A program made the position numbers and the translations under genes. A stretch of 64,000 bases of DNA, from NCBI RefSeq assembly GCF_036785885.1, contig NC_092323.1, positions 10,920,501 through 10,984,500 on the forward strand. Reading direction: 5' to 3'. Each line of letters starts with the position of its first letter. Position 1 is the first letter of the stretch. The notes beneath the pieces were generated by a model, which was not told where the DNA came from, searched no databases, and saw nothing but the letters and a program-made list of their open reading frames with translations. This document shows, piece by piece, positions 1 through 64,000 of this stretch. The stretch comes from Coffea arabica. Taxonomy: Eukaryota; Streptophyta; Magnoliopsida; Gentianales; Rubiaceae.

Positions 1-1419
1 TGCACTGATTACTGGCAAGAAAATCATGAAGGGGCACCTTTGTCCTAAAATCAGTACTGCTGCTGCTGCCTGAAATTATTTCACTGCATGATTGCTGTAG
101 TGATAGATTTCATTTTTACTGGATTTACCAGTTTGTAGCAGGAATTCTGATTTTTCAATCTCCGGTAGAAAATTTCGAGAACTATTGGAGGTTATGTGAT
201 CAAAAGGATCAAGGACATGGGTGAATATTTTGTCTAACTTGTAAATGAGTAACCTGTGCCGGTGCCACTCTGCAAAAGCATCTATTTTGGATCCAAGTTT
301 CTCCTGGCTCCAATTTTATTGGAGGTCCTTGAAGAGACCGGATTTGAATTTCCCTTCTATTTTTTTTTTGGGTCTACAACAGCAACTATTTGACCTAGAG
401 AGGCACAAAGCAATAAGCTTCTTTTGTAATGCACTAGGCAGCGGGATTTAAATCCCCAACCTAATGCACGAGAGAGTTTTAAAGGAGCCCTCCTAGGCAT
501 TGGACCAAGATCGAATGATTGTAATTTGATTTCGTACATGATGGTTTCTTTTGCTAGATGGGCGAACGCACCCGTCACTCCGTTTTAGGTCCATACAACA
601 AATATCCAGCCTCTGAACCAAACAGTAACATAATGGGACTTTGGGGGGGCCTCTTGAGCTTTGTACCACCAATTTCTAGCCAGAAATCTTTGCAGTATGT
701 TTGCCCACTCAAGGCCCTCGTACGGTACTAAAAGTCGTGTTGCACATCATTCTCCACACACTCTGATTGAACTGTATTCGGCAATTGCAGGATAAATATC
801 TTTTGTTAGTTCTTGTTGACATCCAGCATGCCGCCTGTTTGTTTCAGATATCATCGTCGGGCCCCTGAGCTTTATTCTCGATAACAGTTGGGAGGCACAG
901 ATTTTTGAAGGTTGCCCACTAAGCGAAAGTTTACATATGTAAAGCAAGATCCACATCCCTTCCTTTTTTTTTTCTTTTTTTTTAAGGCAAAAATTTTTAC
1001 CACAAAAACTCAATTTGTTAACTTTAAAGATGTGATTTATGGACTGCTACAAGGTTTTGATTCGATCAGTCGCTTTTGCAGATTGCAACACTGGTGCCTC
1101 TCTTTCGACAGTAGATAGCACTAATTTAATTGAATGGTGAATGGTGAATGGTGCTACCTGCAAATATTTCTGAGATCAACAATTTTTTGATCTTCTATCA
1201 ACCAAGTTAATAATTTAACTACTACTTCTAAGTTCTAACAACCCATCTAGGCCTGATCTTCCATATCAACAAGGTCGTCCTGATGACTCGAGAATTGCTT
1301 ACCCGTCCATCTAGCCCACTGCAACCCTCAATTATTTGGACTGTAGCTAACAAATCCTTGCTTGATTGTCGATTGATGGCAACCAACTCTTTGTCCCCTC
1401 CAAAAAAAAAAGGGACAAA
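1..1419. other. Gene-free left edge
   Basis: No exon-like frame is recognisable. The stretch is AT-rich, with homopolymer runs near 961-985 and a short tandem GGTGAAT repeat near 1132-1152. A SINE-like relic is listed separately. Nothing else can be supported. Confidence 0.6.
357..510 (-). mobile_element. tRNA-derived SINE-like relic
   Basis: Read on the minus strand, 442-456 gives a near-palindromic GGGGATTTAAATCCC. It resembles the internal B box (GGTTCGAATCC type) of tRNA-derived SINEs. The minus-strand copy ends in an A-run, seen as T's at about 360-369. No convincing target duplication was found, so this is probably an old or truncated copy. It could also be a chance match in AT-rich DNA. 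Confidence 0.35.
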
Positions 1420-1424
1420 ATTGG
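1420..1424. repeat. Target site duplication, left (ATTGG)
   Basis: ATTGG sits directly before the TGTTATGG end of the left LTR and is repeated at 7112-7116 directly after the right LTR. A 5-bp duplication is normal for Ty3/Gypsy integration. Its exact match shows one clean insertion event. Confidence 0.93.
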
Positions 1425-1978
1425 TGTTATGGTACAGAAACCAGAGAAGCCAGGGCTTTGCAGGAATCAGAAGGGAACAAGCTCAAACTAAGAAATCAAT
1501 TATCAATGAATCAATAAAAGTGAACGAATTGAACTCCAACTTTCATTAATTGGATCTGGAAACAAATTACAAGAACAGAAATAATGGATTTAGCTAAGAA
1601 GGGGAAAGATTGAAGGAAAGTTTGAGAGGGAAAAATGAGGATTGATCCTCAAGTTAATTCAGACGAATCTGAGAGAATAATTCCTAAAAGCTACCAGAAT
1701 AGAGCAGACAAGCCTGCTTTTATTGTTAACAGACCCTAACAGAATACTAGCTAGACTAATAAGAGTAAGACACGTGTCCAAAGCATCTGCTAGTTGCCGC
1801 GCGTTTTGAATTTCTGTTGGAGTAGTTGAATCCCAGGAAAGGCGTGATTCTCTGATCACGCCTTTGATGACCTTCAGGCCCAGTGATCACGTCTTCCTCT
1901 GCTGACCTTCACGCCTCCATTGCTTCTGCTACCTAGTTCCTGCTTCTGTGTCCTTGGATAAACCCCCATTTCATTACA
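1425..1978 (-). repeat. 3' LTR of the chromovirus (554 bp)
   Basis: On the plus strand the repeat runs from TGTTATGG to CATTACA. It matches 6604-7111 almost base for base. Because the element is on the minus strand, this is its 3' LTR. It directly follows the purine-rich tract. Confidence 0.95.
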
Positions 1979-1993
1979 ATACCTCCCCCCCAT
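1979..1993 (-). other. Polypurine tract
   Basis: On the minus strand a run of seven G's followed by AGG lies directly upstream of the 3' LTR. This is the expected position for the plus-strand primer of LTR elements. Confidence 0.8.
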
Positions 1994-2055
1994 AAAAAAC
2001 CTTGTCCTCAAGGTTGAAACTGAGGAAACTTCTCCCTGATCAACAAAGCATCTTC

Positions 2056-5000
2056 CTAAGTAGCATCTGTAGGTTCAGTTCCCCACCATTGTATTAGCCA
2101 CTGGGAGACAGCAGCATTTCCTCTTTTGATCATTCTTCTTCCCAGCAACATTACTGGTTCGACCCTGAGTAATCCCTTTTCATCAGTATCTGGGAGCTGC
2201 AAGATAGGTGTGGCTTTGTTCCCCAGCTTCTTCTTCAACAGGGAAACATGGAACACAGGATGGATCCTAGATGCAGTAGGCAATTTAAGCCTGTAAGCCA
2301 CCTTACCAATCTTGCCTTCTATGAGGTAGGGACCAAAGTACTTAGCAGACAGCTTGGTATTGCTTCTCACCACCACTGATGATTGTCTATAAGGTTGTAG
2401 CCTCAAATAGACCCAATCACCTATTTGGAACTCTCTCTCACTCCTGTGTTCATCAGCATACTTTTTCATCCTCTCCTGAGCAGCCTTCAGATTTTTCTGT
2501 AGCAGATCATCCATTTGTTTCCTGTCCCTTAAGTAATCCCCCACTGTTGCCACCTTAGCTTGCTCATAGGGGCCAAGAGCTAACTGAGGGGGTTTAGATC
2601 CATACAAGGCTTCAAAAGGGGTCATCTGGATAGTAGTGTGGTGAGTAGTGTTATACCACCATTCTGCCAATGACAGCCACGTGCTCCATCTCTTGGGTTC
2701 CAAGTGAGACATACACCTGAGATACATTTCCAACACTTGGTTGACCCTCTCTGTTTGGCCATCGGTTTGAGGATGGTAGGCTATGCTCATATCCAGCCTT
2801 ACCCCCTGTAGTGTGAATAATTCAGTCCAGAACTGACTGATGAAGATTTTGTCCCTGTCTGAGACTATGCTCTGGGGCAAGCCATGCAACTTACTGATAT
2901 GATCTAGGAAGAGCCTAGCTACCTTAGGGGCATCAAAAGGGTGAGTTAGGTTCAGGAAATGTGCATACTTAGTAAACCTGTCCACCACAACCATGATGGT
3001 ATCTTTCCCTTCTGATTTGGGTAACCCCTCAATGAAATCCATGGTGATGTGACTCCAGGAGTGTTGTGGGATAGGAAGAGGTTGGAGAAGGCCTGGATAG
3101 GCCACGCGTTCATCTTTGCACCTCCTGCAAGTATCACATTGCAGTATTGTTGTTTGGATTTCTTTGAACATACCTGGCCAGTAAAACAGCTGCTTAGCCC
3201 TCATCCAACTGGCCTGTATGCCTGAATGTCCTCCTAGCTGAGAGTCATGAAGGGTAGAGATGAGTTTCTTCCTTATGTCTCCCCCCTGACCTACTACAAT
3301 TCTCCCCTTATACCTCAGAATTCCACTTTGATAGTTGTAATCTGAGCTCAGTCCTGGACAGGTGAGAAGACCCCTGATGATATCCTGTGCCCAGTCATCT
3401 CCCATATAGCTTCCTACTACCTTCTTCATCCATTCTGGAGTGACTGTGGAGGTCACAGCACATTCAGCTTCATCCCTTCCTCTCCTGGAAAGTGCATCTG
3501 CTACTACATTCTCCTTCCCCTTTTTGTAGCAGATCTCATAGCTTAACCCCATCAGTTTAGTCAGCCACTTTTGTTGGAGAGGGATTGTGATCCTCTGTTC
3601 CAGCAGGTATTTCAAGCTTTGATGGTCAGTGTTGATGATGAAATGATGTCCTTCTAAGTAGTGTCTCCACTTAGTGACTGCTGTGACCAAGGCAAGCAAC
3701 TCCTTTTCATAAATTGATAATCCCAAGTTCTTCTGTCCCAAGCTCTGACTGAGGTAAGCTATGGGTCTCCTGTTCTGCATCAAAACTGCCCCTATTCCTC
3801 CATAACAAGCATCTGTTTCGACCACAAAAGGTTGGGAGAAGTCTGGGAGGGCTAGCACAGGGGTGTTGCACATAGCTAATTTCAGCTTCTGAAAAGCATC
3901 CTCAGCTTCCTCCCCCCAGTTAAAGCCATCCTTCTTGAGGAGAGTAGTTAAGGGCTTTGCAATAGCTCCATACCCTTTGACAAATTTCCTGTAGTATCCT
4001 GTCAGTCCAAGAAATCCCTTCAGCTGTTTGGTGTTCACTGGTTTTTGCCACTGCATCATGCTGTCAATCTTCTGGGGGTCAGCCCTTACTCCTTCTGCTG
4101 AAATGATGTGGCCTAAGTACTCCACCTGTTGTTGAGCAAAAGAGCACTTACTCTCTTTTGCATAGAGCTGGTGTTGTCTCAGAATCTCCAGGACTTCAGT
4201 GACATGCTGCTCATGCTCCTTCAGAGTAGGACTGTAAATCAGAATATTATCAAAAAATATTAAAACATACTTCCTGAGTTGCTTCTGGAAAACCTGGTTC
4301 ATCAAACCTTGAAAGGTTGCAGGGGCATTGGTCAGCCCAAATGGCATGACCTTGAATTCGTATAGCCCCTGGTGTGTCCTGAAAGCTGTCTTGTGTATGT
4401 CTTCCTCTCTTACCCTTATCTGGAAGTATCCAGCTCTGAGATCAATTTTGGTGAAGTATTTGGATCCATGTAGTTCATCCAATAACTCATCAATAAGGGG
4501 CATAGGGAACTTGTTCTTGACTGTTAGATCATTGAGCTGCCTATAATCCACACAAAACCTCCATGAGCCATCCTTCTTCTTGACCAGAAGTACAGGAGAA
4601 GCAAAGGGGCTGCTGCTCAGCTGAATGATCCCAGTTTGGAGCATTTCCTGCACTAGTTTCTCAATCTCAGTTTTTTGGATGTAGGGGCACCTGTAGGGCC
4701 TTATTTGGAATGGTTTTGCCCCTTCCTTAAGAGTGATATGATGATCCTGACTCCTCTCAGGAGTTAATCCCTGTGGTTCTTGGAATACATCCCTAAATTC
4801 CTGCAACAGCTTCTCCACTTCTGGTGGGATTGGCTCCTGGACTGGTTTCTCATCCACCACTGTACTTACCTGTGCCAAGATTCCATGTGACTGCTTCCTA
4901 GTCCACTTGTACAGCCTACTTCCTCTTATCAGTTTTAACTGTACTGTACTGTCCTCCCCTTTCAGCTCTATCTGTTGCCTTTCCTTCCTGAACTTCATAC

Positions 5001-6570
5001 TCAAACTTCTGAAATCAAATTCCATGGGGTTGTACCTTGCCAACCAGTCAACTCCTAGGATCATGTCACACCCCCCTAACCTTAGTGTGTTGAACTGATG
5101 TTGGAACTCATACCCCTGCATTTTCCATGTTACTGGCTTTGTAATGTTTCTAGACTGTAGTTTTTCTCCATTCGCCACCCTTACTGAAAGAGTTCCCCAT
5201 CCTGTTCCCAACTTCAAGTTTTTGGCCATCTGTTCATCAATAAAACAGTGTGTACTGCCACTGTCTACCAATGCAACAATGGTTTTTCCCTTAATTATCC
5301 CTTTGATCCTGATGGTCCTATGTTCACTCCCCCCTGCCAAGGCATGGATGGACACTTCCATGTGTTCGTTTTCTAATTCCCCTCTAATGCAATCACAGAA
5401 CACATCAGATTCGTCCTGTTTTTCCCCCTCTATTTCAGTGGTCCCCCTCTCCTCTTCTTCCATTACCAACAAGTTTAAATGAGACTGCCTACACACATGT
5501 CCTATGGTATAAGGTTCAGCACATTTGAAGCATAGCCCCTTCTCCCTCCTAAGGTTGAGTTCTGCTGGGGTGAGTCTTTTGAACTGGTTCTGAGGATTGG
5601 TATAGTTGTTGTGTATTTTAGGAAATGATTTGTCAGGAGCTTTAGGATAGTTGGGAGGTTTGTCTGGAGGTTTTGTATAGTTTGTGGGTTTGAGTAAAGG
5701 CTTCTGGTAGTTGGGGCTGTAAGAGGTGGTCTTATGGATTTTTTGTAAGGCTCTCAGGTTCCTTTCCTGCAGTTTGGCAGCCTCTATGGCATCTGCTAGT
5801 GACTTAGGTTTGGCCATTTTTACCATAGTTACTATCTCTTCTTTCAATCCACTAAGGAAACAGGTTTTATAATAGCAATCTTGTAAATGGGGAAGAGAAG
5901 GCATTACCAAGGCTTTGAGCATTTCAAATTGCTCCAGGTAGTCAGCTATTGATCCTGTTTGCATCAGTTTATTGAATTCCTCTATAGCTTCCTCAGGAGA
6001 GCCATCACCAAATCTTTCGCATAGTGCATTGCAGAACTCCTCCCATGGAACAGCATCTCTGCCACCAAACACTCCATGGAACCATATATCTGCTTTATCT
6101 CTGAGGTAGAGCTCTGCAACCTCAGATTTCATCTCCTCATCCACTCCATTGATCTTAAAGTATTTGTTGGCCTTCCTAATCCACTCCCTTGGGTTCTCCC
6201 TATTGAATGCTGGCAGATCTACCTTAGGTAACCTGGAGAGTATTCGGTTCTCTCTGATTTCAGATCTATCCTGGACCCCTTTCTGCCCCTCTCTCCTTCT
6301 GCTACCTTCCTGGTGTCCTGGTTCTGGCACTGAGCTGCCGCCTGCCAGATCCTTCTCTTTGTCATTTAGTTTTGCTAATACTTGCGCCATCATGTTCATC
6401 ATGCCTTCATACTTCTGATCCAAACTTTTGAGAGCCTTCTCAGTGCCCTCCTGCCTGTGCTCCATAATCCTTACAGCCTGTTCTATTCCATCACTCCTGT
6501 TAGCAAAAGTTCTTACTACACTTCCCAATTCTATCACTTCCTTCCTCAACTCATCCTGATTTTTAGCCAT
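2056..6570 (-). CDS. Gag-Pol polyprotein of the Ty3/Gypsy chromovirus
   Basis: This is one continuous frame of about 1,504 residues. The frame is open from 6603, but that part overlaps the primer-binding site, so the first ATG at 6570 is the more likely start. Approximate domain order: a gag region (the GDGSPEEAIEEFNKL segment is typical), a CCHC knuckle (CFKCAEPYTIGHVC) near residue 345, a retropepsin (VDSGSTHCFID) near 430, reverse transcriptase centred near 750, and RNase H (FVVETDACYGGIGAVLMQN) near 920. The integrase zinc finger and DDE core occupy about 1100-1300, and a C-terminal chromodomain-like segment follows. It belongs to the element and not to the host. Confidence 0.92.
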   Translation of the reverse strand: MAKNQDELRKEVIELGSVVRTFANRSDGIEQAVRIMEHRQEGTEKALKSLDQKYEGMMNMMAQVLAKLNDKEKDLAGGSSVPEPGHQEGSRRREGQKGVQDRSEIRENRILSRLPKVDLPAFNRENPREWIRKANKYFKINGVDEEMKSEVAELYLRDKADIWFHGVFGGRDAVPWEEFCNALCERFGDGSPEEAIEEFNKLMQTGSIADYLEQFEMLKALVMPSLPHLQDCYYKTCFLSGLKEEIVTMVKMAKPKSLADAIEAAKLQERNLRALQKIHKTTSYSPNYQKPLLKPTNYTKPPDKPPNYPKAPDKSFPKIHNNYTNPQNQFKRLTPAELNLRREKGLCFKCAEPYTIGHVCRQSHLNLLVMEEEERGTTEIEGEKQDESDVFCDCIRGELENEHMEVSIHALAGGSEHRTIRIKGIIKGKTIVALVDSGSTHCFIDEQMAKNLKLGTGWGTLSVRVANGEKLQSRNITKPVTWKMQGYEFQHQFNTLRLGGCDMILGVDWLARYNPMEFDFRSLSMKFRKERQQIELKGEDSTVQLKLIRGSRLYKWTRKQSHGILAQVSTVVDEKPVQEPIPPEVEKLLQEFRDVFQEPQGLTPERSQDHHITLKEGAKPFQIRPYRCPYIQKTEIEKLVQEMLQTGIIQLSSSPFASPVLLVKKKDGSWRFCVDYRQLNDLTVKNKFPMPLIDELLDELHGSKYFTKIDLRAGYFQIRVREEDIHKTAFRTHQGLYEFKVMPFGLTNAPATFQGLMNQVFQKQLRKYVLIFFDNILIYSPTLKEHEQHVTEVLEILRQHQLYAKESKCSFAQQQVEYLGHIISAEGVRADPQKIDSMMQWQKPVNTKQLKGFLGLTGYYRKFVKGYGAIAKPLTTLLKKDGFNWGEEAEDAFQKLKLAMCNTPVLALPDFSQPFVVETDACYGGIGAVLMQNRRPIAYLSQSLGQKNLGLSIYEKELLALVTAVTKWRHYLEGHHFIINTDHQSLKYLLEQRITIPLQQKWLTKLMGLSYEICYKKGKENVVADALSRRGRDEAECAVTSTVTPEWMKKVVGSYMGDDWAQDIIRGLLTCPGLSSDYNYQSGILRYKGRIVVGQGGDIRKKLISTLHDSQLGGHSGIQASWMRAKQLFYWPGMFKEIQTTILQCDTCRRCKDERVAYPGLLQPLPIPQHSWSHITMDFIEGLPKSEGKDTIMVVVDRFTKYAHFLNLTHPFDAPKVARLFLDHISKLHGLPQSIVSDRDKIFISQFWTELFTLQGVRLDMSIAYHPQTDGQTERVNQVLEMYLRCMSHLEPKRWSTWLSLAEWWYNTTHHTTIQMTPFEALYGSKPPQLALGPYEQAKVATVGDYLRDRKQMDDLLQKNLKAAQERMKKYADEHRSEREFQIGDWVYLRLQPYRQSSVVVRSNTKLSAKYFGPYLIEGKIGKVAYRLKLPTASRIHPVFHVSLLKKKLGNKATPILQLPDTDEKGLLRVEPVMLLGRRMIKRGNAAVSQWLIQWWGTEPTDAT

Positions 6571-6590
6571 TTCCCAATGGCTCGTAGCTA

Positions 6591-6602
6591 GCTCTGATAC
6601 CA
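6591..6602 (-). other. Primer-binding site (tRNA-Met type)
   Basis: On the minus strand TGGTATCAGAGC follows the end of the 5' LTR after one base. This is the usual initiator-methionine tRNA primer site of plant Ty3/Gypsy and Ty1/Copia elements. Confidence 0.9.
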
Positions 6603-6603
6603 C

Positions 6604-7111
6604 TGTTATGGTACAGAAACCAGAAAAGCCAGGGCTTTGCAGGAATCAGAAGGGAACAAGCTCAAACTAAGAAATCAATTATCAATGAATCAATAAAAGT
6701 GAACGAATTGAACTCCAACTTTCATTAATTGGATCTGGAAACAAATTACAAGAACAGAAATAATGGATTTAGCTAAGAAGGGGAAAGATTGAAGGAAAGT
6801 TTGAGAGGGAAAAATGAGGATTGATCCTCAAGTTAATTCAGACGAATCTGAGAGAATAATTCCTAAAAGCTACCAGAATAGAGCAGACAAGCCTGCTTTT
6901 ATTGTTAACAGACCCTAACAGAATACTAGCTAGACTAATAAGAGTAAGACACGTGTCCAAAGCATCTGCTAGTTGCCGCGCGTTTTGAATTTCTGTTTGA
7001 TGACCTTCAGGCCCAGTGATCACGTCTTCCTCTGCTGACCTTCACGCCTCCATTGCTTCTGCTACCTAGTTCCTGCTTCTGTGTCCTTGGATAAACCCCC
7101 ATTTCATTACA
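6604..7111 (-). repeat. 5' LTR of the chromovirus (508 bp)
   Basis: It is almost identical to 1425-1978 apart from being about 46 bp shorter. It is bounded by TG...CA and followed on the plus strand by the ATTGG duplication (7112-7116). By position it would carry the element's promoter. No regulatory site beyond that can be supported. Confidence 0.95.
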
Positions 7112-7116
7112 ATTGG

Positions 7117-8541
7117 CTAAAGATTCTTATTGGACGGATTGATGGGGTTTTTTTTTTTTCTTTTTTTGAAGAAAAACATATATATGACAAAGAAGATTTT
7201 ATTTATCACTGACTTTGCTGGAAATCGTCCACGACTCGTTCTGTGGTGGTTATGCTCGTATTTGATGTGTATTTGTGACTCAATTGCATTGTGGTAACAG
7301 ACAAAATTGGGGTGGTTTAAGTTGCAAAAAGGAAACCGGCTCTGAGGTGTAATGTCCAGGGGCTCGATTGGTGGGGATAGACAAACTGTCAGTCAGCTTA
7401 CCCCTGCCCTGAAGACACATATGATATTTATGGGGTACATTGTCACTTTCCATCATCAACATCAATTAATATTTGTGCCATTCATTTTAGTCAGCTTCAA
7501 CAAAAAATTCCCATATTTGTTTTTAGATTTTCCGCAATCAAATTGATTACATGTATAACTAGCTAGTTTTAGCTAATTAGATACGAGCATTTGTCACCAT
7601 GGGAAAGGTGGAAAGCAATCCAAGTACAAGAGACGAACACAGTTGGATTTAAATGATTTGAAGCGTGGTAGATCCGTAGGTCGCACAAATAATCAAAATA
7701 AATATTTTCGCATGCAAAAAAGTAAGAAGTTGCTAAAAATTCCATAAACCTGTTTTTGATCTTATTTCTCATAACCTCTTAATGGTGTATTTGTTTGTAG
7801 AACACAATAATCATTTCCTTGCAATCAAATTTGTTTTTCCTATTTACTTGCTGCCCAATTTCTCGCTTAGATCCTTGAGCAGTCAAGAGATTTCATTCGT
7901 CTAATTCCATCTCAGAGCAAAACAATATTGCTGCCCCTTCTTCACCTTCAGTATCCACAGCTTTGCACTCTAGAAGAAGCTCATCATGATTTCTATTATT
8001 CTTTTGATGGGATATGGCATGGCATCCACGATTGGATTTTGATCCAGCGCAGGAGCAAGCAGAAGGATATGGCAAACTCCACATATCATTTAGTCCACAC
8101 CAAATTTACTTGATTCCAAGTGATCACATTCTCTAGTCTATCTAACCATGTAATAATGCATGATTTCATTTGGCTCAGCATATGGAGCAAGTAAAAGGAC
8201 ATGGAGAAGTAACAAACTGTTTTTGTTGTTTATTGAGGCTATATAGGACTAAATCATTAGTAAAATCCAAAATGGACCCTGCAGTGGGAGTGATGACTGA
8301 TGATGAATGGTCGAACTAACGCCATCTATCAATCTCGTGTCCTTGTCTGACCTCTCAAACCGCGGTATAGACTCGGGACCATCCTCCTCTCCGATATGCT
8401 CATGTTCATGTTGTACGCTCTAATTAGCGTCCGGCTTTGCAAATGTCGCTTTTGTAAAACTACGTACTATTAAGTAGATCAGAGATCTCTGTGGCGCATG
8501 AGCTAGCCACTTGTACCAGACGTTTGTAATCTTGCTTCTTA
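7117..8541. other. Gene-free stretch
   Basis: No coding exon, RNA gene or bounded repeat is recognisable. There are short T-runs near 7147-7168. The rest is AT-rich unique-looking sequence. Confidence 0.5.
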
Positions 8542-8550
8542 TTAATATTA

Positions 8551-8928
8551 GGGATAATTTCACAAACCTCCCTTGAAATTTTTTTACAGCTTCACCAATC
8601 TGATTTTCTTAAAATTTCAAAAATTACACATATCTCTCTTGAGTTTACCATTTTGGTAACCGAAACTATTCAATGGTCAAAATTTTGAATGAATAATTTA
8701 AAATGCCCTCATAAAATTGTGGAGTTCATTTTACCTTCTTATGAAATTCTTATAAAAAAAATATGAAACATGCACAAAATCTCAAACCCACATTTAATCC
8801 TCATCTTTACTATTTTAAACCTTTTATATTTTGACATCTCAAAATAGTACCATTATTACCACAACCACTACTATCATCATTCCCTAAATTGTAAAACCTC
8901 AATTGAGGAAGGTTTCTGAAATGATCCC
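8551..8928. mobile_element. MITE with 9-bp TSD (Mutator-like)
   Basis: The element is 378 bp. The left end GGGATAATTTCACAAACCT is mirrored at the right end by the complement of a sequence ending TTTCTGAAATGATCCC. The two termini form imperfect inverted repeats. TTAATATTA occurs directly outside both ends (8542-8550 and 8929-8937), a perfect 9-bp target duplication. A 9-bp duplication fits the Mutator-like superfamily. No coding capacity is present. Confidence 0.72.
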
Positions 8929-9099
8929 TTAATATTATATAGTTTATTATATTTCAAAAAAAAAGAGAGCCAATTTACATATATCACATAAAAAAAAAGA
9001 GCCAATTTACAGATCTACATTAAAATTTTTAAAAAATTATCCCAAATAATCAACTATCCAAACACACTACAGTTCCAATCTTTTGTTACAAATTTTTTT

Positions 9100-9241
9100 G
9101 GAAAAATGTTATTTACACTCCATTTTTTATTATTTACGCTTCTACTATTTATTTTGTCACATAGTCTAAGAATGAAAATTATATTATTAAAATAATAATG
9201 AAAGTGTGATTAATAAAAAGGGAGTGTAAATAACATTTCCC
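9100..9241. mobile_element. Small MITE with ~22-bp inverted ends
   Basis: The left end GGAAAAATGTTATTTACACTCC and the complement of the right end GGGAGTGTAAATAACATTTCCC match at about 20 of 22 positions, enclosing about 100 bp of AT-rich sequence. T-runs at both flanks hide the exact target duplication, so the superfamily cannot be assigned. Confidence 0.6.
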
Positions 9242-9382
9242 TTTTTCTGATTCTATCTTAATTGACGTATAGTGATGTAATTTGTAAAACAATAATGTCA
9301 ACCCAAAAGGGCCAAAACCTTGACCTGTACAAATTGAAGAATGCGAAGGCAATTTTGGTTAGACAAAATTTTAGGTAGACTT

Positions 9383-9635
9383 GATCTACTAGCTCTATCC
9401 CACATCGGGTAGTTATACTGGGTTCCGTGGGGGGTCGTCACTTCTTAGTAGCAGTGGGCCTACTGGTTTGCCCTTGTGGGGTTGCCATCCCACATCAGTT
9501 CTTGGGGGGGTTTGGGGTTGGGTTTATAAGTCCTTGGGAGGACCTCAAAAGTTGCCGGCTTTTGAGGTTTCTTTTGGGATTAGATTTATATATCTAACTT
9601 TCGTAAAAAAAAAAAAAAGATCTACTAGCTCTATC
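9383..9635 (+). mobile_element. Poly(A)-tailed SINE-like retroposon with 17-bp TSD
   Basis: The 17-bp sequence GATCTACTAGCTCTATC is present at 9383-9399 and again at 9619-9635. Between them lies about 219 bp ending in a run of 14 A's. A long target duplication plus a 3' A-tail is the signature of LINE-machinery (target-primed) insertion. The body has no recognisable tRNA-type A and B boxes. It contains CCCACATC-type motifs near 9398 and 9490 and a G-rich middle, so its parental RNA is unknown to me. It could be a SINE, a retrocopy of a small RNA, or a short LINE 3' end. Confidence 0.7.
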
Positions 9636-11439
9636 AGTAGATTGAGTGGTTCAAAATTTTTCACACCATTTCGCCCGATCAAACATTAAATGCACAAAAA
9701 AATGTGGCAAGATTTGATTCACTACGTCTAGTAAATCAGGTCTATCCGAGTTTTTGCCTTCCCTCCACAGATTGCCAAGAGAATTGGTTGACTTATGATA
9801 TTGGTTCATATAATAGTAGAATATTGTAGTAAGTTCACACCCGTGTATGATACACGTTGAAAATGTGATGGACGTTTACCATCCTTGATCAATTCAACGG
9901 AAACTACATGGGACAGTGCTCTAGCTGGGAAGCTTCCAGCGCATGACGCAATATGATGATGGAGCTGGAATGATGCATTTGCTTCAGTGTTATCCAAAAA
10001 AAGGCCTCAACACTTCCAAATTTCTTGTTTTTGCTAAAATGTTTGACTAATGAACTTTGACAAAGAATATCTTAAACGGTGCATTTCTCTCAATCTCATT
10101 GAATAGATAAAAAGCACCTTAACAATTATTGGGCGTAATTGCTTGAGACAATTTATGGCAAACTTTTGTAGGAAAAGTAGAAATCTACTACTATAAGTTT
10201 CATGTTGTATTTTATTTTCAATTTTGGGGGGGGGGGGGGGGGGGGGGGTGTCCAGAACTGCTTGATCGATACAAAGCTAGCTTCACAAGGTAAATCTTGT
10301 AGTGCATTTTTTTACAAAGTCAAGAGGACAACTTCCAAAGTTTTGCCATACCAATGCATGGGCAGTATGGAGAAACAGTCACTTAATTCATAAGCATCAA
10401 CTGGTCAGCCTGAGACAAGTCATGAATAATCTTCCGATTACCCAGAGACATGGAAACCAACAGCCTTTGGGCACTTCATGGTTTGGTAGGATGGTAGGTC
10501 AAGAGTTTAAATCTTACCTTTCATCAATCGTCACAATATGTGTTTTTTTCAAAAAATTCATATGAGTGCGTAGTGCCTCCGTCTGATTTAGTCTGATGGT
10601 GGTTCAGTGATGGCTCTTTTTTTTTTCGTTAAATTTTTATTATGGTTAGGGTTTAAATTTGTGGAAAAATGTAATGTGAGGATAATCTAATTTTTTCTGA
10701 GAAAACTCTAGTTCATGTTCTTAATTTGCCCCTAAAATTATTGGCACGTGAGTATCCCGTGCACTTGTCAATTGGAAAATTGGCTAGAGATGAGATGTAG
10801 GACCGAAATAATAAGCTTCATACATATGAGGGAGCATTTTGCTCCATTTTGAATGTGAAAAATGGGAAAATATTTAGGAAATCTGAGAGATCATTTTGGT
10901 CATTTTCCCATGTAGATATAACTAAAATGAGATGCTATTATGACGTCCTTGAATTATGAAACTTTTTACCCAAGAAGGGACAAAAAAAAAAACATCTTTT
11001 AAACATATTAGTTAACCAATAGACTCAAAAAAAAAAAACATATTAGTTAACCAACTTTGGAGTTCTCTCATCATATTTGTTAACCAGCTATTAAGGTCTT
11101 GTTTGGACAGCAATTTTCCAAAGAAAAATTACTACGTTTTCCGTGAACACATCTTCCAATCATCTTTTTATCACTCTTGTATTTTGTAAAAATTATGCTT
11201 TGTAGCGTTAACAAATTAATATACTGCACCAGCAGAAAAAACAATATCTAACGTTCCTTATTACAAAAACATAGTCCAAAATTGGAGCTTGTTGACTGTG
11301 CCATTAAATTAAACAGCTGTGACTAAATTCCATAGTACTGCAACTTATTGCTCGTTTAGTATTTTGTACAAGCTGGACAAGTACAACTTGTCTAGTATAC
11401 TATGATATACGACCCACAATTTTTTTTTTTTTTAAATTT
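9636..11439. other. Intergenic region with poly-G tract and repeat relics
   Basis: No gene is recognised. The region holds a 23-base G run at 10226-10248, a possible SINE remnant near 10470-10560 (GAGTTTAAATCTTACC resembles a B box), and a fragment resembling the GTTTGGA-type MITE near 11098-11160. The 3' end of the acyl-activating enzyme gene follows. Confidence 0.45.
10226..10248 (+). repeat. Poly(dG) tract, 23 G
   Basis: There are 23 consecutive G's after ATTTT. Such a run is rare in AT-rich plant DNA and is both quadruplex-prone and error-prone, so its length should be treated as approximate. Confidence 0.85.
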
Positions 11440-13339
11440 TCAAAGACGAGATATTGCTAAAACCTGCTGTTGCTGAGGTTCATCATCGTATCCTCCACGA
11501 ACCCAATTGACTTGTTCAGATTTCTGACTTGATGGGTTGTCATTGTCCGAGACAACGAAAGTCATGGCCATAGCCCTCAATTGGAATTTTTGAATTTTGC
11601 CCGTGGCAGTCTTGGGCAAGTCTTCCATGAATTGCACCTTCTTAGGCACCATGAAAGCCGGGAGATTCTTCCTGCAATGTGCAATGATATCTGCCTCGTT
11701 TATTTCTTCATGATCTCCAGTCAAGTTCTTTTTCAAGGTCACAAAGGCACAAGGGCTCTCTCCCCATTTTGGATGAGGCATGGCCACCACAGAAGCCTCG
11801 ACCACACAAGGATGTTTGTACAGTACGCTCTCCAATTCTACGCTGCTAATATTCTCCCCACCGGATATGATCACATCTTTGGACCTGTCCTTGATTTCCA
11901 AGTACCCATCAGGATGGATTACCCCTACATCCCCCGTTACAAACCAACCCTTATGAAACGCTTTGGCGGTGGCGGCTTCATCCTTGAGGTATCCCTTCAT
12001 GATACTGCTCCCCCGCAGCACGATTTCTCCCATGGTTTTCCCATCACGGGGGACACTTTGCATAGTAGCCAAATCCTTGACGCCCACATCCGCCAGTGTA
12101 AGTACGCTTACACCCTGGCGTGCTTTAAGCTTGGCTTGCTCGTTCATCGATAACCTGTTCCACTTGGCCTGCCACTCACACACGAGTGCTGGACCGGTGG
12201 CTTCGGTTAGGCCATATGCGTGTGTGACATGGAAGCCAAGCCCTTCAATTTTCTCGAGTAGGGCCGCAGGTGGTGGGGCTCCACCGGTCAGTATCTCAAC
12301 CCGGGTGGCGAATTTTCGGCGTTCATGTGGCTTGGCTTCAAGAAGGATGTTAAAGACTATAGGTGCGCAGCACATATGCGTCACCTTGTGCAGTGCAATA
12401 TTTGAGTACATTTCTTGGGCTGTGGTGTTTCGAATGCACACATTTGTCCCGCCTCGGGCCGCGGTGCCCCACGTAAAAGTCCAACCGTTGCAATGAAACA
12501 TGGGGAGCGACCATAAGTATACAGGTGCACTGCCCATTTCCCAGCCTAAAATCAGGCTAAGGGTGCTCAAATAAGCACCCCTATGACTGTAGACAACACC
12601 TTTAGGTGCTGAGGTGGTGCCTGATGTATAGTTCAGCGCAATTGGATCCCATTCATCTTGGATTTCTTCTGGGACGTACCCTGGATTTCCTTGGTAAATC
12701 AATTGCTCGTACTCAAGCTCACCAAGACGCACACCTGTGGGGGAGTCAAGATCATCAATGACAATAACTAGTGGCATTGACATGTCTTTTGAATCAGACT
12801 TGCCAAATTCTGCCACTAGTAGCCGGAGGGCCTCGCTTGCCAGCGGCACGTATTGATAGTCAACAAAGAAAACCTTAGCTTCAGAATGCTTGAGAATTGT
12901 TGCAACGGTGTTAGCATCAAGTCTTGTGTTGATAGTGTTCAGCACAGCCCCGGCCATAGGCACCGCGAAATGCATTTCATATGTTGCTGGAACATTTGGT
13001 GCCAAAACTGATACCTGCAAGGAGACGGACGATACGTTAGTACTCCAGAAAGGCCGAGCCATGAAAAACAACAATAATAATTAATAAAAAAACGATGTGA
13101 ACGTAAGATCATTAATGTTAAGCGATGAAGAAAATACTCACAACATTGTTTTTGACAATGTTAAGAGATTTGAGGGAGGAAGCGAGGCGGCGACACCGGT
13201 CATAGGTTTGATGCCACGTGAAACGAACTTGACCATATATAATGGAAGTACGATTGGCATAAGCCATAGCAGCCCTCTTAAGGAATGTAAGAGGAGTAAG
13301 GGCTGAGTAATTTGCTTGGCATTTTGGCAATCTGTCCAT
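11440..13339 (-). CDS. CNL: Acyl-activating enzyme, cinnamate/benzoate-CoA ligase type, peroxisomal
   Basis: There are two exons, 13142-13339 and 11440-13014, joined at a GTGAGT donor and a TTGCAG acceptor. The product is 590 residues. The AMP-binding signature YTSGTTSAPKGVVYSHR lies near residues 194-210. GWFVTGDVGVIHPDGYLEIKDR and the lysine motif TATGKIQK complete the adenylate-forming fold. It ends in SRL, a type 1 peroxisomal targeting signal. The N-terminal LPKCQANY start and the overall sequence resemble petunia cinnamate-CoA ligase and Arabidopsis BZO1/AAE1 from memory. These enzymes activate cinnamate or related acids with ATP and CoA for peroxisomal shortening to benzoates. The substrate here is inferred, and another clade VI carboxylic acid could be used. 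A TATATAAA box lies about 130 bp upstream (13471-13478). Confidence 0.88.
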
Positions 13340-13470
13340 GTTGTCGGATTCTTGATTCTGTATAACAACACCTTTTTGCTAGTGAATGAAGGAAGTTGGG
13401 GTGGCGAGAGAGGGAGGGAAGGGGGAGGGGTGCAATGTTGAGTGTAAAAGACGGGGAACTTGGGGGGGAA

Positions 13471-13478
13471 TTTATATA
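13471..13478 (-). promoter_or_regulatory. TATA box of the acyl-activating enzyme gene
   Basis: On the minus strand TATATAAA lies about 132 bp upstream of the start codon, with a CT-rich leader between. Position and sequence fit a plant core promoter. Confidence 0.6.
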
Positions 13479-13884
13479 GGGAGAGATGAAGAGAAATTGC
13501 AGCTCAAGTGCAGGGGGCAAGACACACAGGGAAGTTGCATTGAATTAGCATTATGGTTTGAATAACTACTTTTGACTGGACTAGAAAATATGTATGACTG
13601 AGAGAACAGTATTCACATTATCATAATTATTATTAGTGTTGGGCCACTTTTGCTCATAGCTTAGAAATCCTTCTTAGCAAGTCACTTGTCTTGATTCTTT
13701 ATTGCAATGGTGGTATTAAATGTAGCAATTTATCTGCAACTACATCTTTATGGAAAATACTTGAATTGCTAAAGCCAAAGGGTGGGTTGTTATAACTTAG
13801 AAACGTACATATCTGCCATTTGCCCCTTGATTAAGTACAGGAACAGATTTATGTACAGTGGGCCCTTTTGGCAAATTCTAAAAC

Positions 13885-13990
13885 AAAAGCAAAGTGGTTA
13901 GAGCCCTGCAGGTCTGAAACCAGGCACTCGAACCTACCAACCGTTAATCAATATTGTACTCTATTTGAGGAGGGTCAAAAAAAAAAAAAA
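13885..13990 (+). mobile_element. tRNA-derived SINE copy
   Basis: AGTGGTTAGAGC (about 13893-13904) matches a tRNA-like A box. CTCGAACCTACC, about 25 bases further on, is a B-box-like motif. The copy ends in a 14-base A run at 13977-13990. This order is that of plant tRNA-derived SINEs. No clear target duplication was found. Confidence 0.5.
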
Positions 13991-16900
13991 TTGTAGTTTC
14001 AACAGTAAAGGACGGTATGAGAGGGTGAGTTTTATTTAATTATTCCAGCAAATTCTTGCTTTCACAAGTAAGTAATAACAAAAGATTAGCAATAAAATTT
14101 TTCGTTGTCTTTCTTCCGAAGGGGATCGAGGGATGACAGGGAAGAGCTGAAAAATGTGATGGGTCCTCCCAATTGAGGACGGGGGAAGTAGTTTCACTCC
14201 AATTGCAGAGCAGACTTGATATGGCGTCAATCTTGGCTTTTTTTTTTTTTTTTTTTTTTTCCCTTTTTCTTGTTCAATGGGAGACTCTAAAACTTACAAG
14301 GGATGTTGGCCTTTTATTTAAGAAATTTTTTTAACCCCTCCAAAAAAAAAAAGGAAAACTATTATTACAATTATTAAGCTAATTCAAGTAATTAAACTAT
14401 TATTTTTATTAAGCTAATTCAAGTAAGCTCTTACAATTATTCCTTCAAGTCGAAGAGGTTTTGGATTTTAATCTCCTGTCCCCTCCTCGTCTTTTAAATT
14501 CCAGAACTTCCTAGCTAGAACCAAATTTTTTTTTAAAAAAAAAAAAAAGATTGTAAGCTCTTACAACTGTTCCTTCGAATTTTATTTTCTGTGGACCAAA
14601 TTGGAGAAATTTGTGAATGACTCTTCAAGTTTAATTAATTATTGTGGGGTTACGTCGTTGTTGTTCTAAACACATCCTTTGTCTAAGTCTGCAAACTGTA
14701 GATGGTGCACGTTGGAGTATACCCTCTAAATTCAAGTCATTAGGTCGAATTCCAAGCTTTTGCCGGCTTGACCTATCTCAACATTGCTATACGTTACCAT
14801 TCATGTGCTGTTGAACTATTACACGGTGAACGAGGACAGAATGGATGCAATGCTTCCCACGCAAAATTTTCTTTTAGATACACACTTAGTCAAAGATTCA
14901 ATGGTTGTTGTCCATGAAACTTTGTTGTTCTAATAATAGTTAAGATTGTAATCTTAGAAATCAAGACTGCAAAGGATTTGAATTCAAATCTCACGTAGGT
15001 TGATGTTCCAAAATCAAACTTCAAGTAAGCTTCATTCTCCCACTATTTCTGGACTAATTTGTACTTTTGTTGTATTAGTGAGTTGTTATTCCCAGAATTT
15101 AGGAGTTAATTAATCTGTTGATTGCTTAAGTTATTTCCAACAATACAATCTATATAGAAACTGAGGGACGGGACGCAATACAAAAGCAGTAAGTGCTCTT
15201 CTACTAATTCCTTTAGCAGATAGAGCCAATAAAATTTCCGGCTTAATTTGGAGACCCCAAGAAATGAAATCAAATAAGCTTACGAAAGTGTGGCTAGGCT
15301 ACTATTGGAATGGGGGCTGCTGGATGCAGCCACTCACCCCATCTGTCATCATTAGTAAGTTTGGCAATTAAAGATCAAAAATTCAAGAGCATAACTTCCC
15401 TGATTTGAATGATATGCTTTGACATAAGAATCGTAGGAAAGTACACACGATATATATGCTTTGATTTAAGAGTCATATTATTGTACATGCACGAGCGAGT
15501 AGGAAAATTTTTGTATCCTTTGCCAAAATAATAGTAAGACCAAACTATTTTAGAACAACTATTGAATTTGCGTCGTCCCTAAATGTCAAAGGACTGAAAG
15601 ACAAAAGTGAAACACATGTATATTTCTTAGTTGACTAATGATTCGCATTCAAACAATTGTCAATGAGATTTGAGAATGGGGTCTAAAAAAAAAAAAAAAA
15701 AAAAAAGAGTATAAAGAATGGGGTCTAAAATCTAGCAAGTACTATATGATTTTGCCAAAAAAGATCTTCAACCACAAACCAATGAGCAGAGAGTTTCCGA
15801 TTATATTGTACTATTGATCAATCAAGAATGAATGGGCATCCACATATTTGCTCGACACCTGAAAATGGAGCAACATTCAAAGCAAGCAGCAGCATGATGA
15901 AGTGCCTTCGATCACTCTGATGCAATTGCCCATTTGCCACACAAATTGGAGTCATACATGGAAAGCAAATTTTAGTGTCGTGAGATTCTTCGAAGCAATT
16001 TGTCTGTAACTAAAAGGAAACTAGCATTCCCTTCCTTTCTTCCCCAGAATTTCCTATATATATATTCTAAAGGTAGAAGGAATGATTTCAATTCAAGAAA
16101 TATCTGTTTCATTTCATCAAAGTCAAATGGGAAAAATGCCCTGAGAAATTACACGAGAAATTAAGTAGGAAGGCACAAAACAGAAGGAAGGCAATGAGAA
16201 AGGGGTTGACATATTATATTAACAGTAGGTGATCGATCCTGAAAGCACAAGGAAGCAACCATCAAGACTCCACGTTTGTACACTCAGAAATTGAAGGATG
16301 GTTTCTCGGAATGGTTTGTCCATTACTATAATGCATGACCCCATGCAACTGAAAAGTTATTATTGCTTGTTATTTTACGAAACTAATTGATTTTTTTCAA
16401 AAATAATTGAAAAGTTATTATTTCTTGTTATTTTTGGGGGCAAACCATAGCTTGTTAGGTTTATGGATAAGATACTTGTCACACATGAGTTTGAGAGAGG
16501 AAGAAAGAATACATTGATGTATAGATACAGGTCCAACATCTACTGGTTCAAGATTTTGGAGCCCCAGCTACACGCAGGCCTCTTTGGTGGAATAAATTGT
16601 AAGGGTCTTCCGTCCCAGAAATGTTTTAACTACTTACACGTCCAAAATGTTATAGAAATGAACTATTGCATATTGAAAAGGCTTAAGGAATTTTGAATAA
16701 TCTGACTATGCGGAAAATTCCTTCACTAAGAAAATATAATATTATTTCGTTCATTAAATCTACACTAATGGCAGAAAGTATATCAAATAAACATGACACA
16801 GATACATAAACATCATCTCTCAACTTTGAACTTCAAAATTTTCAAGATGCTCAAGTATTTGAAACACTACTAGCTAGTTGCATGGCATGAGCAAGAAAAC

Positions 16901-17989
16901 AGATTCTTGCCGAAATCTTGCTACGTACCTTGATGATTTGAGATTCTTTGACACGAAGAATTCAAACTAGCTAATATGGACAAGAGACAGACCTAAAATC
17001 TCCTGTATTACTCCCCAAACCCACATACGTTAAAATTTTAGGCACTCTAAAATTGCTCCATCTTTGACCGTCTAGGCTTGCCAAAATTTAGTCACATTGG
17101 GCAAAAGCAACTCCAACGGTGGAAATTTTAGTGTAGTAATCCGTCTGCTGTTCGAATGGAATAGTATTCCAAGATTACTTGGTACTCTTCGCTACGATTT
17201 ACCTGAAGCAATTGAACTTTCGCAATGAATGTTTAGAACGTACGATAGACTTGCCAGTTGTAATGGTTAGGCAGGACCTTCAAGTCAGTTGAAGCCATAG
17301 AAATGAAGAAGTATCCGGGTTGGATTGTTATCAATTTTGATGCAGAAAAAGGGAGAAAAGGAAGAACTTTCAAGAAAATAAAAAACACGTACGAGAAAAA
17401 AAGAGAGGGAGGATCTTGCCTCGAAGTTAGTTAATTATCCTTTTCAGTAAATCATTCCTAAGTCTGACTACCCTTCTCCAAATTATACATCCTTAACTGG
17501 TCACATATCATAGCAATTGTCAAATAAATTATTGTCATATTTCATACCACAAAGGCTTTCATTTGCTATAAATTAACTTTTTGATTTTGACACGCTTTTC
17601 TAAAATCATTAAAAAAAAAAATCAGTTCCGGATGGAATCATAGAAAATTCAATTCATCTCAGCACACCAGGAGGAAGAACAATGACTCACTATATTGCAT
17701 AGAGAATACATGCAGAAATTTCCAAGTCTTTATCAATCATCCAACTCCATAAATGAAAGTAGTGCTACGTCTACAATGGCGTGTATCTTCCAACAATATG
17801 AAAATTTATTCAACAGGTCTACCAAAGGGCCCTTGTCGATTGAAACACTTGAATTCTTGCGACTGAATTTCTACAAAATTTCTGCAAGGGTGCAATTGGT
17901 ACTGCGTCATTGGTCCACGAAGTGATCAGAAAATTATTTGTGAAATTTTCGATCCTCTCACGATTCCTTGGATATAAAGAAAATAGAAG

Positions 17990-18115
17990 TCTTTAGATTG
18001 CTATTTTTTGGAGTTTTCTTAAAAAATATACTGTAGCAATTTGATGTATGTGAAGTAAAAAGGTGATTGAAAAATTTATTCACAAAAAATGTAAAAAAAA
18101 TTTTTGGGGAGAAAA
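17990..18115 (+). mobile_element. MITE fragment, GTTTGGATTG/ACTGTAGC family
   Basis: ACTGTAGCAATTTGAT followed by a TATGTGAAGTAAAAAGGTGA-like stretch matches the middle of the complete MITE at 33123-33269 and the fragment at 43690-43800. No intact ends are visible. Confidence 0.45.
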
Positions 18116-21100
18116 ATGGCAGTCTCATGAACTAGAGATATTCCAAGCATGATTCTCAGATCCAACTTTTTCCTTATCTGATGAAATTTTCTTCGTAATT
18201 TCTCATAGTCATGCTTGTTAGTCCAATTGAGGTAGAAAACTATCTCATGCGTTGACTGGAATTAATATTGTACAAAATGATAGCTAGACAGCAAAAGAAG
18301 GACGGTGCTTCAAACTTCAAGCCTTAATTTCCAAAATACAACTCAAAGCTTTCTTCGGAAATTCCAACTTTGGCAGGCATATGTAAAAGCTGTCAACTGC
18401 AACGAAATTACTAAGATTCTTTTCTTTCTGTTTGCCTATATATATATATATAATAAGAGAAAGAAAGTCACAAATTAAAAGTGAATATTAGAACGTGCAT
18501 GGCAAGTGCGAAGTAAAGACATACCAAAAAAAAAAAAAAAGGAAAATCACAAATGGAACATTGCTAAGAAAAAGAGCATGAAAGCAGCTACACATATAAT
18601 TAAGTGCGTCGTAGGGCCATATTGTCTTCTGTAATGGATGGATCGTCCACACCAATAAAGTCACACACATGCGGCCTCAGGTGCTAAACTTTTACCATAT
18701 AAACAAGAATATATATATAGAGGAAAAGGTATGAATTATTTAATCTAAAACCTAAGTGAATTCCGAATCGAACCTTCCAAGCAAATAGCCAAGCAGCCAT
18801 TCCAGTCGATTAGAAGACTCTTTGCTGTTTCACTGACCCGACAAGAGAACCCTATTAATGCTTTTTTTTTTATTCGTTGTTCTTTTATTCCACTTTTTGG
18901 CAATACTAATTCTAACTTCTCCGAAACCCTATTAATAGTGGAAGAGAATCCAACTATTGGCTCTTGCAGCGAGAGAACCTCATCCCCAAACTAGCTAGAT
19001 AATTACATTCACTAAATTTTAGTCTTGACTAAATAAATTGCAGCTCAGAAGTTTCCCTCCAACTTCATCTCATCTAGATTCTAGACTAGATAGTTGCGCA
19101 ATATTGTCACGGACACTTCATATTCTAAACTAGCATATATACATACATATATATATATAAAGAGACTTCCTCGTTTTTTTTTTGTACTTATATGGTCACA
19201 TTTATTTACATACATATGCATGTAGTCCATTCTGTATGTATCTATATATACATATATACAAGCTTAATGCACGATATCTTATTCAAGTAATCCTAACAAG
19301 AAAATAGATGCATGCAATGTTGCGGCCGCGGCGTTAATATGTGCACGAATACATTTCATTTCATCCAGGAATGGGATCTTTGAGTTGATTTAATTGCTCT
19401 TCTCCCTATATATATAATCAATTACTATATGTATACTTTTCTTGCACAAATTGGAAGACATGATGATGTATATCTAACGAGGTTGAAGACTATATTTACA
19501 ACAAACATTTAAAATGTTGTCCTTGCTTATTCTTTTTTTTTTTTTATGTATATATATCAGGTATAATTTTCTACCTTGCAACTTAGGTGTCTCGATAATG
19601 TCGGGTCGCATTTTTCTTTTCAATTCTCTTTTTTTGGTTAACCAAGCGGATTTCTGAAACCCAACATTCAATTCCTTTCTTCTTTCTTCTTCCATTTTCT
19701 TTTGGACCATGATTTGCCATGGACTTTTCTCATGAAAACTGATAAAAATAAGCCCTATATTGCATCATCATTGTGCATCACCACATGCATGTTGAATTTC
19801 TTTGCTTGCTTGTCTTGACTGATCTTATCTTGGCTTCTGCATGCATTTCCAGTTCTTAATTTGCTTACATTCCACAACGGATGGCAAAATTAGGCCAGAA
19901 TTCGTTAGTTTCGTATCCAATTGTCTAATTATCAAGAAAATACATAAATAAGGAAAGGAATTTAGAAAATTCTCCTTGACATCTATGCATACATCTACTT
20001 TCTTAATTCTTATTGTAGTTACTGTTACCCACGTGAAGAAAAACGAGACCGTCTCAATACATTTTGTTGTCAAATCAGCACTAAATTAAAGAAGCCATGT
20101 AACGAACTATATACTATTAGTTTCTTAATTCTTTTGCTGTTTATAAATTGGATTCTGAAACTACCTGAAACTATATGTTTTTGCAATTTTTTTTTTTTTT
20201 TTGCCAAATTCTGGGTATTAGAAAAAAAAAATAATTCTTTTATCTTTCTTCAATAATTTTGGCTGGTCTCATTGGAATATTCGATGGCACCAGACATAGA
20301 AAATTTGCCCGATAAGATTCTATTGGAAGAAACCCTTCAAGAAACAGAGAAAGCGACAATAATGGTGGATAACGTGGGATCATCTGCAAAGGGCAACCAC
20401 AAAAAAGGCATACAATTATTTGAATTCCTGACTGAAGACTTTTGACAGATGTCCGGACTCCGGAGCAAAGGCAATCAAAAGCTAAAAATTGTGGATCAAA
20501 CTACGAACACTTTTGACAGCGTTACTTGGACTCTTAAGGCGTGAAACTTGCAAAGCTATTCCGAAACTTCTGGTGGTTAAAATAGGATATCTTAGATTAC
20601 AAGAGTTGTAAAAGTATATATATATATACATTTAGCCCATCGACTTTATTTTAATATGGGAAAAAAATTGGTCAGGAATGGTGAAAAATGTTTTACGGCC
20701 AAGAATCAACTTAGCCACCATAACTGCACGTATGATCAGTCCAGCAAACTGACACTACCAACCAACTCTTTGTTGCTTAATTTCGCTTTCAAGAAATTCA
20801 CCACTAGATTGTGATTTGTTAATAGTGACAAATTGATCCTATATGGTGAAATTTTATGATAAATCATAATATCAAAGCATGCACTTTTTTTTTTAAACTA
20901 CCACGTTACTGCAATTTAAAAATTTAGTGCACGCGAAAGAATTACCACCTAACATTGGATTTTAAACAAATCTAGGCTGTATGTACTGCTTTTTACTGTG
21001 GATTTACTCTTCCTCATATTGTAAAGACGGATGATATTCAAAACTTCGTCATCAGGAATGTTGCCCACATGATTTCTATATCTCAGAAAAAAGATGATGT

Positions 21101-22310
21101 GAATGCATTGCATTGTCTCCCTTTTTGGGGTCAAGAAATGTGAGGAGCACGAGATCGCTCGATTTCAGACCTATTATCCCTTCCTTTCTTTTTTTTTGGT
21201 AAACTAAAGTGCATCAAAACTACGAGTAGAGGATTATTTGCGTGGATAGGAATATTTTGCCAAAAAAATTATTCGCTTGTATTATAAATACATTTTTCAA
21301 TATACCTTTTTACGTTCTTAACTCCCTTTTTATCTCGCAAATAAAGTGTTACAATAATTACTTCAAAAAGTGTTATAATAGTTATTTCAAATAATTTCCG
21401 GTGCAAACACACGAACTAGTGTTTACAAAATGTGGGATGCCATTTCCACACCGGTCTTCCTCCAAAATGGTACATGAGGAGACTTATTTCCTAGCTACTT
21501 CATTTTGGAACCTCACAATTGAATATTGAAGGACTGCTGACCCAAATCAGACCATTGGTTAGCAGCCTTTACATCTTTGTTTTCTGCTCACAATATGTGA
21601 ACGTGACGTGACATGTACTCCACGTAGTACAATTTATACAGTAAAATATTTGTTTGCTCGTCTACAACTACAACCTTTTAGAATTTTGGTTGGATGTCTA
21701 CCTTTCTGAATTTTGAGTATGAAACCTTGGAAAAATGCTATCTTGTATCGGATATAAAAAAGGCTCGCTTCCATTTATTAGTTATTCCTCGCATAGGCAT
21801 AGCCATCTTGTGCATTCTTTCTCGATTTTTGTTTACTATTTAAATTTATTGGGAGAGTATACTGGTGCCATTAGGCCTTTATGATATTTGTGTCAAAGCC
21901 CATTGAACGTATGGGATGGAGAATGGGCTTGCATCAACTTGTTTGTACTCATATTATTAATATTGTCTTTCATGTACTATGCTCTTCCTGCAGCATTGAT
22001 TGTCAAAGCCCATTACAATTCATGGACTCAAGAACGGGCTTCAATCAATCGTAGAACAACGTACGCCCGCTCCCAAGACTTTATTTATAGAATTTCACTA
22101 TAGTTCCTTTTCGGGTAGGATCTAAGAATTGGAAAGGGACAAATTTTTTTTTTGTTGTTCCTCGTGCACTCTATATTTTCCAACAACGGATTAAATTTTT
22201 TCTTTGATTTAATGAAATGAAACTTAACCGAACATATAAGCATGGCTTACTCCATGTTTGACGGACCCAAGGAACAAAATATTTACTCCATATAAAAGGA
22301 TTGAAAAAGA

Positions 22311-22390
22311 AACTAGGAGAGGTAAAATTAGTACTAAAATATTACGTAGTATAGTACTAGGAGAGGTAAATCGCGCTTCGCGCGGTGGAA
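22311..22390 (-). mobile_element. Helitron-like 3' end
   Basis: On the minus strand a GC-rich hairpin (arms CGCGC and GCGCG, 22372-22376 and 22380-22384, 3-base loop) is followed by about 11 bases and CTAG then T. Helitron 3' ends look like this: a short GC hairpin near CTRR, inserted before T. The segment CTAGGAGAGGTAAA occurs twice (from 22314 and from 22357). The matching 5' TC end was not found, so the element length is unknown. Confidence 0.35.
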
Positions 22391-23654
22391 TATAAAATGT
22401 GAATGCCCATGCAGCATTAAAAGCATGTAAATTGTAGTTGGGATTGTTGATAAGTAAATTTAGATCAGAAATAATATCGGAGGTATATGGTTTGGTTAAC
22501 AACCGAAAACCATGGGAGAAATGTAAAAAGCTAACTAATTTGGTAATCAAAGATACTAATATGTTAAAGGTGAAATGTATGACGCCATGGATACATGATT
22601 TCTATGCCGTTGATTCCGAAAATTAAAACAGAAGGAAGCTCTACTGGAAAGTACAAAGACAGGGGGAAAATATAAAAAAAAGGTTCAAGCAAAGAAGAAA
22701 AATAAAGTAGCAAGCGTACATAACAACATAAATAAAGGATGCAAGAGGCATGCAGAAAAGCTCCACGCACCAACCTGATGGCAAGAAAGTCTGCTTGACT
22801 CTGGAGGAAGTAGAAGAAACAAAGAAAGGGAAGAAACCCAGATAAAGCAGAAGGCTTAATAGAACATTGTAAGCACACTGGCCGAGGCAGGCAACGGAAA
22901 AAAAAAAAAAAAAAAAAAACAGGCATGGGTACTTTCTTTAGCAACTATCCATGCAATGCAGTTTAAAAGTAGCAAAGCGCTGACCTTTTTTTTCCTCTGC
23001 ATAGCTGCTGCCATGAAACGAAGATCCATGCAAAGAAGGTTAAAACCAGTAAACAGCTGACCTTTTTTTCCATATGAATGACTATTGACATTGCACAAAA
23101 ACTGGTAAAGCTCGATAGAAGCAACTAAGGCAAAACTGAACACTGCAAAGAACAATGGCTCTGATGATGATGGAAAGACGTGCGATCTATTCAAAGCTCA
23201 GAGTATGGGCTACCAGACGTGGATGCTTCATGCAACACTCGGATCTTTATTGTTTATCAAGAAATTTCTGGCTAATCAATCAGAGCAACATTTGTATATT
23301 GGTAATAAAATAAAATTCGCGTCAATCAGCTCTTATCTGACAATGAAGCGCAGCTTAGTTAATAAAACGTGTTATTTATAGTCGATGGGTCATTATTGTT
23401 GATTCTCTTTTTTTTAAAAAAAAAATGAAACAAAATCCATTTTTTATTTAGTCGAATAAATTTCTTGTCTTTACGAGTACGCGACTTGTTTGCAATCACA
23501 TTAAATTGATAAGTAAATCCAAACAATAATATGAACCCACAACCAACATAAAATAGAAGACAAACCACAACCAACATTGAATTGAATGCATGACACATAA
23601 CTGAATGATCAAATGATTATTAAAAAAGAAAAAAAGAAAACCAACAGTAAATGA

Positions 23655-25490
23655 TCATTTCATCAGCTCCAGGACTCTCTTCCAAGCAGGGCGGCTGGAG
23701 ATGTCATTCCACCATGAATTCACATTCTTCCTCTCCCTAATCAAATGCCCCAATCCATTATCGGTCAATAAAAATGTGATGCCTGGAAGGTGACACATAT
23801 CTGCAATGGTATAATAATCCCCAGCAAGGTACTTGCTCTTCGACAGCCTTTCCTCGTACACATCAAGCACCTTATCGAGGTTGTCCGCAAATTTCTGGAC
23901 TAGTTTGAAATCTGAGGGCTCTCCCATCCTTGGCAGGACCTCCAGCTGAAGAACAAGACCATATATCATGTCATTGAAGTTGTGCGACTCCACTTCCAGC
24001 CATTGATCCACCAGTGCTTTCTCTTCCAAAGTGGTTCCCAAAAGGTTTGGACCATGGTCGGCATTCTTTGATGCATAGTACCTAACAATCGCCCTTGATT
24101 CTGTTCAAAAACAAAGACATTATTATTAATGTAACACTTTTTTTTTTTTTTTTTTGTATTTTTTGCTTTTACATGCACAACATATTCCTAGACCCAAAGC
24201 TATAAAAAAAAAATTACATTAAAAAATATGTATTAGTTGTCAATTAAAAAGATACTTAAAATTCTTGATTTTGGAGGAGGATATTTTTCTTGTTGTTCCA
24301 TGCTTCCATTTTCCACTCGGAAAACGAAGATGTCCGTCCTTTATTTCTGCAGTCTTACCAAATTTGATGTCTTATGCATGACTATCTATCTATATTTAGT
24401 CCCTCACTAATTCTTTATAAAATAAAGCTAATGTAAGACTTTTAACTAAAAGTTCGGAGAACCCTAACTAAAATTTGATAGGGACTTGTGATTTTATTTT
24501 TTATTTTTTTATTTTTTATATAGTACTCACTTTTTTTTTCTTCCTAAAATGGTACACATGTTGTGTGCGTATCAAAGGATTATCTACTTTTTTTTTGGTT
24601 AGAAGTCCCACATAGAATATATTTAAGTGGATCGATATGATGATATATTAATGAGTGATTGAATTGGTCACGACTTCAAAGATAGGAGCAAAATAGTTAT
24701 TTGTTGTACACACCGCCTAAGAAACGGATTCTACTAGGCTTTTCTAATTTTTTGATAGAAGTCCTGCATGAAGATTATAACTAGATTAGCAAATGGTGAT
24801 ATATAAATGACCAAATTAACTGTGACCCCAAAAATGATCCCACAACTACAAAACACAAACAGGTTTCTGGCAAAAATAACTTTGCATGAAGGATGAAGGA
24901 TGAGATTACTACCAAAGAGCCTGAAATCACCGTCCTCAATGACTGGAACTTGGCCAAAGGGCTGAAAAAGCAGAGGCAAAGCGGATTGGATAGAATTAGA
25001 CAAGAAGAAAAAACCTGACATTACCTGGAAACTTTATATAGTTGTAGTAAACTTTCTGCCTGTTTTTTCAGTCCTTGCCATGAAAATTGCAGTAGAGCTG
25101 GTTAATATATGCATATGCAGCGTTATATAATGATATTTTATGATTTTTGATCCCTCAATTTATCTTTCCTTTCCATTTTTCTTTCGGTTTATTACATCTA
25201 AATAATGAAAATTCAATACAGACGCGATGTTAGCATTTGACTGTATGTCACATTTGCGTAGAAAAAACGATTTGACAATTGACATGAGCAACAAAGAACG
25301 ACCTTGACTTGATGCAGGAAAACAAAAAAGGGTAAAAGATCACCTGAAGGGGAAGAAATTCAGGTTTTTTATGGTCACCAGTCTCAAGGTCTACATGCAC
25401 AACTTCAAAGTCCACTCCCATTTCTACTAGGCAAACTAGTACTCTTTGGGGGCAACCAGCAGTTACAGGCCCATAAACTTTAACTGCCAT
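23655..25490 (-). CDS. GSTF: Phi-class glutathione S-transferase (GSTF11/12-like)
   Basis: Three exons, 25344-25490, 24913-24961 and 23655-24100, encode 213 residues. The 49-nt middle exon is the standard GSTF gene structure. The thioredoxin-like GSH domain has FGQVPVIEDGDFRLFESRAI, whose ES pair contacts glutathione. The C-terminal helical domain includes VDQWLEVE and KYLAGDYYTIADMCHLP. The N-terminus reads VYGPVTAGCPQRV: the position where catalytic phi GSTs carry serine appears to be alanine. Arabidopsis GSTF12 (TT19), a flavonoid carrier, also has alanine there (AAC). This suggests weak classical conjugation and a possible ligandin role in the cytosol, which is inference. Intron 2 (about 0.8 kb) contains two diverged AGAAGTCC-type repeats. 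A TATAAAAA box lies near 25591-25598. Confidence 0.92.
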
Positions 25491-25589
25491 CCTCGCAAAG
25501 AATTGAACAATATGGCTATGAGGTTATGGTGAAGAAAGTTGCAACTATTGTGTTTCTGAACTTGTAATTGAGGAGGGTTCAGTCCCATT

Positions 25590-25600
25590 CTTTTTATAGC
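25590..25600 (-). promoter_or_regulatory. TATA box of the GST gene
   Basis: On the minus strand GCTATAAAAA lies about 105 bp upstream of the start codon, a normal spacing for a plant core promoter with a short leader. Confidence 0.55.
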
Positions 25601-25908
25601 CAATGCTGTTGCATCACAATTTTCACCCTCTGAAATATTGTCAAAACTGGGGGTTGTGATCACGTGAGACTTTGTACAATTTTGACATCTTGAATTTTCT
25701 TTTTATGGTTTTGTGTGACTTTGCATTACAAGTTGTCCAATTTGCATTGTCTGATACTTTGATTTGGAACAGTATTGGACAACTTGCTTTGGATTCTTTG
25801 GGGGTTGACTCCAAAAAAAAGCTCTTTGGGGGTTGGCACGTGAAAGCCAACAGTAACCGGTTAGCGGCACGGGCAGAGGGGCTGCTGCAGCTCTCAACTA
25901 CTCCCAAA

Positions 25909-26894
25909 GGGTACCTTTACGGTTAGCTTTTTCCTTAAAACTAATAATGATCGATAGTAAAAAGTCAAAATTAAATTAATAAATTTACTTTTCTCATTTA
26001 CTTCTTTTTTTTTTTGACTCCAAACATAAAAAAGAAGAAATTGAGATAAAAAAAAAGATCAATAAGAACTAGAAAATATCATTAAAGATTTGGTTTAAAA
26101 ACCTATAATGATATTTGTAATAAAAAAAGATCTGGTATTTTTTGTTTCTTATTTATTTGTTTTATATTCCCTTCCATCTTTTTTGTTTTATATATATTTT
26201 TTAATTTCCCTTCGATCTATTTTGTATTTGGAGAAAATCAAGATTTTGTAGGCCAAAATATAGGTTTTGAAAATCATTTCTTCTCTTCCAAAAAAAAAAA
26301 TAGAGAAAAAAGGCAAAAAGGAAAGGAAAGAAAAAAAGAGTAGTGAAACTGTAGGGGTGTTCACGAATCGAGCGGCTCGAGTACGAGTTCGAGCTAATTA
26401 AGTCGAACTCGAGCTAAAAAACATTAAACTCGTTGGCTCGGGAGCGGCTCGGGAGCTCAATTATATATTTTTTTTTATTTTTTATTTTTTATTTTAATAG
26501 TAAAATTACACATATATCCCTAATATTTTATTATTTATTAAAAAATTATTATTTTATTCATTTTTAAAAATAAATAATTATTTTTTATTTTTTTAAAAAA
26601 TAAACTTATTATTATTATTTTTTATTTTTTAAGTTTGAGCTCGACTCGAATTTGAGTCGAGCTCGAGCTCAAGTTTGACATTTTGAGCTCGTCGAGCTCG
26701 AGCTCTAGTTCGAGCTTCACAAAATTAACTGGAGGCTCAGCTCGACTAGGTCAAAGCTCGGCTCGACTCGGCTTGACTCGGCTCGTTTGCACCCCTAAGT
26801 GAAAGGATGAATTTGTCAATTTATTGAATTGATTATGACTTTTTACTATTAACTGTTAATTTTAATAGAAAAACTAATAGTAACACTTTAACCC
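25909..26894. mobile_element. Long-inverted-repeat DNA element with nested MITE
   Basis: The left arm (about 25909-25995) and the complement of the right arm (about 26800-26894) align over some 85-90 bases. They share GGGT...TTA at the outer end and AGTAAAAAGTCA inside. Identity is only moderate, so the element is old. No exact target duplication was found. Long, diverged inverted ends with no coding content suggest a non-autonomous Mutator-like element. The GAGCTCG-rich MITE at 26352-26797 sits inside it and so inserted later, or forms its core. Confidence 0.45.
26352..26797. mobile_element. hAT-like MITE rich in GAGCTCG repeats
   Basis: The ends are TAGGGGTGTTCACGAA and the complement of TTTGCACCCCTA. 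AGTGAAA(C/G) is found just outside both ends (26342-26349 and 26798-26805), 7 of 8 bases matching, with two extra bases on the left. An 8-bp duplication and TAGGGGTG ends fit hAT elements. The interior is an AT-rich core flanked by arms full of GAGCTCGA-type palindromes. Diverged relatives may lie near 35950-36200 and 37830-38170. Confidence 0.55.
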
Positions 26895-27519
26895 AAACCA
26901 TCGGGGGATTAAATACATGTTTTTAAAACATGTGAAGTTATGTGATAAAGTACCAAATTACATAGAGATAAAATGTGATTTACCCTTAATTAAATGGTAG
27001 ATGAAAGAGTTTAATTGAATGGCCATCACACAATCGTTTCAAAGAGATGAATAGAACTTGATTTTTGAAGCTATTTGGTGGTTGGAATCAATTTTTTACC
27101 CCGCTATCCTAGGTTTGAATTTGGAAGTGCTATCAGCACCACAAGACTGCTTATGATGACAGATGGACAGTTGTATCACCAAGCTACTATCGGAACTCTT
27201 GGCTAGATTATTCAGTTTCTTTTTTCTTTTTTGGTCAAGGAAATTAGCATGTCATCTATGCATCAAATGAATGAATCAGCTTCCTCAGATAATCTCCCGA
27301 CAAGATGATTTAGAGGGCTACTTCAACAAGTGACATTTCACCGGGCCAGAAATTTTTTTCGTCGAAGGGGCTTTCTATATCAAGGAACATAAGAGTTGCA
27401 GGCACAATTAATTCACTATCTACCTTGCTTGCAGCTGCATTTTAATTTCTAATGTACAAATCTTCTTCTCTGAACTATATAGTTTACGAGCTTCAAAGGC
27501 ATGTGAACTTGTATATGGT
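26895..27519. other. Intergenic stretch downstream of phytoene synthase
   Basis: No gene is seen. It is expected to include the 3' untranslated region of the minus-strand phytoene synthase gene, but no polyadenylation signal can be chosen with confidence. Confidence 0.4.
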
Positions 27520-30500
27520 TCAGCTCATGCCTTTTGCTAGCGTAGATGATGTTCTTGGAGGTACAAGAGACTTTGCATATGCCATTGGCAGAGCAAGTAA
27601 CTTCTTCGGTTTGCTAACATAAGCTCTCCTGTCAAAATTGTTGTAGTCATTGGCTTCAATCTCGTCGAGTATTTGACGATACAACAATAGCGATGCCCAT
27701 ACCTGCAATTGCCAAGATAAATCTGGATTTAATGGCCTGCTAGAAACTCAAAGGCAAAGGATATAAGTTCAAGTTACAATGCATATGTCAGGTTGCCCGT
27801 TGGGAGAAGAGAAAGGGGGGTGGTGGTGGTGGTTGTTTAGACGTATAATATCTGCAAACTGAAGCAGGATACAAACTGAAAATTGTATCTCATTGGTTTC
27901 AAGAAATTACTACACAAGTGAATCTGCATCAGGACTGTTAAGAGGAATTCTTAAAAGTAACAAGAAACAATGTATAAAAAGGCACAGTGAAATGTTAATA
28001 TATCATAACTGTTCTGGATGCAACGTAAAGTTAATCTAAGTGGAGGCCATTCTTTTCAATTAGCATTGGGTAAGATGGATCATAGAATTTTCCAAGTACA
28101 TTCAACCCATTTATGGTCATTAATTCACTCTTTGTGCATACCATTCAATCAAGTCATTAAGCCAAGGAGATAGAGACTTTGAACTTAACCAGGATCAGTT
28201 TAATGAATATTCACAAGTGCTTACAGGCCATCTGCTAGCAGAGTTGAGCTCGGTCACTCCTTTCTCTGCCTCATCAAAGAACTTCCTTGCTCTTTTCATT
28301 TGCTGCTTCATGAAATTCCTCCATTGGTCAGTGACCTTTCCAGCAAATATATCCTCATCTGAAAGCCCTGCCTGTGCTAATTCATCTTGGGGTAGGTAGA
28401 TCCTTCCTCTTGTAGCACTGAGCAAATTGAGCGCACATATACAGAAGATGTCAGAACTCTGAATCACCACTCTGTACAAGTTACTTTTGCTTGCAAAACT
28501 CTGATTAGTTTGCAGTATATATTGACTGACATTATGATTCTAGTTAAGCATTTTTCCAGCTCAATATTCACTCAACACTTAAGGTCACTTATATAAACTT
28601 TACCAAGATTCTTTTCCTTAGCCTCTATGCTCCCTTGGGAGCACATGCATTCACCCTATCATTGAAAAAGGTTTTGGCCCTTCATTACTTTTTCACTTTT
28701 TACCACCTTATGACACTTCAATCTGAGAGTGGACACCACTCAGTAAAACAAGGGGTTTAATCTATTTCAAAAGCAATTAACATTACCTAGAAGCTGCATA
28801 TATTGATGAATACTAGAACCAATAGATAAATCATTTCAAGATTTTGATACTTTTCACCATGATGGAAGGCAACCAGTAAGCTTGAAAAATAGCAACTGAC
28901 ATCCTTTTGGTTTTAGGCAACAGCAATTTGCTAGTGATGCATCAAAAGAATCATATGGTTTAGACTTACTCTTCTCCAACATCCCTTAGGATGTTAGTCA
29001 GCTGGTTAGCAATCCCTAATGCCAGGGCTGCATTATAGACACTTTCTACTGTTGCTTTTGATTCTGGTGCAATGCCCATAACTGGGACACTCATCAATCC
29101 AACGGTACCGGCCACATAGTAACAGTAGAGGTATAGCTCATCAAAGTTTTTGTATCTTGACTTCTTTAGGTCCATCCTCATTCCTTCAATCATGTCTCTG
29201 AATGGCTGCAAATGATGGTGTTCAAAATGGCAGAAGGAATGCTTAGTATATAAAGCACTTATTCTATAGCAAGAAGGTACTTCCAGTAAAACAAAAGAAA
29301 TCAACAAAAAGTGCAGAGAGCAAATAGTCAACATGTAATTTGTGCTAATGACATGTTACTGGTAATACATGACAAAGCATCGTTACAGGGCCTTTTAATT
29401 TAATTTTCATGTCAAAGGAGAGAGACTGGGAAATCAACAATATTAACAAACAGGTGTTTATGTCCTTTATCCAAAATAAATGGTAGATAAATACCACAAT
29501 CTGAACTTTTAAGATAACTCGGTGTACTAAATGGATCACTTATACTGACAAAACAGGTGTTTAAAGTCCTAGACCCAATTTTTTGAGGACAAAAGTCCTG
29601 TTACCCAGTATAGACAGCCAAGTGCTTTTGTTGACATAATTGAGACATGATTTACTCAGAAAGGCTAATGTTAAGTAGTTATGCGAAAGCAGCACTCAGA
29701 TTAAAGTTTGTTGTTTTCATCAGCTCACAAGGCTTAACAGAGTACTGACAGCAGAAAAACGAATCAAAATCAATAATGGTTTAGGAATCTTGACAACGGC
29801 ATTTCTCTTCAGAGTGTAAGGTGTGTTTGGGAACCAAAGAGATGACCATTAGAATATACAACCAAAAGTTAAACGAAATATGAGTTCTGACCTGGATGTC
29901 AACTGGAAACTTGGAAACAGTATCTGAAAGAGCAGCATCAAGCATATCAAAAGGACGACCTCTAAAGACATCTTCCAATCGCGCTTCCCACCTATCCAAT
30001 GCAGTTGGAGTTATATGTGATGCATTAGGCCCATCAACGAGCTCATCTGTTCTCCTGCACCAAACTGATAAAGATGGAAAAGCATATGTGTCAGAGGAGT
30101 TATTCCCGAGCATTCGAAACCTTAAGAATAATTGGGTTTTGCGAAAGTGTTTAAACCAGAAACTTTTATGTTTAATCTATTAAAGGTATCCATGTCAAAA
30201 AATGGACACAGATGATAGAAGGAAACTCTTTTGGCAGAGGATAATAGCTAAATGAAAAGTTTTTAAATTGTTCTAATACTTTCAAGCATCTATCAACCTA
30301 GAAGAGATCCTCCTCACTTAGCATTGCAAATTAAATTCTATCTGACAAAGCAATTAAATCAATAATACGCAAAAAATTATGTGAAAATAGTTAACTAATG
30401 GTCATATGCATTGTCAAATAACCACCATCCATTTTTAGGTTCATATGCTGTTTCTTTTCACAGTTGAAGCTCTTCAATCAGAAAGAAAGCTTTCTATGTT

Positions 30501-31763
30501 TATTTAAAAAATTCTCAATATACCACATGACAACTAAAAAAGTCTCAATATACCACATGACAACTCAGCCTTAAAACTTGATACAAGATTTTCAGATCGA
30601 CATGGTTCCAAATCTGATGTGGAAACAAGGGTGATGAAAATTTGGTCCAATTGCCATCTATTTTTCTGCAAATTTAGTTCAGAAGAATAGCTGCACTCCA
30701 TTCTCCACAATGATATGATAAGAACGTGAAGGATAACTAGATCTGTTCCAAATTTCAATTGCAAAATACGGTACATTATTCTCTGATTGAGGATATAAAA
30801 AGTAAGCAAATCTTCACTGTGGGGATTACAAGTTACTGTTTGTTTCAAAATGTTTGGGAGAAAAGAGAACCTATACTAATCACCAAGGATTAACTTGTCA
30901 AGCTCAAGAACTAGGTACATCCTTTTCCATGAGAACCTGGCAAAATTTCTAATTCAGGAACCACACTCTGTACTCAAACTAGCTTTCATGAGATCACTTG
31001 GACAATCTAGTATGTAAACGAATCAAGAAGGCTTCCCAAACCATTCAAACATAAACTACACCTGAATTAAAATCCTATTAGATAATCTGACTTTTATCAG
31101 GTCTATTAATCTACCAACAAAAGAATGTCATGTATCAGCACTTTACCATATATCGCCCAAATAGCTCTTCTTCTCTCAGGTGTCATTAGCATTGTTCCTG
31201 CACAGGATACAACTAAGATTAGAATCAGTACCTTAATTCACTTCCTTTTAACTAAAAAAATGGATAAAAGAGAGCTAACCCAAGTAAAAAGTCTGGGCAT
31301 ATTCAGCACATACTTCACCGCAGCGATCATAAGCTTCACTTAATATGTTTAAATTTCCTGGGAGAACAATATCGGGCTTCACGTCCCAATCTTCTCGAGA
31401 TCTCAATTGTCTATTAACCAAGGCCGCCTGCTTCAAAACCACATCATAAACCTTTTGCTCTGAAGACATGGCAATTTCTCCAGCTGGGCTAACCACTACA
31501 TTGGGAATCACAGAAAATTTGCCTCGGTTCTTCAACCTAGACCCTCCCAAGCAACAGTTTCTTGAATCTCCATTAAGATAGCCAGAATTCCACCTTTGTT
31601 GCTTGCCTTTCTCAAGTCTGCCATTGCACAAGCAGTTTTTACCCCGACCCACGAACCTGGACGAATCAAGAAGCCGGCTTCCTTCCCGTACCGGTTCCAG
31701 GAATGCAATGCTGTTCGTGACCTCTGAGATAGGTAAAACAACCCATAGCAAAGCAACAGACAT
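27520..31763 (-). CDS. PSY: Phytoene synthase
   Basis: Six exons: 31280-31763, 31147-31197, 29892-30064, 28970-29205, 28225-28417 and 27520-27702, encoding 439 residues. The inner exon lengths 51, 173, 236 and 193 nt fit the conserved plant PSY structure, and all splice sites are GT-AG. The enzyme condenses two geranylgeranyl diphosphates to phytoene, the first committed step of carotenoid synthesis, in plastids. The two aspartate-rich motifs are DELVD (residues 185-189, in [11 protein letters not shown]) and DVGED (311-315). The start MSVALLWVV matches tomato PSY1, and the first 100 or so residues are a plausible plastid transit peptide. An upstream in-frame extension has no ATG before 31763. 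The sequence favours a leaf/fruit PSY1/PSY2-type copy, but the subfamily was not tested. Confidence 0.96.
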
Positions 31764-32026
31764 GCTGAACTTGTTATCCTGGGAGGTCGAAAGTCTAAAC
31801 AATTCAAAAATTTTGTCTTTCCTTCTGTACGTTTCTTTGCCTGGCTAAATAAATTACTAGTATACTACACCCCACTTAAGTTTATCAAGCCTTAAACAAT
31901 TCCCCACTTCACTCTGTCACAGATAACATTATAAAACTTGCACAAACCAATTTATCGCCAACCTCCAATCTTCCTTCCAAAGTTCTTAAGCAACTCAAAC
32001 AATAAAAGAACCAGCTCCAGGGCTCT

Positions 32027-32465
32027 CTGCATAGTGAACCAAAAAAAAAAATAAATTGATATAACAGTTAACATTAACTAAAGCATAAAACTCAAACTCA
32101 AGTGTATAACAATAACAACAATATAAAATCAGTAAAACAACCTACTAGCAGCAAAGAGCAAGGATCTTCAAGAAATAGTACTATTAGATTTCTCATGGAG
32201 ACACAGACAATAAATTAAACAGAGGATTGCTATGTATCCTATTTCACTCAGCAGAGCAATGGGCTGTTCTATTTTTAGTCAATTTGATTAGAATAATCTC
32301 ACTTTCTACCGTCCATACACGTAAACCTAACTAGAAAAGGCAAAGACTCGACCTTTTATTATTAAAACAGAAACGGAGATATTGAAAGCAACAGTGACAA
32401 AAACCAAAAAAAAAAAAAAAACAAGTAAAATGCAATTGAACATCCATACAAGGAAGAAAACCCAC
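32027..32465 (-). other. Probable 5' UTR intron of phytoene synthase
   Basis: On the minus strand AATCAG|GTGGGT at 32465/32466 is a good donor and CTATGCAG at 32027 a good acceptor. They bound a 439-nt AT-rich interval upstream of the start codon. A leader intron is plausible, but nothing in the sequence proves it is transcribed. Confidence 0.4.
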
Positions 32466-33122
32466 CTGATTATTGGTCTGAAAAAGCTCAGAGAAGCCTC
32501 TAATTAGTTGAATGCCTGGTTTTTAAGGCATCAACATCACTGTAAAAAAGAATTCAAATGGATAACTAGCAAGCCGTCCTCTCACAACCTGACACCACTT
32601 AACTTGCTCTATAACTTTCCAGAATTCTTAACAAGATAAAGCAATGAAAACTCCTGTTTCTTCTTCTCTTTGATTTGTGTTTATTTTATTTGATTTTCTG
32701 TGGCAATTAATGCCACACACATTTTCCTTGTCCACTTGTGCAGCGTGGAATTTGAGTGATCCACATTCATACTTCGTTTACCATTTTTTTTCCCTTTTTT
32801 CTTTAATTTCTCTTCCTCTTCAATGCCAAATAAATTTATAGCTGTTAAAACTTGACACTTATTATTTTATTTTACATGTATCAAATTGGTACCAATTTAT
32901 TTTGTTTTTTTTTTTTTACAGGAACCTCAAAAAATTACAATCAAACGCACTAGAAAATTGCAATCAAACACAACCTTAGTCATTTAGTGGCTAAGATATG
33001 GGCCCACCACCACCTCCTGCATCTTCAAAGTCGTTTGGTCTGATTCTTGCAAGGATCCTGGTGTGGGTAGCATTTGATTGAACATGGGTCAAATGATATA
33101 CTACTAGTCTTTAGCAAAATTA

Positions 33123-33269
33123 GGTTGTGTTTGGATTGCATTTTCCGTCATTTTTCATGGAAAAATTACTGTAGCGATTTGATATATGTGAGGGAAAAAG
33201 GTGATAGGGAAATGTGATCACGGAAAACGATAATATTTTCCGACGAAAACCTTCAATCCAAGCAAGGCC
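33123..33269. mobile_element. Tourist-like MITE with TTA duplication
   Basis: The element is 147 bp. It begins GGTTGTGTTTGGATTG and ends CAATCCAAGCAAGGCC, giving inverted ends of about 16 bases with few mismatches. TTA lies on both sides (33120-33122 and 33270-33272). A 3-bp TTA/TAA duplication fits PIF/Harbinger (Tourist) MITEs. The middle contains ACTGTAGCGATTTGATATAT, found in related form at 17990-18115 and 43690-43800. Confidence 0.65.
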
Positions 33270-34685
33270 TTAGTCCATGGGTCAATTGAACATTTTTCTA
33301 TTATTTTATGCTCATTTGTCTTCTAAGAGTGTAAATCAAGAATATATACACTCTATATCTAGCATGTGAATCAATAATTTTATCTTTAGGATTTACCAAC
33401 AATGAGTGAAATCAAATTTCGTAGCTAACTTTGAGCAATACATCGTGGCTGGATTATATCATATCGATCAAAAACTAAAAATTAACGTAGATTTACAATT
33501 TTTCATTAGAATCCAACGCGAATTGCCCAAAATTGAGATTCAAAGAATATACATCAATTGTTAAATATAGAATTACATGATATAGCATTGAAATTTTTGA
33601 TAATGCAATTCAGACAGGCGCAAATATTTTAATATATGTGGGAATAATGGGACACAAAGAAAATTATGATTGCAGATACAAACTATAACTAAAGAAAAGA
33701 AAAGGTTACAAATTTTCAGATGCATCATTTCCCGTTGGAAACTAATTCCAATTTAACATTTGGCTAACAGTGATGTATATTTTGGCACACCGATTTTATT
33801 TTGATTTTAAAATGTTCGTTCGTTTGAGATTGCCAAATTAATGAAAAGATAGCTCACTTTGTTCTTAGTTCTGCAATCATTTTTTTTTTCACTCCTGCGA
33901 ATTTTTCTTCTGACTTATAGTTTGACCTTTTATTTAAAATATTTCTGCCCTTTATCAAGAGATAAAAAAAAAAAAAAGAAAGAGTGAGAGAGAGAATCTT
34001 GCCAAGTCCAACATGTTACATACAGGAGATAGAGGGTGCATTCTCCCGCCCAATGGGAATTGCCTGCATATAGATTAGCATTAGCAGCTTAATTAAGTCC
34101 TTAAGAATCTTAGCCAGTGGCGGCCACGTGTACTCGTTGACCAATCAGTGGAAGATAACGTTATCAAAATTGAGTGCGGGAAATGGTTAACTGCACACGT
34201 GTCAACTCGTGAATGGAATCGTTAGCCTTCTTTTGTGTCCAAACCAGGCGGTAGTGATAGTGGGCCCCACAGCAGGAAGTGCCAGTTCAGGTCTAAGTGG
34301 CAGGAAAAGTTCAATTTTCTCGCGGGGAGTTTGGACACAAATTATTCCAAAATCCAAATACTGGAGCACTTATTCTAACTTATATATGTGAAGTCAAAAT
34401 GTGATTATAAAAATATTCAAAAATATGTTAAAAAATGTATGTAAATAATATCTTTTTGCAAATATTTTTTAAAGAATTAATGGATTGGACGGTATGAAAA
34501 AAAGAGTATAAAATAAAGGTTTTGGATTTGAAATTATTCACTTACATTAAATTAAAAAAAAGAATTTTTTTTTTGTATTCGGCTTTCGTAGTCACCACGG
34601 TTACCTACACCTTTGAAAAAATTAGTAAATTCAGCTTCTCATCACTATTATGATTACGTATATTTTAGAGAGATCAAAAGTCGCT

Positions 34686-35076
34686 TACATAATTCTCACA
34701 TTAATAACGAAAATTGTTCAAATTCATGACCCTGATAGATAAAATGATCCATTAATACCAATTGAACTAATTTGAATTAGCACTTTGATTTGTCTCTATC
34801 CCTTACCCTGAATGAGCTGGTTGAAAAATCCCATATCTAAAAAATAGTGAGTTTTGCCAAAAATAAAAACAAAAAAGCTCTACATAATTCTCACGTTAAT
34901 AATAAAATTCATTCAAATTCATGACCTTTATAGATAAAAATGACCTATTAATACCAACTGAACCAACTTGAATTAGCATTTAAGGCTGATCTGTCTCTAT
35001 CTTTTACCCTAAATGAGCTGGATGAGAAAGCTCATATACTCTGAAAATAGTGAGTTTTGACGCAAAAAAAAAAAAA
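34686..35076 (+). repeat. Two-copy tandem duplication, period about 195 bp
   Basis: TACATAATTCTCAC starts both copies (34686 and 34881). Shared blocks follow in the same order: TTCAAATTCATGACC, ATTAATACCAA, GTCTCTATC, ATGAGCTGG and AATAGTGAGTTTTG. Many point differences show that the duplication is old. A third partial piece (AAAATAGTGAGTG) follows near 35085. Confidence 0.8.
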
Positions 35077-38000
35077 AACTCTTAAAAAATAGTGAGTGTT
35101 TAATGAAAAGACATAAATGACCCTCAAGCATTAAGCATGGTGTCCACACGTTGGTATACAAGGCATTGAGGACTCCCTATTGGACACGTAGAAGTTTGCA
35201 CTTTCTCTCACTTTTTGGGTGCCTTTCTGAACAAGATATGGTCCACGAACAATGCGTTACTATCTACTGTCGATTGAGTGCAGACAATTTACAAGTGGTA
35301 TGTTTTCACCATTTTGGTTTTTGAAAGCAATTACGAAAACAAAAACAAAAAAATGCTGCAGCCCACAGGGGAGCAAAATCAACGCTTAACATCAAGAGTT
35401 ATGGGATCTGATTTTGGGTGTGGGAAGTGTCTTTTTCTTGTTTTTCTGGGATTTAATTTAATGCACCATGCATGTTGCTCTATTAGCTCATGGTATGCAT
35501 CGCATTCAATTAAATAGGAGGTCTGTGGTTGAAGATTTCCATTTGGTTATCAACCTAAGTTTGGAGAATTTCATGTTCATTTATTGGTGACGTTGGCAAA
35601 CATTGATCATAATTGGTGAATTCTTGGAGAAATAATGGAGACGTAGCTATGTCATCATTTGCTACTAAAAAAAAGGATGGTCTCACTTTGAAGTATTTTG
35701 TGTACAAAAAATATGATTAGTATATTCGAAATTGATACAGAGACCTTTACTTGCTACAATAATTGACCAGTCGTTTGAGTTCTTCGTACATAGTCATTTT
35801 ACAAAGAATAAGTAGATATGATTCTACACGCTTCTTAGAATTCTACACTTAATTAGTCTTTAATTTAAATTGAACTAAACAATGATCCCGTATCTTGATC
35901 CAATAAATAAAATTCTACCCTTTCTAAAGGATGAAAAGTTTGCTCTGAACTGTCCGCCTAATTAGGGTTAGAAGATGAACCGAACTACTCGATACTCGAA
36001 TTGAATTTGATTTAATAAGAGATCGGTCGAACTTGGGTTGCCAACAAATCAAATCAAGTTTGAACAGTGTTTTATATTCGATAAAAATATTCGTTCAAAC
36101 TCGATTCAGTAAATGAACAATCAAAATTTCAAACTCGTTAAAATAAATAAACAAGTTAGAATACTCCGGTGTTGGATTTGACTAAATTCGTTTACACGCA
36201 TGTACCTAATTCATCAATTAGTTAATAGGAAATTCTATGTCTTTTGAGTTTCATACTCTCACATTAAATTCTCCGTGAGATAATGAAATAAGCGTTTTAA
36301 GCATTTAAGTTGTAATAATTGTAATTATTTAAATTATAGATCACAAGCATCATCTAGAGCTACAAATTAAAGAAATAAGTCCTTAAAAGGATGATAGAAT
36401 TTTTACTTAATTATATTCTTAAGAAAACAACTATTATTTACGTTGTTGTTAGTAACCACGCAAACGGGAGTTATTGACAAATAACAATACGAGGCGAGCA
36501 TGCTGAAGAAGATTTGATGACCAAATGAAGGGATAAGGAGGCAAACGGTTGTCCCATTATTCGTCGAACAATAGTAGAAGAAGCCCACAAGTACCGTGTT
36601 TGACTCCTCTCCCTCCTGCAGGTATTCGTCATTATCAAATATATCAATTTCCATCGGCACCCGCTGAGTCTAAATGGAAGAGATTTGCTTTTTGCGTGCA
36701 AGTAAGGAGTCTCAACGGTTTGTTTCAAAACTTTTATTATACGATAAAATGCGATTTTGCATAGAATGCAGACTTAGAATAGATAAAAGGTTTGTTTGGT
36801 AACACCAAAAATAAGTTGAGTGGTATTAATGTGTGGTGCACCATAAGCAGTTACTTTTTTGTTTTTCTAATCTACTAATACTACACACCAAAAAATGCAC
36901 CTTGCTTATTATCTTATATCTTGATGTAATGCAATTTGATTGTGTTGTGCAAAATGGCAACACTAAAAAATTTAAATTTGAGGAGGCGAAAACGTATACA
37001 TGTAAATTTTTCTTTTGAAAAGTTCTGAGAGACAAGTAGTCTCTAATATATATATATATATATATAGAAAAGTTTGAAAATTTTCAAGCCCTAAATTCCG
37101 CCCTTGGTTGTGCTTGAACCACTTGCACAAGAATTGAAATTCCACGATGAGCAGCATTTACCATTGCTACGTGGATAAGAAACGAGCACTACAAAACCGG
37201 ACATACTTTGCTCGTGAAAATATTGATCACTTTTACACGGAAAAGAATTACGAGACGAAAGAGTGCAGATCAATCAACGTCCAATTTAATGATCTAACTA
37301 CGTAACGAAGAAGAACTTGAGAGTTGAGAATAACCAGTCTTGTCCTATGTTTCCGTTTTGCGTTGGTTTGGGAAGCACTTCGAACCGAGGAGAAAGAACG
37401 AGAACGAAAACAACTGAAGGCCACAGTGGCTTGGATTTGGAAGTTGAAATGAAATCCTCCGCCCAATTGCGTCCGTTCATTTGCTCTTTGATGGGACCTG
37501 AGGCCTGTAATATTTTGCTGCGATAAGATTCTAAAAGAATTGTCCTGCCGGGAACACCCTCATTTTCATTGCACGGAATGACTCTGCCTAGAATTGACTC
37601 CTTCGGATTCCTTTCTTTTTGCTGCCGGCCTTAGCGTTTGGTGCCTCTTTGTCCACAAGCGAGACATGCGAAGTGACCGTGAGATCCTTGGATTGTTGAT
37701 TAAACTCTCCTCTATCCTTCTTTCCTTCCTTTGTGAGCAAGGGGTGTCCATTGAGTTTTTTGAGTGGAGCTTTGGCAAGTCCAAATTCGATTCACAAATT
37801 GTACGTGTTTTAGAATTTTTTGCTCAAATTAAAGGGCTCAAGTTCAACTTACATTTTCATACGAGCTTCGAGTTTAAATCGGGTTCGATCCAATCTTACA
37901 ATTAAATACGTAATTATATATAACATATATTTTATAATTATGAATTACTGTAAATTAATATATATTATTAATATTTTATGTCATAATATATATACACACA

Positions 38001-39173
38001 CTCATACACGGGTTTGGTACTAATCAAGACTAAGCCTAGCATGATTCAACATCGACTCACGTTTAGGTTTAGTTTGGACTTAAAAACTCTGCCCGATTCA
38101 ATTGACGCTTAGGTGTAACACACTTTTTTTGATCGAGTTTGAGTTAGCCTGACCCAATTGATAGGCCTATTTATAAGGTCTGAACGAAAAAAAAAAAAAA
38201 TGAAAGGAGGGTAGTGCAGTGCACTCATCTCATCTAGATGATTACTGTTCCTCCAACACTTCTATAGTCGGATGTGATCCTCCTTCCTAAAGCAAAAGGA
38301 AAGCCAGCACATGTTATCTTTCAATCACCTGTAATATTTTCTACATACGCTGTTTATTTATATTTTTATTTTTACAACTCTTTTTTAATGCATGGACATC
38401 ACCTTTCAAAAAGCACTACAGTGTTTTCTTTTCAATTTACTTTTAAAAGACACAATTGAAATGGAGCCCATATATTTGTTGGCATTAGGATTTAGGATGG
38501 TGCAATATCAACACGGAAGGTCAAACTGATTAAAAGTAGGAGGAGTAGCTTTGGCTGTTTGAATAAACTATTTTCCTCAAACCAGCTTTACTTTAAGCAG
38601 TTGATAAGATTGGAATAAGCATACAGAGCCTAACTTTTCTTTGGTAAGCTTGCACAAATTATCATAATGTTGTTTTCTTCTCTTCTTGACTTTGTAGAAA
38701 AGAGAAGTTTTGGAATGGTAAAAACTGAAGTCATTTTCAAATAAGTATGTCCAACGCAGCGTCAAAGTTTAGATAGATTTGGGCGGCCATACAGAAAACC
38801 TGCCGTCTGAATTTGAGTGAAGTGAACAAACTGGACTCCTTTCTGTGAACTTTTTCTGTACACTTAGCTTATCCATTTAGTTAATCTAGACAATCATCAA
38901 TAAGTAAAAGTCCCAATAATTTCATCTTCATGAGTATGTTAGTGTCTTTTAGTTAAGAGGATAAACGTAATTACAAAGATTTACTATTCCTTTCAAGAAA
39001 AAAAGAAGAAAAAGATTAGAGTTAATATATCCTTCTTAAGTATATATATGTTTTTTGTCAAATCCTTCTTGAGTATATAAATGAAGCTTTTAAACAACCA
39101 CAAAAAGGGTATGTTAAGCAATTGAAAACAAATAGGATTGCTATAACATTTTTGTTTTCTAACAAAAGACAAA

Positions 39174-39393
39174 GGCCTTGTTTGCAAGCAAGTTTTTAGC
39201 TAAATTTGTTTGCTGTAAATTTTTTAACAACTTTAGCTGCAGTAACCTTAAAAGACTTCTCGAAAATTTTAAACTATACACTTCAAAATATTCAAAAATT
39301 TACATACTTCAAAAATTTTTTTTATAACTTTTACAGTAAGTTATAATAAAATTTTAGACAAACGCCTAAAAAATTTATTTGTCAAACGGACCG
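39174..39393. mobile_element. MITE with 8-bp TSD (hAT-like)
   Basis: The element is 220 bp. The left end GGCCTTGTTTGC and the complement of the right end CAAACGGACCG form short imperfect inverted repeats. AAGACAAA is duplicated exactly at 39166-39173 and 39394-39401. An 8-bp duplication fits hAT elements. There is no coding capacity. It lies about 270 bp upstream of the SDG40-like start codon and could affect that promoter. Confidence 0.65.
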
Positions 39394-39663
39394 AAGACAA
39401 AGGCACAGACAAGTGCAAGAGAAAAGTTTCCCTGTCTGATGTCCATCACAAAACCAATTGTTGTTTAAGAATTTCTTAGGGCTGTGGCCCAGTACTAGTC
39501 GAACTCTGCTTTCGACTGTCATTGCTTCAACCTCGAAGTAAGTAAAAGGACAATTGCCCATTTGTCTTTCGGCCCACAAACAAATACAAACTTGGACATA
39601 AGGCCACCCCTCCGGCCCCTTCCTCTTACTACTCGAGCACATAGGAAGAAAGGAAAGTAGGCA

Positions 39664-42600
39664 ATGGCTGAAGAAGAAGACGATGCAGCAAACCTCGAAT
39701 TCTTCCTGCACTGGGCATCAGAGTTGGGAATATCAGACTCTTCTTCTTCTACTCTCCCTCATAAAGACTCCACCTTTCTACCTTCTTGCTTGGGTCACTC
39801 GCTAGTTGTCTCCCATTTTCCTGATGCCGGCGGGTACTCTTTTTTACTCTTCTGACTTGTAGATATAATGTTCATATGATCAAGGATTCTAAGGTTTTCT
39901 TGTTTCCGTTCTAATGTGAATAAGCAGAAGGGGTTTAGCAGCAGCTCGTGATCTTAGAAAAGGGGAGTTGATACTAAGAGTTCCTAAGGCAGCCTTGATG
40001 ACAAGCGAGAGTTTGATGGTCAAAGATCAAGTGCTCTCTGCCTGTATAAAATCACACCCTTTTCTTTCTTCCACTCAGGTAGTACTCCTTATTTGATGTT
40101 AGCATTTGATTTTCCCTTTCCTTTTCTCGGTTCAGCAAATGGATTTTGAGCTAGATGGGTTGCTATACTGCTATTAGAGTAGTTAATTCAGTATAATACC
40201 TCCGAAATTAGTCAGAAATATTACCAAAATAGTGAAGTAGGAGTGTGTTATCTTGGATATTTGGGCTTGGTACACGAATCCCTTTTGTTGTGGAAACCTT
40301 TTCAGTCTTGTTAATTTCTTGAGTTGTTGTGGTGAAAGGACGGATTTTTGGTGGATGTACATGTAGTAATGCTGTCAAAGTTTGATCTGGTGCAGATATT
40401 AACCATTGCACTTTTGAACGAAGTCAATAAGGGGAAAAGTTCTTGGTGGTACCCTTACTTAAAGCAGTTGCCACGCAGTTATGACACGCTTGCAGGTTTT
40501 GGTCAATTTGAGATACAAGCTTTGCAAGTTAGTTTCTAATCTATGATTTCTAATCTATGACATGCTAATTAGACTGTTGCATTAAGATGAGAATGACTCC
40601 CGACTTATACCAGTTGTGCATTTTGTATCAGATGTAAAAAGTTCTATCTGAAGCCTTTGAATAACTTACAGGTGGATGATGCCATCTGGGCTGCGGAAAA
40701 GGCTGCAGGAAAGGCCAAGTTGGAGTGGCAAGAAGCTAGTGTAGTTATGGCCGAACTTAAGCTCAAGCCTGCTTTACAAACCTTTAAGGCATGGCTCTGG
40801 GCTTCTGCAACTGTAATTATCTTGTCTCATCTGATCTGTCTGAATTTGAAAATCACTTCATCTTTTATTACTGTTAGATAACTGAGGTTGGTCTTTGCAA
40901 AAATATGGAGAGCATTAAGTGGTTTTCTACTGACAAATAAGTAGATAATGCACTTCAACAGCATGTAATTATATCTGAGCGATACACAAATATTTTGCTT
41001 TTTAGTTTATAATCTTTAAGTTGGTTCTACTTGAAGATATCATCCCGCACAATGCACGTACCATGGGATGATGCTGGATGCTTGTGTCCTGTCGGAGACT
41101 TCTTCAATTATGCCGCTCCTGCAGAGGAACCGTGTGGTAATAAGACTTTGGGGTCTTGTGGAAATGGTTTCAGTATGCAGACTGAAGGATTGTCTGAAGC
41201 CAATGCACAGAGATTAACAGATGCTGGATTTGAGGATGATGTTGGTGCTTATTGTTTCTATGCTAAGAGAAACTACAGAGAGAAGGAGCAGGTGTGGCTA
41301 CAAGTTCTTGTTTACCATGACGTCTTTCCATCTGACATGTACATGTGTTTGTTATTATATTATTTAATGATTTTCACCCCATTGTGTGGTCTGAATATTC
41401 ATTTTTAGAACTTGATATTGATGTCTTATGAATAGGCTTCTATTACTTTCTTCAAGTATGATATCAGTCACATAATTGTGCCCCCTTGTCTTCTTTCTTC
41501 TTAAGTTAACTGATTGAGCATAACTTTCTTTTCTTTCTTTCTTTCTTTCTTTCTTCTTCTTCTTTTATCTGTTATAACTTATTCTTCCATGTACAAAAAA
41601 ACTAGTGAACATGCAGAGGAACATGAGCATGAGACTCTTAATTCTTCTTAAAAAATTAAACTGATTTAGAGTTCATAATTGCTGAAACTTAGGATTAGAT
41701 GAATGTCATCCACACTTGTCTTCAGTTTCAGTTTGTTTACATGCGCTCAGAGTCTTTCTAATAAGCTCTCTCTTGTTTCTGGTTTTATTCATTTATGTGA
41801 AAATTTCTTCATTGATATTCCAAAAGCTTGCATTATGTCTAGATATTATCTTGTCAGAATGTTATTGCATTTTTGGAGACATTTGCGAATAGATTAACCT
41901 AAAGATAGTACAGTAGCCATCCTGAGATTGAAATAAATTTTTTTCTATAGCAGCGTGTACTGTGGTGCAAGGAATGGATCTGGGAATGGTTGCTTTAAGT
42001 CTTACTGGTGCATACCAAAAGATTAGGTTTATAAACAATATCTATGGTCTGGAAAGTGGAGATGGCTACTATTACTGTAGTTTTGAGTGATCTTGAGAGA
42101 ACCCAAAACAAATTAGCTGTTGCTGTATGGGATAGTTTAGAGCTTCTAGTGAGTCGACATATCTCTTCATTAACACTTACCATGTCGTTGTATCTTTTGC
42201 ATTCATGTTTAAACTCAATAAACACTCTTTTGTGGCTTATTGGCAATTTAGTTTTACTTTCTTTGTGTCCCAAACAGGTTCTACTAAGTTATGGAATGTA
42301 CACAAATCTGGAGCTGCTTGAGCACTATGGGTTTCTTCTAGATGATAACCCAAATGACATGGCTTTTATCCCTTTGGAACCTGACATGTATACATTGTGT
42401 TCATGGCCCAAAGAATTGCTATATATTGACCAAGACGGGAAGCCATCCTTTGCCCTACTCTCTGCTATGCGGTTGTGGGCAACTCCTCCAAACAAACGGC
42501 GATCTGTTGGACACCTTGCTTATTCGGGAAAGCAAATTTCAGTAGAGAATGAGATAACTGTCATGGGGTGGATAGCAAAGAAATGCCAAGATATGTTACA

Positions 42601-42874
42601 GAATCTGAGGACATCAATTGAACAGGATAAGTTGTTGCTGAGCAGCATTGGCAAAATTGAGGATATTTTTCTTCCAGTGGAGCTCGAGAAATTGCCATCA
42701 ATATGTAGCACTGAGCTTCGTGCCTTCCTTGAAAGCCATGAACCAACTAATGAGGAAGCTTTCAACAACTTGCATATACCTCGAAATGCAAGAAGGTCTA
42801 TCTCTAGGTGGATATTAGCTGTCCAGTGGAGACTCAGCTACAAGAGAAAATTACTATGCTGCATTGCAGAATGA
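39664..42874 (+). CDS. SDG40: SET-domain protein-lysine methyltransferase, SDG40-like
   Basis: Six exons: 39664-39833, 39928-40078, 40396-40527, 40672-40812, 41037-41291 and 42278-42874, giving 481 residues, close to the roughly 490 of Arabidopsis SDG40. The SET domain starts with GRGLAAARDL near residue 56. It continues with CLCPVGDFFNYAAP near 214-227 (the catalytic N-H/Y-type motif) and EQVLLSYG-YTN near 282-293, and is followed by a Rubisco-LSMT-type substrate-binding helical region. The family (SETD3/LSMT/SDG40) methylates non-histone or histone lysines using S-adenosylmethionine, and the target of SDG40 is not clear to me. The acceptor at 39927 was chosen because it restores the conserved GRGL. 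Intron 5 is nearly 1 kb and contains a TTTC microsatellite at about 41522-41556. No frame damage is seen. Confidence 0.9.
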
Positions 42875-42892
42875 GCTGAAGATGATTTAAAC

Positions 42893-43500
42893 TTCTTTTC
42901 TGTGAAAATGTTCAAAACATCCAAGCAGAGAAATTTAGAGTCAATTGCAGAACATTGAGGACTCGTGGGATTGCTCCTCCGCTAGATTTAAGGGGATTGT
43001 TACCAGATAAAGCGAGGGATCTTAATCTTTGTATTCCACTTCTACACCAAATAAATGCTGATGGCACTCCGCGCCTCTAGCTTAATTGGGGAAGAAATGA
43101 ACGAGCAGTAGATGATTGGTTCAGGAAGTGTTATATTTTCTCTTTCTTCTTCCGGAAGACAGTGGGCTGATATTGCAGACACAAGGTCTCAGAAATTTTT
43201 CCAAGCTATTCCTCTGATGCTTCAGAATAATGCACAGATTCTTGCTTCTCTTCTCGGGCTGGTGATGAACCTTTGAATCAGGCTTTTCCCGCCATTAATA
43301 GCCAACAGCCACTCCGGAAGTTTAGTTCACTATTGGGTAGAGCCTCATCACTTCAGACACGAGCACCATAAGAGAATGTCCGTTCTCAACAGGAAAAGCC
43401 CCCTCTCTGCATTGTGTCAAACTCAAACATTACCGGTGCAAGTACCTTACATAAAGTACCAATGGCTGGCATTTTCCAGAATTACTGCCGTGATTTTTTG
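42893..43500 (+). pseudogene. Unidentified gene-like remnant
   Basis: Directly after the SDG40-like stop, several stretches read like protein but are separated by stops and frame changes. One ends in RTRGIAPPLDLRGLLPDKAR. Another contains SSSGRQWADIADTRSQKF. A third has NQAFPAINSQQPLRKFSSL. Their composition is unlike random AT-rich DNA. They may be a decayed gene, exons of an unrecognised gene, or the 3' UTR of the SDG40 gene. I do not recognise the family. Confidence 0.35.
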
Positions 43501-43689
43501 CTAGCATTTGCTCAAAGCACAAGAAAGTGGTGGTGTAAATACGGGCTGAGTTGGAGGTATGCTGTCAACTCGGTTCACAATTTCTTTTGTAATTGTCTAG
43601 TCGTCTGGATAATTCCTGCATTATATATACTCCCTTATACTTCTGGGAGTAATGGTACAGCCCATTGATTTCCTCTTCTAGTTGGGAAG

Positions 43690-43810
43690 CTTTGTTTGGA
43701 TTACATTTTTTCTAAACTTTTTATATAAAAGAAAATACTGCAACAATTTAACATATATAAAGTAAAAAAGCGATTGAAAAACATATCTACAAAAAACATA
43801 ACAACAGCAC
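43690..43810 (+). mobile_element. MITE fragment, GTTTGGATT family
   Basis: TTTGTTTGGATTACATTTTT starts a stretch that then resembles the inside of the MITE at 33123-33269 (TATATAAAGTAAAAAAGCGATTG). The right end is missing or diverged. Confidence 0.45.
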
Positions 43811-44559
43811 TTTGTTTCGATATCCATACCCTGACAAGAACGTCAACCAGTGGTCTATTATAAGGGATATGATGGGGGTAACAAATTGATAAATTTTTGG
43901 AAGAGGCTATATCTATTAATTGATTGCCATGAAGCTTTCCATCGGTGTTGTAGCAGCTGCTCGTGCATCCTTTTCTATTTCCCTAGTGATACTTTTGTCA
44001 CCTGCTACTGGGCGCGCTTTACCAACTGCATTCGTTTGGAAGAGTGGAAAGCAAGATTTCCTTGTTAGTATGAACTTGATTCAGAACTTAGCCTAAACGT
44101 AATCACCAGATCCCCTTGGATGTCTTCTGCAATATCTAACGAGTACAAATGTACCATGCCCTGGAGAAATTTCAACTGCAAATTCAGCCAACATTTTGTC
44201 GCGGCCCAAGAACTCCTTGTTTTAGTTGTTTTCGGGCTTAACCTTTGAGGAAGGAAAATGCCAAGGATCATTTAATTACCAGAATTAACATAATTACTAG
44301 AAAGTAGTATTCAGTTACTAGGTAACAATTCTTGCATATCCCTCCTTCCCAATGGTTCAATTCTAATAGAATTGCTTACGAGACAGGGAGGGTTAGCGCA
44401 TTAAGAAACAAGTGGCAAAAAGACGATGATCTCAATTTGCAAAATTTACCATCATTATTAGAATGACATTTTGCAAAATTTATTGATTGTCATGCTTAAA
44501 TGGATGAAAATCACAATTGGAACTAACATTTTAAAACAGAAAAAGAGGACAAAGAAACT

Positions 44560-44669
44560 AAAAAATGGATCAGATTTCTGGCTTGATTTCTCGAAAAAGA
44601 GAAATTTAATGGTAGCACAGTATAATCAGCTTCGATCATCTGGGGAAATAATCATCACATCCATTTTTT
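44560..44669 (-). ncRNA. C/D-box snoRNA candidate, copy 2
   Basis: On the minus strand the boxes are C TGATGA (44652-44657), D' CTGA after ATGATCGAAG, and D CTGA (44570-44573). The flanks AAAAAATGGA (5') and TCCATTTTTT (3') form a perfect 10-bp terminal stem. The C and D boxes sit just inside it, as the family requires. It shares its 5' half, including CCCCAGATGATCGAA upstream of D', with copy 1. C/D snoRNAs guide 2'-O-methylation of rRNA or snRNA, and the target here was not identified. No protein frame explains the conservation. Confidence 0.65.
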
Positions 44670-44841
44670 CAATTTTTTTCCATAGAACATTCATCTGTTA
44701 CATAGATATCCGAAAAGAAACAAATGTACTGGAATTCCATTCTGAATCCTCTAAACTTTCTTTTGCGAAAAACAAGGAAAAAAGCTATAGGCTTTTCAAT
44801 GAAAAGCATGTAAAAAAAAGTGGATGTGAAATTTGATAGGA

Positions 44842-44960
44842 GGAGATGGATCAGACAAATCTGGCTTGGATTATCTCCAGAAAACTGGAGAAAACACAAA
44901 TAAAGCGCTCGGTAATTTCAGTTTCGATCATCTGGGGAAAAAATCATCACTTCCATCCCC
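44842..44960 (-). ncRNA. C/D-box snoRNA candidate, copy 1
   Basis: On the minus strand C box TGATGA (44944-44949), D' CTGA after GATCGAAA, and D CTGA (44851-44854) lie inside a 9-bp terminal stem. The stem is GGGGATGGA pairing with TCCATCTCC, with one G-U pair. The candidate guide CCCCAGATGATCGAA ends at D' and is shared with copy 2. Upstream of D both copies carry AAGCCAGA. The two copies have diverged elsewhere but each kept its own pairing stem. This looks like selection on RNA structure. Confidence 0.65.
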
Positions 44961-45239
44961 TTCACTATATTGTTTGAAACCAAAAAAAAAAAAAAACTTT
45001 AAAAAAAATAGAATATTTCTCCGGATCTGATGAGAACAAGCTCTCCGAAAGAGCTTTGAAAAATCGAAAGCAGAATTGGAGAAGTGTAACCTATGAATAT
45101 GGCGTCGGCTCATACGCAACGCCCATGTTTCATAAACCAGCGCTGGTAATCAGTATTCGACGCACACCATTAGCATAAGTACTACTGTGCCAAAAAGTGT
45201 GTGTGCGGTCATCTATGTGTGTGAGGAGAGGGTGTTTTA

Positions 45240-45292
45240 GAGAGAGAGAGACAGACTGTGGGTGTGAGAGAGAGAGAGAGGGAGAGTGCGCG
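45240..45292. repeat. GA/CT microsatellite
   Basis: Two blocks of alternating GA on the plus strand (from about 45240 and 45267) lie within the presumed leader of the minus-strand snoRNA unit. CT-rich leaders are common in plant transcripts. Confidence 0.75.
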
Positions 45293-45328
45293 TGCAGATT
45301 GAGGAGAAGAATCAGACTTGGTGGTCAT

Positions 45329-45416
45329 CTTATATAGAGAAAGCAGGGAGGGCTGGTAAGTGAGGAAAGGCTGCTGCATAGGAGGCGAGCGGTGGTAGGG
45401 CTTTGGAAAACCCTAA
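45329..45416 (-). promoter_or_regulatory. Telo-box plus TATA promoter of the snoRNA unit
   Basis: On the minus strand a TATATAAG box (about 45329-45336) is preceded by TTAGGGTTT (45408-45416), the telo-box found upstream of many plant ribosomal protein and snoRNA genes. A CT-rich leader follows (45240-45290). The two C/D-box candidates lie 370-770 bp downstream on the same strand. Together this fits an independently transcribed snoRNA unit. A protein-coding gene with an unrecognised first exon is the alternative. Confidence 0.5.
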
Positions 45417-45704
45417 TCCCGGATTTAGGGTGAATTTATGTTGGTGATGGCATGCGGTGTCACGTGCCCAAGACCGTCTTCTCTCCCGTGGGTTCGGCAT
45501 GCTTCTCTCGAGGCAGGATTTTTTTTTTTTAACCCTGGGTTACGCTAATTACACTGTAGAATTTTTTTTCTCTCACCTTCGATTCAGAATTCGAACGCTA
45601 AATTTAGCAATTGAGAGGACTCCACATTCTCTGCGACAAAAAAAAAAAAAAAAAAGAACTCCACATTCTCACATATTTTGTTATGGAAATAAGTACGGAC
45701 TATA

Positions 45705-46027
45705 GAGCAAATTATTTGAATGGTCACAAACTTTTGGAATGGTCAAATTTTGACCATTAAACTATCAAAAGTCTAGTTTTGACTATTAAACTATTTAAAG
45801 TTTAGATTTCAAGTCATCTCATTAGATTTAATCGTTAAATATGACAGATATAAATACTCGCGCGATTCACAAGACAAAAGAAAGCAACATAGTTAACGAC
45901 TAAATCTTATAGAATGATCCGAAATCTAAACTTTAGACAGTTTAATGGTCAAAATCAAACTTTTAATAATTCATTGGCCAAAACTTAACGATTCCGAAAG
46001 TTCAGTGGCCATACAGATAATTTGTTC
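45705..46027. mobile_element. Mutator-like MITE related to the Pack-MULE ends
   Basis: The element is 323 bp, starting GAGCAAATTATTTGAATGG and ending with the complement of GAACAAATTATCTG. Its ends share GAGCAAATTAT, the GGCCACTAAACTTT-like block, AATCGTTAA and ACAAAAGAAAG with the inverted repeats of the element at 59512-60914. The flanks CGGACTATA and TAGACTATA (45696-45704 and 46028-46036) match at 7 of 9 positions, a decayed 9-bp duplication. It is probably an older, internally deleted relative. Confidence 0.7.
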
Positions 46028-46036
46028 TAGACTATA

Positions 46037-47168
46037 TTCACAAGTTATATATATAGAGAGAGAGAGGATGAAATGTGAGATTCACATCTCCATTGATAAT
46101 TTGAACCATGGTTTAGAATCTTGCCACATCTACAAAATATAAAACTAATTAGTTCTGTTCTTTATTAATTCTAAATCAAGGTGATTTACGAAAATCCAAT
46201 TGTCGTCCGTGAAAATGCAACTGCATGATTAGTAAAAGTGATATTGTATCCATTTTGCATGCTTATGGCTCGTTTATTAGAGAATCGATTTTTTCTTTTA
46301 GGAAGATAATGAATATAAAGATCGACAATCCACGATGGTTTGGATCCCGTAATTGTACTGGAATTGCATAATAATATGCACAAGAAAAGAATGTAGATCA
46401 TTTGATTCAATGGAATGATGACTTCTGACTTGAGTTATATGGGTTAGCTCGGCAATGAGGTGTGGTTTATTTGAGTTTGGAACTTGAAGATATTGTCCAG
46501 TACAGGTGGTCATTTTGGAATTGTGATTTCTTTTCAGCTAATTGTTAGCATTAACCATTCAAAGAAAGCTTACTATTGAGCTAAATTCTGGCTTAGTAGG
46601 TTACGGTGCCAGTAACTTGTTTTTTAGAGGGTGGTTCTCCGAAAGTAACAAGAAATCTATGAGATGGGAAGGGGAAAAACAAAAGGTGTAAAACACAGGC
46701 AAAGTGCCATGGCCCTTTTAAGTAACAATTTCACAGGGAAACAAGAACCATATTGCTTTGTCTGGGAGCAACATATGACATATCCCATTTCGGTTCAGTT
46801 CCTTTTTGGCGCGCATGATTCCAATACGAAAGGCTATGTTCATATTGGAAGGAAGAAAGATGCTAAAACCAGTCCCTAAAGGTTAGACAAAAGATTTCCT
46901 TTGCCTCCAATTAGGAATCTCCCTTGAAAAACTAATGCCACGAACATTCTTTTCTTTATCTATTTTCTGCTAGAAAGAATGTTCTTTCTCCTCTTTCTCT
47001 CCACACCCCACTTTGCTTGCCAGACTGACATCCTAATCGACTCTACTTCTCAACCACGTACATAGTTGACACCATTCTTCTATAAAATGCCCAGAAAAAT
47101 CTCAGCATGACCCACGAAAAAAGTTCTTTTCTTGAACAATCTGTATATCACTCATTCAAACCGGTAAA
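46037..47168. other. Upstream region of the sucrose synthase gene
   Basis: No gene is recognised. A frame near 46664-46879 has no known family. The last 100 bp hold a TATAAAA box, so the stretch is probably promoter. Confidence 0.45.
47081..47087 (+). promoter_or_regulatory. TATA box of sucrose synthase
   Basis: TATAAAA lies 88 bp upstream of the start codon, implying a leader of roughly 50 nt. Confidence 0.6.
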
Positions 47169-50100
47169 ATGGCTTCTGTACCTGCTCTAAAGAGGTCTGA
47201 TTCTGTAGTAGACACCATGCCTGAGGCCTTGAGGCAAAGTAGGTACCATATGAAGAGGTGCTTCTCGAAGTATGTAGAGAAAGGGAGGCGATTATTGAAG
47301 GCTAACCAATTGATGGATGAATTGGAGCAAATCATTGATGATCATACTGAAAGAAGCCAAGTGTTGGAAGGCTTACTTGGATATATCTTGTGCACCACAA
47401 AGGTATCAGTTTGATTGCAATTTGAACTGCATTGTTTTGCCTTAGTGTTTTGAACATGCAGGGCTGCATATTACTGCATGGGACACAATTTAATCATACT
47501 TCTATTCTCTGTGCACTTTCCAGGAGGCTGCAGTTATTCCTCCATATGTTGCCTTTGCGATAAGGCCAAATCCAGGATTTTGGGAGTTCGTTAAAGTGAA
47601 TGCAAATGATCTTTCGGTGGATGGCATCACCGCAACAGAGTACTTGAAATTCAAAGAAACAGTGGTAGATGAAAATTGGTAAAACTGCATTTCTTTTCCA
47701 GCTATTTATAAATGTAATATTGTCCTTCCCCAAGACGATCAAGAATTAATATACCAGTTTAGTCTATTTCAGTAATTTTTTACCTCCAAGCTATGTTATA
47801 CCTTTTCGTATTTATGTTTTGTCACATGTCGAAAACTATGGTATGCTATATCCTTTGAAGATCAAGCGAAAGATATCTATTTTGTAGTATATTGCAATAT
47901 GATGTGTTTACGCACAGAATCCAATCAGATCTGGTTAATTTTCTCTGAAATGCAGGGCAAATGATGAAAACGCCTTAGAACTTGATTTTGGAGCAATGGA
48001 CTTCTCTATACCTCACCTGACTCTATCTTCTTCGATTGGAAATGGAATCGCCTATGTTTCAAAGTTTTTGGCTTCCAAGCTGAATGGTAGCCCATGCAGT
48101 GCACAACCTCTTGTGGATTATTTGCTCTCCTTAAACTACCAAGGAGAAGTATGGAAACAGGAATCTGAATAATAAATAAATAAAAAATGATAAAGAACGT
48201 AAATTGATCAGTCAAATCATGAATTTATATTAATTAGCGTTTTTCTCATTGAATTTTCAGAAACTTATGTTAAACGAGACCATCAATACAGCTTCAAAGC
48301 TTCAGTCAGCATTGATAGTTGCTGATGCTGCCCTTGCTTCACTACCAAAGGATACGCCATATCAGAGCTTTGAGCTAAGGTCAATCAGATAGTTTTTTCT
48401 CCATTTCCTTCATTTGCTAACACAAATTAGAAAGTGGAATAAGACACAATATCATCTTTTACAGGTTCAAGGAATGGGGGTTTGAGAGGGGCTGGGGCGA
48501 TACTGCTGAAAGAGTTAAGGAGACAATGCGATCAGCGTCTGAGGTACTACAGGCTCCGGATCCCTTCAATACGGAGAAATTCTTAGGCAGGCTTCCAACA
48601 GTGTTCAATGTTGTACTGTTTTCTGTCCATGGATACTTTGGCCAATCAGATGTCCTTGGCTTGCCAGACACTGGCGGACAGGTACACATTCTGTAATCTA
48701 GTGACTGAACAAAAAGGTAATTCGATACAAATTGAGCTAAAATTTGCTGTTATCCAATAACAGGTGGTCTATGTTTTGGATCAAGTGGTGTCTTTTGAAG
48801 AAGAATTGCTCCTAAGAATTAAGCAGCAAGGTCTCAATTTGAAGCCTCAAATTCTTGTGGTAAGTTCCCTGCATGAGTAAAAGTTGTAATGGCTATGAAT
48901 GGCAGGCAATCATCAAGTATATCCTTGTGATGCAGGTTACAAGATTGATCCCTGATGCCAAGGGAACTAAGTGCAACCAGGAATTAGAACCAATAAACAA
49001 AACAAAGCACTCACACATCCTCAGAGTGCCATTTAGGACAGAAAATGGAGTCCTTCCCCAGTGGATTTCTAGATTTGATGTTTATCCTTACCTTGAGAGA
49101 TATGCTCAGGTATGTCCTGGGAATGAATTCTGGTATTTGTTGCTACTCTCTTGAGCAACTTATTGGTTTATGGACACATTTTCACTTTCTAATAGGACGC
49201 CAGTGACAAAATCATTGAACTAATGGAAGGAAAACCAGATCTTATTATTGGCAACTATACTGATGGAAATTTGGTGGCATCACTCATGGCTAGTAAGCTT
49301 GGGGTAACACTGGTATGTTTTTATTTCTTTGGACTTTACCTGTTTAAAAGGGTTCAAAGCACCAAGAACTCAGATTGAAAAGATGAGTTTAATAATGTAG
49401 TGAATTTTGGTCTAGGGAACAATTGCACATGCCTTGGAGAAAACGAAGTATGAAGATTCCGACGTCAAATGGAAGGAATTAGACCCCAAGTATCATTTCT
49501 CATGCCAATTTACAGCTGATTTAATTGCAATGAATACGGCTGATTTTGTCATCACAAGCACATACCAAGAAATAGCAGGAAGGTAAGAAATTGAAGCTCT
49601 TTAATACACAATGTTATTGAAGCTTATGCATGTTTGCCTGCGTACCTGGTTATTTACTCCTGGTGCATTTCGTGCTTTCATGTGACTAGGCTTTTCCAAC
49701 GTTGTAAAATAAAGTCCTCAAAAACTGTTGGTGAAAAAAATGCCATTGGGAAGTACATAACAGCAAATAATCAACTAAACGCAGTGAATTGCTATTAATA
49801 TTTTAAGTTTTCCATGATTTGCAGCAAAGATAGACCAGGCCAGTATGAGAGCCATGCTGCTTTTACACTTCCAGGGCTGTACAGGGTTGTTTCAGGCACC
49901 AATGTCTTTGATCCTAAATATTCCTAAATATAACATTGCTTCTCCTGGAGCTGACCAGTCGGTCTATTTCCCCCATACTGAGAAGCACAAGAGACTAACA
50001 CAATTCCGTCAAGCCATTGAAGAACTTTTGTTTAGTAAAGCTGAAAATGATGAGCATATGTAAGTATAAACTTCCAGATGTCCGTAAGTTTGCGAAAGTG

Positions 50101-50906
50101 AAAAGCTGCCTGAAGTTCTAACATATTTGTTTTCTCTGACTTGTTCCATAAGCAGTGGATACCTAGAAGACAAAAAGAAACCTATCATTTTCTCCATGGC
50201 AAGGCTCGACACAGTCAAGAATCTTACTGGATTAACGGAGTGGTATGGAAAGAACAGGAGGCTGAGAAACTTGGTTAATCTTGTCATTGTTGGTGCATTT
50301 TTTGATCCTTCAAAATCCAAAGATAGAGAAGAAGCAGCTGAAATACAAAAGATGCACACGTTGATAGAAAAGTACCAACTGAGGGGTCAGATAAGGTGGA
50401 TAGCAGCTCAGACTGACAGGAACAGGAACAGTGAGCTTTACCGCACTATTGCTGATACAAGAGGGGCTTTTGTCCAGCCTGCTTTATATGAAGCATTTGG
50501 ACTTACCGTGATTGAGGCTATGAATTGTGGACTGCCCACGTTTGCAACCAACCAAGGAGGTCCTGCTGAAATCATAGTTGATGGGGTCTCTGGTTTTCAC
50601 ATTGATCCCAACCATGGAGACGAGTCAAGCAACAAGATCGCTGACTTCTTTCAGAAATGCAAGGAGGATCCTGAATACTGGAACAGGATTTCAGCCCAAG
50701 GTCTACAGCGTATATACGAATGGTACCAGAACAAAGCTAAAATAAACTGCATTACGAGTTCTTGCTTATCTCACTTTCCCATAGCCATTACAGAATTTGT
50801 GCTGATGATGATGATGCAAAATGACAATCCTCATTTGACCCATTTTAGAGATTTTCATTCTGATTACCTCAGTAAAATTAAGAAAGATCACTTTTGCTGG
50901 TTTTTG

Positions 50907-50939
<33 letters not shown>

Positions 50940-51247
50940 GGTCCTGAATATGGGGTGTGTATATAACTTCTGGAGGCAGCTGAACATTGATCAGAAAATA
51001 GCAAAACAAAGATATATCCAGACTTTCTACAATCTTCAATTCAGGAACTTGGTAGTACCATACTAAATTATAACTAGCTATACTTTCTTGAAGTGAATTG
51101 TTAATTAATTTTTCAATGACAATGTCACAGGCAAAAAATGTTGCTGCAAGAAGGGATGAAACTCCAAAGCAAGAGACAAAGGAGAAACCTAAGCCCCAGC
51201 CCTTGAAAAGGCATGAATGCTGTCGCCAACTCTTTCATTTCCTGTGA
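47169..51247 (+). CDS. SUS: Sucrose synthase, SUS5/6/7 type, frame broken by a 10-bp duplication
   Basis: Thirteen exons are recognisable: 47169-47402, 47524-47678, 47956-48148, 48261-48379, 48465-48681, 48764-48859, 48936-49109, 49196-49312, 49416-49582, 49825-50059, 50156-50722, 50913-51051 and 51131-51247. The enzyme reversibly converts sucrose and UDP to UDP-glucose and fructose. The N-terminal regulatory part has LKRSDSV, the SUS domain has [17 protein letters not shown], and the GT4 domain has [17 protein letters not shown]. The C-terminal extension rich in K, P and Q marks the phloem-type SUS5/6/7 group. In exon 10 TCCTAAATAT occurs twice in tandem (49912-49921, 49922-49931). As written this stops translation at 49925-49927 after 524 residues, before the GT4 domain. 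Without the extra 10 bases, exon 10 would be 225 nt and all phases agree. A recent null allele or a sequence error are both possible. Confidence 0.93.
49912..49931 (+). repeat. 10-bp tandem duplication inside sucrose synthase exon 10
   Basis: TCCTAAATAT is repeated exactly. The family sequence at this point is GTNVFDPK(F/Y)NIASPG, which would be read with only one copy. The second copy shifts the frame and brings a TAA into frame at 49925. Confidence 0.95.
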
Positions 51248-52471
51248 GAGTCTTGAACAAAATAATAGCTGCTAGGATCTTCAAAAGGTTTTTCATTTGC
51301 ATGTTTTATTTAATAGCATCCCATCCACTAGTTTCTCCAACAAAGGGTGGCATGAAAAGATGAAAATGAAAATGTCAGGCTGTGAAATGAGTTATGGACA
51401 ATACTAAGCTGGCAAGAGTAGAAATTTTGGATAGTTGAAAAACAAATAGAAATTGAACATCTGCTTGTTGAATGGATATATGTACTTCTGTCGCATGGAA
51501 AAATCAGGAACATAGGTGGTAGAAATTAGAAGCAAGCCTAAAACAGAAGAAAAGAGAAAAAAAAAATTACTAAGTGTGGTACAAGAAAAACTTCAGTAGT
51601 GCCACCAGTGCTTAGTTTGAACAGAACAGATTTCATATTTTTTGCGAGATAAGAGTACAAATTTGCTGACAAATAGAGACTAACGTAATTCTCAATTTGG
51701 CAGCAGGCGCTCACAATCCAGGCTGCAAAGGTAGGACCATCAATCTGGCTATATCTTGTTGTCGATATTTTCTCGGAGGTAAACACCTTATGGATTTGAC
51801 TCAACTTCCAGGTTGTTTGGAGCTTGAAGAATAGCAACTTGGCCGGGATTGGACTCCTACTACTCTAGTCCCCACAGTCTGCTAAAATTGTCAATTGTTA
51901 TCATTACTTATTTTATTTATTATTTTTTTATGCAAAGTATAAAGAAGGATGACAGATGTAAAGGGTGAGATGAATCCTGTGTAAAGCAATTGCTGACAAA
52001 TTATTCTATTGATTCAGATAAAATCATGTATTGATATGTTTGATGCAAATTCAGTCATTGTGCTTGTTTGCTGCTTGTTTTTGCGTCTAATAAGACGTCA
52101 GTTCAGGAACGACAATGCCATAAATCCTTTTCCTTCCGCATTTGCCTAGCTTGTGACTTAGGTCAGCTCTTTTCACGCTGGCCAAGGTCATGGGGCATAG
52201 GCTTTTATCTTAATTTGGTGCTAACCAGATCTTATTTTGATCTTAGGAACGTATTACTGCTTAGCTCTGTATAACTACATAATTTTGGCACTGTCCTCCG
52301 GAATTGATAATTGCATCTCTGCTTTTTATCTATCAATGTGCTTAAGCATCAGAATCTGAAACAGTAGCATGGAAACTGTGATTATGACTACCTTTCACTT
52401 TCGAATAAAGCCTTAAAAATATGCCAGATTCTGAAACTGGTATTATTTAGATTTATAGCAAAACAATCAAA
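51248..52471. other. Intergenic region between convergent genes
   Basis: It holds the presumed 3' ends of sucrose synthase (plus) and the GT31 gene (minus). No further exon is recognised. A frame near 52068-52274 has no known family. Confidence 0.45.
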
Positions 52472-53356
52472 TCATACACTGTAAAGATTGGATTTTTCAA
52501 GCTCTTCAGTTACATTAAAGAAACTGAGCACGTGAAACCATTGTTCCCACTTTTTTAGCCGGTGAACTGCAATGGTGTCAGGAATGAGATCATGTGAGCA
52601 CCTGCTATTAGTTCCTGGATAGTCATACATTGCTGGCTTATTAGAAAACCTGTTCATTGCCTTTTTCCCCATATCCAGCCATTTTCCAACAAGCTTATCT
52701 TCAGGACCAAAGGTATCATTTGCAGGAATGTCGGAAACTGCGATCCACTGGACAAGGTCCCAAGACAGAATAAATCCCATTCCTGACATGTAATGCACAA
52801 ACGGGTTCATGCTTGGACAAGGAATGACGAATCCATAATACATATCCGATCTTGGTAATGGCTGGAGAGACAATGCCAACGGCACAAGCCTCAAGAAAAC
52901 ATCATCATCGGCTTTCATGACATAGTCATAATGCTGTGGCAAGATTCTTGGTAGGCTAGAGAAATAAGCATAAGTTTTTCCACTGTTCATGTTCTCGGTA
53001 CAATTAAGGATGATAATGTCGCGAAAGCGCATGATCTCAAGAGCAACGTAAGTTCTTTGTTCGGGCTTGGTGAGTTTGCAGAATACGAACTTCACATCAA
53101 TCTTGGCTATGGGAGAGGATTGAATCCCGTAGATGAGGCGGAGGAAATGGCGACGTTCATAATTGTCTGGACGAGTAAGAATTCCTATCAAAAGGGTGAA
53201 CTGCGACTCTAGATGGGATGTGTCCTGCAGTATAATGATACTTTTTGTTGCAGTTGAAGAAGGGGACTTTAAGCGGATACTGAAGAAGATGATGAAGATG
53301 AAGAGGACTACGGCAAGAGAAGGGAATGCAACAAGAATCAATTTTTTCTTCCTCAT
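52472..53356 (-). CDS. GT31 galactosyltransferase-like type II membrane protein
   Basis: A single exon encodes 294 residues. The first ATG of the frame is at 53356, while the open frame upstream has only a TTG. A short basic N-terminus (MRKKK) and a hydrophobic segment at about residues 7-27 form a Golgi signal anchor. The lumenal part shows GT31 features: RRHFLRLIYG near 68-77, the DxD-type metal site KADDDVF at 148-154, and GPEDKLVGKWL downstream. It ends with RCSHDLIPDTIAVHRLKKW, typical of the plant short GT31 group often annotated as beta-1,3-galactosyltransferase-like. Acceptor and linkage are unknown. The family acts on arabinogalactan proteins, N-glycans or flavonoids, so no specific role is claimed. 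The frame is intact. Confidence 0.82.
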   Translation of the reverse strand: MRKKKLILVAFPSLAVVLFIFIIFFSIRLKSPSSTATKSIIILQDTSHLESQFTLLIGILTRPDNYERRHFLRLIYGIQSSPIAKIDVKFVFCKLTKPEQRTYVALEIMRFRDIIILNCTENMNSGKTYAYFSSLPRILPQHYDYVMKADDDVFLRLVPLALSLQPLPRSDMYYGFVIPCPSMNPFVHYMSGMGFILSWDLVQWIAVSDIPANDTFGPEDKLVGKWLDMGKKAMNRFSNKPAMYDYPGTNSRCSHDLIPDTIAVHRLKKWEQWFHVLSFFNVTEELEKSNLYSV

Positions 53357-53399
53357 GTACTCAAAGATTGTAATCCAACAAGACTTGTGCAAGGTAGAA

Positions 53400-53898
53400 G
53401 AAAGAGATGACTAACATGGGGTAATTTTCATGCCAGCTCTCATGTTTCTAATAGTTTTTCGAAGTACTAATACCATTATTAAAAAGCCACCTGAAAATAA
53501 AGCTATCATGCGTTGATTGTGGGATCAAAATGAGAAACTGTTCTCAATCATGCTTTCCTTGCTCGCAGTTACTGAACTCAGGGTAGGAGAAATGTGAATA
53601 GATGATGCACATTAACAGTAGCTAGTAGCTACCCCCAAGCCCAGTGGGACAATTGGGAATTGGGATACTTGAAGATGGCTGTCAAACTGATCATTGCTGT
53701 TTAGCAGGTTCACTTTTGATGCCTTCAACTGAATTCGAATTAGCAGGTGAACAGAAATCATATCCCAAAAGTTAATTGCATGCTTCTGTAATCATTCAGC
53801 CATTTTAACTTGCATGCATGCTTCTGTTTAGCGATTTTAACTGATTCTTGATGTAAATCATTCAAGAGGGACGGATAGAATTTGTCAAATTAACTATT
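53400..53898. other. Intergenic gap
   Basis: About 500 bp separate the GT31 start from the stop codon of the next minus-strand gene. It should contain the 3' UTR of that gene and the GT31 promoter. No box is convincing. Confidence 0.4.
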
Positions 53899-56800
53899 CT
53901 AGCAAGGTATAACTACAGGATCCATAGCAGTTGAACTTTCCCTCTGGCACATGTCAGGACTGATGTTAATAACTCCTTCACCCTGCGTCATGTAATGACA
54001 TTTAAATTAAAATTATACGAACTAGTAAGTTGTCGTGTTAAAATTATATGAACTAGTAAGATTCTCCTAGATTTGCACTCTACCATCTTGTACACCACAA
54101 AATACCCTACCTTAGCAACATTTCTGATATAAGTTGTCGTGTAATTCCCGGATGGAGATAAAGCTTCAATTAAATCTGCTAGGACCAATTGAGGTTGAGA
54201 GACGGCTCCATCATACCAGTCCTGCACTGGAGAAATAAAAAATAGACCCAAGAACCAGAAAAAAAAAAAGAGAGAGAGAGAATTATCAGGCCATGGCACA
54301 CAGCATGATTCATCTCCTGTAACAATTCTCTGGAACATTTATCTACGAATGTCATGTACTGCAAATTAGATGTGTGATCCAGTTTTTTGAAATAACATCA
54401 AAGTAGAAATATCCAAGCACATTCCAGTTAAAAAATCTATGCCAGGCAGTTTTTATTTTTTATTTTGGAGTCAGAATTAAGGAAAAGCAATGAGAAGCCC
54501 TGCTCACCAAGAACACTTGATTTTTGAATTCTTTTGTCGAACCTCCACAAGCTTTGATTTGCAAGAAATGCAAAGCAAGACTTATCTTCCAAATTTGTGT
54601 TTTGGAGGAAGGTCGAGAGCATATAAGCATCCGGATCAGGAACATAGGTTTCATCAATCACCACATCGACAGTCTGCATATGATGTAGAATCAAAAAACA
54701 TAAGCACGAGTAGACCACATATATATATATTTTTCCTCTCATTTCTTTGTCTGTGAAATATATCCTCATCATGGATGATGATATTATCAGGAAAAATGAT
54801 ACAATTTAACATAGATTGACTCAGATTATATGGCTTACTAAACATATAATCAAAATCAATAAGGTGCATTCAAGTTCCAATCTGACTAGATTTTAGCCAG
54901 ACTTACACACAAAATGGCGTAAAACTCCTCCAAGTCATCTGGTATGGAAATGTTATATGTCACTTTGTTAATGGAATCATCAATATTTGCTCCTCCAGCA
55001 TCCTGAACATACTGCATCGGGGATTCGAATATGAACAGTTAGGCCTTTACAGGAAAAAGAATGGAAAAAAAAATCATCTAAGAGGGAGATCAGGAAGCCT
55101 CCCTCAGACCATTAATGAGAAGAGGAATGATTATGCCAATTAGAATACAATTAAATTGTACATCAGTTACGTCTGTGGACAACAATTACTTCATTATGGT
55201 ATCCAAATGAAATTTTCCATCAGACGGTTCTCAATATTTTAAAACAACAGTATTCTGTCATATTCCTAAAATGTTGTTTCTCATGGGAGCGCATACTTGA
55301 ATTATAACTTCTAATGTTTCAAGCAACTGCAGTTTGGAACTTTACTACCAAAATAAGTGCAAGAGTTCGAAGAATGATACCCATAACAACCAAAGATTTT
55401 AGCAGACGCTGACCATTGAAGAGTAAAAGCGGAGTGCCAATAGAACATACTTGAGCAAATATTTGAAGTTTGTTGGAATGGTGAATACCTTTAACTTGTA
55501 TGTCTCTTTTGTGAATGACCAAACACCCTGGAAAATAGGCCAGAGATGCGTTAACAATTTGAAGAAAAGAGTTTCACAAGAGAAATGGCTATGAAAATAT
55601 TCAAATCCAATCAATCGGAGGGCAGGGATGCTTGAAAAATTAAAGTGCTGAATTTAATCTCAACGATACACACATCATTGAACTCCATCCAAGCAACTGT
55701 AGGTTTGAAGGATGCAGTCTTATTAGCTGCTGCTCTACTCAAACATATGTAGTTCTCTTTAATCTGCAATATGAAAGCTCTTTCTGTGAGGTGTTGCTTG
55801 CATAAAACAGGACTAACGCAGGAAACTGACACTTTCTCACTGACCATATCGTAGACCTGATTTGCTCTTGTTTCAAGATTTGAAAAAACTCCCAAGTACT
55901 TGATCCATTCTGCCCTCTGAGACAAAGAATGTTTCAAGTTTGCAATAACAGGATGAGATTGTGATAAAGCACTGAAATGAAAAGTTAATTTAAATGCCAC
56001 AACAGGCAGGTTGAAAGCATACAATCTACAGTCCATCGGACAGAGTTTTAGATATGGTGCTTAATAGCAATGTGACTAGATTAACTTTGTGATCACAGAC
56101 ATGTTTATGCAATCTCCATTCTTTTGCTTGTGCCCGGCATCTAAAGATGTGAAATTTAAACTGGGATCATGGCCAATGCTAAAAGTACTTCTACTAGCAT
56201 ATCTTAGAACTCAAAAAATGAAAAATAAAAATTTTGAAACTTACCTGTAGAGGTGCATCTTCAACAAGTGGGACAAATGTTGCATAGTTGCAGGATTGTG
56301 CTTGATCAGTATCACTAATGAAATAAGCTGCAAATTGAGAAAGCTGCCCTGGCTCAGTCTTGTTAACCACCCCAACTTGTCCCTCACTATGTAATTTCAG
56401 TACACACGGTGAAGCTACCAAGTCTGATGTTATACCCTTCAAATTACCTAGTAAACCAAGAAGCTGTGGGCATAGATAGCTGTTAGTCATTAGCAAGCTC
56501 AAAAAAATTATACATTGAGGTCTAAAATTATGCAATGCAAACCTTATACTCATTGTTAAGCAACTGGAGAATTTTGATAAGTTATCAAAAAAAAAAAAAA
56601 AAAAAAGAAACAGTTATTTTTTATATTTACTGAAATCAAAATTGATCAAGTTTGTCTAAAAAGATGGAAAGGGCAAATCAACCAAATGGGAACATGTACT
56701 TCAAAAATGACTTACGAAAGCATGCGGGCCTCACCTCAAAGAAAGAAACTGTAAATTAGGAAAACAAGAAATGAGACTTTCAGAAACAAATGACAAGCAA

Positions 56801-58023
56801 GTAATAAACTTACAAAAAGAAAGAATAAAAAAAAAAAAGCATTGTCAGTGTCGATTATACCTGGAAAAAGTACAGTATCGACTGAATAGTTTGACAATGG
56901 GATGATGAATGATCTTATTCTGGGCGTGCAATATTTTGTTCTAGCTGCCATCCTTGTATTTTTCTGCAGGCAACCATATAAAAATTATGCAGGAGACAAC
57001 GTACGATAAATTCGAAGCAGAAAAACCCCAATAGCAAGCAAATAATTCAAGGGCAAATTACTAATAACTCCTTGTTAATGGAACAAATTGCAATGGTTTC
57101 ACACATAGAGAACAAAAGCTTAGTTCTTTTTTTTTTTCCTTTTCTTTTGGGCACCTTTTATTTTTTCTTTCAGTAAACTCCAAACCAAGTAATAAAAATA
57201 AAATGTAGTTTTATTGTTCAAATAAGTTATTTTATTTGCTAGGGAAGAAATGAAGTACCACCATCCATTTTTTTTAAAGATGCATACTTCGATTTATTAG
57301 TAGAACTCAGAAGTGGTGTCATATGCAATTTAATTATCAAATTTAAAGAAAGATTGATATGTGAAAATGTGCAAAATAAGAGAAAAGGGGGGAAAAAGCC
57401 AAAAAAAGAAGGTTGACAATTTTGACATGGTGTTTTATTATTTGAAAGAGACAGCCATTGAACCGTGATATCGCAAGCCATATCATCTACAACTAGAGGT
57501 CCACAACTTGTAGAAGCGATAAAGGTTACGGCCGATTGCTGGTGTACCAATCCTTTCAGCTAACAATCAAGATGCAAGACACCTCTATTCCATACATCAA
57601 TATGGAAATTTTCTTTTTCAGGAAAAAAAAATTAATGTTCAATCAGCAAGTAATGAGTACCTATTTATTTTCCATTATACCAATCAGCAAGAAATGGTAT
57701 ATCTTTCATGGTTTTAGTGAATATAATTTGGCATCATAAAAAAGCAAATGATACATTGCAACGAGGAGGACTATAATTACCTGAATGAGAAGATAACTCT
57801 GGCCATCTAATCCGTTCTTGATGACTTTGAAACTGTTGCCATAATATAGATGAAAGTATGCAGCATCCTCCACCTGGGAGACATTGGCGACATTGACACT
57901 AGGACTTGCAGCATTCGAAACTTGAAGAAATGCAGAAGAACAGAACCAAGCCAAGAGCAACAAGGAATGCAGTAAAGTACTCCAGAAAGAACAAGTTGAA
58001 GAAGAGTGTGACAGTGAAGACAT
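53899..58023 (-). CDS. Secreted periplasmic-binding-like plant protein (uncharacterised)
   Basis: Eleven exons: 57781-58023, 56861-56963, 56735-56748, 56245-56463, 55845-55916, 55674-55763, 55489-55527, 54907-55011, 54508-54673, 54111-54226 and 53899-53982. All are GT-AG and phases agree, giving 416 residues. Exon 3 is only 14 nt (TTTCTTTCTTTGAG) and supplies VSFFE before [10 protein letters not shown]. An N-terminal signal peptide is clear ([17 protein letters not shown]), and several NxS/T sites fit a secreted glycoprotein. [31 protein letters not shown] and [14 protein letters not shown] match a conserved plant family that, as I recall, is often annotated as Fe/B12 periplasmic-binding-like. 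No function or ligand is established. For exon 10 only the upstream of two nearby acceptors (TTTCTCCAG at 54227) keeps the frame. A TTTATAAG box lies near 58104-58112. Confidence 0.85.
56735..56748 (-). other. 14-nt microexon of the periplasmic-binding-like gene
   Basis: On the minus strand TTTACAG | TTTCTTTCTTTGAG | GTGAGG gives strong splice sites on both sides. It converts the phase-1 end of exon 2 to phase 0 and encodes the conserved V-SFFE junction. Skipping it would shift the frame. Confidence 0.85.
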
Positions 58024-58102
58024 TGTTGTATGACACAAGTGAACCCCTGAGCTAGCTAACAAAAAGCTTGTAGAATCATAGTCCCTTCATGAATCATGCA
58101 CT

Positions 58103-58112
58103 ACTTATAAAG
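58103..58112 (-). promoter_or_regulatory. TATA box of the periplasmic-binding-like gene
   Basis: On the minus strand CTTTATAAGTAG lies about 85 bp upstream of the start codon. Confidence 0.5.
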
Positions 58113-59502
58113 GAGAAAAAAGTTATAATAAAGCAAGTTTCTTTGCTCTCAGCTCGGCATCTTAAAGAATACAGAGTAAGAGATATTTGCAAGTTTTGGT
58201 ATGAGCACAGATACTTGTTTACTTGTACAAGGCAAATTGCAAAGTAGTCCCCCCCCCCCCCCAAATATTTTTTTTATAAATCTGTATTTAGTCCCTTATA
58301 AATAAAATGAAGCATTAAAAAGTCTGCAATTAATAAGCCGTACCAAGTTGGTCTAGAGTGTAGATCTATAGATGTGTTTTCGGTTTAAAGAGATGAAAAT
58401 TCTTGTACGACTTGTGCTAGAGGGTGAATAGTGATTACTGATAGCTACGGGCATCTTCTGTCAGATTCACACAGATTTCAGTGTAATGGTTCGCAGTAGC
58501 ACATGATCTGCGATTGAAGGTCGCTTAAAAAGATCGAATCCAAATTTTGCTTATATTACAAGCTTATAAGAAGGTTAAAAAAGAATCACAACATGATCAA
58601 AAAAAATGTGCTGCAAGGCTTAAGTGTGACTTTGTAAACTGAGATGCGACTGGAATTAGAACCACAACCAATTATATATGTCGAACTGCATCATTTTAGA
58701 TGTTCTAGACTAAATTGAGATTCTTTGAAAATACGAGGGACTCCATTAGCAACTTGTCCATACACTCTACATACATAAGGTGGGACAGAAAACAGTTGAA
58801 GCTGGGCGTGAATGATTTGACTTCTTAAAAAGGACTGGGGGTTATTGGCATGCATGTGTAATGGAGGAATAGTAGTGTCAATTACTACTGCCGGTTGTAG
58901 TGGTTAAAACTTAAAAGTCTATGCTGGCCCGTGAACGAATTTTTGCTTGGTGCTGTTTGTCATCTTCTCTTCATCTGTTTGCTTGCAGCATTTGCTGTTG
59001 GTTGCACATAAAATTCCTATCTGAGCAGTATGCACTTTGCACGCACCCCCACCATGGCCCATGCCCTAACCACTTCAGCAGTAAAAACCAGTAACCATTC
59101 CTCCTCATCCCAATAGCAGCCTAGCTAGAAAAAGTTTGTACGCACTAACCTTTTTCTTTTTCTCCTATATCTCAAAATTTTGCCCATCACCAATACTGTT
59201 TGTCTATTACAGTTGATGGAATGGAAGTTTGTTTCTGTGTGCAGTTATTGTACTTTTCTTTTTGCTTTCTAAGTAAATGCCAGAAAGGCAAGAAAACATT
59301 TTAAATGATGATTTACTTTGGGCTACAGGCACGTTTATACCACATTCAAAAGTTGAAAGAGAATGTCTATTGCTTTCAGTTCATATGCTGAATAGTTGTG
59401 GCAGCATGAATGCGTGCAGAGCTGGAGCTAGTACTGCTTGCACTTCATACCCAAAGTTTTTTGCCTCGTGAATTCTTGTACTTTGTATCCAAAACTTGGT
59501 GA
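58113..59502. other. Intergenic stretch with 14-C run
   Basis: No exon is recognised. A run of 14 C's lies at 58249-58262. The small frame near 59277-59471 matches no family. Confidence 0.45.
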
Positions 59503-59511
59503 TTGTGTTTA
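59503..59511. repeat. Pack-MULE target duplication, left (TTGTGTTTA)
   Basis: TTGTGTTTA at 59503-59511 is repeated exactly at 60915-60923. The 9-bp length is diagnostic of Mutator-like elements. Confidence 0.92.
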
Positions 59512-59698
59512 GAGCAAATTATCCGGTTGGCCACTAAACTTTTACGATCGTTGAGTTTTGATCACTCAACTATTAAAAGTCTGATTTTGGCCACTAAAAT
59601 GTATAAAGTTAAGACACGAGGCCATTCTGTTAGATTTAGCCGTTAAGTTCTCTGATCTGTCTGTTCGCACGATTTTCAAGACAAAAGAAAGGGTCAAT
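59512..59698 (+). repeat. Left terminal inverted repeat of the Pack-MULE
   Basis: 187 bp, matching the complement of 60728-60914 with about six or seven mismatches. Similarity ends abruptly after GGGTCAAT. Confidence 0.92.
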
Positions 59699-60099
59699 TT
59701 AGGAATAATTTAGTCCAGGCACCATACCGCATCACTTTGTTAGGGATAATTTAGTAGTAGTTGCTACAACGACAACAACAAAGCAGTGAAAGGCAATGGA
59801 TTGGTCTTCTAATTGAATTAATTTCAATAGAATTGGGCAATAGCGATGTGTCACAGGGTCGGCTGCTGAGTCATTATCACCACCTAGTTTTCAACCATAA
59901 CCTACACAGGGAGTGCAGATGAACCACCGGCACCCCAAAAACCAAAAACAAAAAAAAAAGGAAGAAGAGGGACGATCGATAATAGTGAGATATCCAGTCT
60001 TTCAATCTACTATCTATGCTAGCCCAAATTTAATTATTAAGGAACAAAAAAAAAAGAGCAAGATCGGCGAATTTGTTCATGGACTGCTCATCCATTTAT

Positions 60100-60632
60100 G
60101 CCCTCACCACCCACCTCTCCCGGACCCTCTTCGGCAACCGCCCGTTTCATCTGAAGTCCAGCTCCCAAATGAGGACCTCGATTCACTCATCTCCGTCACC
60201 ACTGATCACGACCTCCAGAATATGCTGGAAGAGCACGACTGCATCTCCGCCGTTACATCCCCTACACCATCCTGCATCAGATTATTTCTCTTCCCCATAA
60301 AGCCAGAGTTTCCGAGTTCAGCGCTTCTTGATCCGAAAGTTGACTCGTGGTTTTCTGATGCTCTGAATAACACGAAGATTGTTTAGAGGGGTCAGTCTGC
60401 TGATGCTGCTGGTTTGGGTCAGGGACTAATGGGTTTGGATATTTTGGGTAGATCGGATTGTAATGCAGCCTTGGAGAATCCAGCTGAAAGCATGAGTAAT
60501 AATGGTGCTGAGGCTAAGGAAATCAGTGGGGCTGTGCCGGAATCGTTGGTATTAGAGAGTAGCTCGTCCTTTGGGTCAACTACTTCTTCAATTTCAATGT
60601 CAAATGAAGGCCAGCTGTTGGATCCATTGTGA
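60100..60632 (+). pseudogene. Captured PB1-domain gene fragment
   Basis: Translation gives LSRTLFGNRPFHLK, then in another frame QLPNEDLDSLISVTTDHDLQ (the acidic OPCA part of a PB1 domain) and RLFLFPIKPEFPSSALLDPK. After a TAG at 60384-60386 the same frame continues with GQGLMGLDILGRSD and SLVLESSSSFGSTTSSISMS. Plant PB1 proteins of unknown function share these blocks in this order. The frame change near 60160 and the stop show that the copy is no longer a full coding gene. The parental gene is not in this window. Confidence 0.75.
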
Positions 60633-60727
60633 GGATGGGAGCTTCAGTTTGTTCGAGAGGAAGCTCAGAGTACCCTCCTAAACTTTTTGTTTTTCAAGAG
60701 GTGCAAGTGCTATTTTCAACTTCCCAT

Positions 60728-60914
60728 ATTGACCCTTTCTTTTGTCTTGGAAATCGTGCGGACAGACAGATCTGAGAACTTAACGGCTAAATCTAACAGA
60801 ATGGCCTCGTGTCTTAACTTTATACATTTTAGTGGCCAAAACCAGACTTTTAATAGTTGAGTGACCAAAACTCAACGATCGTAAAAGTTTAGTGGTCAAC
60901 CGGATAATTTGCTC
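60728..60914 (-). repeat. Right terminal inverted repeat of the Pack-MULE
   Basis: 187 bp, inverted relative to 59512-59698. It is followed directly by the TTGTGTTTA duplication at 60915-60923. Confidence 0.92.
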
Positions 60915-60923
60915 TTGTGTTTA

Positions 60924-61421
60924 TATATTTTGAGGGATATTTGACCTATATTTATTTCAGAGATAAAAGAACCCGTAGTATATATTAAGTGCTATGTTTA
61001 GCCTTTGGATCAAAGTTTAACTCAACTATTATATTGAGCCTAGGTGCACTTCTAAAATTTTGTAAACTAAAGTTCCAACTGGAAATCACAGACAAGTGTA
61101 AATTTTGACAGCCACGCAAAGTAACAGTGGAAATCAATACCCATGAAAAGGTTGAATCTAGAAGCCATCCTGAAACTCTGAAGAACCACTACAAGCTTTG
61201 AAGCCCTTCCTTTTTAAGTTCTAAACTTCTCTAACCTTAATCTAAGTAAGGGAAGTCTAACTGGACTAGGGGAGTTAAAGGAACGGTTTTCACTTCTAAA
61301 TCAAAAGAGTGCACTACGTATATAATTTTTGGAACCGCAGAGATTTGAAATCCTAACCTGCAATCAGACCAGTACCTTATCTTTTTACCCTACGCCCAAC
61401 TCACCTAGGACGGCGAGTGGG
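60924..61421. other. Intergenic gap before the second LTR element
   Basis: No gene is seen. A GAGATTTGAAATCCTAACC-like stretch near 61340 resembles a SINE B box, but no tail or duplication supports it. Confidence 0.4.
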
Positions 61422-61758
61422 TGTCAGGAACTCAGAAGTTAGCTATTGTCGTTTTATTCACATTGTTTAGCGTTTGGTAGGCGCAGGACACAGACACCAA
61501 AAACGGTGTCGTTCAGCTAAGTGACAGTTAGTAGTTAATAAAGGCGGTTACAGCTTAATTGCATAAATAACCCACCGAATGATTGTAATAGGCAGTTAGG
61601 ATTTTATTTGTTTGAAATCAACAAACTCCAACATTTCCCTCTTTCTGTTAATTCCCTCTCTCTCTTCCTATACCTACTTTTCTCTCTTTCTTCCCTTTCT
61701 GTTATCTTTTCCGGTGACTATTGAAGCCATTGTGGCAGTGCTAGCTCAGAGCCTGACA
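61422..61758 (+). repeat. 5' LTR of the second Ty3/Gypsy element
   Basis: It begins TGTCAGG and ends CCTGACA, a perfect 7-bp inverted end pair. It is followed two bases later by TGGTATCAGAAC. Length 337 bp. Confidence 0.85.
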
Positions 61759-61760
61759 GT

Positions 61761-61772
61761 TGGTATCAGAAC
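61761..61772 (+). other. Primer-binding site of the second element
   Basis: TGGTATCAGAAC resembles the tRNA-Met primer site TGGTATCAGAGC and has the right position directly after the LTR. Confidence 0.8.
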
Positions 61773-61807
61773 AGCCGATCCTTGGCTGCTAAGGAAGAAG
61801 GACTGCC

Positions 61808-64000
61808 ATGGCGGAAGGCACGAGATACCGATCCTTGGAAGATCAGCTGAAGAAACAAGAGAGTAAGCTCCAGGAATTGGCCGAATCCATGGCCGCTCTG
61901 CATACGTCCGGGCAGAATGAGTTACGGCAGAGACTCCAGGAGGAAATGGAGAAGAGCAACTCGAGACTGGAGACGGTGGTGGGAAATCTGGACCAGAAAT
62001 TCTGCAAGTTGGAGCAAAAGTTCAGCGTGTTAATGAAAGTGATGATGAAGGACAAGGGAGTTCAGGAGAACGAAGGAGGATCCTCCGAACCTCTTCTACC
62101 TACACCACCCTCGCATTTCCGACTGGCGGCTCAGGCTGAAATGGCAGGCCATCAGCAGGAATCCAGAGGTAGGATGTTTACTCCCAATGTGCCTAGATTA
62201 GATTTGCCGATGTTTACGGCAGGGAATCCAAGGGAATGGCTTAGGAAATATCATAAATATTTTTTGAACTACCAAATACCTGCTTGCTAGAAAGTAGATT
62301 TAGTGGAGATGTTCTTAGAAGGCAAAGCCGATAATTGATTCCAAGGGGTGAAATTAGCTAAACCTGGGCTAAATTGGGAAGAGTTTAGTGAGTTGCTATG
62401 TGAGCGTTTCTCTGGAAAGGGGTCACTTGACATAGTAGAAGAATTTAACAAACTGCAACAAGTGGGGACAGTGGAGGAGTATGAGGAAAAATTTGAGGAA
62501 TTAAAAACTCTGATGTTGACCAAGAACCCCAGATTAGATGAGTCCTATTTTGTTTCCAGCTTTATCAGTGGGTTGAAAGAGGAGATCAAGCCCATGGTAA
62601 AGATGTTTAGACCAAAGCATTTGAGGTAGCAGAGTTGCAAGAGTATGCACTGGCGGTGCAATGTAAGCAGACCAAAAATTCTGGCAGGATTGCCATGGAG
62701 CCTAAGTTTGGGATGTACAAGGGCCAATTTGGTGGGCAGAACTTACCTAGTTCTTACAGGCTGCCTGCGATAACTCCTAACACTAAGAGGACTGAAAATG
62801 CACACAAGGAGGTAGGAAGACTTTCAGCATAAGAGCTGCAGTACAGGCGCAAAAATAACCTGTGCTACAGGTGTGGAGAGAAGTTTGGGTTGGGGCATCA
62901 GTGTAGGACAAAAGGTCTGAACTGCCTTAGTGTGGAAGAAGAAGAGGAGACTGATTTTGAGGATGCAGTGGGGGAACAGGATGAGTTTACTGGTAGAGTT
63001 GGGGAGATGGCTGAAGTATCATTGAATGCCTTGTCTGGTGCTATTCAGAGGAAGTCCATCATGCTGATTGGCAGTATTGGTGGCTTACCAATCAAAATAC
63101 TAGTGGACACCGGGAGTTCTGACAGTTTCATCAACCATAGACTTGTTACCTTACTGCACTTACCTTATCAATCTGTGAATCCTTTTACTGTGACTTTACC
63201 GAATGGGACAGACATCACCAGTGGGACAGCCTGTCCTAAAGTAGCTTGGAGGATACAAGACTACCAATTTCAGTTTGACATGAAGATAATGGAACTAGGA
63301 AATTGGGATATCATCCTGGGAGTTGATTGGATGTGTCAGTTCAGTCCAATCACCTTTGACTTCCACACTCTCAGTATCGCACTCAGTGATCGAGGGCAAT
63401 TACTTCACCTCCAAGGGTTCATAAATCAACCTACGATGGAGCTTGTGAGGAGAAAGGATCTCAGATCCTTCATCCAAGAAAAAAAGAGGAGCTGTGCACA
63501 CCTGCAGGCGAACTCCACCAAAGACCTTCAGAAAGACATCCCAGAGCTAGTGGAACAAGTTTTACAGCAGTTTCCACAGATATTTGCTACTCCAACGGGA
63601 CTGCCTCCAGAAAGGGAGCTGGATCACCAAATCCCTCTCAAACCAGGGGCAGAACCATTTAAACTCAAGCCTTACAGGTACCCCCACTCCCATAAAGCAG
63701 AAATTGAGAAGCAGGTTGTAGAAATGCTTACGAATGGGATTGTTAAACACAGTACTAGTCCTTTTGCTTCCCCTGTCTTGTTGGTTAAAAAGAAAGATAG
63801 TACTTGGAGACTATGTATAGATTACAGGAAGCTAAATGAGGTGACTGTCAAGGATAGATTTCCCATCCCCAATATTGATGAATTGCTAGATGAGTTACAT
63901 GGCACCAAGTATATGTCTAAGTTGGACCTCAGGGCTGGGTACCATCAGTTGAGGGTCAAGGTAGCAGACACTCCCAAGACTGCTTTCCAAACACACCATG
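61808..64000 (+). pseudogene. Gag-Pol region of the second Ty3/Gypsy element (broken, incomplete)
   Basis: The gag starts MAEGTRYRSLEDQLKKQESK, with a coiled-coil-like N-terminus. Downstream are a retroviral gag block (FNKLQQVGTVEEYEEKFEEL, about 62445-62505), a CCHC knuckle near 62860, a retropepsin motif [11 protein letters not shown] near 63100-63135, and reverse transcriptase from about 63590 ([20 protein letters not shown]) to the window edge. A few breaks interrupt the coding sequence. RNase H and integrase would lie outside the window. Confidence 0.9.

Follow-up and report, generated by a model that had tools for sequence, protein, structure and literature searches.

A very probable Pack-MULE with 194-bp terminal inverted repeats around a disabled part of a PB1-domain gene

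Introduction

Mutator-like elements (MULEs) are moved by a transposase that binds their long terminal inverted repeats (TIRs), and each insertion leaves a 9-bp duplication of the target. In the TIR-MULE class, these repeats are at least about 100 bp long. Where an element lacks the transposase gene it is mobilised in trans, and Pack-MULEs are such elements with host sequences enclosed by the TIRs. MULEs are characterised in excerpts of PMC3310237 by target duplications of 9-11 bp, long TIRs and promoters within the TIRs; Table 4 of the same article lists 2853 Pack-MULEs for rice and 220 for tomato, and the commonest size in tomato is given there as 1000-1200 bp. A passage of PMC13317346 puts the number described in rice at over 3,000, and in another, sequences captured in maize by Pack-MULEs, Helitrons and Sireviruses are presented as reservoirs of siRNA able to silence the genes they came from. 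Pack-TYPE elements are classed, in the part of PMC8903248 that we draw on, by a match to a coding gene without a match to a transposase, and the duplication length stated there is 8 bp for hAT and 5 bp for CACTA elements. In the literature searched, one article, PMC8616336, by its title a general one on transposable elements, contains both "Pack-MULE" and "PB1 domain", which is no proof of novelty for an element that combines the two.

Here we describe such an element in a 64-kb stretch of DNA, which we refer to as the window. The interval 59512-60914 very probably represents a non-autonomous MULE, a Pack-MULE, carrying part of a host PB1-domain gene.

Results

Element boundaries

The element proper spans 59512-60914 (1403 bp). 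Its parts and the flanking target site are as follows, in window coordinates.

59503-59511, unstranded: target site duplication, left copy, 9 bp, TTGTGTTTA
59512-59705, plus strand: left terminal inverted repeat, 194 bp, starting GAGCAAATTATCC
59706-60111, unstranded: internal stretch from the left TIR to the start of the PB1 match, without a Pfam match and present in the window as a single copy
60112-60156, plus strand: putatively captured PB1 coding sequence, first piece before the frameshift, its left edge set at profile position 30, where the Pfam match starts
60159-60383, plus strand: putatively captured PB1 coding sequence, main piece after the frameshift, reaching PB1 position 83 and ending at the TAG at 60384-60386
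60387-60629, plus strand: open continuation of the PB1 frame past the TAG, to the TGA at 60630-60632, with no Pfam match of its own
60633-60720, unstranded: internal stretch beside the right TIR, without a Pfam match and present in the window as a single copy
60721-60914, minus strand: right terminal inverted repeat, 194 bp, identical to the left one at 186/194 positions
60915-60923, unstranded: target site duplication, right copy, 9 bp, TTGTGTTTA

The two TIR arms align without gaps over their full 194 bp with 8 mismatches, corresponding to an identity of 95.9%. Their local alignment score of 348 compares with a maximum of 29 among 500 pairs of first-order Markov resamplings. Directly abutting the arms, TTGTGTTTA is exact over 9 bp on both sides, and the repeat search gives 195 nt instead of 194 because one A/T pair of this target duplication matches by chance. 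Identical 9-mers at the same spacing were found at 2 of 62,579 window positions, the TTGTGTTTA pair necessarily being one of them. The 9-bp duplication lies within the 9-11 bp, and the 194-bp arms within the long TIRs, by which MULEs are recognised. The initial annotation had placed the feature at 59503-60923, an interval that covers the element and also includes both target copies. Its perfect 9-bp duplication and its TIR identity of about 96% are reproduced by our values, and its 187-bp ends are slightly short. The TIR divergence (8/194) was not used as a clock.

Captured PB1 sequence

Of the stop-to-stop frames in the element, the longest has 161 codons (59901-60386). It matches the Pfam PB1 family (PF00564) from profile position 37 to 83 of 84 with an E value of 1.9e-8 and a score of 34.6 bits, compared with a curated cut-off of 23.6. 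A joint scan of this frame and the one upstream of it, in which an X marked the break, gave a match over positions 30-83 of 84 with an E value of 2e-10 and 40.9 bits. Adding the upstream frame moves the start of the match from profile position 37 to position 30, and because the two frames extend one PB1 domain, they point to a single coding sequence that a frameshift near 60157 has split. The profile match starts near 60112, which is residue 15 of the read-through that was scanned, leaving the first 29 of the 84 profile positions unmatched. At the other end, the frame is interrupted by an in-frame TAG at 60384, after which it stays open to 60629 and meets a TGA at 60630. Judging from the shared frame, 60387-60629 probably also derives from an exon of the parent. 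On the left side, captured coding sequence may begin as early as about 60079, in the last part of the stretch 59706-60111. The fragment of a non-transposon host gene that defines a Pack-MULE is represented here by the PB1 domain, PF00564. The PB1 gene piece of the initial annotation is accordingly upheld by the Pfam match (E 2e-10) as to its identity, in a form broken by a frameshift (about 60157) and a stop (60384).

The composition of the cargo was also considered. Its G+C content (60080-60630) is 0.49; the two TIRs have 0.37 and 0.39, and the flanks 0.38-0.39. MULE-derived genes are described as G+C-rich in a passage of PMC4858842; the excess seen here is a weak sign of such a gene, coding DNA being G+C-richer anyway. 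A codon-usage profile built from 1268 window codons did not mark the limits of the cargo: a minus-strand frame scores above the PB1 frame in segments starting from 60010 to 60250, and another plus-strand frame does so in segments starting from 60460. Two Pfam matches in other frames (E 0.16 and 0.14) fell below their cut-offs and were dropped.

A Pfam scan of all six frames of 59512-60914, with stops as X, returned PB1 as the only family at E up to 1 and no transposase family, in line with the absence of transposase noted initially. In a tblastn search of the full 64-kb window with the three PB1 pieces, no match apart from the pieces themselves was better than E 0.19. The initial annotation had named as its own refutation a PB1 piece belonging to a longer host gene that continues beyond the TIRs, and the tblastn search brought up no such gene within the window. 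The interior, 59706-60720, matched only itself in the window at E up to 1e-3. A search of the PDB by sequence returned no match at a threshold of E 10. A pattern from one TIR had 0 matches in viral_contigs, a collection that is uninformative for a plant element. A PB1 peptide pattern hit 12 stretches in the same viral collection and 94 in the prokaryotic collection genome_contigs, with 0 confirmed in either, both collections being silent on plants.

A second member of the TIR family

The ends of the Pack-MULE recur at one further site in the window.

45705-46027, unstranded: second member of the Pack-MULE's TIR family, a 323-bp cargo-less hairpin flanked by CGGACTATA and TAGACTATA

This element starts GAGCAAATTAT, has its ends in common with the Pack-MULE at 59512-60914, and consists of two arms that nearly abut. 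Using the left TIR alone, blastn detected 45705-45884 and, inverted, 45893-46024, with E values of 5e-9 and 5e-19, respectively. The nhmmer matches to the two arms are stronger (E 5e-44 and 5e-40), the model having been built partly from those arms; a fifth nhmmer match (E 0.027), inside 45705-46027, was left out of the count. We also set aside weak blastn rows: a 13-base match to the TIR, and mostly A-rich matches near element positions 423-457 and 528-548. The flanking sequences CGGACTATA and TAGACTATA agree at 7 of 9 positions, an imperfect duplication that was spotted by eye; a scripted scan around the element, which accepted up to one mismatch in pairs of 9-11 bases and none in pairs of 8, found no duplication. 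In an alignment of the four TIRs, invariant columns are densest in about the first 135 positions. The second element is the more diverged member, with a similar TIR body. The window thus holds one further copy of the family with a different target duplication (7/9), and shared ends at two sites that differ in target sequence support a transposon family, not a chance inverted repeat. When folded as RNA, 45705-46027 has a predicted free energy of -115.5 kcal/mol (z -14.5), and none of 100 shuffles was equally stable.

The observed/expected CpG ratio is 1.05 and 0.94 in the two TIRs of the Pack-MULE, compared with 0.37 and 0.39 in two flank stretches; it is 1.15 in the diverged relative at 45705-46027 and 0.47 in the window. 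We rejected CpG content as a sign of age, since the diverged relative is high as well. CpG retention looks like a feature of the TIR family, not a clock.

Other features of the window

An apparently full-length LTR retrotransposon lies at 1425-7111 with a 5-bp target duplication, ATTGG, and a 1529-codon minus-strand frame (2056-6645) that appears gag-pol-like by eye. Over 510 aligned bases, a single mismatch and one 46-bp indel separate its LTRs, and it is likely a recent insertion. The start of a second, probable LTR retrotransposon is found at 61422-64000, where it is cut by the window end. It comprises an LTR-like sequence at 61422-61758 (TGTCAGG...CCTGACA), a primer-binding-like TGGTATCAGA at 61761, and a gag-like frame from 61793 with no Pfam match.

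Two C/D-box snoRNA genes of snoZ103, which we take to be a plant snoRNA, are on the minus strand at 44565-44664 and 44846-44956, above the Rfam gathering score. A tRNA scan of the 64-kb window found 0 genes. At 22947-23091 there are two copies of a 68-bp direct repeat, 75% identical and 77 bp apart from start to start. The host is judged to be a flowering plant. Pfam matches at E up to 0.001 were obtained in 6 of the 10 window frames scanned. The families recorded in the window are AMP-binding enzyme, glutathione S-transferase C-terminal domain, Rubisco LSMT substrate-binding, galactosyltransferase, squalene/phytoene synthase (below its cut-off) and glycosyl transferase group 1, the last in a frame that is presumably sucrose-synthase-like.

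Discussion

The initial annotation had read this locus as a Pack-MULE. Its TIRs, target duplication, gene-fragment cargo and lack of a detected transposase are direct observations, as are the PB1 homology, the disabled frame and the second same-ended element. The element is assigned to the Mutator superfamily by the length of its TIRs and its 9-bp duplication; homology to a known MULE transposase plays no part in the assignment.

The following origin would account for these features. At some point, a Pack-MULE would have acquired part of a PB1-domain host gene between its 194-bp TIRs, presumably by copying from the parent gene elsewhere. The element would have inserted at 59503-59511, where the transposase, probably supplied in trans by an autonomous relative, would have left the 9-bp target duplication. 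The cargo would now be a passenger pseudogene without protein function.

A further reading, which takes up a suggestion of the initial annotation, adds to this explanation and does not replace it: the cargo would be transcribed and give rise to antisense or small RNA, by which the activity of the PB1 parent would be reduced. We consider this role improbable. The siRNA-reservoir sequences captured in maize offer a precedent (a passage of PMC13317346), TIR promoters are stated to express Pack-MULE interiors (an excerpt of PMC3310237), and the cargo-less relative at 45705-46027 is predicted to fold into a long RNA hairpin at -115.5 kcal/mol. Set against these points, pseudogenisation or loss is the commonest fate of captured sequences in the account excerpted from PMC13317346. 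Trans-silencing of the parent moreover depends on identity between cargo and parent, for which long identical stretches are needed. The more specific proposal, that the PB1 piece is transcribed from the TIR promoters and that small RNAs measurably silence or methylate the PB1 parent, would be slightly less probable again. If true, it would make the element an active trans-regulator, not a passenger.

Three other readings compete with the main explanation. The element could belong to a different superfamily of TIR elements, such as hAT or CACTA, as it contains no transposase for direct classification. We regard this as very unlikely, because the 9-bp duplication and the 194-bp TIRs fit a MULE and not a hAT (8 bp) or CACTA (5 bp) element, and the termini start GAGC, not CACTA. 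Even less credence is given to the cargo being a functional novel gene that expresses a truncated PB1 protein. The 161-codon frame at 59901-60386 does cover PB1 positions 37-83; however, the frameshift at about 60157 splits the PB1 region, the TAG at 60384 breaks the frame, and PB1 positions 1-29 of 84 have no match. Finally, that there is no transposon at all, and that chance or recombination made an inverted repeat around a PB1 pseudogene, is a reading in whose favour we found nothing, and it is extremely unlikely given the exact 9-bp duplication abutting the arms, the resampling controls (348 against a maximum of 29) and the second same-ended element elsewhere in the window.

The Pack-MULE at 59512-60914 is a well-preserved textbook case of the capture of a gene fragment by a Mutator-like transposon, and alone it settles no open question. 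For annotation, its use is that about 60112-60629 should not be called a PB1 gene. It is an ordinary example of a well-known element class, of which the particular instance is new.

With the Pack-MULEs of rice, maize, Arabidopsis and tomato, the element shares long TIRs, a 9-bp duplication, a host gene fragment, the lack of a transposase and a size of about 1 kb, its 1403 bp being near the commonest size of tomato Pack-MULEs; it differs from them in its cargo, here a PB1-domain gene, and in its TIR family. Pack-CACTA and other Pack-TYPE elements follow the same principle, that of a non-autonomous TIR transposon with a coding-gene fragment, as set out in a passage of PMC8903248, whereas Pack-CACTA and hAT Pack-TYPE elements have duplications of 5 bp and 8 bp, respectively, compared with 9 bp here. 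Cargo-less short MULEs of the MITE-like kind, such as 45705-46027, resemble the Pack-MULE in their TIR ends and TIR body, and this relative differs from it in being cargo-less, in its nearly abutting arms and in a target duplication that agrees at 7 of 9 positions.
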